Below, piece by piece: positions 1 through 64,000 of a DNA stretch of 64,000 nucleotides. Each line of letters begins with the position of its first letter. Position 1 is the first letter of the stretch. Below the pieces are notes generated by a model. That model had not been told where the DNA came from and made no database searches. It worked only from the letters and a program-made list of their open reading frames with translations. A program made the translations under genes and the position numbers. The DNA comes from Heliopora coerulea (lineage: Eukaryota; Cnidaria; Anthozoa; Scleralcyonacea; Helioporidae), in NCBI GenBank assembly GCA_030142905.1, contig JASJOG010000003.1, positions 865,001 to 929,000 on the forward strand, written 5' to 3'.

Positions 1-424
1 TCTCCTATAATCTCCTCAATTGAACGTGATATTCGTCCACCGGAAATTAGTCTGAACTCAATTGACCAATAACATGCGACCTTTCCTTAATCATAATTGA
101 CAGGCTGAGAAACTCAGCCTCTTCTTATGCGATCGTTCCGTGTTTAACGTCCAATCCTTTTTTAAAGTTTACCGTTGATATGTCGTCTAAATTATTTTTA
201 AAAAGTCCTGCCCAAATCTAGCTTCATTTTGCCTGAGTTTCATTCCTAATACAACGAAATATGTGCTTAGAGCTGTGTCGTTACAACTCAACGGTTCTGT
301 CGCACAGTTCGCCAAAACGTTGCGAGTTCGAGTTAAATCTGGGGTACAGAACAATTTATACGAATAAACACAACCTCCAGATTTCCCTCTGTCGTTCCAA
401 AGAATTAGCATTTGGAAAGCAGCT

Positions 425-1063
425 CGTGTCATGTAGATACAAATTACACGTGCATCGTAAGTTAATTAAGCCCAATAAATGCCTACATATTCTTAGATCC
501 TTACGCAAGGAGGTTTAACACCAAGTTGAAGTAGACCATTTATTCAATACCTCAGTTTTTCCAAACATCATCGATACTCTAGCGGTTTATGGCGAATCGA
601 ATGCAGAGTCGTGTACAATACAGTGCCTTCTGGATCGTTGTTTTAAACGAAGACACGTGTCCCGATCAGTAAATATGTATGAATTGTTAGAAAAGCAAGG
701 CGCGGAGGTCCAGTGTAGATAGCTTCGATAAAACAGCGGCGTTCTTGAGGTTATACACTATCTAAAATATAGAAAACAAAGGGCCTTCGCTCGAAACGTC
801 GAGAAGCTTGTTTTCTATATTTTAGATAGTGTATAACCTCAAGAACGCTGCTGTTAGAAAAGCAGCATAGGCAGATTTTTAGAAAAGCCAGTTCTAGCGA
901 GGTGCATCCTCTCAGAAAGTTGATCCCTAAGACTAAATTTACAAAGTACGAATTAGGGAAGAAAAGTAGCGATTGGTCAAAGGTCAACTCAGAACGTTTT
1001 AAAAATACCTATGTTAACCGTTTAATTTCTAAGTATGGGATTGAATTAAATTTATATAGTTAG
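425..1063 (+). mobile_element. Non-LTR retrotransposon (LINE) reverse transcriptase, C-terminal fragment
   Basis: The plus strand encodes, with frame breaks, the end of a LINE-type reverse transcriptase. Recognisable pieces are KLIKPNKCLHILRSLRKE (about 440-512), DHLFNTSVFPNIIDTLAVYG (about 535-590) and CLLDRCFKRRHVS (about 620-665). The frame then enters YELLEKQ, is interrupted by an inserted hairpin element (698-851), and resumes as RQIFRK to a final stretch ending GIELNLYS and TAG at 1061-1063. The order matches the end of the RT thumb and the C-terminal tail of LINE proteins common in corals. A stop near 518 and the insertion make it a dead copy. The 5' part of the element is not recognisable upstream of about 425. 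The family (RTE-like or CR1-like) is not determined. Confidence 0.6.
698..851. mobile_element. 154-bp hairpin insertion with 13-bp target-site duplication, Penelope-like terminus
   Basis: The 13-mer TGTTAGAAAAGCA occurs at 685-697 and again at 852-864, on either side of the insert. Removing the insert and one copy rejoins the LINE reading frame (YELLEKQ to RQIFRK). Inside are inverted arms 732-779 and 808-855 (48 nt, one mismatch; their outer end overlaps the duplication by a few bases). The 28-nt loop contains CCTTCGCTCGAAACGTCGAG. The GAAACGTC core resembles the hammerhead-like motif at the ends of Penelope-like elements, but the CTGANGA box is missing. Assignment to Penelope is an inference from that motif. 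Confidence 0.6.
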
Positions 1064-3761
1064 ATATTACGTATTTCACCATGTATTTATCGTATTATTG
1101 TAAAATAGATTCAGTCAATTTATTGTAACTAAGGATATGTACTTTTGCTATGAAGAATAAAGATCTATAAAAAAATATAAATAAATGTAAATGTAAATAA
1201 CTACAAGAAACACCAACCAAGACTCCTAGAAACTGTATCTGTACCTAAGTTGGAACGTGTAATGGAAGAGATAGCGAAGACTGCGAATTACATTTCCGTT
1301 TAATTTCCATTTTTCCTCTCCTATTTGGAATAAAAAACGTTTCCCTCAGGAAATTACCTAGTAACCCATTTAATACACAACACCACCTAAATGCTAAACA
1401 TACCTGATGATGGCATGCTGAAAACGTTTGGTTTATAATGTTAAAACTATGTCTTTAAACCTGCGTTTATATGTGTATACATGTTTTGAATTATGTTGTA
1501 TTATGATGACATAACGTGAAACTCGGGCAATTTTTAGGGTGTACTTGCTTTTTTTACAAGTTTGGTTATCTTAGATTTCCGGATTTTAGAAAAATTAAAC
1601 CTTGAGTTGGAACGATTGCAATCTACTTTGTTGAAACTTGAATCTTCTGTCATATTGACTAGTATTTCATTTGAGTGATTTCCAGCCGTTTACATAAACA
1701 AAGACGTTAGATAAGAATAATTACCCCAGGTATCAACAGTTTCGTGTGCCGTTGAGTGATAAACAGACACATTTTGGCCATTTATACAAGACAAATAATA
1801 CGCCCCTTCCAACCGCACATAAACCAGAACTTCCCCATTTATACGAGTACGATGTCGCCTCATCTAATAGATACGGTTTACGTGAGGGGTGACCATTATC
1901 TATTTAACGATTACGTTCACACAAACTTTTCGCTCCTGAATTGTCTTATTTTTTCTCGCATCAGAAGATCCTAAAATTGTCGTTCGTGATATCCCTGGAA
2001 AACCTGAAATGTGTACGAAGTCACACACGTATCTACACGAGTTTCACTGGGTCCATAGTTTTCTAGTCATACAGGTAAAATGTAAAATACAGATCAACAG
2101 TGGAATGGGATCAGTGATCAGTCCCCCTTCACTTACATCCAGGAGGATAATTTCCACTTAAAATGGCCAAACAACGAGATTTTGGAAAGGTCACACAATA
2201 GAAAGACAATCATTTTGCCAAAATAATAGTATAAATGTTATCCTACAAGCTAAGAAATCACGTTTTCAGAATATCCTTTAAACAACTTCACTGGGGGAGG
2301 ACCTTTATGACTAGCCTTTAGCACATGATGTATTTTTCCCCCAAAATGTCAGGGCTTGATGCTCAATCGTTCCATCAAAATGCTCGCACATAATACACGT
2401 GACAAAATGTTTACATTGACTTACTGGAATTTGTAAACGAAATGGGAACTAGATAATGGCAACTAGAAAATGGCGACAAGATGCGAGCAGAAACTGACCA
2501 TTTACCTGCGCAGTGACTATGACCTAGGCGCTCCTTAAATTTCTTGCCACAGTTTTCGTAACTTTCAAACAAAAAGAAAGGTCATCTGAGCATAGCATTC
2601 ATTCATATCTTTTCGTATAAATAATAATCAATTATTATTGATTGAAGAAATTCCCTAGCCAGTATGCTGGCATTATTCTCAGCGTTTTTATCTTGCTAAA
2701 ATGCCCAAAATAATGCAAACAAAATGCACCAAAGCCTTCTCTTGACCCTTAATCCATAATCGCACAAGTTTTTAGCAGCCACGATCACCCTCATTACAAA
2801 TACTTTCTAGTGAATACCCTGCATACGTTATGCTGACCTGTCCCTGTGAACTTGAATGACAGCTTAATACAGCCATTACATCAACTAAATATGAATAAAG
2901 AAAACATATTAGAACGTAAACAAGCTTTTGTTCAAACTTTTTACAGCACAAAGTTTACACCACAATTCAAAATAAAGTAGGAATTGCTTGTTTCTTACCA
3001 CCGGAATATTGCCTGATAAACTGTAGCCTCGTGATGCAAGACATGAGTTCATAACGGCTTGTAAATGACTGTGTGATAACCTCCACACCAGAAAACTCTG
3101 AACCTAGTTAAAGAAACACGCTCAATTGCAATTGGTTTACAAACTTCAACACATCCTTCAGAAGTGTGAAGTGTAGTAATACATGTAAGTGCCAGGTACC
3201 TGGAGAAGCAAAACTACCGGAGGTATAGGGGGGAGAATATAATATAGGAGAATGTAATATAGTGTAAACAATCTGGAATTTACCAGATTTTGTACTTAAT
3301 TAGATAGCTCTACAAAAAACAAGCTTGGAAATAGGTGGTATGGTAGGTCGCGAACTTCAGTTTTTCAATATAGCTGGGTGATGAGTTTCGTCGCTGGGTG
3401 TCCATAACCGCTGCCGCATACTGCGGGTGGAACCAATATTTACCATTGGTTCTTACCAGTCCATACGAAAGATCAACCTATTGACACTTTTCAATTAGTT
3501 TTGCAACCGAAACGAAATCAGCTTATCAGTATTAAGTAAAAAGTACATTGAACTGTAATCAGTAAAGTCTTTTTTATTACCAGATGTTCGGTTGTTTTGA
3601 GTGGATTTTTAGTTTGATACAAGTATAAACTCCCTCTTACCCCAGCTACGCATTTTATCAGGAGACAAGCTACATTAAACCTACGATAATAAAACAAACA
3701 ATTCACTTGCAACTAATTCATCGTTTATACTGGTTACAAAGAATTTAATACAGCAATAAAT
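1064..3761. other. Intergenic DNA, no feature supported
   Basis: AT-rich sequence in which I see no convincing exon, RNA gene or element boundaries. The longest open frame is 72 codons with no recognisable domain. A short palindrome (AATAATAATCAATTATTATT) lies near 2621-2640. Confidence 0.5.
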
Positions 3762-4223
3762 TACCGTAAATACTCGAATTAGTACTCTGGGCGCTGAATT
3801 TCTTTCGCAGCTATAGAGGGGGCGCCAAATCAGGAGGGACGATAATTTGCACTGGAGTATTTTTTCAAAAGAAGTAACATTAGTGCGAACATTTAACGAA
3901 AAGCTAAAATAATCTCAAGAGTTTATTTCACTAGTACAATCAATTAAATAAACAGCCAAAAATACCAGAATTCAAGAAAAACTCAAGAGAATTACATAAA
4001 TTTAAACCATGAGGAACTGTCTTATTTCACTTTAAAGTCTATGTCAAAGCTTTCATCTACAACAACGCCTGGTGGTGCCTCGTCAACGTCTCAGTATTTC
4101 TCGATGTGTACTGCTGATTATATTTCCATTACGACCTAAACGCCTCAGGGGCGCGTACTGGTTGTTTGCATTCATTAAAGAGTGCTAAATCGGACGGGGG
4201 CGCTAATTCGAATATTAACGGTA
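3762..4223. mobile_element. Inverted-repeat MITE, 462 bp
   Basis: The ends are inverted copies: TACCGTAAATACTCGAATTA on the left and, read on the other strand, TACCGTTAATATTCGAATTA on the right, each followed inward by a GCGC-rich stretch (GGGCGC or GCGCCCCCG). The ends may include a TA target duplication. There is no coding capacity. The superfamily is not certain. Confidence 0.55.
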
Positions 4224-4560
4224 TATCATTTAAGGCATACCAAATGGATATCCGTGTTTGGATACTGTGATCCGAACACACGTGATGTTGCGAGACTTGA
4301 AAAAAAGGTCAAAAACACAAGTTGCTAAGCGAGTGTTTTTCGATTTTCGAAAGTCGAGCAACATCCCAAGTGTCTGGATCAGTATCCGCACACGGAAATC
4401 CATTTGGTATTTCTTTTATAAAATAACGACAGATAAAAAGTTATTAACTTTTTTAAACATGAATAAAGTGACCAATTCTTCCTAAAATCATCAACAATCA
4501 ATCAGGGACAAACGTAAACTAATTCAACTCTCGTCCACCAAAGTAAGTCAATTCAACGTG

Positions 4561-4562
4561 AA

Positions 4563-4613
<51 letters not shown>

Positions 4614-4634
4614 ATATAAATAAATAAATAAAAA
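4561..4634. repeat. (TAAA)n microsatellite
   Basis: About 18 tandem TAAA units with one interruption, followed by a poly-C and poly-A run near 4640-4660. The open frame through it on the minus strand (LFIYLFIY repeats) is only a translation of the repeat. Confidence 0.95.
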
Positions 4635-4660
4635 CTACACCCCCCCCCCCAAAAAAAAAA

Positions 4661-5825
4661 CCAAAACAAAACAACACAGATGAAACACAGTATTCAAACA
4701 CACAAAAACCATTATGAACATGTTACACGAACAACAGCACACTTTTGGTGCGAAATCTTCTGTGTTTAGATACTCCAATCGGGTATTAACTCATCAGACC
4801 CCACATGCAATGCACGTGATTTTATAACTAACGATAACAAAACTTCAGAACGCGAGATGCATCAACCATCTATTCTTACAAAGATATTTCAGCAATGGCC
4901 TCATTTCTTGAAACCAGTAGCTGGGAAATCCGACCGAAGATGATGTCTTCGGAGAAGTCTGGTAGTTAAGGTGGTTGAACCCAGTTTTGCGAATTTTTCG
5001 CACCAAATGTTTCCCTTGTATATAATTTTGGAAATTTTTAATGGTTATAGCCCATAACTCCAAATTTGGCAGAGTAGGGAAGCGACGATGGACGTAAGCT
5101 GGCATGGCACTATGAAGGATTTTCCTTGGTCTCATAGCAGCAACAGTAATCTAAAACAACCTCAAAAATTCGTGAAATCCGGTCATTAAATTTTCTTTTT
5201 CAAGTTGTGCAAGGCTTACAGCCAAGTAATCAACAATCCTTATCTTTCCACACGAATTTGACAACATTTTAAGACACCAATTAATCCACATTTTTGAATT
5301 TTTTTCAAGTGAATTCCGATGTTAGTGAAAATTCCATCAATTTTCAACCACTCTTAACGACTAGATTTTGAAAAATCGTTATTTTCATTGTAAGTAATGT
5401 GATTAACCTCACTTTTTCACACGATTACGCGTGTTCAGCAATGCAACGATAACGGGGCGATAAAGCCGTCGACGATCTTACACAGATATTATTGGGACAC
5501 TACAAAGAATTCTTCCCTTACACTAAAATACATGTTAACGTTCTTTTTTTTACTCTCACATTATTTTCCTCTCGAACGAAGCGTTTTTTCCCCCGCCCCC
5601 AATTTCATTGTTGTTTTCACGAACAATTATCGTCATTACTGGACGTTTCTCTAGTTTAGATTCACCAACAATGAGGAGGGGAAACTTACTGCACTAAAGG
5701 CATAAGTCAAAATTCATTTCAATCACGGGAGCTTGCAGACTGTGTCCCAACTCTGACCGGGATTGTAGTCACCACGTTGCCAAATACCGCTGACCAATCT
5801 TATACCTTCCTTAAATGTGTCCAGC
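4661..5825. other. Intergenic DNA, no feature supported
   Basis: No recognisable coding sequence. The 96-codon minus-strand frame at 4845-5135 has no domain that I recognise and no splice context. Confidence 0.45.
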
Positions 5826-6476
5826 CCAGTGAACTCGATTTCCATATCTGGAATGCTAACTCCCAGTCATTTGCTCGAGGAAAAAGTGAAGCCAAAATGG
5901 CCGCCCATGCAGGGAAATTTTGGACGTCAGTTTCAGTCCTCTTCGTGGTCTTGTAGGTCAGTGCCAGTCCCTTACACGACTTTAACTTTCAGTTTTTGTT
6001 TGGTTCGACTTCGAAAACATTCACAACCATGGAAAAAAGTGCACTGACGAAATCTTACTGGACCAGTTTTACATATTCGAGTTTTTAAAAGAATTCGTTA
6101 TTGCCGTGTGGCGTAAAAACTGTTCTAAATTGCACTTAGCAGTTTCTTAAAGTAACTTTTCGAGACCGTTTTATCAGGTTTCTCGTATGTTTGGTAATTT
6201 ATTTTCGTGAAAATATATAATCTGTAACTCGGTTTGACTTTGTCGAAATATATTTAAAATTCTTAAACTAATTTCTATATTTTGAAGACATGTTTTGGGT
6301 GTATTTCCAAAGAAAACTCGCCAGAAAATTTATAAAGTCGCGTGGGAGACTAAAACCGACGTACAAGCCCGCGTAGGGGACTGAAACTGACGTCCAAAAT
6401 TGGCCCCCATGGGCGGCCATCTTGGCTTCGCTTTTCATTGGCCAGTTAGCATTCCAGATATGGAAATTGAGTTCAC
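5826..6476. repeat. Inverted-repeat (foldback) element, about 650 bp
   Basis: The left arm starts at CAGTGAACTCGATTTCCATA (about 5827) and the right arm ends with its complement (about 6476). The match runs roughly 110 bp, through GGCCGCCCATG and GGACGTCAGTTTCAGTC, then becomes patchier to about 5985 and 6330. About 340 bp of unrelated sequence separates the arms. I could not identify a target duplication, so this may be either a MITE or two inverted copies of a repeat. Confidence 0.55.
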
Positions 6477-6911
6477 TGGTTCAGCCACCTTATGCTGCCG
6501 CATCTTATTACTCTACGCCAGAAGGTGGGTCAGTGGTCTCCGAAATGTTATAATCACAGTGTTAATATGCCATCTAGTTCATAAAACAGCAACCAAGTAT
6601 GCTGACGAATTGTTTAAACCGTCTGCATTTCTTTGATATATTACGTACGATTTCTTACCCATTCTCAATTCAGCCGCTTTTAAGAATAACGATATCCATT
6701 CTCCAAGTTGTGACTGAGGATCTGCAAGATTAAACACGGCGAGAACCTACCAAACAAAAAATATGGCACTAAATAAACCTTTCTGTCAAAAGTAGTCACA
6801 CTTTCTACACTTTAGAAAAAAAATTCATAAAAAGGGTGTCAGATTACACAAGATAATTTTGTCTCCGCACTGAGATCACCTAACTATACGAAGTAAGCCA
6901 ACGACCTTTAA

Positions 6912-7012
6912 TATACTAGGCTAATGCTATATCGACTAAGCCATGGGATTAATGCGATGTCTACACCTTCGGAACAATATTCCGACGTTCTACCGACTGA
7001 GCTATAAGGCAA
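6912..7012 (-). repeat. tRNA-derived SINE fragment (tentative)
   Basis: On the minus strand TAGCTCAGTCGGTAGAAC is a good tRNA-type A box. No clear B box or folded tRNA follows, so this is probably a tRNA-like SINE head and not a tRNA gene. Confidence 0.35.
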
Positions 7013-7219
7013 AGGTAAGGCGTAGGCTGTGGGACGTCGTACTAATATCATCATACTCAAGGAGCTAAGTTTTAGAACCTTCAGTCTCGAAAGGTGAATT
7101 AAATTATCGGGCCAATTAGTTAATGAAAACAATGACTACTTGATGTGCTCATATTAGAAGTACACCTACAAGTGTACAATTTATTCACAATTTTTGCAAG
7201 ACGTGAGTATTGTTGAAGT

Positions 7220-8050
7220 TAGTGATTGACCGATAATCGGAATCGGAATCGGAATCGGACCGATTATTGCGTTATCGGTAGACAATCGGAATCGATTAAA
7301 GTTCCTGTATTTCCCGATTAATTATAACCGATAAATATGGAAGTAAAACAACTCTTCAGAAGTTGCCAAATTGGCATCGTTTTCATCAGTTTCTTCTACG
7401 GTCAGCAGCGAGATGCGCGCGTGTATTTGTCTATTACCAGTCTGTCACTTACACAATCTTATAATGCAATTTGAAATTACAAAAATAATCGGATGCTGAT
7501 CGTCAGTTCGACTTGAGCAACCTTCAGATGTCTACTGAAAATTCTTCGACAGATTTCTAGATGGGAAATAAAGATGTGTTGTTTGCTTTATCCAAGTCTT
7601 TTCAAAACGTCTGCAAGTTGCACGTCGGCTAGCACTGGAACACTGAATGCTCTAGCTGTTCTGTTGTTATTGATTGCTAGTGTCGCGCCAGATGACAAGA
7701 CGTCAGCGAATCTGGCCAGAAAATTACTTTTTAAAAAAAACAAAAACCTGTTAAAAGTATTTTGTTATTTCTCCTACTAACAAGTTGAAGCGTGTGCAAG
7801 TCTCTTATGCAAACCTACTAACTTAGCAGTGGGTTAAAAATTATTTTACCATGTGAAGGAATTGTGTTTTCTTACACGTTTTTGGCCAAGGAAGCCATTT
7901 AAAGTTGTTTACGCCAGGTTTGCGTGCAGAATGAATGACGTCATTGGACTCGTTTTGATAATCGGAATCAGAATCGGAATCGGACCGATTATGACTTGGA
8001 ACAATCAGTAATCGGTAATTTCCGATTGTGGCATGATCGGTCAATCACTA
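7220..8050. mobile_element. hAT-type MITE, 831 bp, with 8-bp target duplication
   Basis: The inverted ends read TAGTGATTGACCGAT (left) and the same on the opposite strand at the right, and fit the hAT terminal rule YARNG. The 8-mer GTTGAAGT flanks both sides (7212-7219 and 8051-8058), the target-duplication length of hAT transposases. Subterminal arrays of AATCGG/CCGATT occur at both ends (about 7232-7330 and 7960-8030). No transposase is encoded. Confidence 0.8.
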
Positions 8051-8058
8051 GTTGAAGT

Positions 8059-8978
8059 GCTCCCCCGTGAACAACATTGTGATAAAAATGTTTTTACATC
8101 ACGGTTCACCCATCAATGGGGTAACATATTGTTAACAAGGTTGAAATGCCATGTTTAACTTAGCAATCGTGAACATTGTTGTCTTTTGACCAGTTTTATC
8201 ATTAACGGCCTCATAAGCTCAATATATAGAATACTGGGCTAGCTTCTCTAGGTTACAGGTTCCATAGCTGCCAGAGGACCTTAATGTTGCAGTTTCACAA
8301 CCGGTCTGGGTCGTGTCCTAGTCTTAAGCAGGGCAAAAGTCGTAACTTCTGCATAATTTCGGTCACATTCGACCTCTCCTCCACCCTTTGTAAGCTTTTG
8401 TTCGTGATTATGGTACCTCCGCCTCTACTGCGTAAAAAAGCATACAAGAGAGGCCCTTCAAATGACTCCCTTTCTCATCCAGCCATTCAACCGTGTAAAT
8501 GTCAGAACAGTCAGCGGCACGTCGCCTTACCTTCTCCACCACAAGTAAACCAATACTAGTGGCACGCAACGAACAAAAGTTAACATTCAGAATAAGAAAA
8601 TGTCTTTTCAATTTTCAAACCTTGAACAAAGATATTTTCCCGTAAAAACTCATTAAGCATATGTACCAAAGGACTTGTTTACTCCCTTTCCTTTGTACAC
8701 CTATGTACAGGTGTATGCACTAATAATATCCCTCCCCTCAGTGTGTACGCACTACCTGGATGCCCCCGTACAGATACATATACACTGCACTGTAGCTGAT
8801 TTTAAAAACAACTTTAGGGTGGCACTATATTTCAATTTAAGAATCACCAGTTTAATCAACAATTCTATTCTCAAATCCCCACAATGAAGGCATTAACCCC
8901 TCTGAATATTTTTATTTGGATTTCTAATAACTGAGATAAATTATATATTTACAAGACTTAGTTCTGCATTCACAGTAC
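8059..8978. other. Downstream flank of the minus-strand gene; possible further exons
   Basis: Plausible minus-strand splice signals occur here: a donor GAGAAG/GTAAGG at about 8531, and an acceptor TTTTTTACGCAG at about 8430 followed by an open frame to a TGA at 8297. The reading frames do not join cleanly, so I do not claim exons. Confidence 0.3.
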
Positions 8979-11695
8979 CTTTCTTGTTCCTGAAGGAAGA
9001 GACTGAGATTTAATAATGTTCTTGCTCTTCAAAGACTGAACACTTGGACTATGAGGTACAATGGGTACATTTTCTTTCATGAACCTGGCAACTTCTTTTC
9101 CAACATGTTTTTCGAGACTTTTAACATTCTTTATAGTATTCAATATCCATTGTGTCTTAGCTGAAAAACAATAAGCCAAATAATTCAGAAATTCATACTT
9201 TTTTGCTATGTTGTTGGACAATACCACTGGAAGTCTATTACTGTATGCTTTATACACATACTGTACCCAATGACTTGTTACCCCTTTTAAGGATAAAGCT
9301 TCAAATATGAACAAATGCTACTGGGCTTACATAACTTTTAGCATGGCTAATGAATAAACTTAGCTTAGCCAAGAATAAACTTCATTTATTGCCAAATTGA
9401 GTTGGGCAATTGCTTTATCTGCTGTTTGATTTATGCAAAATAGAAAAACACTGCTTCATTACTGCCCATTCCGATTTGACATATGGTGCCAGGTCATTTA
9501 CAAATAAGGAAAACAATGTCAGTCCAGGGACAGGTCCCATTGGAATACAAATAGAGGCATAGCAATATATACAAAGACACACCATTGACAACAGTAAATT
9601 GTCGTTTATCTTTCACTTACCGTAGCATTCTGAAAGTAATGGCCCCCGAAAGTAGTGGCCTTCCAAAATTAATGGCAGATTTGCAATACCTCTAAATTTT
9701 CTGAAAGTTACAGCCCCCCTGAAAATAGTGCCTCCCCCGAATGCAGCTGCCTTCCATAAAAGTAGTTGCCCATTTCTTGTTACCTCGAATGCAAGGGCAA
9801 ACAAGGTGGCATAACATTTTTTTTGTTTGTTTTTTGTTTTAAACAGGGAACTAATATCATGCAAAATAACTCAGTTCAGAATAAAACAACATAAATAATT
9901 TGGAAGAAATGTATGAAGACTGTCGCAATGGGGTTTTAACGTATTCTAATCGTATGAAAATAACGACTTTCATAAGTAACTAAATTACCTCCCAAAAGTA
10001 GCAACCCTCGATAGTTACTAAATCAGAAAGAAACAGGGGCTTCCACTTCGGAATTGTATGGCAGCTCCTGTTCAAAACTACAAATTGACTAGTAGTACCG
10101 AAGTTTCTTTGTAATTTCAATTCCAGTATATTGTGATATGCAATGAAATCGATGCCTATTTGAAATAAACTAAGGCTGCAGCCACACCTGCTCCTGAGTA
10201 CACTACTTTTCTTTGAATTTTAGTAAGATGCATAAGCATTGATTCGTTCCCTTGCATAACCAGCTCAATGACCACTTGATATTAAGCTGCAAGTACACTA
10301 TATGTACCATAAAAATTTGCTGTATAAGTACAAGCAAGACAAATAAAATCCGAAAATAAACATCTTGTACATGTAAATAACTCAAGATATGAGCTGAAGA
10401 ACAAGACAAAAGTACGGTGATAACACTTCAACTTTATTTCAAAGCCTTCATCTGATAACCTAGACAAAAGTATGGTAATAATATTTCAACTTTATTTCAA
10501 AGCCTTCATCTGATCATCATGATATGATGATCATGCTGTTACTTTCGAATGCTTCTATAGTTTTTTCCCAGGTTTTGGGGTTATGAATTCATGGTATAAA
10601 ATTCAGAAATTTTTAAGGTATTATACTGTTGCTTATTACAGCTTTCAAAAATGATAGCTGATGCTCAGGTATTCATAATTTCATACCATTACACATATAG
10701 AATCTTTCAGGTGTACCATTTGCTGCGTAAGATTGTTTTGCTTATTGAGAGCTCTTGTACACAGTCACCTAAAACCAAAATTTGGGGCACAATACCTTGA
10801 CCACATCTTGAATGCTCTGTACACTTGGGAAAATCACATTTGATGTATCGAGTGTCAGCTGATGTGTCACAAGCAAAGACTGTACTGGAATACTTGGCTA
10901 GGAGTTGGTCAACCTAAAACACAAATGTCTTAACAGTAGTTGGCACCAAGTACCCCAAAACAAATTAGAAACAACGGAATGCACTGAGATATACTGTTTA
11001 ACGAGGGATACAAAGTTTTTAAAAATTTGTCAGAATCAGACATCTGCAAATCATTTTTCTTAAAATATGAAAAATTTACATGACGAAAGATGTACATGTA
11101 CTTCAAATGGATAACGGGAAAATGTATTGAAACTAGACTAAGCATAAACTTGCTAGTTCACCAAACCGTAGAATTTAACTCAATTCCTCGCATATTGATC
11201 AGGACCACCCAGCTAAAGAATACAGTTCAAATTATGTTTTCTTCATAGTGACAAATTCATTTCCAAACTCCCTAATGAATGCTAAAACAAAATTATTTGT
11301 TTTCTCTTAAACACGGTATAGAACATCCAGAGTTCGGTGCTTTTCAAAAAGCTCTTTCACCTTACCAAAGAGAATCTATTGAAGTCTGAGACTTTAAACA
11401 TCCCCTTCTCTCGCAGAAAACAAAGATTATGCCTAAATCTTAACGTTAATCTTGGAAATAAGTTGTTTAATCGTGAACAATGAATGAACGTCAAGTGAAT
11501 GAACGATAACGTTCACCTATGTATACACGACCAAATTGGAAGAAGGGATATTATTTTGGCGAAAAGTCGGTAAATCTGAAAAATCTTTACATTAATGAAC
11601 TTTGTAAAAAGTCATTTTCTAACCTTCTCGTCCACAAAGTAACTAGAACTCGAGGTTTCTATATCCAAACGAGGTCGCTTCGCTTCGTCCGCCAT
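8979..11695 (-). CDS. Unidentified multi-exon gene divergent from ZMYND10 (5' exons, incomplete)
   Basis: I do not recognise the product. Exon 1 (11695-11624) starts MADEAKRPRLDIETSSSS and ends at a GAGAAG/GTTAGA donor. A second exon (about 10900-10796) encodes PSIPVQSLLVTHQLTLDTSN and ends in QSIQDVVK before AAG/GTATTG. A third (10274-10207) encodes VIELVMQGNESMLMHLTKIQ before GTAGTG. A fourth (9160-8979) contains KNVKSLEKHVGKEVARFMKE, ends in PSGTRK before AAG/GTACTG and follows TTGTTTTTCAG. Exon 1 and exon 4 have clear boundaries. The phases of the middle exons do not all agree, so at least one small exon is missing, and the 3' end is not found. The product begins with a short, basic, nuclear-localisation-like KRPR segment. 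Its start codon is 51 bp from that of ZMYND10, implying a shared promoter. Confidence 0.5.
9613..10012. repeat. Probable degenerate interspersed repeat
   Basis: A run of short related phrases (CTGAAAGTAATGGCCCCC, CTGAAAGTTACAGCCCCC, CCCAAAAGTAGCAACCC) suggests a decayed repeat with subterminal motifs inside an intron of the minus-strand gene. I could not define its ends. Confidence 0.35.
10405..10514. repeat. Tandem duplication, 58-bp unit, two copies
   Basis: GACAAAAGTA begins copies at 10405 and 10463. Both contain CAACTTTATTTCAAAGCCTT followed by CATCTGAT, with a few substitutions. Confidence 0.85.
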
Positions 11696-11747
11696 CTTGC
11701 CGGTACAGATTTAGCGCATGCGTACAAAACATGTTCTAAAAACAAAA
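11688..11747. promoter_or_regulatory. Compact bidirectional promoter (ZMYND10 and divergent gene)
   Basis: Only 51 bp separate the two start codons (minus-strand ATG at 11695-11693, plus-strand ATG at 11747). The gap contains GCGCATGCGT (11714-11723), a close match to the NRF-1 palindrome. The minus-strand start lies inside CCGCCATCTTG, the known YY1 site in reverse orientation, here overlapping the first codons. Both motifs are typical of TATA-less bidirectional promoters. Because the gap is so short, the transcription starts must lie very close to, or inside, the opposite gene. Confidence 0.55.
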
Positions 11748-12536
11748 TGGCGTCTTCTGTCGCATCAAATGTTTCCGAGGTGTCCCAAATTCTGATGGCA
11801 TCCGAAGCAGAGATATTTATACAGGGACTCAAACCGCACAATATTCAGGAATTAGGAAGTACGAAGTAAGACACTTATTACATATATAACGAAAATGACT
11901 TACGCTGTTTTTTGAACTTGAATTTATTTATTTATTTATTTATTTTTTAATTTTAATTGCAATTCGAATTTGAATTTCATTTTTTATTTTATTTTTAAAA
12001 TTTTGATTTTAATGCAAATAAACAGTCTATGCTGGTTAGGAGGGCAGGTGAGGTCATAAACCCAGGATGCCGTGATTATCACCTTTATTTCAACTGCCAA
12101 ATAAAATTGAAGGGAAATATTAATCGAATCAGTCAATCAACCAATTGATCAATAAGTCAATCAATCAATCAATCAATCAATTAATCAAACAATCAAACAA
12201 TCAATCAATCAGTCAAAGTCTTATTTGCCCATAGAAAATCTCTTCACATGAATATGCTTCAACATAGAGCCATGCATACTGGTGTGTTCCTATGGATGTA
12301 CATATAACTATGAAGTAGTTTAAGCTGCTGACATTTTTTTTTGTGGAAAGTACATTGTTGTTCATAAAACAGTGACTGCCTAGTCAGTTGATCATAATAA
12401 TATGAGTAATATTTGAAAAAATTCAATTATTTGCCTGGTCATGCATTCATTGCATCAGTTCTATGATTTTAAAATTTTCTAGGGGAGGATCTTTAGACCT
12501 TAAATGTCAGGGGAACTGTAGGAGGGACAGCTTTGT

Positions 12537-12579
<43 letters not shown>

Positions 12580-15500
12580 TGAATAGTAGAAGCGAACTGT
12601 CAGTTGCCTGATGATCGTGTTGTAGACACATTATATATTATATAAAGTTATATATATATATATATATATATATTATATTATATTATATTATGTTATATAC
12701 ATTCATTGACATTCAGCAAGACCTGGCAGTAACTGACAGCCTGTTTCCACTTCATATGAGTACAATTACAATACATGACATAGTTACTACAGTATATTTT
12801 GCATCAGATAGTTTTAGGGATCACATGTACAGTACAGTATGTCTGTACAATCAAGGGGGCTTATTGAGACAGATTGATTCAATAATTGAGTTGATATTCA
12901 TATTTAAATTCAGTTATATGAAAGAGGAAGTTGTTATTGTAAAGTTTTGAGAGCAAGTGGTGAAACAAAAACCAACCCATGAAACAGAACTTCAGGATAC
13001 ACAACTTCAAGGCAATTTGGCAGTGTTTGAAAACCAATTTTTTGAAGTCATGATTACATGTGAATTGATGGGTTTGAGAATGCTATCTTTCAAACTTTTT
13101 ACTGAATACTTTTTGTAGGTGGCTAGTAAATCATGAACATATCGAGAAACTTAACATGCAGGTAATCTCTTAACCATATTATAACAACTGGAGTATTCAC
13201 CCCTATCTTAACCCATTAAGGAGCTAGAGTGTACTCCTGAATTTTATTCTGGCTAATGCCTAATGATATTATGGTGCAGAGTAGGGCACCTGTTCCTTGA
13301 CAGATTAGCTGCCAACTTGGCCTGTTCTTTGGCACACTCTGTAAAATGTTATTCTGCCCAATCCAGTGCCAGATAATCTTACTGACAAGAGTGGGGGTAG
13401 TATGAATAATTCATCCACTGAAAATAACAAATGCCTTCAGCTCTCCCAAGAGGATTTGAAAGGGAAAAATTATCCATAACTTATGAATCAAATCACAAAG
13501 CAGACATTTAAGGCTGTTTACAAAGCACGACTGACTTTGTGTCACAGTGGGTTGATTCAACTACCCATATTCAAGTTTTTGTTTACAATTTCTTTTGCAT
13601 GTTAGCCAAAGTTATCAAAGCAGCTTGTTTCTCTTGCGAGTATTGACCTTACCCTAGGTAGCAATGTTGCATGGACAATACCTTTAAAAGTGAGTCGTGC
13701 AATGATTCTAATTAATCATTAGTGCAATTTTTATCATTCTTCGGCAAAGGAATATATGCTTTGTTAAAACTGTTTGAAGTCATCAAGGGACAAACTTTTT
13801 CAGTGTTTACTCTTGGGGCATCACAGAATGAAGTAGTTTCACCACAGACGGGAGGCATTTTGAAAAATTTTTGAAAAGCTCAATGTAAAATGTTTCTGTT
13901 TGGATTAATTTAAATAGTAAATTAATCAAGGAATGAGTGAACTTTCATAATGAACTAGTAAACTTTCATAATGAAAATGCAATAAACTTTCAGTAGTAAT
14001 TTTGAAGCTCTACTACAAAAATTGCTATGACGTACATGTTGGCTATAAGACAAAATGATGAGAGTAATTATTATTTTTATTTTACAGTTTTTGTTTGAGA
14101 AATGTGAGAGCTTGGATATATCTTAAGAGAGATGAATGATCGTCAAGCCCTGTACTCAGAAAACAATTCTGAGTCCCAGAATCAGGCTTAGAATCGTTTT
14201 CTGAGTACAGGGCTTGATGATCTTTTTTATTTTAGTTATTTTCCACATTTAACCTATGTATTCCCAGCAAGAACAGTCTCAATAAAAGTATTTGTCATTA
14301 GCCATTATTAAATCCTGAAATTTGCTTTTGCTCTTTAATGGGTTAACCAAGCTGTCAGTGAACCTATTAAGGGCCAGGCAACCTACTCTATGGAACAAAA
14401 TTGCCTGATGTCAGCCAAAATAAAATTCTAAATCGTTCCCTCGCTCCTTACACTAATGGGATAAGAGTCCTTTATCGTAATGCTTTTTGTACGAGATAAC
14501 AATCAGTTAAATTTTATAAAACAACCACCCTCAAGTTCTCCAAGACATTAAGAGGCAAGGGTACATGTTGGTTTTCTGTCACTATGGGCTACAAATAAAC
14601 GTAGTATACATGTCAGAGTGCTTTCACAGATGATCTAGCACACTTGCCTTGCAAGACCACCTCACTTATCCCTGTTCATGTATGCTGTGGGGAATGCTTT
14701 CTGGCCACAAAATAATGTTTATAACAGATTTGAGGCATTGCCATGATGGCTTGTCACCAAAAACCTTTGAACTAAGAAAATTCTGCAAAAAGAATTTATT
14801 TTAAAAAGAGAAAATACCATGAATGTCATGAAACTGTAGGACTCCAGCAGGAAGGCATACATGTCTGTACCCCTTTAGATGATTGCACTTTTAATGGTTG
14901 AATAGAATCCATTTCACAAACTGGTCTGCCTTTGTGCCTGCCAAACTCCCCATTTGTAAAAATATCACAGCTGAAATGTCAAAAAATATACAGTCATGTA
15001 CTAACATCGAAAGGTGGTGCTTTGCCTTTTGCTCAGGACCCCAGATCCACAAGGAGTTAAATGTTGAATTTAGTGATCTTGTGTGAAACTGCTAACTTAA
15101 CCAAATGTTGATTTACAGCCAAATGTTAGCATTGATGTCAGCCATATTTAGGTGGCATACCTGTGTAACAAACATATCTGGCATCAGAATGTAAAGCTGG
15201 GAAAATTATTTCTTTGGGCATTTTTCTTGTCGATTGCTATATGGATATAAAGTCTGAATATATGTACAGTATTCATTTATTTCCATTTTTTTGTGCAAAC
15301 AACCTTCAATCAAGGATTCAATATTTTATTTAAGTTATTACATTTATTTTCTTTTTGCATTATTATTATTTTGATGTTGAGTTAGATTGGGGTCAGATAT
15401 GCCTAATGTCCTACTGGTTTTATAAACCATATGGTAAGTAGGAAAACAATAATATCAAGAATGGAATTACAATGAGTTACTGAAAACAAATAAAATTATC

Positions 15501-18500
15501 AATCAATATTTGACTTGGTAAAATACCTCCAATTATCGAAATTAAATGTCAAAGATGGAAAACCTATATAGATTGCTGGATGGCCAATAATTGTAATTAG
15601 AAGGTGGGGTGAGGTGCACGTGAATTATGGAGGTGGAAATGATGAATACTTGATTTTAAAAATGGTATTTTAATACATGAATTGTGATATCCAGATATTT
15701 TCTTAAGGCAATTGTGAATGCATCCTCTAATACAGATGAATTTATAAAGGAATTATTAATTTCATATGAAAAGGTATTTATTTGATTTCCTATTAAAAAT
15801 TTGTTTGTTGATTTCTAAATAGATAAATGTAACTTCCTTTCCAAATGAATGTTCATTCCAAGATCTTGAATGTGTTTATGTTTATAGATCTCTGTGCTCA
15901 TCCATGAGCTCATTGTGAATGAGTTGTGGAGAAATAAAGTATTCCCATTGATCCTACAAGCAGAGTTTAATCCTGGAACAACCCTTCCAATTTATATGGT
16001 GGTATGAATAATTCTTTTTACATTTTATGTTTATAATAGTTGTCCCGATCAAATAGCACTCACAATCTGATACCCTAACCAGCCTTTCCTACATAGCATT
16101 TTTGCTCCCAGAGCACTTACAATCTGCTGTCCCAATCTGTTCTTGCTGCAAACATCCAAATCATGATCAGTGATCCCAGTCAGTTCTGGTCCTAAGCAGC
16201 ACTGTGTGTTGAATGCCACCACTACTGTCTGTCTGTTCCAATAAGCTCTCTGCTCTTTGTGTATCCACGCCACTCAATATATGTTGTCCTTATCAAAAGT
16301 GATAGATCAAGTGGGAAGGTTATTGTGATTATGACCCTCTTTTGGCACAAAATCATTTTTTGAAGAAAAAAACCATCTTCAGTTTAAAGTATATTTAATT
16401 CCTTACCTTAAATGGCATGGTCCTTTTAAAATTCTAGGTCTGTAGCCTCTCCAACCCTCCTGTGTGAATTCTTACCAGATATACTATCTATTCACTTCTT
16501 GCCATAAACCAGTACTAACAGCATTCACAATCTGTTATTTCAATCAACCATCCTTGCACCATACCTGCAACACATAAAATAATTTGTCTGTACAAAAACT
16601 CACATCTTGAAAACATTCTGGTATGCCAATACAGAAACTGATTATCATTCTTTAGAGTCAAACAGGCAGTGCAATCCTCAAATAATTGTTTTTTATTTTA
16701 GTACAGGAACATAGTAACTTGATGATGGGCCTTAGAACCAATACTCAATCCTGTTCCCATAAAACATCAATTATCCTGCAGCAGTATTTGTTATTTTGTT
16801 TGCAGAAGACATAATGTATTCACAATTATTCCTTGGAAAATTTATCGTTTATTTTTAGTTGTTTCATGAAGTTACATTGATCAGTCTTTTGGAAACAGTA
16901 ATGTTTTATAAAGTAAGTTCTTACAATGAAACTTGTCTTGTTTTATTTTTATCATGAATAATCAGTGGGAAATCTACAGGGGGGGCTGCATATCCTTGTC
17001 CCTTTTTCATTATCATCTAATTTATAGTGCATACGAATGCACGAATAAAAACAGTATTGTGTATAATACAACCGAGTATTGTGTGCGTTTTCTATTTTCA
17101 TAAATAGGAAGAATTGTTTCATTGAATTTTCAACTTTATCCAAATCATCTTCAGACTAAATTTTTTTGTGCGACAGTTAAGTGTTACAAATGACGATTGC
17201 AAATAACAATAGGATTTGATTTTGATTGCATAGGTTTGTTGGCTTGTCTCGTTACTAATTAGCTAAATAATTGAAGTTGTCTAGTTGCTTTCAGTCCATT
17301 GTTGAGAATTGGCTTGCGTCTTTTGGTATGAATATTCCAATTGTCTTATGAGTCGATGATTCTTGTGTTGAACAGAGCTTGGCGTTGGTATTTTACTCAG
17401 AGGAAAGGATGTGTTTGTTTATTGCGCTTTCCCTTGAGCTGGCATATTCGTTGATTCTTTGTTTTAAATTTCGGTTTGCTGTGCTACAAGATGTAGCTGC
17501 TGTTCCAACGTAGGCCGGCAAACTCGTTTATAAAACAACTTGCCTCGTACGCGAGCCCTTATTGGTTAATACCCGTGTTTGGATCGAAGTATCGAGACAT
17601 AAAAAACTTTCCCGCCAATAGTGTTCTAACTTTTGTGTTGAATTTTCAGTCTTATTTTTTTATAAAAGACATACGTTATGGTTTTATAGTGTTGTTTGAA
17701 TACTGTGTCGAACACTTGGTTGCCTGGTTGAGTTTAGAAAAGCTAAAAACACTCGCGTAGCCGCTCGGTTGCTTTTTTGGAGGGGTGGTGGTTTGCGCTT
17801 TTCCCCATTCTTGTAACATCCCGGGAATCCATTTGGTATTTTATTGAATACGATTATGGCTTTGTTTAATTTAGGAGCAGCGTCTTTAACATTAGTGTAG
17901 AGCTATAGTTTTGTAGTTTGTATTCTTGATTCGATCTTAGTTTTTCGATAGGCGAGAAACGTTTAAGTTTTCTTTTTAGCTTTCGTGGGAGTTGCTCACC
18001 TCTCGTACGTATGTAAGGCTTGTCCAACCAGAGGGTTGAAACGAGTATTTTTGTCAAATGAGTGCATTTTGGAGAGAGGCGTAGTAAATGCTATCGGGTT
18101 TTTTTAGCAAAACTGTATCGTCTACAAAACAGCAGTAGAATTTGATCATTCATTCCTTAACAATGGTTCGATAATAGGCTGTTCAAATTCGGCGAGAATG
18201 ATGCTTACAAAAACAGGTCCTAGTGCATGATCCTCCCATACTTACTCCCTTAGTCTACTCGCAAAGGACATTGTTGCTGGTAAAAATTGTTTTCTTGCAA
18301 GTTAGTATCCCGAATGAGCTTGCGTATAGCGTGGGCCTTTTTAAGGTTTGTTTCAATTAGACCTTCATAAAAAATCCGGTTTTCTATGATATTGAGAGTT
18401 CTTTCAAGAGGGACCTGTAAGATGTAAACAATGACTCGACATCGAAAGAGTAATATTTGTATATTTTTTTTGAAAAATGATGGATCAATTGATTCGATAT

Positions 18501-21500
18501 GTGATTTTGCATCAAATGAGTCTCTCAGAGTACGTCTCTTCTAAGTTAGAGGATGTAGAAGTTGGCTGTATTCTAGTGGTGTCTATTATTGGTTTAAACC
18601 TGGTTAAGGTTTCATACTTTTTGTGGAGCTTTGATATTGCGTGGGCACGAGCTGGTCTTGCAGCTTTTGGTCTCATTCTTTTGTTAGTTTCTTGATCAAT
18701 TTCACCTCGTTTTAGCAATGTTCACCAGTATTTTTGTATGGATCTCAGTCTGATTAAAGTGGAATCTTTACTGTTTCTTGGAATTTGGTTTAGTTAGACA
18801 ATAGATTTTTCACAAGTTGTTCGAAGTCAGTGCGTTTGATAATGACGATGGACACCTTAACCCTTGTCTAGTTTTAGGATGACATTCTCCTTCAGCAGTT
18901 CTTCGATGCATTGGATTTTCTTATTGTCTGTTTTTGCGTGTTTCTTGTCAAAGTCAAAACATTAAATACGAATGCTTGAAAATTGTTTTCAGCACGCTTA
19001 GTCGACCTGAAACGTTTCTCTAGTAGATCATTTCGTTCTGTCTGTTCCCAAACAGATTCAACAGACGCAATCAAATCAGAATCTTTTGGTTGAGAGGCAA
19101 TTCCATACTTTAAACCATATTCTAATGCCGAGTATTGTTCATTTGTAAGGTCAGTATTGGATTGGTTTACTATCAATTGATTTGGGTTCTGCTGGATACC
19201 ATCAGTGGTGTAGGTTATGGGGGGTATGACACCCCCAAAGTTTGCGAAAAAATAGAAAATTTGGGAAAAAAATAAATAGTAATTCGGGCAAAATTTGATA
19301 AGGTAAAGTAGGTCAAAATCCCTTGGTTACTAGTTTATATTTAATTTACGTATTGGGGTTGAGGAAGCGACGGTACATCATACATGGCCTGAATGGGCGT
19401 CGAATTAAATTTGGGCAAATTTTGAAAGTATACAATGGCAAATTAAGCTGGACCTGCCAATCAAAATGGGTTAACTACGCCCCTGGATATCATCTCTTAG
19501 TTGCGTTTCACTACTTAGGTTTTCGTATACGAGTTTAGCTATCCGGATTGCAACTGCAGCTACATAGGAAAAACATACTGAAACTTAAAACAAAAAATCA
19601 ACGAACATTCCAGCTCAAGGGAAATCGCAGTAAACCTACACATCGTTTCCTGTGAGTAAATTCCAACGTTAAGCTCCGTCGATTATTAAAAAGAATCATC
19701 GACTCATCAGACAACTGGAATATTGTCATTTATAAAGAAACACTTCATATCCATAACACGCAAGCCAACTCTCAACAATGGTTGAAAGCAACTAGAGAAC
19801 ATCAATTATTTAGCTAATTAGTGATTAGGGGCCGTTCACACGGAAATCGATCTAACTTGAATCGATCTGCGACCAATCGGAGGTCGATGCCAGTTTGCTT
19901 TGTGAGAGGGTGGAGGGTGTTGCAATCCCACATCCCATGACGTACTGCAATGTCACAACATGCATAGGAATGCTGATTATTGATAAGATAACGCTTAAGT
20001 CGTTAATCGTGATCCTGCAGGTCAGCAATTTTGCACAAGTTTAGAAAAAACTATCTCCTTGTATTGTTTAGGCCTACACTCACATAGACAATTTATTTCC
20101 ATGTGAAATATTTCGAAGACTACCAGGCCCATGAACGGATCCCCCGACTACATAATGAAAAACTTTGCATTAGCATTGCGCACCATTCTTGTAACAGCTC
20201 GCAACACTTGTAGCAATAATGTAGTATTCGTAATCCTAAAGGATGAAGTCTTATTACAGAACCAGCTGAACTCCTAATGGAAATGGAATCGGTAACTAGA
20301 TGGCTGGTGAGATACTCGAAGCAAAGATCTGTAGGGATTCATGCAAATGGTGAAAGGTTAAAAGTGAATAATGGACTGGTTGAGAGGAAATGGACCTTTC
20401 GAAACTTCCCCTTATTCACATATTCGTAACCTTCGATGCCCAAGTGAATCCATGTAGCTCAATGGTTAGAACATCTCAACGGTGATCACAAAGTTATGGC
20501 CTCGTTCCAGGCAATCCCTATTTAGGGATTACTTTTTAAAGTTGCCCCAAATCAACGAAAAATACAGTTCAAGAAAACAGTCTGATTAAGTGGCAAATGT
20601 TTAGGTAACTAGATGGTTATCTCTACAGGCAGCAACTGCATGCCTACTGGCCAAAAGGCTTTTTCAAATAAAAGTCGACCATCCAAACTTTAGCAGTGTT
20701 TCTTAAGGCCGACTTACCGGTACATTGTACCGCCTTTCCCCTATTACTGTACCGTTTTTCCCACTAGTTTAGGTTCTAAATATTTAGCTAATAGGAAAGA
20801 AATTCTCTGAAAGTTTCTTTTTACAGTTTTACAGATGTTTCGGAATAAAGCATATTAAAATTTTGTGCACTTTAGGACGATCCTTTCATGTGAATGGACC
20901 AGGGTCTTTTTTAACTATATATCTGGGGGGCAAATGCCCCCCCAGTGATCGGATTTGTCCCCCTAGCCACCGTACTTCTGTCCCTGGGAATTGGGAAAAT
21001 TATTTGCTGTTTAATTTTCCACGTTTACAAGTAAAAGGAAAATTTCCTTAAGTTCTGATTTGCTGAAGAATGTTGATCGATCAGTTCTTCTATTCATTCA
21101 AAAAGAAAAATTTATTGTACAGTGGTGCTCAAAAGTCTGAGTCCAGTCAATTCGGTTTGGGCTTTTTTTTTTATTTACATTATTTTTTCCCACTATACAT
21201 TATTTTTTCACGCAATATTGCATGTGCATAAAAGCAGCATGCAAATCAGATTGGAAAGGATTATGTTTAACAACAAGTGAACATCATTGTCAGTTAATAT
21301 TTTGTGTGTCCACCTTTTGCTTTTAACACTGCTTTAACTCTGCTTGGCATAGAGTGTACAAGTTTTCTGGTTACTTCTGTTTGAAGATTTTTCCAGCATT
21401 CATTAAGTACGTCCCATAGGTTGTTCAGACTTGTGGGATTATGTTTTACTTTCTCCCGCTTCAAATGCTCCCATAAATGCTCAATCGGATTTAAATCAGG

Positions 21501-24500
21501 AGATTGAGGTGGAAAATCCATAACCACCAGATCACCTTTTTGTTCCTTCTTTTTAAAATAATTTTTACACAGATGAGATGCATGTTTTGGATCGTTATCT
21601 TGTTGCAAGACAAAACCACGTCCACATAACTTCATGCCAGATGGTATGGCATGTCCTTGAAGGATGGAATGATACTTCTGTTTCGTGAGAGTGTCTTTAA
21701 TCCTGTAAAGATCACCAACACCATTATAGCTGAAGCAACCCCAAACCTGAATGCTTCCTCCACCATGCTTCACTGTTGATTTAAGGCAAGAATTTAGAAA
21801 TCTTTCATTCTTTCTACGTCTGACGTAGGTTCTCCGATTATTTCCGTATATCTCAAATTTAGATTCATCAACAAACAGCACATTTTGCCAATCTGGTATA
21901 ATTGCGATATGTCTTAGCCCATAACCAGCGCTTCCGTTTGTTTTGAGGTCTTAGCAGTGGTTTTGAAACTGCTACTCTTCCGTGTAGACCGCATTTAGCA
22001 AGTCTTCTTTGCACTGTTTGTCTGCTTAATGCTTTTTTTCGAGTCGCATTAATTACAGATTGAATGTTCCCAGCCGTTGCTCTACTGTTGCGTAAGGAGG
22101 TTGTCTTCATGTATTGATCTTCCCTTAACGTGGTTACCCTTGGCCTGCCAGATCTTGGTTTGGTAGAATATTTTCCAGTTTCCCGAAACCTTTGCAACGT
22201 TCGCTGAACAGCACCCTTTGAGACCTTTATCTTTGCAGCAATTGTGCGCTGTGAATACCCCTCATTGCTCAGTGCGATTATTTGGCCTCTTATCCCTTCA
22301 CTTAGTTCTTTTGCCATCCTTGTTCCAGATACGGGACGTAGGGACTTGTTGTAGGTTACAGTAGGCATTAAATACCATTAAAATTGAACAAAATGATTGT
22401 GGGAGGTAAAAACTGATGTCAATGCACATAGGGTAAAACAATAAATATATTTCACATTCCATTAGACATTATTTATAGTAAATTGGGAAAAAAAATCTAC
22501 TGGACTCAGACTTTTGAGCACCACTGTATGAACTAGCCTGATAAAATCAAACCCTATCTCATGCGTGCGTTTATATCACCTAAGTGTGATTTTTTTTGAC
22601 GAATAATTTTCGATTTTTTTCCCGCCTCTCTCCATGCCGCACTCTCTATATCAGTTTGATTACGTTTCCTCAAAATGTGTTTTTACTTTTTTTTCTGCGG
22701 ATTTTAAACTGAAAACACACCCCTCCCAGGAGCCCTTTTGAGAGGAAGTTTTCCACACATTCCTAACCTCCCCAACTCGCACCACTCAGGTGGACGGGCT
22801 ACGCTAGCTGCAAATTTGACATCCCATATTTCAGAGCAATTTTTACTTTTGCCCCCCTCCCCCCCCCCCCCCCAGTGAAAATTCCTTAAAAAAGGCACTG
22901 GAATGGGCAAGGGTTCCTTAGCACAATTATTTCCTCGCATCTGCCATCTTGAAAACTATGACGGAAACTGGGAAGTTGTCTCGTCCATGGTCTCGTCTGG
23001 TTCCCAGCTTTCCGCTCAATTTCTTGGGAGAAGCATGGTCACAAACTCTACCAGTTAAGGGTGGTGACAGAGACTGGTAACAAAATCAGATGTACCCCAT
23101 TCCCCATACAAGTACCCTGCTTCTCCTGCCTTAAGAAAAACACTGCAAAACATGCATCAATAAGATTCCCTCGTTTACCGTGTTTTGTTATGAGAATCCA
23201 ATCATTTGAAGAGTCATGTTTTCATCATGTTTTCTTGCATTTGGAATCTCTGTTGAAATAGTCGAACTTATGGTTAATGCTGTTGATAGGTTTTATTAAA
23301 AGGATAATTTTTGATGTCTACTAATGAAAAGCACTCCGTACGTGAATGATACAGCAGTTCAAGATTTACAGGATAATGTATTTGATTACTTGAAACGTTT
23401 ACGCTATGCTGCCAACCGTCAATTTTTGCCATTGTGTATTGGCAGCCATTATTTAATGTACAGTTTTTTGTTTCCTTTTTCAGTTTTCATTCACTTTGCT
23501 CAATCAGATAATGTCCATAGAAAAAATGCATGTAATAAAGTTGCTTTTGTATATTCTTCTTAAACACTTAGGAAAGTTGTGAGGCAGCTGAAGATAGTGT
23601 TCTAGACCTAGTGGATTTCTGTCACAGACAAGTTGCGAATCTTATTGGCAGGTAAACATCAAGCACCACAAGTGTGCTTACATTTTACAGTGGTATAGCA
23701 TATAAATTCTATAATGTAGAAATGTTGTTGCCGTAAGGTTCAAAACAAATTCTATATAGATTTTCTGTTTGAAACTATTTATCACAGAGGAACCTGTGAT
23801 GGAGAAACTACTTCTGACGAAGTAAAGAGAGGGAATTCCAACAATAAGGTTAGTTACCTTACCTATTTGTATAAACGTGCCATTGCCATAGAATTACAGT
23901 ATACGACTGCTACAGTTTTTGTTTTTCCCGCATACAAGTTTGGGTATCAGGCCATGTTATCAATACTTAATAATTGATAATTTACTACACTATCATGCCA
24001 AGAGAACACTATCATTCGAAGAGGACGCTGATAGAAAAGTGGCTAATTTAAGAAGTATCGAGATATTTCTAGTTTAATTTTTAGTTTGTTCAAGTGGTTT
24101 AAGTTAAAGGACAGTACATTAATTTGTAGTATAGTTTCCATGCGTAATTTTATTCATAATGAGATTTTGTTGATTGGCCTGAAAAGCCCTTTTTAGTGAG
24201 TGCAATAAAACGTATGTATGTATCGTGTAAGTCTTTATAATTACTGAAATTGTGTCTGATGAAACTAATAATTTTCTACCAAATATGATGTTTGTTTTCA
24301 CAACTACGCGAGTGTGGTATTAACGTTCCTGATAATCTTTCTACCAGGAGTTACTTACCCAAGCTGAAGAGATCAGATTTAATGTTAGTGTTAAAGCAGT
24401 TGCCGTATTACGATACATCATCGATCACATGTCAAGGTATTTGAACAGATGTTTAATTTAACAATGTCATATTTTGTGCATTGGATTGATCTGTTTAATC

Positions 24501-27500
24501 ATTTGCGTCTAATGTTTTTAGTTTACCTCTTAGTGTCATGACAAGGCTGTTAAATATACATGGTAAGGAAAAACTAATCTTATAAACTCTATAAACACAG
24601 TAGCTGTACAAACAGATAAACTTCAGCTTCAAACTGCTGATTTTATCAAATGAGAAATTTAGTCATATACATGTACAGATCTCAAAAATTCTGTCACTGT
24701 GAAAGCAATCTCTTCTGTAAAACTTGCTACTACCCCAAATGGTTGACATTGTCCCTGTCCCAGCATTATATTGTGCGAAAAGGAATAAAGATATGCCAAG
24801 TCGTTGTTTTCGTAATTTGTTGCACACACAGCGAAGTCGATACTTGTGTGAGACTGAACAAACATTCTAAGGCATAGCTGATAAAAATTTGAAATTGAAA
24901 ATTCAGAAGTTGTTGAAGAAGTATAACATGACATATCCTGACGAATGGGTCACATTGAATGCAATTTTATGGGATTTTAAAGAATGTTTATTCTACTTTT
25001 CTTAAGTTGATTTTTTGGGGTTTTTTATATGGTTTGGTTTTATTTTATTTCGTACGTATTTGGATGTACCGATGAGATTGATCGTGTGAAAACCATGTTT
25101 AGAAATTACCTAAACAATCAGAAATGCGACGAAATCTTTTCACACTTTTTAATCCATGTAGAATATTACATTACGGGTGAAGTAAACAAACTTTTAAAAT
25201 TTTTGTTCCAATTTTTCGGGGTATGCATTATTCAAAGCAACAATAGTTTTACAGCCAAACTGGTGCCCATAAAAAACTAACCTCAACATATGGAAGCCGT
25301 TGGATTTGAGAAATAAGTTCGTAATGACATCGTGACTTCCTCGTGGGTAAAATTAAGGAATGTATGTAACCATGGTGACGTGAAAAATACGTAACCGTGG
25401 TGACGGGGAAAGAAAAGCATTATTTGTTGTTGAGGTGTTGTCGACTTGAAGGCCATGTTACACGAAAAGATCTTTAATGACGACTCGTAATGCAACGTGA
25501 TTTGCATTGCGTTGTCCGCCGAGAAAAAAATAATTGCGGAAAAGATTTATATAGTGGAATAAAGTGTAAATAAGAAAAGTTGATCTTTTGGCACAGTTAT
25601 TCCGAAAAACTTTCCCAAACAAGGCTAAAGCCCTATCATATATTAAATCATTGGTAAACCGTATCTACCATTCCCGGGAGGCCTTGTAAAAAGTGTAAAG
25701 TTTACTTCGGATCTATTATGACTCCAACCAAGCCGCAGAAAGAGAAGGAAGAGCACATAAAGATTTAGCATCTGGAAATTTTGATATACCGGTTATTTTT
25801 GTATGTTTTATACTTTGATTTTAGTATAACTAGTTATTTTTTCTTACCATGCAAACCTTAGCAGCTTTTTATTTAGATTTTCTTTAATGAGATCATTCAC
25901 TCATGCAACAAAAATCCTAGGAGAACGTAAATGGTACTTTTTAAAAGCAGTTTAACTATCGTTTGTTCCGTAGATATACCTGTTGCATTTGTACAACTTG
26001 CTGAAAATCCTCCTTGGACCAAACGAGATAAAAATGGTATGCTTAATTTTTTGTCTCTTTTGTGTTAAAGTGAGTTACTTTTTTGTCTTCTTTCCTTTTA
26101 ATTTTTAATTTTTTTCCCAAATTTTAGGTAAACTGTTAAAGTTTATCGATGGAAAATGGAAGACCACACCAGAATCCGACAGGTTTCAGTTGACCAAGAA
26201 TGAAGGCCAGGTACATTTAATTTAGTGATTTAAACGTTGACTCAACAGTCGCTTTAGCCACTTGACATGTCGTTGTTTATTGTAAGTTGGGTTTTTTTTT
26301 TTGTTTGTTTGCTCATTTGTTTTTTCAGTATTTCTGGAACGTTTTTATTAAATTTAACCCGTAGAAGTTTCATAAATCTACTTAAAAGCGAAGTCGTTCA
26401 AGAGTTAGTCGTTCGGCAACATCCCTGCGTGTCGACCTCCCCTTAAAAGATTCCAGAATATGGTGTGTGTGTTCACCAACTTTGCAGGCCAATTCAGATA
26501 AAAAGAAGGTTAATGTGCATGCCCATAAGCGTACGGGACCGATTTCAACTAGGGGAGGAGCTGAGGCCTGTTGCCCGAAAATTTTCTGCGTTGCCCGAAT
26601 TTTCAAAATGAACCAACCACTAAGCCATGCCTTCAACAAAACTGCGCTTATTACATATTTTATCTTAGACTGATAGCACGAATTACGAGTGTGGAATAAA
26701 AATTGATTCTCGGTCTATACATTTTACTATGATATTTAGAGAGATACAAACGAGTTTTATATTGCCTTTCAGTTCAGTTGATTATTTTCGTTTTCAAAAT
26801 CCAGCGATAAAAAAGAACACAAAATAGAGGAATAATGGTGATTGAGCATAAAATTTCGTTACCTTTAAAACTTGGTCGTCAGTAAAACTAATGGATTGTA
26901 TCTCAAGTTTTTGCCATTTCTGTATTTCATTCAAAACACATTAATTTGTTTTAGAATCATTCCGATATATCTGCGGGGTGTATTTTAAGACAGACTGTCC
27001 CAGATCCAGTCATCTCATGAACAAACAACTTTAATTTGATTAAATTTTGCCATCTTTGCGGTCCTTAAGAATAACTGCTCCACGAAAGTAAAATGTTGAA
27101 TGTAAATGAATCCCCTACATATCCACCGTTCATTATTTTACCATTCAGGATACTAGAAAATTTTTTAAATCTGATCTCCCTTTCGGGAAATCTTGCATGG
27201 TTGTTGTCGTGAGTCTTATTCTAAAGTGAAATGTTTTTTAAGGTTTGGCTTTCTCTATTCCATCTGCTTATGGATCCAGAGTGTCGAAGAAAATATCAGC
27301 TGAATACGTATAATAAAACTCAAATGTTAAAGGTAACTGATTAAAAACTGTTTCAGCTATGATCAACAGGAGTGACTAAACAAGGATTCTGACCCGTAAT
27401 TGACAATTAGCGCTTGAGCTTGAGCAAAATTCAGTGATAATTTGTTATTGGTGGGCAGTTCAATTATCGATATATGCCGAAGGCTGATGTACATAATTGA

Positions 27501-30500
27501 TCTGCGAGACTCTGGCAAATGAGCATATTTTCTGAATAACTGAGCTCAATAATTGTTATATTATCCTATTTATTTTACCTTTATTCAATTTGTTTAATAT
27601 GTGTTTAATTTATTTAACATTTGTTCAATTTGGCGTTTTTATTCACAGTATTGCATCAAAACATCTTAAAAAACTCATTGAAACAAGCTAGGTTTGCAGG
27701 GGTGAGGAGTGACGCGTTAAAGCAAAATTTCATTTGCACCAAGATAGAGTATTATTTGCAACAAACCACGATTTCTTGTTAGTCGTTTGCACTGATACGG
27801 GGGACTCACGGCCAATCAAAACAACGTCAAAAAGTAATTGTAAAAAGGAGCAATTATAAACGCTGAAAGAAGTTAAACTGTAAGACTTAACGTATGGAAA
27901 CATCTGACACAAACGTTTTTTAGTGTTTTTACTTTTTAATTTTGGACACCAAAATTAACAAAAAATACAACAAGCAAGTTTACAAAGTATCAATGAAAGT
28001 CTAAAAGCTCTTGTTGGAACCTATTTGTTTTGTATATTTTGCATTTTGTATTTGAACCGCTAGCTTCGAGGCCATCTGAACGAAGTACTTTTGGATCAGA
28101 TTCCAAACCTTATCGATTTACAAAGATATTTAGAGCACTTGGCAATAATGGAACCTCCAATCGCCAAAAAGGATCTTGTGTTGGAGCAAGTGAGTACAAG
28201 CCACTGATATCCATAGCTCTATCCATAGCTCGAATAAAAGAAAGCATTTCACAGATAACGAAGATATTATGGATTACAGCTTTGAAACGAAATGAGATGA
28301 AGTGAAAGAGAAAAAAACAAATAAAGCATTATGTAGGGAAGGGTAGGATAAGGAAGGATAGGTTGTAACGGTAGGGCTTAATTATCTGCGCGGAAAACGA
28401 AGTCCTAGTAAGAGTGGTAGAGTCCAGGTCAGTATCTGAAGGTGGAGACCCAGATTGTATTCATATATACATGTGAGTAATTAATTAGCAAATGAACCAA
28501 TATATAAGATATGGTATACGGTAAAACCCTATTATATCTGCGCATAAAATACTAAGGATACTAACGACAACAAAATGTTAAAATAGAATTAGAAAGAGAC
28601 GCAGTTGATCTTTTCTTCTCGGCTTCATCATTTGGGTCACTTTCTAGATTCAAAACTCGAGGAAAATACGAACAAAAATCATGACTAATACGTACGTTTA
28701 AGTGTACTAAAGACTTGCTGGCTGTTTTCGATAAGCTTCTCGTTGATTTTTGAAGCTCAGACAAATTTAATTTCCGAACACTGTTATGAAATTAACGTAG
28801 TACGCGCTATATTTCAGTGCGTACATCGCTTGTCGAACATAACATAAAAGTGGCTTCTACTATTGTATGTTTACTCCTCGGGTTTGACAATGCCAACAAA
28901 TCCCATGCGGGATTTATATAATGATATTTACCAACCATTTTGGAATTTTGTGTCGACTTTTACGTAATCTGACTGCAAACGAGGGGGACAGTGAGATTTA
29001 ATTCTCACGAATTAAACTGTCTCTGCGAGATACAAGTATTTAAGTGGTTGGTTCATTACCCATTTTTTCTTTATCTAAGAAAGAAGAAATTTCATTAACC
29101 CTCTAACTGACACTGTCGCCATTTCGCAACTAATTAATTTTACCCTGGCTAACGCCAGACGACTTTACTCGTCAAGGGGAGAACTCCCCGCAACCTGGCA
29201 GGAAAATGGTTAAAACTACCTAAAAAAAACTACCAGAAGTAGGGACAACTGATAACTGTCGTGAGCAGTGTAAACACGATGCTCGTACGACGTTCGTCAA
29301 GCTCAAATTATCCTCAGGAAAACGATTTCTGAGCCCCAGACGGCGAACGAACCTGCAACCTTGTGATGACTGGTGAGACTCTGTAAGCATTGAGCTACCA
29401 AGACACATGCTTTCTCGGTCTTATATTAGGTGAACAAACTGGAAACATTTCTTCTAACTCCCATGGTTTCATTATGTGCAAGAGCAGGGAATATTGCCAT
29501 TTGTCCTGTAATAGAAAACATGCTTCTCACTCATCAGCTTTATCTGGTAATAGTTTGTATGTAACATAACATGTGACCAGGGGCGGACTGGGCAAGAAGC
29601 TTTTACCGGGAAGTGATTTGGGAGCGGCCCATCATCAGTATTTTAGGAAGAGGAGAGACATGTTTAGGGGGATCCGGGGGCATGCTTTCCCGGAAAACTT
29701 TGAAATTTGGAGTCTCAGAAATGCTATTCCCTGCATTCTGAGAGGTGATTTTTAAGAAATCTGAAGAATGTAAAATGTTTTGAAAACGGCCCAGCGGCAC
29801 TCAGATCGACCGGCTCACTGGCCTTTAGATCGACCGGCCCACCGAGAATACCTCCGGTGCTCCATATGGCCAGTCCGCCACTGCATGTGACCATAAATCA
29901 AGTCACTGACGGAAGTACTTTTTAATTGAGTGCAGTCCGTGCGGGAAAGCATTTGCCTGAGGTTTTCCCATTTCTAACTAGGCTTTCCTCGTTGGATGTT
30001 TTTGGTTTACCTTACCTCGTAACTTAGTCTTGTTTATTTTGGATCTTGTTTCTACTAGTTAAATATTCATTTATCGCACTTGTGTACAGTCAGCTTTAAA
30101 AAGAAACAACACTAGTTTTCCAGCATATTTTTTTATTTGGAATTTTTCCATGTAGGTACTTCTTAAATTTCATTCAAATCATTCGGGGGTTCTCCCGCTA
30201 AACCTACCCGTTCGTAATAAAAATCGAATTGAACCGGTCCAATATCGTAAAATGTCGTTCATGCAGCAACCAATCAGCATGCGTGATTTTGTTTACGGAT
30301 CAAAAAACGAGCTCAGCCATTGAGTTATAATAAACCATGCGCGAATGTTTGCCAAGCTCAAATCCTCCAAGCATTTTGCCAAGCCTCAGACGGTTGGCAC
30401 ATCGGCAGTCAAAATTGTCATTGTTATCCGTTCAAGTTTTTTTTGCTTTTCCAGGTCCCCGAAATACGAGAGAAACTTTTTAAAGAGAATGAAAGTATGT

Positions 30501-31705
30501 GGGACAAAATTGCGAAATATCAGATGAAATATTATTTTGATCCTTCCGGACAGCAATTGAAGAGCCAAGCGAAAATGTACGTGAAAATACGAAGTCTCAT
30601 TAAGGATTGTAACGTGAAACGGCCCTTGAAATGAAAACAGTTTCCTTTATGGGTTCATTTTGCCAGAATTCAATAATTCATTCACTTTTTATTTCAAAGG
30701 AGGACAACAAGATTTATTGCGTTTTTTTACTTGTGTGATTTAAAACTACAAAAAACTATTTAAAAATATCGGTTTTTGTGTACGTTTTTAATCCAGGTGG
30801 GCTAACACATACAACATGGAGTCTCTAGAAGGATTAATAAGTGATCCACCCAAATGTGCTTTCTGTGGTCAGACTGCCCTGAAAAGATGTTCAAGATGTC
30901 AAAATGAATGGTATTGTCAAAGGTAGTGTTGGCTGTTTTGACCAAAAATTATTCGGGGACTGATGGTTTACGGCTAACCAATAATCTATTACTTATAATG
31001 TCTTTTGGAAGAGGCACAAATTAACCTCGGGAAGCTCATCCCCAACTGATTGCGGCCTAGGGGATGGTGATAAATCGGATATGTTTCGCAGGAATTATAA
31101 GAGGGCTTTTATAATTACCGCAGAATCCGCGTCTATAGCCAAAGAAACTGGCCGCCGAAAATTGTACCTTATCTTGGATATTTTAAGTATGTTGTTTCTC
31201 TAGTCTTGTACGCTTAATTACGATGGCTTGGGAACCCCTGGCTTAGGCAATCCACGTACATCACGTCATCGCGAACTTCTACACATTTGCAACATTTGCT
31301 CATCATCTCACTCCCTGTAGCTCAGTGGTTAGACAGGTGATAAGATGATTCCAGGTTCTACTCCCCTCAGGCACTAAAAGTACCTTTTTCTGCGTTTAAA
31401 GGCTTGAGAGCATACTCACTCATAAATAACTTCCATAGTGCCTCTTGAAATTTTTTCTTCCGTGCCAGTGGCTTTGAATAAATCAGTTTGGAAAACAAGT
31501 ATTTAAGTCTGTCTCGGCCAGGCTATTTCTGAAATCAAAAATTCCAGGGATAGGACATTTTGCTTCCCCTCCGTAATTCCTTTATTTTTTAGTACAGTGA
31601 GTCCAAATGTGACACTTTATTATTGTTAATTGTTTCAGAGAATGTCAAGTGAAACATTGGAGCAAGCATAAAATAGCTTGTAATCTAATAGCTGAAAGAA
31701 AATAA
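11747..31705 (+). CDS. ZMYND10: ZMYND10, MYND zinc-finger dynein arm assembly factor, 16 exons, 447 residues
   Basis: Exons: 11747-11865, 13119-13161, 15708-15773, 15888-16001, 16859-16912, 23572-23651, 23788-23848, 24348-24436, 24522-24562, 25974-26036, 26128-26210, 27243-27332, 28064-28189, 30455-30576, 30797-30922, 31639-31705. All introns are GT-AG, all phases agree, and the total is 1344 nt ending in TAA. The product starts [14 protein letters not shown] and contains [43 protein letters not shown] and [16 protein letters not shown]. All of these align in order with animal ZMYND10 (about 440 residues). The C-terminus is a complete MYND finger: C404, C407, C415, C418, C424, C428, H436, C440. 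In animals ZMYND10 acts in the cytoplasm with chaperones and LRRC6 (DNAAF11) to assemble axonemal dynein arms for motile cilia. There are no stops or frameshifts. Intron 5 (6.7 kb) holds most of the transposon debris. Confidence 0.95.
12138..12220. repeat. Imperfect (CAAT)n microsatellite
   Basis: Repeated TCAATCAA units in intron 1 of ZMYND10, interrupted by point changes. Confidence 0.85.
12541..12690. repeat. Two (TA)n tracts
   Basis: Dinucleotide TA runs at about 12541-12577 and 12648-12671, the second followed by TATTA repeats to about 12690. The stretch between carries no feature. Confidence 0.9.
13208..13320 (+). repeat. TTAACCC-type dispersed repeat, copy a
   Basis: Begins TTAACCCATTAAGGAG and continues with TTTTATTCTGGCTAATGCC, phrases shared with the copies at 14.4, 29.1, 54.9, 55.7 and 56.2 kb. 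Confidence 0.55.
14139..14221. repeat. Hairpin, 35-nt arms, 13-nt loop
   Basis: Left arm 14139-14173 (CAAGCCCTGTACTCAGAAAA core) and right arm 14187-14221 are reverse complements with three mismatches. It lies in intron 2 of ZMYND10. No target duplication was seen. Confidence 0.85.
14369..14462 (-). repeat. TTAACCC-type dispersed repeat, copy b
   Basis: Reverse orientation: CAGCCAAAATAAAATT is the complement of the shared TTTTATTCTGGCTAA phrase, and CTAATGGGAT matches the opposite end. Confidence 0.45.
17250..19176 (-). mobile_element. Degenerate Penelope-like element (N-terminus, RT and GIY-YIG remnants)
   Basis: Minus-strand frames fall in the order of a Penelope-like protein. 19176-18892 has an N-terminal segment with [18 protein letters not shown]. 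18718-18512 has [20 protein letters not shown] followed by RFKPIIDTT, the characteristic entry into the Penelope reverse transcriptase. About 18057-17860 has the Lys/Arg-rich linker before the endonuclease. About 17420-17260 matches the downstream tail also seen at 19.69-19.80 kb on the other strand. The frames are broken by stops and shifts throughout, and the central RT palm is mostly unrecognisable. The element lies in intron 5 of ZMYND10, antisense to the gene. Confidence 0.7.
19225..19505 (+). repeat. Dispersed repeat, copy 1 (other copy at 46.6-46.9 kb)
   Basis: Shares GGTTACTAGTTTATATTTAA, then CGTATTGGGG/CGTACTGGGG, ATGGCCTGAAT and GGCAAATTAAGCTGGAC with the minus strand at 46615-46885. 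The shared run is roughly 250 bp at perhaps 80 percent identity by eye. No coding capacity is evident and the element class is unknown. Confidence 0.65.
19545..19815 (+). mobile_element. Penelope-like GIY-YIG endonuclease fragment, inverted relative to the 17-19 kb copy
   Basis: The plus strand encodes [11 protein letters not shown], stop, [15 protein letters not shown], the YIGKT and R/K..EH landmarks of the GIY-YIG domain of Penelope elements. After a frame change it gives [16 protein letters not shown] and [13 protein letters not shown]. The last part is homologous to the minus-strand sequence at about 17260-17420. Two in-frame stops show it is dead. Confidence 0.7.
20455..20530 (+). repeat. 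tRNA-derived SINE fragment (tentative)
   Basis: TAGCTCAATGGTTAGAAC is a tRNA-type A box. CGTTCCAGGCAATCCC, 45 bp further, is a weak B box. The sequence does not fold into a tRNA. Confidence 0.4.
21120..22526 (-). mobile_element. Tc1/mariner element, 1407 bp, complete ends, TA target duplication
   Basis: The two ends are inverted copies of CAGTGGTGCTCAAAAGTCTG AGTCCAGT (split here for length), flanked by TA at 21118-21119 and 22527-22528, the invariant duplication of Tc1/mariner transposition. It carries one transposase gene on the minus strand, broken by a frameshift. It sits in intron 5 of ZMYND10. The terminal repeats are nearly identical, so the insertion is likely young compared with the surrounding Penelope debris. 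Confidence 0.92.
21294..22368 (-). pseudogene. Tc1-like transposase with DD38E spacing, frameshifted
   Basis: The 5' part (22368-21868) encodes the paired-like DNA-binding region: a helix-turn-helix in [20 protein letters not shown], and the GRPR motif in SGRPRVTT. The 3' part (21881-21294) encodes the catalytic domain: VDESKF (first Asp), [10 protein letters not shown] (second Asp) and [11 protein letters not shown] (Glu). I count 38 residues between the second catalytic Asp and the Glu, against 34 in classical Tc1, which matches the family named Intruder (DD38E). The two frames meet around 21,890, where a one-base shift turns the expected [11 protein letters not shown] into a stop. Apart from this lesion the gene looks whole (about 350 residues). 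The start was chosen at [12 protein letters not shown], the first Met of the frame. Confidence 0.88.
29095..29213. repeat. TTAACCC-type dispersed repeat, copy c (best preserved)
   Basis: Starts TTAACCCTCTAACTG and ends AAAATGGTTAA, so the termini are inverted. Internal phrases are TTTTACCCTGGCTAACGCCA, GACGACTTTACTCGTC and AAGGGGAGAACTCCCC. It lies in intron 13 of ZMYND10. Confidence 0.65.
29235..29405 (-). repeat. tRNA-derived SINE head
   Basis: The minus strand has GGTAGCTCAATGCTTACAG (A box) and, about 40 bp on, GCAGGTTCGTTCGCC (good B box), followed by a non-tRNA body with TTTTCCTGAGGATAATTTGA. The spacing is right for an internal RNA polymerase III promoter. Intron 13 of ZMYND10. Confidence 0.5.
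29578..29883. mobile_element. hAT-type MITE, 306 bp, with perfect 8-bp target duplication
   Basis: Ends CAGGGGCGGACTGG and (reverse) CAGTGGCGGACTGG fit the hAT YARNG rule. CATGTGAC flanks both sides (29570-29577 and 29884-29891). The element is GC-richer than its surroundings and non-coding, and it lies in intron 13 of ZMYND10. Confidence 0.88.
31316..31385 (+). repeat. tRNA-derived SINE fragment
   Basis: CTGTAGCTCAGTGGTTAGAC (A box) and CAGGTTCTACTCCCC (B box) are spaced about 30 bp apart. It is not a foldable tRNA. It sits in the last intron of ZMYND10. Confidence 0.45.
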
Positions 31706-32999
31706 GTCGGTATAGTTGTACTGCACCTGGATCGTAAAAAGTCCTCACCATTATTTGATTACGAGCAAAGTAAACGATAACTGATAAATTGAGCGGAGAA
31801 GTGGAAGTGGATTCCATAAATAGTTGTGTTGCTGACCTGGTACAAGAATGACATATGCATTCTAAATGATTTTACTTCCGCTGAACTGCGCACCTACACT
31901 TCAATAGAGGCTTTATCCCTCTTCTCCAGGTATAGAGTGTTAAATGGGACGATTGCGGGACATGGACACGATGCTTTACTGTCACACTAAGCCATAATTT
32001 ATTGTTGCAGAAACTATTGTATATAAGTTGTAAATCATTAAATTATTCTCATAATTTTTATTCTTTGTACAGCATACCAGTCATATAACTAGAGCACCAG
32101 CTTATTACTTCAGTAAACGGCGCGGGAGGAGTTGGTAACCGGTGTTGCCTTTGCTGCGATTTGGCTGCTAGAGACTTGCACTAGCACGTTTAACAGTAAA
32201 AGTCAACATTTTTCATGGAGGCGGTACCATCCCCGAGTGGGCGTTCAGAGAACTTCAGGCGGCAATGGAAGCAATGCAACAGAGAGGGGTCGTTTGAATG
32301 CTACTGGTTGACATCAGTCATTCACCACCGCTGCATCTTTAAGTTACTAGTAGTCATTTAGAGTTAAAATCCAACACTGACTGACTAAGTCAGCAATACC
32401 AGATTGAATAACTATGTATTGCACTTGTTCCCAGAGCTGGGACTGAGTGTGCTCAGTAGGGGGTGGCAAGACTTTTCAGTATAAAGGACTGTTCACACCT
32501 GTGATTTTGTGCCGTGAGGTTGACATGTTTGGGTGTGCGTTAAACTGACAAGAGAACCGAGGACAATCTGCAGCAAATCGAGAGCGAACATCTTGCTGCA
32601 TAGACTGTCATGGGTTTATTGCATACAACAGAATGGCAAGCGCTACGTACAAAATCGCACGTTTAAACGAGCCTTGAGGCAGGCGAGCGTTCATCCAAAG
32701 AGGGTTGAAGACCACTCGTACAAATGGTTACAAGTGGTCGACTGGTTACCAACTTTTACCGTTAGTGTCCTGTATAGTTTTACTTAAGTTTTCGTATCTC
32801 TTAGGATTCTTGGAAGTCAGTTAGAGACCATTCCGCTATAAATTTTGGACATAAATTTCAGTTCTCTAGAATTGTCCTCTACAGTGTTAGTTTACACTTT
32901 TTAGTCCACTATTTTTTTTTTCGACCAGCCAAATTTGCTTTCATCAATTTTGATATTTTGAAACTTGTTTTTATCTGTGTTCATTTATGAACGTCTGTC
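31706..32999. other. 3' flank of ZMYND10, otherwise unannotated
   Basis: Presumably holds the ZMYND10 3' UTR; a possible polyadenylation region lies near 32040-32070. No recognisable exon or element. The 84-codon frame at 32533-32787 has no known domain. Confidence 0.4.
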
Positions 33000-33109
33000 T
33001 ATGTCTCTGTCTCTGTCCCTGTCTCGGCCTTTGTCTGTGTGCCACTGTCCCTGTCCCTGTTCCCGTCCTTGTTCCTGTTCCTTTCCCTGTTCTTCTTCCT
33101 GTCCCTGTT

Positions 33110-33142
<33 letters not shown>

Positions 33143-33310
33143 ATTCCTGTCCTTGTCCCTGTCCCTATTCCTGTCCCTGTCACTGTCCCTCTCCCACTCC
33201 CTGTTTCTGTCTTCTCTACCTCCGTCTTTGTTTTATGTCTCTCTGTCCCTGTCTTTGCCTCTGTTTGTGTTTCTGTTCTTTTCCCTGTCCAGGTTTTTAC
33301 CCCTGAGTAT
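33000..33310. repeat. CTGTCC-type hexamer minisatellite
   Basis: Imperfect tandem CTGTCC/CTGTTCC units, purest at about 33040-33190. Because the unit is six bases, long open frames appear in all three plus frames and on the minus strand (PVPVPVP, LSLSLS, GTGTGT); none should be read as a gene. Confidence 0.9.
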
Positions 33311-35047
33311 GTACTTGTCTCGGTCTCTCTTTGTATCCCAGCCCAGATTTCAGCCTCATTCTGTATTACCGACTCTGTCTGTCTCAGTAAATGTTCTGTC
33401 TTAGTTTCTGTCAGTCTCCACTTCTATTTCTTTCAGTGTCGTTATTTCTATAAATTTCTACATCCATTTTTACATTCTTAATACTTCTATTTCCAGTACG
33501 GAATATTCCTTTGATTGGAAATGAGCGATAGTTACATCAGTTTACAAATCTGGCCATAAGGAATTCGTGAATCGTTTAAAGGCAACTTCTGTTATATTGT
33601 CTACGTCAAAAGTTTTCCAAGTAATTATCTTCAATCAGTTATGCGTTGCTTGGTACAGTCGAACTGGAAAACACTTCTATGAAAATCTATCAAGGTATCT
33701 TTAATTGAAACACACGAAGCGGAAATCGAACCCGAGTTTAGAACACTCAAAACCTGGCATAAAGATAAACTGTCAAAAACCTCGATGCCAATATTAATGA
33801 CGTTTGATTACTAATTCTTTTTAAACTACTGTATTTTTTTTTATTTCTAGTTAGTTTTCATAGACGTTCTTCTCATAATGACTCCTTTAAGGATTCTTGA
33901 AATGTATGAAACACTGAACTGACTTACTTCCCCTACTGATCTCTTTTTGTTTGGTTGTTCATATTTTATAAAATATATTGTTGTAAAAAATATAACGAGG
34001 AGGACTGAAACTGTCATTCAAGGTAATCATAGTTGGGACGGACATGTGAAAAATCACATGCGTGAAGATCGTACAAATCATAGTTTGTGATCAATTTCGT
34101 GGTGCCCCTACTGCCATTAGAGGTGTGAACATTTGGCTACGTGCAGGGCAAAGGACTGGCACTGGGAGGTTCAGCCTTCAAACGTTCTCCAACTGTCTGT
34201 AATGATTCAGATAATGGAAAGCCCCAATTGGTTAGTAATCTCCACTCTTGTCTTAGTTTTGATGCGCGGTTAGTTATTATGTAATTGCAAAGACATAAAT
34301 GGCATTCATATTTTGAACCTTCGTAATCGGCTCTCGGCAGTAGTTCGAGTGTAGCGCTATTCTATGTAGCCACTTCGCATAACTACCGGGACGTTTGTGA
34401 TTTCTTTAACTTAGATGCAGTATGCAAACGAACGTAAGATTCATAATATAAGAAAATCGATACCTCAAAATTATCAAGTGTAAAAATACAAAACTAAGTG
34501 CGAAATAAAAAAAATTCTGTCGCATTGGGGCTACCTTACCTTTGACGCCCACAATGGAGGATTAGGAGAAGCACATTTTGCGCAAGTTCCATGGTCCCAC
34601 TCTTTTTGGGGAAATGTGCTTTGTCGTGATTGGTGGCGAAAGCAGTAGCGCATCGAAGAATTCTGCAAAAAGGGGGAACGATGGCAATTAAAGTGAACCC
34701 CTGGTGCATGATACGAAATGAGAACACTCCTTGGGCTTATGGTAAGAGTAAAAGAAACTATATCCGAGGATTTCTTTTGTTACTTTAGTGCTCTAGATTC
34801 CTGCAATGCAACGTTCATAACGCAATTATTGTAAGTAATATACCGTGCTTTAACTTATATCTCAGTTTACAACCAACTGTATCTTCGTTTTAAGCAAGAT
34901 ATAAGTTTGTGACACGCCCTTTTCCAGCATTTAAAGTGGCTTAGACCTGTAAGTAACCCCCTAGGTTCCCAACTTGGGAAGAAAAAAGTCGCTTGGACGT
35001 CAATAATTAACTGGTCCTTGCATGCCCGTCGCCTATAGTATCATATA
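33311..35047. other. Intergenic DNA, no feature supported
   Basis: No gene or element recognised. A plus-strand open stretch at about 34530-34640 encodes TFDAHNGGLGEAHFAQVPW, but I find no splice context or family for it. Confidence 0.4.
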
Positions 35048-35778
35048 CCGTGGAACTCCGTTAATACGGCAACCAACGGGCCATAAGTATCTGACCGTGT
35101 ATTAATGGGATGGCCGTATTGACGGGCTAGGGTCAAATTTCATGGCTGGACTCTTTCAAGTGACGTCATGACAGTTATATCACAATTGCACTTCTAAGCA
35201 ACTGTTCATAAGCATCCAGAATGCAGATATACTTTAACTGAAACGGAACTACGCAGTAAGATAAATATAAGGGAATTTTATAAACAGGAACAATCTGCTA
35301 TACATACTGTCCTTTTCAAAACAAAGGCCCCAATCTCTCCAATTTTACATGTCACCTTCAATAACATTAACTTTCAATAGGATTTTGAAAAAAAATCTGT
35401 GACTTTCGATTGACTTGTTCCGTGCAAGTACAATAACTTAATCACTTTGAAGTATAACGGATATTATTGTTTATCAAGTTTTATATTGCTGACTTTGTAA
35501 AGGAAATGGCTGTTTTCAACGACATGATATGTCGGACATTTTCAATTTGAACAGAAAATCAGTATTATTTCTCAAGATTTATTTTCGTTTGTTTTTTAAT
35601 CTGTCTTTGGAGTGCAAATTTCGTTTGAGTGGCCGTATTAACGAGGTGAATTTATAAAGAAATGTAAACGCTGGGATTTCACAATGTGGCCGTTGGCCGC
35701 ATTAACGGAGTTTTCATATAAGAAAATATATGGGCGTTTCGCCGAGACATAATAACGAGGTGGCCAGGGGTTCCACTG
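35048..35778. mobile_element. Non-autonomous Tigger/pogo-like element, 731 bp
   Basis: The left end is CCGTGGAACTCCGTTAATAC and the right end, read in reverse, CAGTGGAACCCCTGGCCACC. TA flanks both. Internal copies of GGCCGTATTAACG occur near both ends (about 35100-35125, 35630-35650 and 35690-35715). It is non-coding. The terminal design is the same as that of the element at 41.8-45.6 kb. Confidence 0.72.
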
Positions 35779-37349
35779 TATCTAGAAAGAGTAGTCTTTC
35801 TGTGTCGTACTTAGTGGGTGACTACTTTCAAAATCGTTTTATTTACAGTGATTAATCGATCAAGCTAACTGACAAATATTATACAGTTTATAAAGGGTCG
35901 TCAGGGTGGGTAACCAGGAAATGTGCCATGTCCCCCGCATGCTGAAATCCACAGTAAAATGTTGTTTTACCATAAAACAGAGCAACTATAGACAATCCGG
36001 ACATGCAAAACTTAGGGAAAAGTATAGATTAAGCTGGATTCAAGAAAACCACTGTACAAAGGGATTTTCATTGTATATTTTGGACCAGGAAATATGTCAA
36101 AAAGAAAAATACCGTGTATTTTGTAAGTATCTACTTAATGAAAATGATGAGAGACGTTGATCTTTATTGCCATTTGCCATTTCTACCGCTTTCTCTTGCA
36201 ACATAAATTGCTTTAAAAGACCTATTTTACATTGAATTACAATCAATGACGTACCATGACCTCCTTATATGGGGATGTCCAAACCTGTACACTCCGCTAC
36301 CTACTAAACCCTTTAATTAATAGTCAGGCCTGTTTTGCCAATAAATTAAATAATTTTTACTACATGACTATCGGCCAGTCAAGATTTTCCCTCAAACAGT
36401 GAACCCTGTTTTTAATAACAGCCGAATAGCTAACAAGTGTACGGTGTAACATCCTCACACCTTCATCCTCCTTCCCCCAAGGTATGCATTGCTCTAAAAC
36501 TAATTTCCTCGATCGTTAGACATAGAAAACCATTTAAAGCAACAATGGAACATTTTATGTACTGTTCCGCAGTGTATGTGCGACTTTCTTTGTCATAAAA
36601 ATATAAAATATAAGTTGGGGGACTAATTGTTTTTAGATGAGTTTTTTTTTTCTTTGTCTTGTCTTTTTTTCATGTTTTGTACTTTTTTTTCCATATGCAA
36701 TTTATGCATATATTTTTGCGTTTTGTGCAGCTCTATGTTGAAATATGTAAAAGGTATCGTTAATCTACGTCAACTAGACTGATATCTACTGACTGGGATG
36801 GCGTAGCATGTCGCGGATGTGAGGCTTCTACTATCCAATTTTTATAAAAACTAAGTCGAACCTGTTTCAAGCATATCCAATGCAGACAATGAGGGCTTTC
36901 AAAGTTTCTGTAATTTTCATATGAATATGATGCATTTCTATGGCTCAGAAGGGACAGGAAATTGAAATAAAGAACTGAAGCTGCACCCATAGGTTTTGGT
37001 ATCATGGGTGTCGACTTTTATTTTGTGGTTTCCAGGTGTAAGATACTAAGATTCCTTTTACGAGTAAGATTTTCTCACAGAGAACTTCCTCTTAATGTTA
37101 CCGACACCTCATTTCCCTAGGACAAACATCATGTTTGGTCCCGGCCGTTTATCCACTATTTTACGGTAACCAAAAACTCTCTAGAATGGAAAACGGACAC
37201 TTTCAAGTGTAAAAAGGTTCAAAATGCCTCCCAGAGTGGACGTAATGGCTGACTAATAGATTAGGATAATAAAGAACTTGAATTTGTCACAATAACGTAA
37301 ACGATCTTGTGTCCCAAAAATTAACAAATTCTTTGTAATTTATTTAACT
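35779..37349. other. Intergenic DNA, no feature supported
   Basis: The 84-codon plus frame at 35906-36160 and the 81-codon minus frame at 36760-37005 show no known domain. Several poly-T runs occur at 36630-36690. Confidence 0.4.
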
Positions 37350-40005
37350 AACCGACACAGGGCCGTTCAGAGAAATTTGGGGGCCCGGGGCAAAAATCGA
37401 CTTGGGGGCCCCACCCTCCATGGGAACAGTTTTACTCTCGTCTTTATCTATTGTACAGTATCTACCGTACAAAGGTGTAAAAATTATTTAAAAGTTTTTA
37501 CAATTGAATCAAATTTAAACAAGTTAAAAGTGTACTTTACGTGCGCATTTGAATGCAAACGAGTCAATAACGTCATCATAGTTAATTTTTCTTGCTATGT
37601 CACGCTTACTTGACAGCATGATTAGACTTGACATGCGTTCTTGCCCCATTGTGGATCTTCGACAGTTCTTAACTATACCAAGTTTACTAAAAGATCTTTC
37701 TTCTGATGAAACAGATACAGGTATGCTTACAAATAACCGTAGAGCAACACAAATTTGGGGAAGAATTGTCTGAAGACCTTTCTCATATATCTTATTCAAT
37801 AACGCAATAGACGATAGTTTTCCACCTAAAATATTGCTTTGCTTCAACCTATTCACATGGTGCATCTCTTCCAGAAGTTCTATTTTCATTTAAATCATAT
37901 GGATAAAAACTTGAAAGATCTTTGCAACGAATTTTCATTGTTTTTCCTGCTGCTTCGCCGCCTGTGTTGGGGACTTCAGAGCAATTCCATAAAAAGGAAA
38001 ACATGTCGTTTACTTGTTTAGTTTTTTCAAATCTGCATGCTATTTAGCAAATTACTCTATCCAAAGCAACATTAAAGACATTGATTTCGAATTCCCTTTC
38101 ATCGTTGCGCTGTTCATGTTCACTATCTCTGGGTTCATTGTGAAATGGTCTGGGAACTCTCCCCCTTGTTTCTTTAAAATGCTCACTTAAACCAAGAGAA
38201 GAAACAACAACCTTTGATTCCCTAAGATCACGCTTCACGATTCCCTCATGCGTTTTAAATCGTCTTGCAGTGACTCAATCAGATGCAATTCTTCATCAAT
38301 GGTGATCTTAGAAGCTTGAAGCAAAATACTAACATCATTTATAGTCTGTAATACCTTAAACCAAAAGGTTATAAGTAAGACAAACTCAAGTGATTGCAAC
38401 CATTGGATTAGGTTATCGACATCATCAGACACTTCACCAGGCAAATCATGATCTTTCAATCTTTTTAATGCATCCAAAATTTCTCTTGACCTACTTACTA
38501 AGGGCTTGACTGCCTCTATTCTAGCACTCCAACGAGTAGTAGATAATTTATGTAGGGATATACCAGTAGCCTCTTGCAAAATCTTCCAACGTGAAGGACT
38601 AGAGCTGAACAAATTGTATAACCTCTGAATGTTCCCAAAGAAGCTTTTTACAGTAGCTGACGACTCTGCTGCATGCACTCCACATGGATTAAGACTATGC
38701 GCACTACAAGGAGAAAATAACGCTTGAGGATTTTTCTCCAGAATTGCAGCTTGAGCTCCATTGTAAACCCCAGCCAAATTTGCACCATTGTCATATCCTT
38801 AACCTCTACAGTTTTTAAACTCAATATCATGTTCTTTAAGTACTTTGCATATTAACTCGGCAATATCCTTTCCTTTCTTTATCACAATCTTCCATTCTCA
38901 AAAATCTTTCACATATCTCCCAAACTTCATCATTTAAGTTTACATATCTTAAGATGAATGTTATTTGTTCTGTGTGGAAAACGTCCGGAGTACCATCAAC
39001 AATGATGCTGTAGTACATTGCTTGTTTAACTTCTTCCACAATAGCATTGACAACAACTTTAGAACATTCTTCAATAAATTCGTTTTGTGAACGTGGCGAT
39101 AGATAATGCGCTTGCATTCGGCTATTGTTTTCTTGATGTTTTTTTACTTTATCCAGATGTGACTTTAAAATATGATTGTGACCGCTAAACAATTCTAAGT
39201 TTCCAAGAAATAGACCATTATTTGGATTACCTAATTCAGTGGTTGATCCGCGAAAGGCAAGGTTTTGCTCTGATAAAAATAATAGCACGTCCAATATGCA
39301 TCGAAATATTTCACGCCATCTTGATATTTCGCTTTGTAACTGCCATTGAAGTTGCTGATTAATTCCAGTTGTTTTATGTAGGTTTTTTTCAAGTTCTTTC
39401 CACGTAATGTAACTTAAGAAATGCGACGAACTTCGTTGGTGGGCATCAATTTTTTCGTACAATTTTCTCCAGTTATCTTTATGTCCTGCATCCGGTCTTG
39501 TCAACAGGGATGTTTCAGAGGTCTTCTCTTTTTGTGATATTTCTTGAAACAGACAACATGGAAAGCAAAAGAGACCTTGTTTTGATGCACTCCATATCAA
39601 CCAATCTCTTTTTACCTTTTCGCCATTTGGCATTTCTTGACAAAAAATATTTTGAGGAAAGTTACGGCCAGAACTATCTCTGGGAAAAGACTTCGGATTT
39701 GCAGGCAGGCCAATTTTAGCAATATACTCCGTATCTTGTTTAGTTAGACGTATCCAACTTGAAGGATCGTTTGATAGTAAAGGTGCAAATGTTCTTTCAA
39801 CATCGGACGACGTTCCTTGTGTGGCTATTGTCTCACCAGGGCTTACTTGAGCGGTCATTGTCTCACCAGGGTCAGTATTAGTAATGGTATTTGCATTCGT
39901 AGATGTAATATTATCTCCTTCTACTTCGTCACAGCTACAGTCAAACCTGTATTAAGCGGACACCCTCGGGGAACAGGCTAGTGTCCGCTTAATAGAGGTG
40001 TCCGC

Positions 40006-40314
40006 TTAACAAAGGTTCTCGTCACCAGGCCCCTCCCCCCGTGGTACGGGCTGGGTCTTACCACCAGCAGCAGTACGATCGACAATGGATTCTTTTCTAA
40101 GAGTATCACAGGAATGTTTTTCCTTTTTATAGCAAGTGATACAATAAGCCACAGAAGCGCCTGCTTTCCATCCAGGTGTCTCTTCTGATGCGTAGACAGA
40201 ACAATTGTCTGATTTATTGCAAGTCGAAACATCACACGTCAGACATCTATACTTTGTCTCTTGTTTGCAATTCCAGCACGCGCCACCAGATTCAAAAGCA
40301 GTTGCACCAGCCAT
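40006..40314 (-). CDS. Cys-rich hypothetical protein, 102 residues, in Tigger-like element 1
   Basis: I do not recognise the family. The frame starts MAGATAFESGGACWNCKQET and has Cys pairs in CWNC, CLTCDVSTC, DNC and CITC, spaced like a zinc-binding fold, with a Trp and GW between. The last 25 residues run into the subterminal repeats, so the true C-terminus may be shorter, or an intron may be missed. It is divergent from the HIRAN remnant at 40482, sharing about 170 bp of upstream DNA. It could be the N-terminal zinc domain of the element's lost transposase, or a second cargo gene. No disruptive stop is present. Confidence 0.45.
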   Translation of the reverse strand: MAGATAFESGGACWNCKQETKYRCLTCDVSTCNKSDNCSVYASEETPGWKAGASVAYCITCYKKEKHSCDTLRKESIVDRTAAGGKTQPVPRGEGPGDENLC

Positions 40315-40481
40315 ACACCGTAGTCAGGGCAAGTCAGGTCATTACTTGAGCATCAAGTTGACTACAGGTTTTATGAAGGTGTTGGAATAAGACGCAAGAT
40401 GTGTAATACGATACACGAGCCTTATAGGCAATGACAGCCGCCATAACTAGCCGAATAACACTGAATGTTACAAACGAGATA

Positions 40482-40915
40482 ATGTCTTCTGAAATTGTGG
40501 TCGTAAAATCGTTCGTACGAGGGTATCATGCATACATGGAAATCTGGAATCCGAAAATCGACGAGGAATATTAATTGAAACGTGAACCTAGGAATACAAC
40601 TGATGAAAATGCAGTTGCGGTTGTTAAAACAACAGTTGTGTCTTGTGAGATGAAAACTGGATGCGCTCATCCTAACAATGTGTCAGCTAACATGGAGGTT
40701 GTTGGGCACATTCCAAAACTAATGGCAGTGTGGGTCACAAAGTTTCTCAAACGACAAACGAATACTGCAAAGTTATAATCAAAGGGAAACGGATAAATAG
40801 AGGTGCTGGATAAGGCTTGGAAATTCCTTGTTTATACGAGTTCCGAGGAGATCGGTTTTCATGCGAATGGTTGACCAATAAACTGTCCAAGGAAAACTTT
40901 GACATTGAGAAGTAA
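40482..40915 (+). pseudogene. HIRAN-domain protein, disrupted, in Tigger-like element 1
   Basis: The frame begins MSSEIVVVKSFVRGYHAYME and IWNPKIDEEY, stops at TAA (40572-40574), continues LKREPRNTTDENAVAVVK, then EVVGHIPKLMAVWVTKFLKR. After a frameshift near 40770 it gives KVIIKGKRINRGAG, stop, GLEIPCLYEFRGD and ends near 40915. The layout (aromatic YH.Y, W.P, E..N..D.NAVAV, VGHIP, final LEIP..Y.F) is that of the HIRAN domain, a DNA-binding module known from HLTF and Rad5 that binds 3' DNA ends. It is about 140 residues with no helicase attached. It is homologous across its length to the split copy at 42.1-44.9 kb. Confidence 0.7.
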
Positions 40916-42141
40916 ACTGAAGAAAATTTTATTGTTTGATGTAAAAATCTTATCTTAACGCACGTGTAATAATATGTAGTCGATTTAACAAATAGACTTT
41001 GAACCGATTGACAAATATCGTCATTAACATAGTGACTAACGTTATGTCTGTAAAGATTATGAAAAATTAGGAAAATTTTGTCCGTTTAACACAGGTTTTT
41101 TGTGTCTTTATTTACTAATTTATGTGTCCGCGTCCGCTTAATAGAGGTGTCCGCTTGATAGAGGTTTCATTAATAGGAATTATATGAGATTCAATTCGGG
41201 ACTTTACAAAGTGTCCGCTTAATACAGGGTGTCCGCTTAATGCAGGGCCGCTTAATACAGGTTTGACTGTAATTTCAACTTCTTGGGACTGAGATTCATT
41301 ACCTCTCTGGATTTTGGTGTATCAGTTTAGATCTTCTAGCGTTCTACGAGATTTTGCTTCATTTTGATCACGAATTTGCCTTTGTTTACGCTTGGCTGCA
41401 CCAGATAAATAAGAACGAGAAGACGCCATTTTGATTTACATGTAGCGTACGGAGATAGTCACAATTCAAGACTGTATACATACCACGTAAAAAGGGGACG
41501 TGACGGAAGGGAGCGTTTGCTATGTCATGCCTACGCGCATTATATTTAATTACGCACTATATTTAACTACATACAAAACTCGTTACATACATATTGATTG
41601 CGCAACTAAACACTGCCGCTGATCTACATATGTTTTTGAACTATCAACTATGTAATTAATTGCAGTATCTTTAACCATTTAATAATAGCGAACGCAACGT
41701 TTTTGACAACAGGAACGGCGACCGGAGATAAATTTTTGACCAATCAGAATTCTCGATCCATTCTTCTGGCGTTACTTTCCCGGTTTCCGTTATAAAAACG
41801 TTGCATGCTTAAGTTCCCTAATACAGTGGAACCCCGCCTTACGACCACCCCGTTAATACGACCACTTTTTTTTTCCCCGAATAAGAGCTAATTTTTTTTC
41901 TTATCTGAAAACCTCGTTAATACGACCAACGACCATATTTTGATGTCTTCTACTGCTTAATACGACCACTCAACGTGTTGAGTAATGCCTTTTTTGATAT
42001 CAAATCAAATTCTGATATGCAGTGTATAATTATCTTAATCAATTAAACACACGGCAAATAATTAATACTTAAACGTTTTCAATATTCATTTTAATTTTTA
42101 TTAAACAGATAGAACGTGATTAAATATGTTTTTGGGTCATT

Positions 42142-42447
42142 TTATCGTTTTCTTTCCTTCTTTTTTCTGCCACTTTCCTCTGCTGCTCTCTTTTGACCAC
42201 ATTCCATTTCGACTCTAACGGTTAGGTTATTCGGGATGTCCAGCAATTTCCTTAGCAAGTCAATGTTCTTTTCCTGCCCCATAAATTTGTAAATGTATGG
42301 AATCTCCATTCCATATCCCCCGCCCTGATTGACAGCTTTTCCGCTACCTTTAGCTTCTGCTTCACTGTCGCTCTTTGCTAAAAAATGGCGAACTATCCAA
42401 TTTCCATGATTTGTAGAAGCTAGAATCCGTTTCCAGCCGAAAATTTC
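42142..42447 (-). pseudogene. HIRAN-domain protein, C-terminal part, downstream of the Penelope insertion
   Basis: Reads EIFGWKRILASTNHGNWIVR, then GGGYGMEIPYIYKFMGQEK and IDLLRKLLDIPNNL, and ends in a basic tail GRKKKERKR before the stop. GGGYGMEIPYIYKF lines up with GAG-stop-GLEIPCLYEF of element 1. The apparent Met start lies inside the Penelope sequence and is not original. No stop or shift is seen in this half, so the gene may have been intact when the Penelope element arrived. Confidence 0.65.
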
Positions 42448-42677
42448 AGAAAATAAAGTAGAAAACATACTCCGAAAAATAGTTCCATCTTGAACTCAAA
42501 ATTTGAGAAAAACAAGCGGACACAGTGTTCAATAGTAATATTTCGAATTTATTACAAATTCATCATCAGACTAATTTACAAAAGCTGAACCTAGGTCAAT
42601 ATATAGGCACAAGCGTGGTGACATCATACAGGAAGAATGTGTAGGCGGAAGAAATTAGAGTGTGAATGAGTGATGTG

Positions 42678-43361
42678 TTATGTCAGGTCAAATAATGAGA
42701 GTTCTTTGCTGGCTTTGAGTCCTACATTTAGTTCTGGTTTTAGAGATTTGATGAAAAGTGCTTCCATTAGTAAAAGTCGGTTTTCGTTAAGTGAATTATT
42801 TGCATATAGTATTTTGTAGTTGTTAACGATGAGATTTGTTAGCTTGGAAACGTGTATCTGAGGAAGTGTTTTGTCCGTCAAGTCGGTTATGTTTTGTGTG
42901 ACAGTGTCTTGTGCGTTCTTGCATTCTAAAAAGTGTTGTCCTACTGCACTGGTGTCATGTTTAGTGGCATGTTCATGAAGTCTTGTTTTGAGGCACCTTT
43001 CGGTTTTTCCAATGTAAGAATAGCCGCATCCAGGACAGGTTATTTGGTAATTGGCATTAGAACGGACTGAAGGAGGAATTTTGTCTTTGTTGGATGTGAA
43101 AAATGCGATCTTTTTAGTGTCATAAATTACTACAAATTTAACCGGTCTTATAAAACATCGGCGTAATTTCTTTAAACATGACTTAACAATATTTTCTCCT
43201 TGGGTTCCAAGGTAAGGCAGGCGAATCCAAATTTTAGGCAAATTGTCATCATTGGTTTGCGATTGAGATGAAGAACAGGTTTTAGCAGAAGTACTAACTT
43301 TACGTTTAAACTTGTTAATCAGGAAATGTTTCAAAGAATTACGATATCCATTCCACGACAT
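42678..43361 (-). CDS. Penelope-like GIY-YIG endonuclease domain (left arm), partial protein
   Basis: 227 residues, C-terminal part of a Penelope-like polyprotein. The GIY-YIG domain is marked by ITCPGCGYSYIGKTERCLKT, then RLHEHATKH, and a downstream Glu in the ..ALFIKSLKPELN segment that fits the metal-binding Glu of the family. Upstream, IWIRLPYLGTQGENIVKSCL is the linker that follows the reverse transcriptase. The RT itself is absent. The first Met is internal to the original protein. This copy reads NSLNENRLL where the other arm reads NSLNKNRLL. Confidence 0.85.
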   Translation of the reverse strand: MSWNGYRNSLKHFLINKFKRKVSTSAKTCSSSQSQTNDDNLPKIWIRLPYLGTQGENIVKSCLKKLRRCFIRPVKFVVIYDTKKIAFFTSNKDKIPPSVRSNANYQITCPGCGYSYIGKTERCLKTRLHEHATKHDTSAVGQHFLECKNAQDTVTQNITDLTDKTLPQIHVSKLTNLIVNNYKILYANNSLNENRLLLMEALFIKSLKPELNVGLKASKELSLFDLT

Positions 43362-43810
43362 AAAAGACTTAATGTTTTTAACTTGGCTGTCAAATACGTT
43401 TTTAGTGCTGCAAATTTTGTGAGCGCGATCAAGGAGTGATCTTATCCATGCAGTTTTTCTTTGAAATGGTTCGAAACTTGTAAAATGGGTGTATTGTCCA
43501 GTGTGTGTAGCTTTTCGGTAAATATCGGTTCCATCAGCAGATATTTTTATGTCTAAGAAGTGGACAATGCCATCTGGAAAGGTGTCAGCTGTAACCAGAT
43601 GGCATTGTCCACTTCTTAGACATAAAAATATCTGCTGATGGAACCGATATTTACCGAAAAGCTACACACACTGGACAATACACCCATTTTACAAGTTTCG
43701 AACCATTTCAAAGAAAAACTGCATGGATAAGATCACTCCTTGATCGCGCTCACAAAATTTGCAGCACTAAAAACGTATTTGACAGCCAAGTTAAAAACAT
43801 TAAGTCTTTT

Positions 43811-44494
43811 ATGTCGTGGAATGGATATCGTAATTCTTTGAAACATTTCCTGATTAACAAGTTTAAACGTAAAGTTAGTACTTCTGCTAAAACCTGTTCT
43901 TCATCTCAATCGCAAACCAATGATGACAATTTGCCTAAAATTTGGATTCGCCTGCCTTACCTTGGAACCCAAGGAGAAAATATTGTTAAGTCATGTTTAA
44001 AGAAATTACGCCGATGTTTTATAAGACCGGTTAAATTTGTAGTAATTTATGACACTAAAAAGATCGCATTTTTCACATCCAACAAAGACAAAATTCCTCC
44101 TTCAGTCCGTTCTAATGCCAATTACCAAATAACCTGTCCTGGATGCGGCTATTCTTACATTGGAAAAACCGAAAGGTGCCTCAAAACAAGACTTCATGAA
44201 CATGCCACTAAACATGACACCAGTGCAGTAGGACAACACTTTTTAGAATGCAAGAACGCACAAGACACTGTCACACAAAACATAACCGACTTGACGGACA
44301 AAACACTTCCTCAGATACACGTTTCCAAGCTAACAAATCTCATCGTTAACAACTACAAAATACTATATGCAAATAATTCACTTAACAAAAACCGACTTTT
44401 ACTAATGGAAGCACTTTTCATCAAATCTCTAAAACCAGAACTAAATGTAGGACTCAAAGCCAGCAAAGAACTCTCATTATTTGACCTGACATAA
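43811..44494 (+). CDS. Penelope-like GIY-YIG endonuclease domain (right arm), partial protein
   Basis: Mirror copy of the 42678-43361 frame, 226 of 227 residues identical. It has the same GIY-YIG landmarks (YIGKT, R..EH, terminal Glu) and ends at LSLFDLT. The open frame continues upstream to the spacer without a reverse transcriptase. Being antisense to one another, transcripts of the two arms could pair over more than 1 kb. Confidence 0.85.
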   Translation: MSWNGYRNSLKHFLINKFKRKVSTSAKTCSSSQSQTNDDNLPKIWIRLPYLGTQGENIVKSCLKKLRRCFIRPVKFVVIYDTKKIAFFTSNKDKIPPSVRSNANYQITCPGCGYSYIGKTERCLKTRLHEHATKHDTSAVGQHFLECKNAQDTVTQNITDLTDKTLPQIHVSKLTNLIVNNYKILYANNSLNKNRLLLMEALFIKSLKPELNVGLKASKELSLFDLT

Positions 44495-44602
44495 CACATC
44501 ACTCATTCACACTCTAATTTCTTCCGCCTACACATTCTTCCTGTATGATGTCACCACGCTTGTGCCTATATATTGACCTAGGTTCAGCTTTTGTAAATTA
44601 GT

Positions 44603-44631
44603 CTGATGATGAATTTGTAATAAATTCGAAA
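44603..44631 (+). ncRNA. Hammerhead-ribozyme-like motif in the Penelope 3' region (also 42541-42569, minus strand)
   Basis: CTGATGA, then a hairpin of GAATTT (loop GTAAT) AAATTC, then GAAA, the order of a hammerhead core. A short AATA/TATT pairing follows, as in minimal stem III forms. One unpaired T separates the CTGATGA box from the stem, and I do not see a convincing stem I, so activity is uncertain. Hammerhead motifs are established features of Penelope-like elements. Confidence 0.45.
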
Positions 44632-44725
44632 TATTACTATTGAACACTGTGTCCGCTTGTTTTTCTCAAATTTTGAGTTCAAGATGGAACTATTTTTCGG
44701 AGTATGTTTTCTACTTTATTTTCTG

Positions 44726-44939
44726 TAGAAGCTAGTGCCCTTGGAATGTGACCAACTACATCTCCTTCCTTAATCACCGCAGTAGCGTTTTTGTCTTCTT
44801 CATTGTCATGTTCGTGCTTTAGTTCAAGAACTTCATCAATCTTGATTCCCCAGTATTCTTTGTAAACATGATATTCCCTTATCCAAGAAGGAACTTCGAT
44901 TACTTTTGTGCTAGAAATATTTTCCATCGGGCCAGACAT
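44726..44939 (-). pseudogene. HIRAN-domain protein, N-terminal part, upstream of the Penelope insertion
   Basis: Starts MSGPMENISSTKVIEVPSWI and continues REYHVYKEYWGIKIDEVLEL, KHEHDNEEDKNATAVIKEGD and VVGHIPRALAST, after which the frame enters the Penelope arm. The same landmarks as element 1 are present in the same order: YH.Y, W..KIDE, E..N..D.NA.AV, VVGHIP. The Met is preceded by a purine-rich, intron-free region and is likely the true start. Together with 42142-42447 it gives a protein of roughly 180 residues, so HIRAN is essentially the whole protein. Confidence 0.7.
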
Positions 44940-45146
44940 GACTCCTTCGACGTTACCGGCGGAAATACGAGTGTATACACGCGCAGGCTATGAAAAGCGC
45001 CGAATCTGTCATCGGTCCATATTTCACACTTTTTCTAATTTAATCAGTGCAAAATTTTCACGCATGTCTCGAGGATTTTCCTGATTTATTACCTTTTGTC
45101 CGAACGGACGTCGCAGCTTTGTGTATAAGCACTTTGACCAGTCACC

Positions 45147-45330
45147 ATGTCCTCAAATTGTAAGCGAAAACGGCAGGCAATATCCTCAATGCAGGATGCT
45201 TTGGATTTTCTCGAATAGAAAGGAAATTCAAAAACGGCAAATGAGCTCGCCAGAGTAATCTGCCAAGCTCAAACCGATTGGCTTTAGTGTCGGAAAAACC
45301 AACGGAAGCTTACAGATTTTTTTTAAACCT
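45147..45330 (+). pseudogene. Possible remnant of a Tigger/pogo transposase N-terminus (CENP-B-type HTH)
   Basis: MSSNCKRKRQAISSMQDAL, a stop, then KGNSKTANELARVICQAQ resembles the KRKR..S...K...L...G.SK..LA start of CENP-B/pogo helix-turn-helix domains. It is short and has two stops. The resemblance is by eye only. Confidence 0.35.
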
Positions 45331-46040
45331 AAAGAAATTTAAATAACTAATATAGGGCCTTATTATCAAGGTTATTCATCTCATTTGGTTAATTTTGTTG
45401 AGTTGTGTTCAGTTAATAAAATTTATTTGTGGATTATTTTGTGGTTTTAGCGTTATGCAAATTGAAATCTGACTGTTTGCCATGACGTCATTTAAAAAAA
45501 ACATTTGTTACGTATCTGATCCACCCCCCTTAATACGACCACCCCGTTAATACGACCAAATTTTTTCGGCCCAACGGTGGTCGTATTAACGGGGTTCCAC
45601 TGTATACATTTTGTTACATCTTTAATTTATTTCTTCCTTCTTCATTTTGGGGCCCCCCTTGAGCCTGGGGCCCGGGGCAAATTGCCCCCTTTGCCCCCCC
45701 CCCCTCTGAACGGCCCTGAACCGACATGCATTGAAGTTGCTCAAAACGTCAGTAGCTTGTTCTCTATCTTTTAACTTTTTCGACTACGAAAATGACCACC
45801 GCCACACGAGGTTGTCGAAATGTCAGTCACCAACAGTCTTTATTTCTGAAGACTATACTAACCTGGACCTTCTCCCATCACCAACATGTAACGTGATTCT
45901 GTCAGATGTAATGGATTTTACGATGGTTGGTGATGTATTTTCAAGAGTTCATGGATTTTCAAAATTTCTTAGAGGCCAATATCCTGAACCCTCCTTGTTG
46001 ACGCAAGGCCCCCACCCAAAACGTCTCTCTCTATCGTATT

Positions 46041-46043
<3 letters not shown>

Positions 46044-46087
<44 letters not shown>

Positions 46088-46122
46088 TAATAATAATAAC
46101 AATAATAATAATAATAATAAAT
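46044..46122. repeat. (AAT)n microsatellite
   Basis: About 25 AAT units with two AAC variants, directly abutting the left arm of the next element. Confidence 0.95.
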
Positions 46123-46128
46123 TCTTTA

Positions 46129-46478
46129 TTTCAATAAAAAAATTAACGATAAAAGCGAAGTTACATGACGTTTCGACGACTCCATGTCATCAAAATACTC
46201 AAGAAATGCCGAAGCAAGCTTGAGTGTTTAATCTTTGAAATGTTGTTCATCCAAAAGAAAAGACCGAAACTGAACACTCAAGCTGACTCCATTCGCGCGA
46301 AACTTTTTGTTTAATTCGCGTCTGTCATGCTTCATTACATTATGTATTTTTTATATTTCTATTTCTATATAAATACTTATTTTAATTTTTTTTTTACACT
46401 TCACATTTGATAATGATGACATGGAGTCGTCGAAACGTCATGTAACTTCGCTTTTATCGTTAATTTTCTTTATTGAAA
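46129..46478. mobile_element. 350-bp element with 63-bp near-perfect terminal inverted repeats
   Basis: Left arm 46129-46191 and right arm 46415-46478 are reverse complements with one insertion or substitution. Each contains GTCGTCGAAACGTCATG and, at the outer end, TTTCAATAAA. The inner edge reads GATGACATGGAGTCGTCGAAAC, reminiscent of the CTGATGA..GAAAC boxes of Penelope ends, but the box is imperfect. No coding sequence lies inside. Superfamily unknown. Confidence 0.75.
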
Positions 46479-46614
46479 TGTATATCAAAATCTATTACAC
46501 TTAAAATTCTTTATTTATACTGTTAAAAAAATCCCATCAGCATAAAAGCTGGTATTAACAGGAGAACAGTGAATAGCCAAAGCTAAGATGGCTATCAAGT
46601 AATCCAAATCTCAC

Positions 46615-46885
46615 ACCAGGAGGGTAGTTAATCCATTTTGATTGGGGTTGGGGGGGAGTGGTGGTGTCCAGCTTAATTTGCCCGAACATTGTACAGTATA
46701 CTTTCAAAAACGACTCGAATTTAGTTTGACATGGATTCAGGCCATCTATGGTGTACCCTCGCTTCCTCTGCCCCAGTACGTAAATTAAATATAAACTAGT
46801 AACCAAATGGGATTTTGACATACTTTACGTTACCAAATTTTGCCCAAATTTCTATCAATTTTTTGCCCGCATTGTCTGTTTTTTC
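46615..46885 (-). repeat. Dispersed repeat, copy 2 (other copy at 19.2-19.5 kb)
   Basis: Minus-strand match to 19225-19505, through GGTTACTAGTTTATATTTAA, GGAAGCGAGGGTACACCAT and GGGCAAATTAAGCTGGACA. Copy 2 has a small insertion (GTACAATGTTC) relative to copy 1. Confidence 0.65.
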
Positions 46886-46990
46886 GCCGCTGTTTCACTC
46901 TATAGTACGTAAGCTGCTCGTTGAAACTGCACGATTTGCTCTCAGGGCATCGCTTTCTTAAAAGCTTCATTCACTCAAGCTTTGTTGCAG

Positions 46991-47105
46991 GAAAATTAAA
47001 CCGACGCCTGGTGTACAGACTAAAGAAAGTGAATTTAGTCTCGCAGACCTGAAGACGACTAGGAAAGCTAAATACGACTGTAGAAAATTTTGGAACTGGG
47101 AGTAA
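46991..47105 (+). CDS. Probable terminal exon of an unidentified gene
   Basis: After the acceptor AAGCTTTGTTGCAG the sequence is open and reads KIKPTPGVQTKESEFSLADL, KTTRKAKYDCRKFWNWE, then TAA (47103-47105). The composition is protein-like and the exon ends 510 bp before the HMGB start. I found no matching upstream exon in the window; it would have to lie beyond the hAT element or be unrecognised. Function unknown. Confidence 0.4.
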
Positions 47106-47412
47106 GCTTAAAAAAAAAATATTGTATTTTTATATTTTTTTTTTCCTCCCGAGATTGATTCTGTGTCATTTTAAGACGTTTTGGGCAGCATTTCAGCTAT
47201 GTCGTCAGTCCAGTAACATCTGAGGGAACACAGAGCCCCCACGCCCTCCTGGCCTTGCCACTGAATGAATTATCCAATATCGCAAAAGCGTATGAGAATA
47301 AAAAAATATCCGCATTCTGATTTTCTTCTTTCTCCTTAAACATTGCATTAACTCAAAACTCTGAGTGCTGAAACGAGAAATGAATTCGTTCATTTTCTTT
47401 AGGATTAAGCTT

Positions 47413-47422
47413 ACGCATGCGC
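47413..47422. promoter_or_regulatory. NRF-1-like motif upstream of HMGB
   Basis: ACGCATGCGC, the core of the NRF-1 palindrome, stands 194 bp before the HMGB start codon, in a locally GC-richer stretch (47400-47560) that is a plausible TATA-less promoter. Confidence 0.4.
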
Positions 47423-47615
47423 AAGTCGATGTGACCCTCCCGAACGGTAGTCTGTAGCCGCGTCCTTTCTGTAAAAGAATCCTCGTGGCTCACACGAAAG
47501 CTTTGTCTTTGACAACGACGTTGCAACAGATTTGTCGAGCACAGCTTTAGTGGTGCGGACGAAGTAAATATTTTTCAACACAGTATACCTCATATATTTT
47601 GGAGGTTTGACGGAA

Positions 47616-50600
47616 ATGGAAGGTAAGATTAAAACTGTGCAAAGAAGCACGGAGAAATTTCCAAGTCGTTAATGTTAAGTATATATCTGTAGTAGCAGCC
47701 AAAGGAACGGTTCTATAGACACTATAAGGACTAAAGGCAACGAAAGAGCAAATATAATATCAAGCTAACTACGACCAGGAATCCGTTGAAACTAACAAAT
47801 CTCTCGAAAGCGAATTTTTTCTAGAATTTTGGTAAATTTTGTTCAAGGAAAAGTGTTCGTAGGTGATCGTAATTTCACAGCCAAGTTATCGGCGCCCCTC
47901 GGTTTACAGCTTATTTGCTTTCCTATAAGGCTTTCGTAACGTTGTAGTAATGCCTGAAAGGTGAACAATGACCTAAACAGTACCCTCATGAAAGCAACTT
48001 TGGTAATGTTTCTGTTTAACGCCACTTCATGGAGACCCGAAAGAGTGTTGCAGATCCATTTAAAGCAGAAGTTTTAATTTAGTCTTAAAGATGTCGTCCT
48101 TCTTCTCTTTCGTTTGTAAGTGAGCAAGAAACGTGCTGCAGAGGGCGCGAAGTCTGGGTCGCCTAAGAAGCAACGAGTAAACAAAAAAGGTAGCGCTGGC
48201 AAAGGCAAGAAACCACGGGATAGTTCTAAACCGAAGAGACCTATGTCTGCATACTTCTTTTTCTTGGAGTGGTTCAGAAATGATCTTAAACAAAAGAAAA
48301 AGGACGGCGAAGACGCGCCAACGAAGATCGGCGATGTAGCCAAATTAGCTGGGGAAAAATGGAAGACGATGTCTAACGATGATAAGAAACCATTCGTTGC
48401 TCTACATGAAAAGGCCAGGAAATCGTATGACGAGCAGGTAAGGTCTTTCGCTTCTCATAGCATAAGCGCCAAGGTTGGGCTGCTTCGTTCTTCAACGACG
48501 CTTCTTCTTCCCTGTCCGACATTGTACAGGAAGTAAATATAAAGCAACACTATCACGTGATGTTATTGGGTTTTTCAAGGGCGTGTTGAACTAAGAAAAT
48601 AGCATAGAAATTGATGTTGGATAAATGGTGGAAAGTTAACAGAAGACTCATAAGTCAAATTCACTAATTTTAAAAGTTCATTGGGACAACAATTTTTTTG
48701 GTGTCAAATTTTTTGGACATGCAAGAAATCATTAATTTTGGATGCACTTTACAAGAAATTATTAAATTGTTATAAGTTTCTTTATCATAATTTACTTTTC
48801 TATAATCTTTCAGAACAAAAATAGTGGCCAGTTGTAAGCTAAACTGAGCATCATGGTAGAATTGCTGGTTAAAAATTTTTAAATGTGTAAATAATACTTC
48901 AGGCATTAAATGTTTTCAAATATTGTAGACAGCCATAGGTCACTGCCATCATTTTCAAGTAGGCAGCAGAGTTAGTATACACATCTGAACAATTTTGAAA
49001 ACAAACTACAGCTAGCAGCAATCATGAGCTAGCTTAAAGGCATGGTTAGTACTGTCTTTTCAAAGTGATTCCACTTCAACACACTAAACAAGATCTTCCT
49101 TTGTTTGGGCATAATTGTCTGGCATAAGCCATAATAAAATCTAAAGGGCTACCTATGGCCAAAAAGTTAATTACTTTAAGATTGGTGTAAGGGCCAAGTT
49201 GGATATAAAAAGGCCAAAATGATAAAACTTCCAAATTATTAAAGAAAGCATTTTTAGGATGTGAGCAAGGTCAACTGGAAGAGTATGCACAATATGGGGA
49301 AGAAATTGCCTATGTAGTTAAAACTTTTTTTTCATGCCAGTAATTTTCAGAGAAGTCTACCAAAATATGTGTTTTTTTGTGGAAAATCTAAGAAAAAGGC
49401 TAAATACGTTTGACATTTTCAGCATGTGTTGGTAAAATTTGTAATTTTGAAGATTTTGTTGTTTAGTTGAAGGAATGTAGCCCAAAATATGACTCATTAC
49501 TGTGCAAGTGTGAAAAACAAGTTTCAATCCATAGAAATATTTAGTAAGGGATGCTGTGACAAAAGTTGAGTCGCAACTCTACCAAGATTGGATTTAATAA
49601 ATTTTGGCAGGTTTTGTTTCAAAATTGTTAACTGCTGATACTGATACTGACTTAGGATTTCATAAAGTCTATGTCCAATAGAAATTTGGTTCAAATTAGT
49701 GCTATAAATCTTTGACATTACTCATCTGTGTGACAACCACATTTCTGGTTTCCTATGATAATACTGAAAAAACACTGTAACTACTGGTAATCCAATCATT
49801 ATACAAAGAAACTTCTTACGTGACACAGGTGTTGAAAGTATTAGTATTTTCAACAATGAATTTTGTACAAGCCCTTAAATTGTGTTTGGATAACCATATT
49901 CCTTACAATGGTTGTCCAAAGGACAATTAGATCTCTAAATTTTTCTGTTTCTTTTTGATACTGTACTATAGCTTTTATTTTTTAAATCAACCAGTTACAC
50001 TGGGATTAAGAAAGACCAATTTTTTTGGGCAAAAAGCAGTGGATATCAGATGAAGTGTATTGGTTGGACATAATTGGGTCTTGTAGCTAATGTTACAAAT
50101 AGCTTTGAGGTCTTTGACCATTGTTCACTGCTTTTAGTATGAATTAAAATTACAAGCTGAGTTTTGATACAGGGCTTAGACATGTTTGTGATATCTGGGA
50201 TATAGTTTGAAATATCTTTGAAAAACATACTGTGCAGGTAATCTTTTTGAAATACTATGAAACATTGCAAATTATTTTGGTCAATTTTTGTGCTGTGTTT
50301 CCTGGAAATGCCTTAGTCTGTTTATTCAAAATTTTGAAATCTTGAATTTGTCTAGTCTGTTGTATTTTTAAGTACACCTTTTGCTGTTCATCACCAGAAA
50401 AGATATCATTATTAACACCACCCTCAAACTCATTAATTCATGTATTCATTCATTTTATTAAATTGACACTCATTTGTGCTTTTGTAACTTTCATTTAAAA
50501 TTTTTGCATAGAGAATAACATTCACTAGCATAAATATGCAATCATTTGCATCAAAGGGCATTCAGTAGTGCTAACAGACAATCATTAAGACCATTCCACT

Positions 50601-53600
50601 ATAGGGGAGAATAAAATTTCAATTATGGCAGATGTTTGTCCAGTTTATTGCATTGTTGATTTAAGGTTTTAAGGAATCCCAACATGCATGGAAGATAAGA
50701 AAATAAAAATGTCTAAATTTGTAAATAAACTGACTTCACATGGACAGTTCAAACCTCTTTCAATTTGGTGATTTGTATTTGATTCCTTTACCATTTTTCA
50801 CTCCATTGACCATGTTCTTCTTTGGTAAGCACTTGTCAGGACTATCGTAACTCACAGCATTGAATTATCATGTTTTGTAGTGAGTTAAAGAGAAATTCCA
50901 TTCTTCCTTTCTTGAATGTCCTCATTGATTGCACAAAGAGCTTTTCAATCCCTGTTTTTTGGAAGCCCACGTTCACTGGTGTATTTACAAATTTTGGTAG
51001 TTTTGAAACCTAATTTCAAATGTGGTCTTGTCTATGCATTACCAAATGGTTATTATAAAATTTGCTTTTCATACCACATTTTTCCTGACATGTATATTTG
51101 AAGCTGTTAACCTACTTTAGTTCACAGCAGTACTGTACCGCATGAAAGCTTTGATCACAAAACAGTTTTGTTGTTTTTCCTTAGACATGAAAGTTGATGG
51201 GTTTTTATAAGGTGCTGTCAAGATAAATTTGTTAACAGTTTGAAATACATATTGGAATTCCATATAGCCTTAAATTAACCCTGCAATAGACTGCACAACT
51301 GTCTTGCATAACTGCAATTTTATTCTCTTTAATGTGTACTAGAATGGTGTTAATGGTCATGTATTGGCACCAATAAATGTTCTTTGATGCAAATGGTTGC
51401 ATATCTGTGCTAATCATTCATTTTGAAATACAGTCACTCTCAGCTTCATGTTCCTAGATTTGGAGCATCAGAAAATTTCAGCTGCTCTAGACCTTCTATG
51501 TCATAATTGTATGCATTGGACAATATTATTTGAATGGGGGATGGTCTAATGTTAAAGAAAACTGCATCAGAACAGTCAAAAGTGACTTTCAAGTTCAGTC
51601 CCAAATTTAAAATTTTTACATGTATATTGCTGTCATTTTTTAACCCTAGTTTGTATTTTATACAGATAAATATTGCAAATGCACAGGATAAGACAACAGT
51701 GAAATAAAACAAGCTCAAACAACTTCAACATTAAAGAATCAAAAAAACTGTCCTTCATTGCAAAATTTAATGTTACCAATAACTCTAAGTATCACATGAA
51801 TTTTGATAAAAGATATTTATGGTTTTTAGTTCTCAAGCTGAAACTACCTGTGAATTTTAGTTTTGCAGATCCTAGCTTGGCCAATGGCCAACCATTTGTT
51901 TATATTTTGACTGGCTTTTCTGTCAAGAGGAAAGACAGTCAGTGGTGTTCGGAGGGATCAAGCTCATGATGGGAAGACCTTTTGCTGCAAATGTCATTTT
52001 TTTCTCATTTTATTTTGCAGTTCATTTACCCTTTACACTGGCTATAATAGTTGTATACAACTACCACTGTGATTTGTTTTTATATCTCTCAATGTTCTCA
52101 ATGTGCAAAATGATTGCTTCTATTGTGTGCAATTGTAATGCCAATCTAGAAAGAAGCTCATTTTTACTAGGGCAAACACTCTTTCTGCAATTGGAGTTCC
52201 ATCAGAAACTTGAGTAGTTGCTATCATTCTTGAAAACTTCAATGAGCAATGAAATTTTTTGGTAAACTTAGTTTAATTAAATTCTGGTTTTACCCATCAC
52301 TAATCAGCTATTAATTATCAAATATGTCAATAATGAGTTTCAAAAACATTAAGTCATGTAAAAGCTGACAGAAGTATACATGCATCTATTCTGTGACAGG
52401 AATGGAATCCCAGAACTGCTTACATAGCAATTCACATTGATAATAGCTTACTGGATTGCAATTGCAGTCAATTGGAACAGGATTGAATTTATAGTGATCA
52501 TGACTATTTCAATCAGTTGTGATCAATCACCACTCTTAAGCAAAGTCCGTACAATTATCTGTTAGAAATCAGTAGGATTTCTTACAATTATAGCATGTAA
52601 ATTATTGAATTTTTAATAAGGTATATAAAATTGTCATTTATAGTTATTAAATGCTGTTCACCCTGTTAAGACCAGCATGATTGCTGAAAGGATTTTAACA
52701 GTGTAAATAAAAGTTTATCACTATCATTGTATTTACTTGAGTAAGTTCCACCCTCAAATAAGCACTGCCCCTGAATAATTTGTAATTAGTAATTTGATTG
52801 CTTCACCATCATAGTACAAAGCAGTAATTAAATAAGTACAATAAGATATGTATAAATAGATAATATATAAACAAACATTACTAAAACTAAAGGATGGTAG
52901 GGTAACTGCAACAGCGTAAGCCAATTACTGCGGGTCCAGATTTATAAAACTATATAATAAGCTCATGCATTATATTAATAAAACCTAAAAACAACAGGTA
53001 ATTGGATATTTAAGACTGCACATTATGTTACATTTACAGCAAATGGTTTTAAAAGTCTTAGGATTGTCAGGGTCATAAGTTGCTTCAAGCAAAGCGTGGT
53101 AATAGCTTTTAACAACAGATTTAAAAGAGTTCAGGTTGTTCCCACTGAAGTTGTTCTCACAAGCCAATGCATTCCACATTCTAATGGCACGAACAAAGAA
53201 TGATCTTATGATTATTAGACCTAAATTATTAAAATAAGCACTGCACTCAAGAAGAATGCAGTGTTTATTCACAATCATGTTGAAGAAGCTAGTCCTGTGA
53301 TGCAGGTGCTTGACCTTGATCAGATTTAAATCTGATAGTTGAGAGAAGATTGTGATATTAACAGTGGTAATACTTTAGTGTGCATTTCATTTTTCTTGTT
53401 CGATTTTCATTATTAGAAACAAAAAGTAGTTATGTTTTATTGAGAATCATTTCTTTCAGTTAGTTTTAATAAGCACCACATCAAAAGGTTGTAAAATTTA
53501 ATAAGTGGCACGATGCTTATTTGAGTAAACATGGTGTTACATTATTTTACATTAAATTATGAAAACAATGCTCATTATAGTGATTGAGATACAGTAGCTC

Positions 53601-56600
53601 TCAATTGTGATATTTTTGTGTCATGTAAATGGCTATCCTGCTTGATGTGCTTCTTGGACACATGAAAAAACAAAATGATTTTACCTTCCTTTAACATATG
53701 GATAATCACCCACCCATTCTTTGAGTATTTCTGACATTGGTAAGAGTGTGTACTCATGATAGCATCTAATATTATTGAGAGTGTGGATCTTGGCAACAAC
53801 AGTTGTATGGCCTAATTTATAATAGTGTATGGTAACCAAATGTCTGTTTTTGCCAAAACTTTTAGGTGAAGCAACTAAAACCTGCTAGGGATGAAACAAA
53901 ACCAAAGAAACCTCGAACTGCATTCTTTTTCTTCTTGGAAGAATTTCGTGGAAAAATGAAAGGAGAAGCAGATGATGCGAAAAAAGTCCCAAGTTTGGCA
54001 GGTGAGGAATGGCGTGCTATGGATGATGCTAAGAAACAGAAGTATGTTGATATGGCAGCAGAGGCCAAGAAGGAATATGATGTGCAAATGAAAGATTATG
54101 TTGCCAAGGTAAACTGGTAAAAAGATATTTTAAATGTAGTCATTGTTCACCATGAGATCTAATTTTGCATTTAACAACTCGGTGACTTCCTGGTAAAAAT
54201 TTTGAACTTACTGTACAACCACCAAAAATATTACAAAATGGAAATAAGTTATGATTGTGATTGAAAATGGAACTTGCTAACAAGTATGTTTTTCAATTGA
54301 GTTTAAGATAACTCAATGTTTTCTCCCTTTTGAGACTAGTTTGACAGTCAAAAGCTCCAAGTAAAAATACTTTCTTTGGTCAGAGAACATCAAATTACTT
54401 TAAAGTCACTTGCATACATATGCCTGACTGAACATTATCCATATCAGTTAATATGTTTTTCTTGGGCAAAACTGGAAATAGGGCCAAAATATAGGACAAA
54501 GCTGGGTAATTAGGATTTTTAATTAGGATTTTACATGTATTGATAGTGACCAGTTGGTATTTTGTTTATTTTGTAAACTGCTACAAAATACAGTTCACTG
54601 TACAAGATAGATTCAAAAAATGGCAAGAATGGCCCAAAATTAGTCCAAAATGATATACTATACCAACTACTTACCCTTACCTTACCATTCTATCTCAGGC
54701 TTTTCACCCCTAGGAATTCATCATTAAATTTTTATTCTGAATAATGCCAAATGATTCTGTTATGCAGTGGAAGATATCTAAGAAGTTAAGAGCTACAGCA
54801 TTGATCTTTTATTGCCACAACCTAGTTGTAACAGTGATCAGCTTAATCCTGGTTTAACCCATTAAGAGGCAAGGGTACCCTTTATAATTTTATTCTGGTT
54901 AATGCAAGACAATTTTATTTGGCAGATTGGAGTCCCTGCTCCTTTGTGGGTTAATAAAAATTTATACATCCATATTGCCAAGTGATATTAAAATGTGTAT
55001 AGTAAAATTTTATTAATATGCCTATAATAAACATTTTCAGCCAAGGTGGTCATCTTGAGGTTAAAAGATAATAATTGTGGCTGGGATATGCTATCTTATA
55101 TTAGAACTATTTTGTAATCCCTAGAAGGAAAAAGGAATGAATGGAAAGCATTGAGTTGTTAAGTATTGGGCAATCTTTCACCATAGAAAGTGCCTCCATG
55201 AGTCTTAAGTTTCAACCATGAGTGTGTTCATGAGCATGAAAATGAAATTGCATATTAAGTTTCACCAATGTATTCTATTCCACATCTGCATGTGCCCTTA
55301 TAAACTACTCAGAAAGGATGTTGATTCTTGTTTTTGTTGTTTTACTAAAGATTTTGGTTTCCTTGTTTTCCAAACAGTACAAAAATAAAAGTGTCCTTGA
55401 GTTTAGTTGTGGAGTGTAATTTCATAAAAAATTTATTATATTTTTCAGTACTTTTGCAATATGGTCATGAACATTTTTCAGGTTGAACCTTATTTAACTT
55501 GAAAAGAGTCTGATGACATTAGGGGTGCACCAGACAGCAAATTTCATTATCTGGCAAGATACCATAATATTGGATTTAAAATTACTTAACTGTAGATCTT
55601 ATTATAGATCACACCAAGCTGTTTTGATAACAGATTTAGTGCAAAATGCTGTTTAAATAAGAGGAATAAACTTGGGCAAAACTGTAAATGGTTTAACCCA
55701 TTATGGGGCAAGGGCACACTTTTGTATTTTACCCTGACTAACACCAGATGATTTTCTGGTTACAGGGATGAGCCCTGGGCATTAAAGGATTAGATTTTCA
55801 TATTCCCATTTCTGGCTCCCAGATGATACTTGGGTTGGGAAAGAGTTAATGCTATATGTTTTCATAATTGGCACAAAAGCACATTCACACATGCATATTG
55901 GAATCTTCAACTGATGGTTGATACATTTTGTTTATGTTGGTTTAATTAGAATAAATTAGAAATTGACCACCAACCAGTTACTGTACTTGTGTACCATTTT
56001 TATGTTGTCAGTCAGTGCATTTTTGTAGAGAAGTGAACCAACCAAATACAGTATCCAGCAATCTGGCTCAATGCTAAATCCAGTGCATTCCTAGGTGACA
56101 CAGACACCTGATTTTTTTTATGAAATAAAGCTTTTCTTTTCATATGTTACAAGTTAGTATTTTAAAAAGTTAATACCATTTTTCCTAAAGTATATGATTT
56201 AAACCAAAAAGGGGCAGAGCCTCACCTCAACATCTAACTCTGGCTAACGCCAGATGGTTTTACTCGCTGCAGGGATGAGTAAAGAAGGGCAATTTCTTAC
56301 CACCTCATTTAGATGAACAGTTAAGTAAATAAATATTGAAATGGGCTGATTGGATTACATGATTGATGTCAAGATGTTAGCCCCAATAAGAAGATATCAG
56401 GATGTTCTGAAATTTTATAGCTGCCTAAATGCTACTGTATTTTTGGAATTTTGGAAGTGTTTCTTAAAACTGACATTTGAGAATAAATCTTTCCCAAGTG
56501 TCAAGGTTTTCCCAAACAACTGGTTCCCCTTACTATGTCACCAGAGTGCAGCCTGCAGAATATTTTACATGCATGAAGATTTGTTTTTCATGCAAATATT

Positions 56601-56850
56601 CAAGTAGAAAAATAATATAAATTTCAAAATGTAGTCTCATAATTTGTTTTAGCAAATGTTACATTAATTTTATAAATTACATGTATAGAATCCTAAAAAG
56701 GCAAGCGAAAAAGTTACCAAAAAGTCCAAAGCACGTGTGAAAGAGGATTCAGAATCAGAGGAGGAAGAGGAAGAGGAGGATGAAGAAGAAGAAGAAGAGA
56801 ATGATGATGAGGAAGATGATGAAGAAGAAGAGGATGATGACAGTGATTAG
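47616..56850 (+). CDS. HMGB-type chromatin protein, two HMG boxes and acidic tail, 242 residues
   Basis: Coding exons: 47616-47622, 48121-48437, 53866-54108, 56689-56850; introns are GT-AG and phases agree. The first coding exon is 7 nt (ATGGAAG before GTAAGA), giving MEVSKKRAAEG. This start is inferred, because exon 2 alone has no ATG before the HMG box. Box A is about residues 38-107 (SKPKRPMSAYFFFLEWFRND), box B about 119-184 (KPKKPRTAFFFFLEEFRG), followed by a basic linker and an acidic tail of Glu/Asp from about 208 to the end. This is the HMGB1-3/DSP1 architecture: non-specific binding and bending of nuclear DNA. Each box and the tail has its own exon. Intron 2 (5.4 kb) contains a LINE 3' end. 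Confidence 0.92.
48438..53865. other. HMGB intron 2
   Basis: AT-rich intron without recognisable genes apart from the LINE fragment at 52985-53340. Short open frames on both strands have no domain. Confidence 0.6.
52985..53340 (-). mobile_element. Non-LTR retrotransposon (LINE) 3' end
   Basis: The minus strand reads IKVKHLHHRTSFFN, then SFFVRAIRMWNALACENNFS, LNSFKSVVKSYYHALLEATY and a Cys-rich end TFKTICCKCN. The arrangement VRAI.MWNAL....LN.FK..V is the usual C-terminal tail of LINE reverse transcriptase proteins. The frame is open over about 97 codons. The rest of the element is missing (5'-truncated). Confidence 0.65.
54853..54953. repeat. TTAACCC-type dispersed repeat, copy d
   Basis: Begins TTTAACCCATTAAGAGGCAA and ends TTTGTGGGTTAA, with TTTTATTCTGGTTAATGC inside. 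HMGB intron 3. Confidence 0.6.
55692..55792. repeat. TTAACCC-type dispersed repeat, copy e
   Basis: Begins TTTAACCCATTATGGGGCAA, with TTTTACCCTGACTAACACCA and CAGGGATGAGCCCTGG inside, and ends near ATTAAAGGATTA. HMGB intron 3. Confidence 0.6.
56229..56292. repeat. TTAACCC-type dispersed repeat, copy f (fragment)
   Basis: Only the middle is present: CTCTGGCTAACGCCAGATGG, TTTTACTCG and CAGGGATGAGT. HMGB intron 3. Confidence 0.5.
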
Positions 56851-59532
56851 AACAGTTCTGATTTGTTCCAAAATGTACGCATAGAATTTGACTTTAAAGC
56901 TAATGAGTAATTTTTTGCTCATTAAGTAACCATCAAATGCAGTGTACAAATTGTGTTTTGTAAAGATTGATCCCTGTTCTAAGAAATTTTGGATTTTATT
57001 CTGAGGGAACCTTGAAGGCCAATGTAAAAACTGGCACTTTTACCCTTCATGTATTTTAGATGAGTTTGAAGTGTTTTTGGTAATCTGGCTATTGACGTAT
57101 CATGTATTTTAATAATTTCTTGCATTCAATGTAAACTTACACTTTAAATATGGCATTTTGAAATTTCAGGTTTGTTTTTTTGTTTTCAGTTGCTGGAACC
57201 AGGATTCATAGCTCTATGTAGCACATGTACTTTTATACCTTAAGACTGTGATAGCCATAAGCTTTTATTAATGAGTTGAATAGATTGTAATATACAGTAC
57301 AGTGAAGTTGTTGCAGAATTTTGACATTTAAAGTTTTCTAAGGATGTCCAGGAGGACCATGGCCCAAGTATGAATTTCAAAAATTTTTTTCTCCCAAACC
57401 CAAGCTTTTGGCCAGTTTAAACATGTATCAAATTTGAAAGTACTAGAAACAAAAACTGCTTATTACATGTTTATTGGAAACAAATCAACTTAAAATTATC
57501 TAATTCTTTTCTAGTAAAGACAATTTTTAAGTATTACTTCATACACATGTAGTTTCAGTCATAGATGGGCTAATGTGGACTGTTGCCAGAACAATTTGAG
57601 GATCTTTCTTTGTGTATCCTTACTATTACTCATTTGTTGTGCTTATGAATCCAGTTGATTAGTTTAATTTTATTAATGCTGCTTTTGTATAGATACAGGA
57701 TAGCTCATAGTATAGTAGGATTGTTCTATTGGGTAACCAATGCTTCCAAATATGCCAATGAAATCACCACCTGTGTTCCTCCATCAGTAGTGTGCTCTAT
57801 ATGGCTATGATTAGTTGAACTTAAGTTTTTAGTGTCTAGGTGTTAAATGGTTCCAGAAAAATGAGAAAAACAAAAACCCCTTTATCTATTAAAATTAATG
57901 TGCATGGTGTGAGCTGTTGCTGTCCACTATACTACTGCTTGTAGTAATACCTATTAGACCTTGCTGAGAGGTCAGTGTCTACATGAAATGCAGTTAAAGG
58001 GGCATTAGTTGCACTTACAATTCAGTCTGCCTTACTGTGGTTTAAGGGAAAGCTCTAACACTCGAAGTGAGCATAGGTGGTTGCTATAGTGGGTCTGTAA
58101 GTCGTCTTGTGGCTTCTGGAACAATATTAAAAAGAGGGGAGTTGAGGGGGTGAAAGGGGTAAAAATGAATGTCAATTTTTTCAACTTGATTGGATGACTT
58201 TTAATAAAAATATAAAATACTCAGTCACTAATTTTGACATCAGGTGGTATGAATTTTTTCAAGTTAAGAGTGCGATTACATGAGGGCAACTCATGAGGTA
58301 TTGCTGGCCCAGAAAATCCTCTCTGAGTAACCAAGGCATACACGATGATTTGGTTACCTTAGTACATCTTCTTAGTAGAATATTGGTAAAATAAGCTCCA
58401 AAGTTGTTTTCCTTTTTTTATTTATTGGACCTTAATTTCCATGAACATTATGAAGAGAATCATATTTATTCCTGTTAGTATCAGATTTGAGATGTTACTG
58501 AATGATAACAGAGAGGCTTTGTGGTACTGGTACTAGTGATAGAGATGGTTAAGTCAAAAGTACATGGCAAAGTTGTTTGTTTTGTTTTTTTTTGGTTTTT
58601 TTTTTACCTTTAAAGCCTATTGTGAAAAGGGCACTTCTAAGGAATTTTAGGGAGGTAGACCTACCCTTGACAGACCTGTCATTTTGCCCTTGTAAGATAG
58701 TTGCCAATGCCTTTTTAGGTTAGTTTTATTAGGTTGCCAATGCTTTTTATGTAGTTGCCCTAATAATTTTGATAATTTTGTGGAGTTAAGGTTGCCAGGA
58801 CATTTGTTGGTCAAGCTTATAATGTTGCAGTTGTAATTGTTGGTGCAGTAGCTGTGGGAGCTGGCTGGCCAATCCATGAAATCCCTGGACCATATGGGTC
58901 CCCTAAACTGGCAGAGTGATGCAATATTCACACACTGCTATACAAGTGTTAGACATCTCTACCACTGCAGGCATACACCTCAAGAAATGTTTGAGATGCA
59001 TTCCCTCAAAATCTGCACTAAATGTTACTTCTCAAAATTTATGAAGGGCCCATTGAAAGCAAAATTGGTATAGTTTCACTCCAGGAAATGCTCAAGATGA
59101 ATTGAAAATTATCTTTTACAGTCGTATTAAGATTTTCGTGACACTAGTCATCCAGGAAGTTATAATTAGCCTATTAATAAGACTAGTGAAAGTTCGAAGT
59201 TACATTTGATTTTATCTGATGATGGGGCTGCACAAAAGCACCATTCACTTAAACTGTTCAAGTCTATACAGTCTTCGTTGTACCCAGTTGCTGTTCATGT
59301 ACATGACCATAGGAACCAGTGAATCGATTTCATGTGAAAAGGTAGTTTTTGTCAAAGGACAACGCGACGAAATATGAAGGTGTATAATTTTCGGACCAGA
59401 TAGAATAATCATTTAGAGCAACAAAAATTCACCAAAGGTCTGTCAACTTAATGAGACCTTACAGGAAGGTAATTTCCAAAATCATTAATAATTCATAAAG
59501 CAAAAACAAAAGAAATACACAAATAGTATTTA
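56851..59532. other. HMGB 3' UTR and intergenic DNA
   Basis: Presumed HMGB 3' UTR follows the stop; the polyadenylation site is not certain. No other gene recognised. The 94-codon minus frame at 58647-58931 lacks any known domain, and related GTTGCCAATGC phrases near 58690-58760 suggest local duplication. Confidence 0.4.
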
Positions 59533-59651
59533 GAAATCGGAGGAAGATTACAGCTGAATTTTGCCAACTTTTCACTGGATTTTCGCCAAAAATATTAGTT
59601 CGTTTGAGAAGTAATTTCAAACACTCGTTAAGTGTTCTTCCTCCGATTTCA
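59533..59651. repeat. Small inverted-repeat element
   Basis: GAAATCGGAGGAAGA (59533-59547) is the exact reverse complement of 59637-59651. Immediately outside the right arm is a run of palindromic AACTCG/CGAGTT and AAGCTCGGCTTCGCCTCG phrases up to about 59740. Probably a decayed MITE. Confidence 0.45.
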
Positions 59652-60269
59652 AAATACCTCGAAACTCGTTAAAAAAGCTCGGCTTCGCCTCGTTTTTTAA
59701 CTCGTTTCTCTTTATTTAAAAATGGGAGGAAAAGCGCCAACTCGTGTTTGAAATATTTATTCACAACCAACCAAAATTACCGAGGGATAATTGAAATTTA
59801 TGAGCTGTTCGGGCTGTGAAGTGGATGATATGCATTATTTATTATGCTTTCAATCTGGCATCTAAAACTTTGGGACATTCGCGAAAGAACCCTACAAAAC
59901 TCATCAACACGTAAACATGCAATTAACAGATAACTTTATTATTCCTCATGTAAGTGTACGCCTTATCATTATGAGATATAAACCTGAAATATAAACTTTA
60001 ATAATATTATATAGTCGTTTAATGCATGTTTAATAAAAAAAAGATGTGTTAAAAGCGCCATACAATGTCCCCAAGTGTACTCGAACTATTCACAAGAAGT
60101 TCTAACTTGACACTTAAACATTTCTACAAAGTATCTTACACTAAACGTTCTAACAAATTTACAGTTAATAAACAAAAATTCGCAAACGTTATAAGAGAAA
60201 TTTCTTACAGTGGTTTTATTGTCCTCAGATAGCATCTTGTGGCACCGCAATAAGCCAGAAGGTGGCAAG

Positions 60270-60752
60270 CTATGTGGACACGCATTCCGGTAACGAATGA
60301 ATACTTGTGTTCATCGTGGTGACTTTACTTCTTTTCAAACCACAAGGGTGAGATTTTTGACGATTTAAAAAAGTACTTTCAAGATTACCTCCATCGCCTC
60401 GGATCTCCTTTATCAGGACAGTGTTGATTGAGCCATCCTCTCCGAATCGATAAGAAATTTCATTCGGATCAATCCAAATTGTAAACTCTTTCGGAAGGGC
60501 TAAGTCGGAAATTTTCAGACCACATTCTATAGCCGCCTTTTCAACCAATGGATCCATGTTATGATTTATTCTGATACATCTATAAGCGCTTCCTAACTGC
60601 GGATTGTCAAGGTGCCAGTGATGGCGAAAGTGGGCAAACAGAACTTCTTGCATTTTGTTAGTAAATTGTTGAAGCTGTTGTTCTGTCAACTTACAACCCT
60701 TACTCATCATGTGGTGAATAAATTTACAAGCTGTTTGGATCTCCTCCTTCAT
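60270..60752 (-). CDS. BTG/Tob family anti-proliferative protein (BTG1/2-like), single exon
   Basis: 160 residues. It starts MKEEIQTACKFIHHMMSKG, the usual BTG start. Box A is about residues 41-66 (HFRHHWHLDNPQLGSAYRCI then RINHNMDPL) and box B about 86-109 (LPKEFTIWIDPNEISYRFGE then DGSI); both are diagnostic of the BTG fold. The length fits BTG1/BTG2 and not the longer Tob proteins, and there is no poly(A)-binding PAM2 segment. The C-terminal 45 residues are not conserved. In animals BTG1/2 bind the CAF1 (CNOT7/8) deadenylase and slow proliferation. The frame is complete and uninterrupted. Whether it is orthologous to BTG1 or BTG2 cannot be settled here. Confidence 0.92.
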   Translation of the reverse strand: MKEEIQTACKFIHHMMSKGCKLTEQQLQQFTNKMQEVLFAHFRHHWHLDNPQLGSAYRCIRINHNMDPLVEKAAIECGLKISDLALPKEFTIWIDPNEISYRFGEDGSINTVLIKEIRGDGGNLESTFLNRQKSHPCGLKRSKVTTMNTSIHSLPECVST

Positions 60753-63111
60753 ACTTAAGTCTTGTCAACCAACTTTCTTCTGTCATTCGAATTGCAGTAT
60801 CTGATAAACAGGTTACTCTTTCGAGTGGAACTTTTCCTCGTTTTTCAATATTTCTAAGATTTTACTGAAAGCTCCGACATCCAATGGGTTCTGTGAGGAT
60901 TGATTAGGCGAATGACTACGGAATCCTTCGAACTTCTCACTTGAACAACAGAATATGTGGTTCCCAAATTCGTGAGATGACAACTCATAATTTTTTTGTT
61001 TAGGAACTTCTTTGTTGAAGGAAAATAATCCTCTGTGACGTCAAACATCTCGTTCCCTCCAATCAAATCCTGAAAGCTGGTGGTTCAGCGTTGCTAAGTA
61101 GCGGTCACATAATTATTACTATTTACCTTATCTTTGTCGAAGAAACGCCAGTTCACACTCTACGGTTTAACCCGATTTTCCCCAACTGCCTCGGCAAAAA
61201 ATGTCACCTCGGTTCAAAAAACCTGTTACAGTTGAAAAGCTTTTAGAATAACCTTTTTGGAAGAAACTTCCAAGAAATCGTGCGGGCAAATCATATTCTC
61301 TGAAAGCAGTGTACGTACCTAGAGGTTAACAGGAGCAGCTGAGCGGCACGTCGTGTAGCAAGAACGAAAATCAAATTTACTCTTATCTTGTTTGTATTTT
61401 TAATTTATGTTGTTGACTCTAAAAAAGCGTAAAACAAGCGGATGTGTACGTCAGCTTTAAAATTAGAATAGTAAAGTGATTGTTTACTTTCATTGTGTAA
61501 GTGAATATTGGTTCAACAATAATTCTCATAGCCGACAGTCACAAAAACACGATTGCCCAGTGAAACTGAAAGCAGATAGACTAGTAGCATGTGTAAAGTC
61601 GACACTCGATTGTCATCGAAAAGAGCAAAGCACAGTTTAGTGATTTATAATCCATTTTCTATTTAGTTCAGTTGAAATAATGCAAGAGCTTCAGTTTTTA
61701 TGAGACAAAGAAACGAGTTCGTAATTAAATAGTGAAGGATATGTTAAAACTGTCGAGCGGTTTACCGCTTACACCTTTGGTCTGTGACTTCGGACTTCAG
61801 TCGTATGATCACAAATTGTATTGGAAAATTTTTGTGTCGCATGCTAGATTGACTGAAAACGAGCTGATGTACGTATAGAACGTTTGACTTGCATTGAAAA
61901 TATTTTGGAAACACACAACAAACGGCAGTCAAACAAAACATTAAGTTTTAAGACACGTGTTTTCATTATGTTTAATAACAAAAGGATGCTGTCATTCTTG
62001 CCGCTGTTCATCGGAAGCACATGGTTAAATTTACCTACGGGAATAGAATTTTAGATTTCCCTACGTCTTACTGGCTGTTCATGAAAATCTGTGTTTTCCC
62101 GACCTGAAAGTATAAAGTTACTTGAAATATTAAAAATTGCCTATGAAGTTTTGTCTTTGTCTTGGTGTATGAGATGGGGCACGTATGTGATCTAAACGAT
62201 TAAAACATTTAACATTTCTATTATAGTTTCATTTCAGCTTAGTTGAGACAGTGTCACTTCACGAATGTAAACACGTCTGAACCACCTTTACTAAACTTGA
62301 CTTTGAAGTCAGAAATCTTTAAGAGTTAGAAAATGCAGTTAGTTAATGACGTGCGCAACAGAAAACGGACCGATATTATAGAGGTACCGGAAGGAGTTCG
62401 TTAAACAAAGATAAAAACCATTTTTCTTAAATTAGGAAGACATTTGTTGAGCTGATTAAATATAGTTAGAGTCGACTAATTAACGCCCTTAACTAAGGGC
62501 GTCAAGTATTTTGTCAAACCTTAAAGAAAAAGACAGTTTGGTGTAACAACCAGTATAAAACTAAAACGGCAACCGGTAGTCAAATTACCACTTACTCTCA
62601 TCGCAACCTGTCTCAAGCCTATTTCAAATAACAGCTGTGGCCTCACGGAGACTGATTTTTGGAAAACAGTAACAAAATGTCAGAAGAATCAGGGACAGAT
62701 TTTAGTTGCTCAAAGACTGGTGAATACAATAGAATTTATTCCAGAAAAAAAATTAACGCTTTCGATTGAAAGCATGATTTGAGTTTTGGTTCTGGTAGGC
62801 TGTTTTTCGTATAATCCTAATTTGATCACAATCACCAAACAGTGTTTGGCGGCTTGATCGAAGCCTATCACACATTCCAAAGAGTCACGAACAACCCGAG
62901 AAGACAGAACGATTTTTATATTTAAGCACTGTTTGTGACGATTATCGAAAAGTTGATTTTGCATGAAAGATATTTCCATTTAAGCAAATGGACTGCAGTT
63001 GTTTGCAATCTAACCATCGCGAACAATTTCAGTTTGCAATTATTTGCGACGGACCCACGGTGACATTAAAAAACAACCGTAATGATCGATAAGGAACGCA
63101 TGATTTGTTAA
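60753..63111. other. Upstream region of BTG and intergenic DNA
   Basis: The first kilobase presumably holds the BTG 5' UTR and promoter. A 70-codon minus frame at 60854-61066 may be an upstream open frame or chance. A small hairpin CGCCCTTAACTAAGGGCG lies at about 62483-62500. Nothing else recognised. Confidence 0.4.
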
Positions 63112-63352
63112 GCCTGGTTCACACTAACATAACACAATAAGTCGACATAACGACCTTACGACAGGGTCACACGAAAGAACCGACATATCAGCTTCGTTGA
63201 TATGTCGGTTGTGAGAACAAGACAACATAATGACATGGGAGCAAAATGACAGAAGCGAAATAAGAAAAAGACTGATCTTTTCTTTATGTCTATATATGTT
63301 CATTTCATGTTATGTCATAAGTGTAAACTGGTCACTGGTGTGAACTAGACCT
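63112..63352. mobile_element. MITE-like element with GTTCACAC ends
   Basis: The left edge AGCCTGGTTCACACTAACAT and the right edge, in reverse, AGGTCTAGTTCACACCAGTG form imperfect inverted ends. Inside is a hairpin CGACATATCAGC..GCTGATATGTCG-like (about 63181-63209). It is non-coding, and the target duplication is unclear. Confidence 0.5.
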
Positions 63353-63583
63353 GACAGATCCAACTTTAAGTATCGCTGATTAAATACAAAGGGAAATTGA
63401 GTATTCATGTTGAATCTTCCTAGACTTTGAAATAGCACTTGATAATGTGGATTATAATATTCTAATCATGAAACTGGAAAATTATAGTTTTACAGGAATA
63501 GTAACACAATGGTTCATTTCATATCTTAACAACAGAAAATAATTTGTTTCTTTAAATACTGCAATATTTCTTCACGTCAACTT

Positions 63584-63814
63584 ATATCCCGTTCACACGA
63601 TGCCGGTACGAAATGAAACCGTAATGAAATCATTACGGTTATAAGGCGTTCACGCGATACCGGTAGAGGTACAGTTTCATTACGGTTTCAAATCATTACG
63701 GTTAGCATTACGGTTTCATGTCTTTTCATACTGGTATCGTGTGAACGCAAGGCCTAACCGTAATGATTTCGTTACGGTTTCATTTCGTACCGGCATCGTG
63801 TAAACGGGGTCTTA
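63584..63814. repeat. Palindromic MITE-like element
   Basis: Near-complete inverted arms: CCCGTTCACACGATGCCGGT and ACGAAATGAAACCGTAATG on the left are mirrored on the right (to about 63814). The motif AACCGTAATGA/TCATTACGGTT recurs at least five times in both directions. Confidence 0.65.
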
Positions 63815-64000
63815 TAATTTTACGTGGACTTCTACTGGGATAACTCTGTTCAAATGATACTCTAATCTCTTGCATTTTCCTGTTCGCAGATAATGCAAAT
63901 TTGTCCTGTAAACATAAAAACATCACAGTACAGCATTCTGAAATGGTCAAAAAATATTGAACCAGGGTCAGCTCACGAGTATCTATAAATAATAAACCTT
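63815..64000. other. Window end, no feature supported
   Basis: AT-rich sequence with no recognisable gene in the remaining bases. Confidence 0.4.

Follow-up and report, generated by a model that had tools for sequence, protein, structure and literature searches.

Background

The HIRAN domain of HLTF binds 3' DNA ends. HLTF itself is a double-stranded DNA translocase and PCNA-polyubiquitin ligase that acts in postreplication repair (PMC4666394). Pogo elements are described as holding one or two open reading frames encoding transposases (PMC7386202), published Tigger catalytic spacings span DD29-36D (same paper), and of the PCNA-binding motif of pogo transposases it has been stated that its 'functional relevance ... 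remains unclear' (PMC5371812). An accessory protein that acts on DNA and moves within many transposon lineages has been described for the fungal TET/JBP dioxygenase transposons (PMC12730594). However, TET/JBP is a methylcytosine-acting enzyme found across many unrelated superfamilies, whereas the case described here joins one protein to one transposase superfamily, in an animal.

The window analyzed is a stretch of 64,000 nucleotides from the coral Heliopora coerulea, and all genomic tests were run within this host genome. Like pogo/Tigger transposons (PMC7386202, PMC7325037), the elements described here have TA duplications and CAGT ends, and the transposases of their complete relatives have HTH_Tnp_Tc5 and DDE_1 domains, CENP-B_N matches (above cut-off in L066, below it in L072), DD32D spacing (in L072) and C-termini of which some fit a PIP-box-like consensus and others nearly do; unlike pogo/Tigger transposons, they hold a second, divergent HIRAN gene. 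The word HIRAN is absent from the main text of both papers, and the belief of the first-pass annotation that a HIRAN-transposon association had not been described agrees with our finding no such description among the papers listed from the open-licence PMC literature.

Two broken HIRAN elements in the window

The features of the window are as follows.

35046-35780: third short element, one end carrying exact TACAGTNNAACC
39936..41271, forward strand: element A, 1336 bp including TA duplications; short, HIRAN-bearing, without transposase domain
39936..39959, forward strand: left end of A, TA followed by CAGTCAAACCTGTATTAAGCGG
40006..40323, reverse strand: cysteine-rich open reading frame of A, 105 aa
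40485..40891, forward strand: HIRAN pseudogene of A (one frame, 40485-40763; a second frame, 40775-40891; one stop per piece)
41248..41271, reverse strand: right end of A, pairing with the left end as inverted end
41822..45604, reverse strand (that of HIRAN): element B, about 1.5 kb minus the Penelope-like insertion
41822..41836, forward strand: left end of B, TACAGTGGAACCCCG...
42145..42423, reverse strand: C-terminal part of B HIRAN (LASTNHG...GGGYGMEIPYIYKF...KKKERKR)
42424..44723, no strand assigned: palindromic Penelope-like insertion, with the 12-bp duplication TGTAGAAGCTAG at 42412-42423 and 44724-44735
44736..44939, reverse strand: N-terminal part of B HIRAN (MSGPMEN...GHIPRA)
45147..45326, forward strand: transposase remnant of B, divergent; N-terminus joined to C-terminus (MSSNCKRKRQ...QRKLTDFF), stops inside
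45590..45604, reverse strand: right end of B, inverted partner of the left end

The inverted ends are perfect over 24 bp in A (39936-39959/41248-41271) and 16 bp long in B (41821-41836/45590-45605), and both elements are TA-flanked and have the end design CAGTNNAACC in common. The first-pass annotation was right about the coordinates, the TA duplications and the shared design. Its description of two separate elements holds in that each is bounded by TA, but they are not isolated, both belonging to high-copy families. The window has five exact copies of TACAGTNNAACC: one at each of the four ends of A and B, and one at an end of the third element (35769-35780), in which no HIRAN is visible by eye; allowing up to one mismatch gives 10 matches against 4.4 expected, a number reached by 2 of 100 shuffles. 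Because joining the flanks of A restores a single open reading frame of an older hAT-like gene, A is a clean insertion.

A HIRAN coding region had been reported in each element. Similarity to Pfam HIRAN is indeed present in both, and the proposed comparison with PF08797 bears it out: the N-terminal half of B HIRAN scores 29.0 bits (E 9.6e-7), above the curated cut-off of 24.7, and A HIRAN 21.4 bits (E 2.2e-4), below it. However, two in-frame stops and one frameshift make A HIRAN a pseudogene, B HIRAN is cut in two by the palindromic insertion, and neither element is able to encode an intact HIRAN protein. The insertion is 2.3 kb long with arms at 42447-43577 and 43595-44725 (1131 nt each, 100% complementary); judged by eye, it is probably Penelope-like (GIY-YIG), its matches to Pfam GIY-YIG families all falling below cut-off. 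No DDE_1, HTH_Tnp_Tc5 or CENP-B_N transposase domain lies inside A or B, and the cysteine-rich frame of A, 105 aa long in 23 of 30 copies, matches no Pfam family above cut-off.

Relationship to the HIRAN of HLTF

Among relatives elsewhere in the genome, PF08797 scores are 38.9 (L059), 39.1 (L072) and 33.2 bits (L071), above the cut-off, and 19.2 bits (L066), below it. The top PDB match of a profile built from 33 relatives is HLTF HIRAN (E 2.4e-5), which the predicted fold of one relative (P0001, not the broken window copies) also matches. Residues aligned with HLTF N91, D94 and H110 are retained; that aligned with Y93, which stacks on DNA in HLTF, is not, being Tyr in just 1 of the 33 sequences. 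Further differences from the HIRAN domains of HLTF/Rad5 (PDB 4xzf, 4xzg, 4s0n, 6kcs, 5bnh) are that the protein is small, stand-alone and transposon-encoded, that no SNF2 or RING domain was found accompanying it, and that this family has an NRGGGYG(L/M)E(V/I)PC-like motif.

Complete elements with two genes

Elements that combine HIRAN with a DDE transposase, which the first-pass annotation had proposed to look for, exist: both ends are seen in L072, C74 (L059 with L068), C24 (L063 with L069) and L071, and a single end in L066 (type M). Both genes sit inside one TIR/TA-bounded element. L072 spans 3,016 bp and has TA duplications; its DDE_1 transposase (542 aa) and its HIRAN protein (156 aa) are both uninterrupted and stand head to head. 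In six copies of this type the transposase is 99-100% identical, and in four of the six its frame is open. The L072 transposase scores 134.5 bits for DDE_1, 72.2 for HTH_Tnp_Tc5 and 19.0 for CENP-B_N (below the cut-off of 21.2) and has DD32D catalytic spacing, and that of L066 scores 32.5 bits for CENP-B_N and 75.2 for DDE_1. Taking Qxx[I/L/M]xxF[F/Y] as the PIP-box-like consensus, the C-termini QRKLTDFF (window B remnant), QLKLTDFF (L005 remnant) and QKTITSFF (L071) fit, and QSKVTDFF (L072, V for I/L/M) and HRKLTDFF (C24, H for Q) are one residue off. Nine loci were picked for divergent HIRAN, in fetched stretches that may be too short to include the ends; four have both ends (L060, L064 and, after extension, both C74 and C24), L061, L062, L066 and L067 have one, and in L065 none was found.

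The layout is fixed. Among the matches listed, HIRAN lies upstream on the opposite strand at no fewer than 72 of 144 transposase places, with 0.13 divergent pairs expected by chance, and in any other arrangement at 0 of 144; the other 72 places have no HIRAN listed. This layout recurs even between transposases that share only 42-49% identity. The HIRAN protein is about 130-180 aa long, and in the four types that were read its C-terminal tail is basic. A DDE_1 match at C109:75966 has HIRAN 2.9 kb downstream, in another layout, and was scored as a miss.

Copies across the genome

In the genome, 41 matches to element A are near full-length and 97-100% identical, the window copy among them. All 30 fetched copies lie in distinct flanks, with a mean pairwise identity of 99.1%, and 29 have TA at both borders (the L019 match ends short of one end). 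The first HIRAN stop is present in 29 of these 30 copies and the second in all, again counting the window copy, which indicates that HIRAN was broken in the source copy before A multiplied.

The suggestion that HIRAN matches would be flanked by inverted ends was borne out at 24 of the 28 top HIRAN loci fetched, the ends being 1.4-1.5 kb apart at 23 of them. TA stands on both sides of 21 of the 24 B-type loci (exceptions L043, L044 and L047), and TA duplications are also found at L072 and L071. Inverted ends starting with CAGT, the Tigger design, were found in A, B, the B-type loci and L072/L071. The 22-nt end of the B/L type has 216 exact places in the genome, against 0 for its reversed control. 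A flank control of 145 kb combined the flanks of 29 A copies with the part of the window that lies outside A and B: HIRAN beside L032, L034 and L038 belongs to neighboring A copies, one other, weak place lies at L012, the window part has no HIRAN, and the 145 kb have no match to the L072 transposase.

Selection, divergence and apparent loss

Between subfamilies, pN/pS values for HIRAN and transposase are 0.28/0.30, 0.41/0.41 and 0.45/0.51, indicating that both genes are under similar purifying selection. The two also diverge from the L type in the same order; among the other pairs, HIRAN identity (B-M 36.2, B-A 35.0, M-A 38.2%) does not closely track transposase identity (51.4, 40.7, 43.5%). 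Given this similar constraint and the fixed layout, HIRAN is a conserved second gene and not a passenger.

Within the B burst, HIRAN is approximately neutral (0.89 and 1.08). In addition, nine transposases, 80-93% identical to that of B, lie close to the 22-nt end of the B/L type: only 403-474 bp separate it from their start. Because this distance is too tight for HIRAN, one lineage with this end has apparently dropped the gene, judged from distances among the matches listed. Thus the earlier description of HIRAN as a stable cargo stands as regards broadly parallel divergence, similar constraint and a single head-to-head layout, but not as regards this apparent loss and the broken window copies. 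Since A spread with HIRAN broken, the B burst is neutral and a lineage appears to lack the gene, HIRAN is not needed in cis, and we rejected the idea that it is essential for every copy.

A possible role for HIRAN

We consider it somewhat probable that both elements are non-autonomous relatives of two-gene pogo/Tigger transposons in which HIRAN handles 3' ends or marks replicating DNA. By analogy with HLTF HIRAN, the protein would bind free 3' DNA ends, and it may handle those bared by DDE cleavage on the element or at the donor site; alternatively, it may mark DNA under replication for the transposase, whose C-terminal motif is PCNA-binding-like. The short copies (A with HIRAN broken, B with the transposase deleted) would be mobilized by proteins from other copies; the source of A's own transposase was not found in the host genome. 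The conservation of HIRAN suggests that it aids movement of the element or mending of the cut DNA. A second, non-transposase gene conserved to about the same degree as the transposase implies that the element gains from some step other than cutting and joining. DNA ends at forks, the known substrate of HIRAN, would link transposition concretely to replication or repair; such a link agrees with the presence of a PCNA-binding motif in pogo transposases (PMC5371812). More tentatively, a large animal Tigger clade may have had HIRAN as a core partner since ancient times. Transposase and HIRAN would then form a two-protein machine, the former holding PCNA and the latter 3' ends, which ties excision and insertion to forks or replication-dependent gap repair and so raises copy number, the end-reading module of host HLTF/Rad5 having been co-opted; the B lineage would have split into transposase-only and HIRAN-only elements, which maybe complement each other.

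It is also possible, albeit unlikely, that HIRAN is a regulator, which by binding the TTAANNCG repeats or the transpososome, or by competing at 3' ends, would curb transposition and host damage, its loss leading to a burst. Indeed, HIRAN is broken (A), neutral (B) or apparently absent (the ~551-aa transposase lineage) in bursting copies, and the divergent promoter region could give joint control. However, bursts are common among deletion derivatives of transposons in general and by themselves do not demonstrate inhibition; copies of the L072 type, whose HIRAN is intact, are recent too; and the HIRAN fold recognizes DNA ends, not particular duplex sites.

Rather improbable is an action against the host, in which HIRAN would shield intermediates from HLTF/Rad5-type repair or DNA-damage signaling, or divert them. 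The nearest solved relatives are the HIRAN structures of HLTF, a postreplication repair protein (PMC4666394), and the case for such a role comes from sequence and a predicted fold. That HIRAN is a functionless passenger captured from the host would fit the neutrality in the B burst, the common stops of A and the apparently HIRAN-less relatives; we nevertheless reject it as very improbable, given that between subfamilies HIRAN and the transposase are under purifying selection of about equal strength, that their divergence from L has a common order and that the orientation is a single one. Chance neighborhood or an assembly artefact is scarcely credible: misassembly can yield a perfect palindrome such as that in B, but the structure recurs at 24 of 28 loci whose flanks differ (save L008 and L050, which have common flanks), contig C157 has two HIRAN halves with the same 2510-bp spacing as in B, and chance is rejected, like the passenger, on the constraint, divergence and layout given above, including the 0.13 pairs expected.

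Wider occurrence

The two-gene elements may explain three 'HIRAN domain-containing protein' entries of Amphimedon queenslandica and a multi-member hypothetical protein of Porites harrisoni. A prokaryotic or viral source was rejected, no relative having been confirmed among 119 and 31 pattern matches in viral_contigs and 42 in genome_contigs, in scans with short patterns that distant relatives could escape. Tetrapeptides from the end sequence occur in 7 of 220 foreign protein predictions against 3.0 expected; this was not used as evidence, although P0025 and P0097 look suggestive.

Results

Window elements and their families

Elements A and B, the two non-autonomous Tigger/pogo-like elements of the window, belong to families and are not lone elements. 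Both had been described in the first-pass annotation as TA-flanked and sharing one end design, and this is borne out: TA is followed by inverted ends with CAGTNNAACC and then by TTAANNCG-type units.

Elements of the window
35046-35780: third element, 0.7 kb, same kind of ends (left TACCGTGGAACTCC, right TACAGTGGAACCCC)
39936-41271: element A, TA and inverted ends on both sides
40485-40891, + strand: HIRAN pseudogene of A, two pieces with one stop each and a frameshift between them
41822-45604: element B, TA and inverted ends on both sides
42412-44735, duplication included: palindromic Penelope-like (GIY-YIG) insertion in B's HIRAN, 12-bp duplication TGTAGAAGCTAG at both flanks

The HIRAN-type region claimed for both elements is upheld by Pfam for the N-terminal half of B's HIRAN, which scores above the HIRAN cut-off, and falls slightly short of that cut-off in A. 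Both parts of B's HIRAN (minus strand) are open, split by a 2.3-kb inverted pair of GIY-YIG fragments that forms a perfect 1131-nt palindrome with a 17-nt spacer. A one-off assembly error seems an unlikely source of this inverted insertion, since match positions in the genome search place the two HIRAN halves on contig C157 at an identical spacing of 2510 bp.

A search with element A of the host genome, which comprises 430 Mb in 769 contigs, gave at least 45 matches (best 40 of 896 candidates scored), at least 41 of them, the window's own included, near full-length copies at 97-100% identity. Thirty fetched copies have 30 different flanks and a mean pairwise identity of 99.1%; the first HIRAN stop is common to 29 of them and the second to all 30, so A multiplied with its HIRAN already dead, drawing on proteins produced elsewhere. 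A also carries a cysteine-rich 105-aa ORF (40006-40323, minus strand), its length kept in 23/30 copies, for which a Pfam search returned no family above cut-off; it occupies the expected position of the transposase C-terminus without resembling one. The element is itself nested in an older hAT-type ORF (DUF4371 by Pfam; 38836-41321, minus strand), which reads as a single open frame when A's flanks are joined. Inspection by eye found no HIRAN in the third element and, at 21294-22377 (minus strand), recognised ORF pieces resembling a Tc1/mariner-type transposase.

The relative HIRAN protein P0001 gave at least 152 host-genome matches (best 150 of 1525 candidates scored). Both ends surround the HIRAN gene at 24 of the 28 top loci fetched (L001-L008, L039-L058), which answers affirmatively, for this genome, whether HIRAN relatives beyond the window are flanked in this way. 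The ends lie 1398-1535 bp apart in 23 loci and 2908 bp apart in one, with TA at both in 21/24; L004, L053, L055 and L058 have one end each. Nineteen of the two-ended loci keep an uninterrupted HIRAN reading frame; four carry stops in it and one a frameshift. L008 and L050 have common flanks and are thus probably a single insertion later duplicated. A further numerous subfamily (C1:1697411, C178:310675, C759:3263128 and others; at least 19 matches) has a 130-aa open frame with one TGA, possibly a second burst with a common defect.

Two-gene elements

Full-length elements with both a DDE transposase and HIRAN, sought since the first reading, do exist. In L072 (C79:3018550-3021850), a 3016-bp element with an additional TA on each side, an uninterrupted 542-aa transposase stands head to head with an uninterrupted 156-aa HIRAN protein, and Pfam identifies DDE_1, HTH_Tnp_Tc5 and HIRAN, with CENP-B_N below cut-off. 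Both frames are open in three further copies of this type (C83, C231, C597), and a near-identical one on C74 has one stop in the transposase. The two-gene element on C24 is of B type: its B-type ends stand 2869 bp apart and enclose HIRAN together with a transposase broken by a frameshift. The A-like L071 (both ends, 2778 bp, its transposase likewise frameshifted) and the M-type L066 (one end found) have the same head-to-head layout. The short B copies are deletion derivatives, because their opposite-strand ORF fuses the transposase N-terminus to its C-terminus; L062 has such a fusion in its own subfamily.

The pairing recurs across this genome. Since about 150 best HIRAN matches were scored per search, the counts are lower bounds, and a missing match does not equal absence of HIRAN. 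Among the best 150 DDE_1 matches, at least 23 have a head-to-head HIRAN at 1.0-1.7 kb, where chance predicts 0.77 within 4 kb. Adding another set of HIRAN matches pairs two further places (C114, C767). With the C24 transposase piece as query, 144 of 150 places were counted, six second pieces being excluded; at least 72 have an opposite-strand HIRAN within 2.5 kb upstream (0.13 expected), and no listed HIRAN lies upstream on the same strand or, on either strand, up to 3.5 kb downstream. By identity to C24, HIRAN accompanies at least 20/51 places (77% and above), 17/21 (54-73%) and 35/72 (42-49%); for 78 places found with the L072 transposase, at least 15/19 (80% and above), 8/39 (50-73%) and 8/20 (42-44%).

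Selection on HIRAN

Within the B burst, the ratio of amino-acid-changing to silent variants in HIRAN is near neutral (0.89 for singletons, 1.08 for variants in two or more copies), which is what copies decaying after landing should show; the sample was chosen by HIRAN similarity and is hence biased toward intact frames. Between subfamilies, pS is near saturation (0.68-0.88) and pN just 0.23-0.41. In the same elements, pN/pS for HIRAN and transposase is 0.28 and 0.30 (L-B), 0.41 and 0.41 (L-M), and 0.45 and 0.51 (L-A); neutral simulation at saturation (n=300) gave a mean of 0.97 and a minimum of 0.80. Measured from L, the identities of both proteins drop in the same order, whereas HIRAN is flatter in the other pairs (B-M, B-A and M-A: 36.2, 35.0 and 38.2%, against 51.4, 40.7 and 43.5% for the transposase). 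By these near-equal ratios, the long-lived lineages have preserved HIRAN roughly as strictly as their transposase, in agreement with the earlier proposal of a stable cargo.

A lineage apparently without HIRAN

The 22-nt left end TACAGTGGAACCCCGNNNTACG has 216 exact occurrences in the genome (reversed control, 0). Among 100 listed places, at least 36 have HIRAN just inside, its 3' end toward the element end; four are near a listed DDE_1 with no HIRAN among the matches listed, and 60 have neither listed. At one of the four, C1:9023507, the listed DDE_1 lies outside the element, yet a separate search found a transposase inside. In 17 elements with both end and transposase among the listed matches, the transposase starts at a distance from the end that falls into two classes. 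Eight stand at 1015-1133 bp, every one of them with a listed HIRAN; nine stand at 403-474 bp, which leaves no space for HIRAN, and none of these has HIRAN among the matches listed. Transposases of the short class share 80-93% identity with the C24 piece.

C112:2713439-2715526, also C63, C124, C99 and others: apparently HIRAN-less lineage, B/L-type end

In this lineage the frame is open over 545-552 aa in nine transposases, 90-91% identical, with no HIRAN among the matches listed; two of them (C63, C112) are also among the nine measured for distance. Because B itself has HIRAN, we read the short class as a lineage that would have lost HIRAN and then succeeded. HIRAN is therefore accessory and not essential in cis, and HIRAN-only B copies might supply it in trans to these elements, which offer a natural HIRAN deletion for experiments.

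Discussion

Co-residence, layout, constraint and fold are the established parts of the case for HIRAN as a transposon gene. As to its role, cleavage by DDE transposases yields free 3' DNA ends, the kind of end that the HIRAN domain of HLTF binds. A dinucleotide-bound HLTF HIRAN structure and an N90/N91 mutant that loses function have been described (PMC4666394), as has a PCNA-binding motif in pogo and Tigger transposases (PMC5371812); the transposase tail of the two-gene elements resembles that motif. On this basis we consider it most likely that the HIRAN protein keeps hold of 3' ends, or protects them, at forks or where the element is excised, and would thereby aid repair or re-insertion. 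The main rival is that HIRAN acts as a regulator or as an anti-host factor. The first-pass annotation knew of no earlier account of the association, and among the matches listed in searches of open-licence papers we saw none that reports a eukaryotic transposon carrying HIRAN. Named relatives of the HIRAN protein come from Porites harrisoni and the sponge Amphimedon queenslandica.
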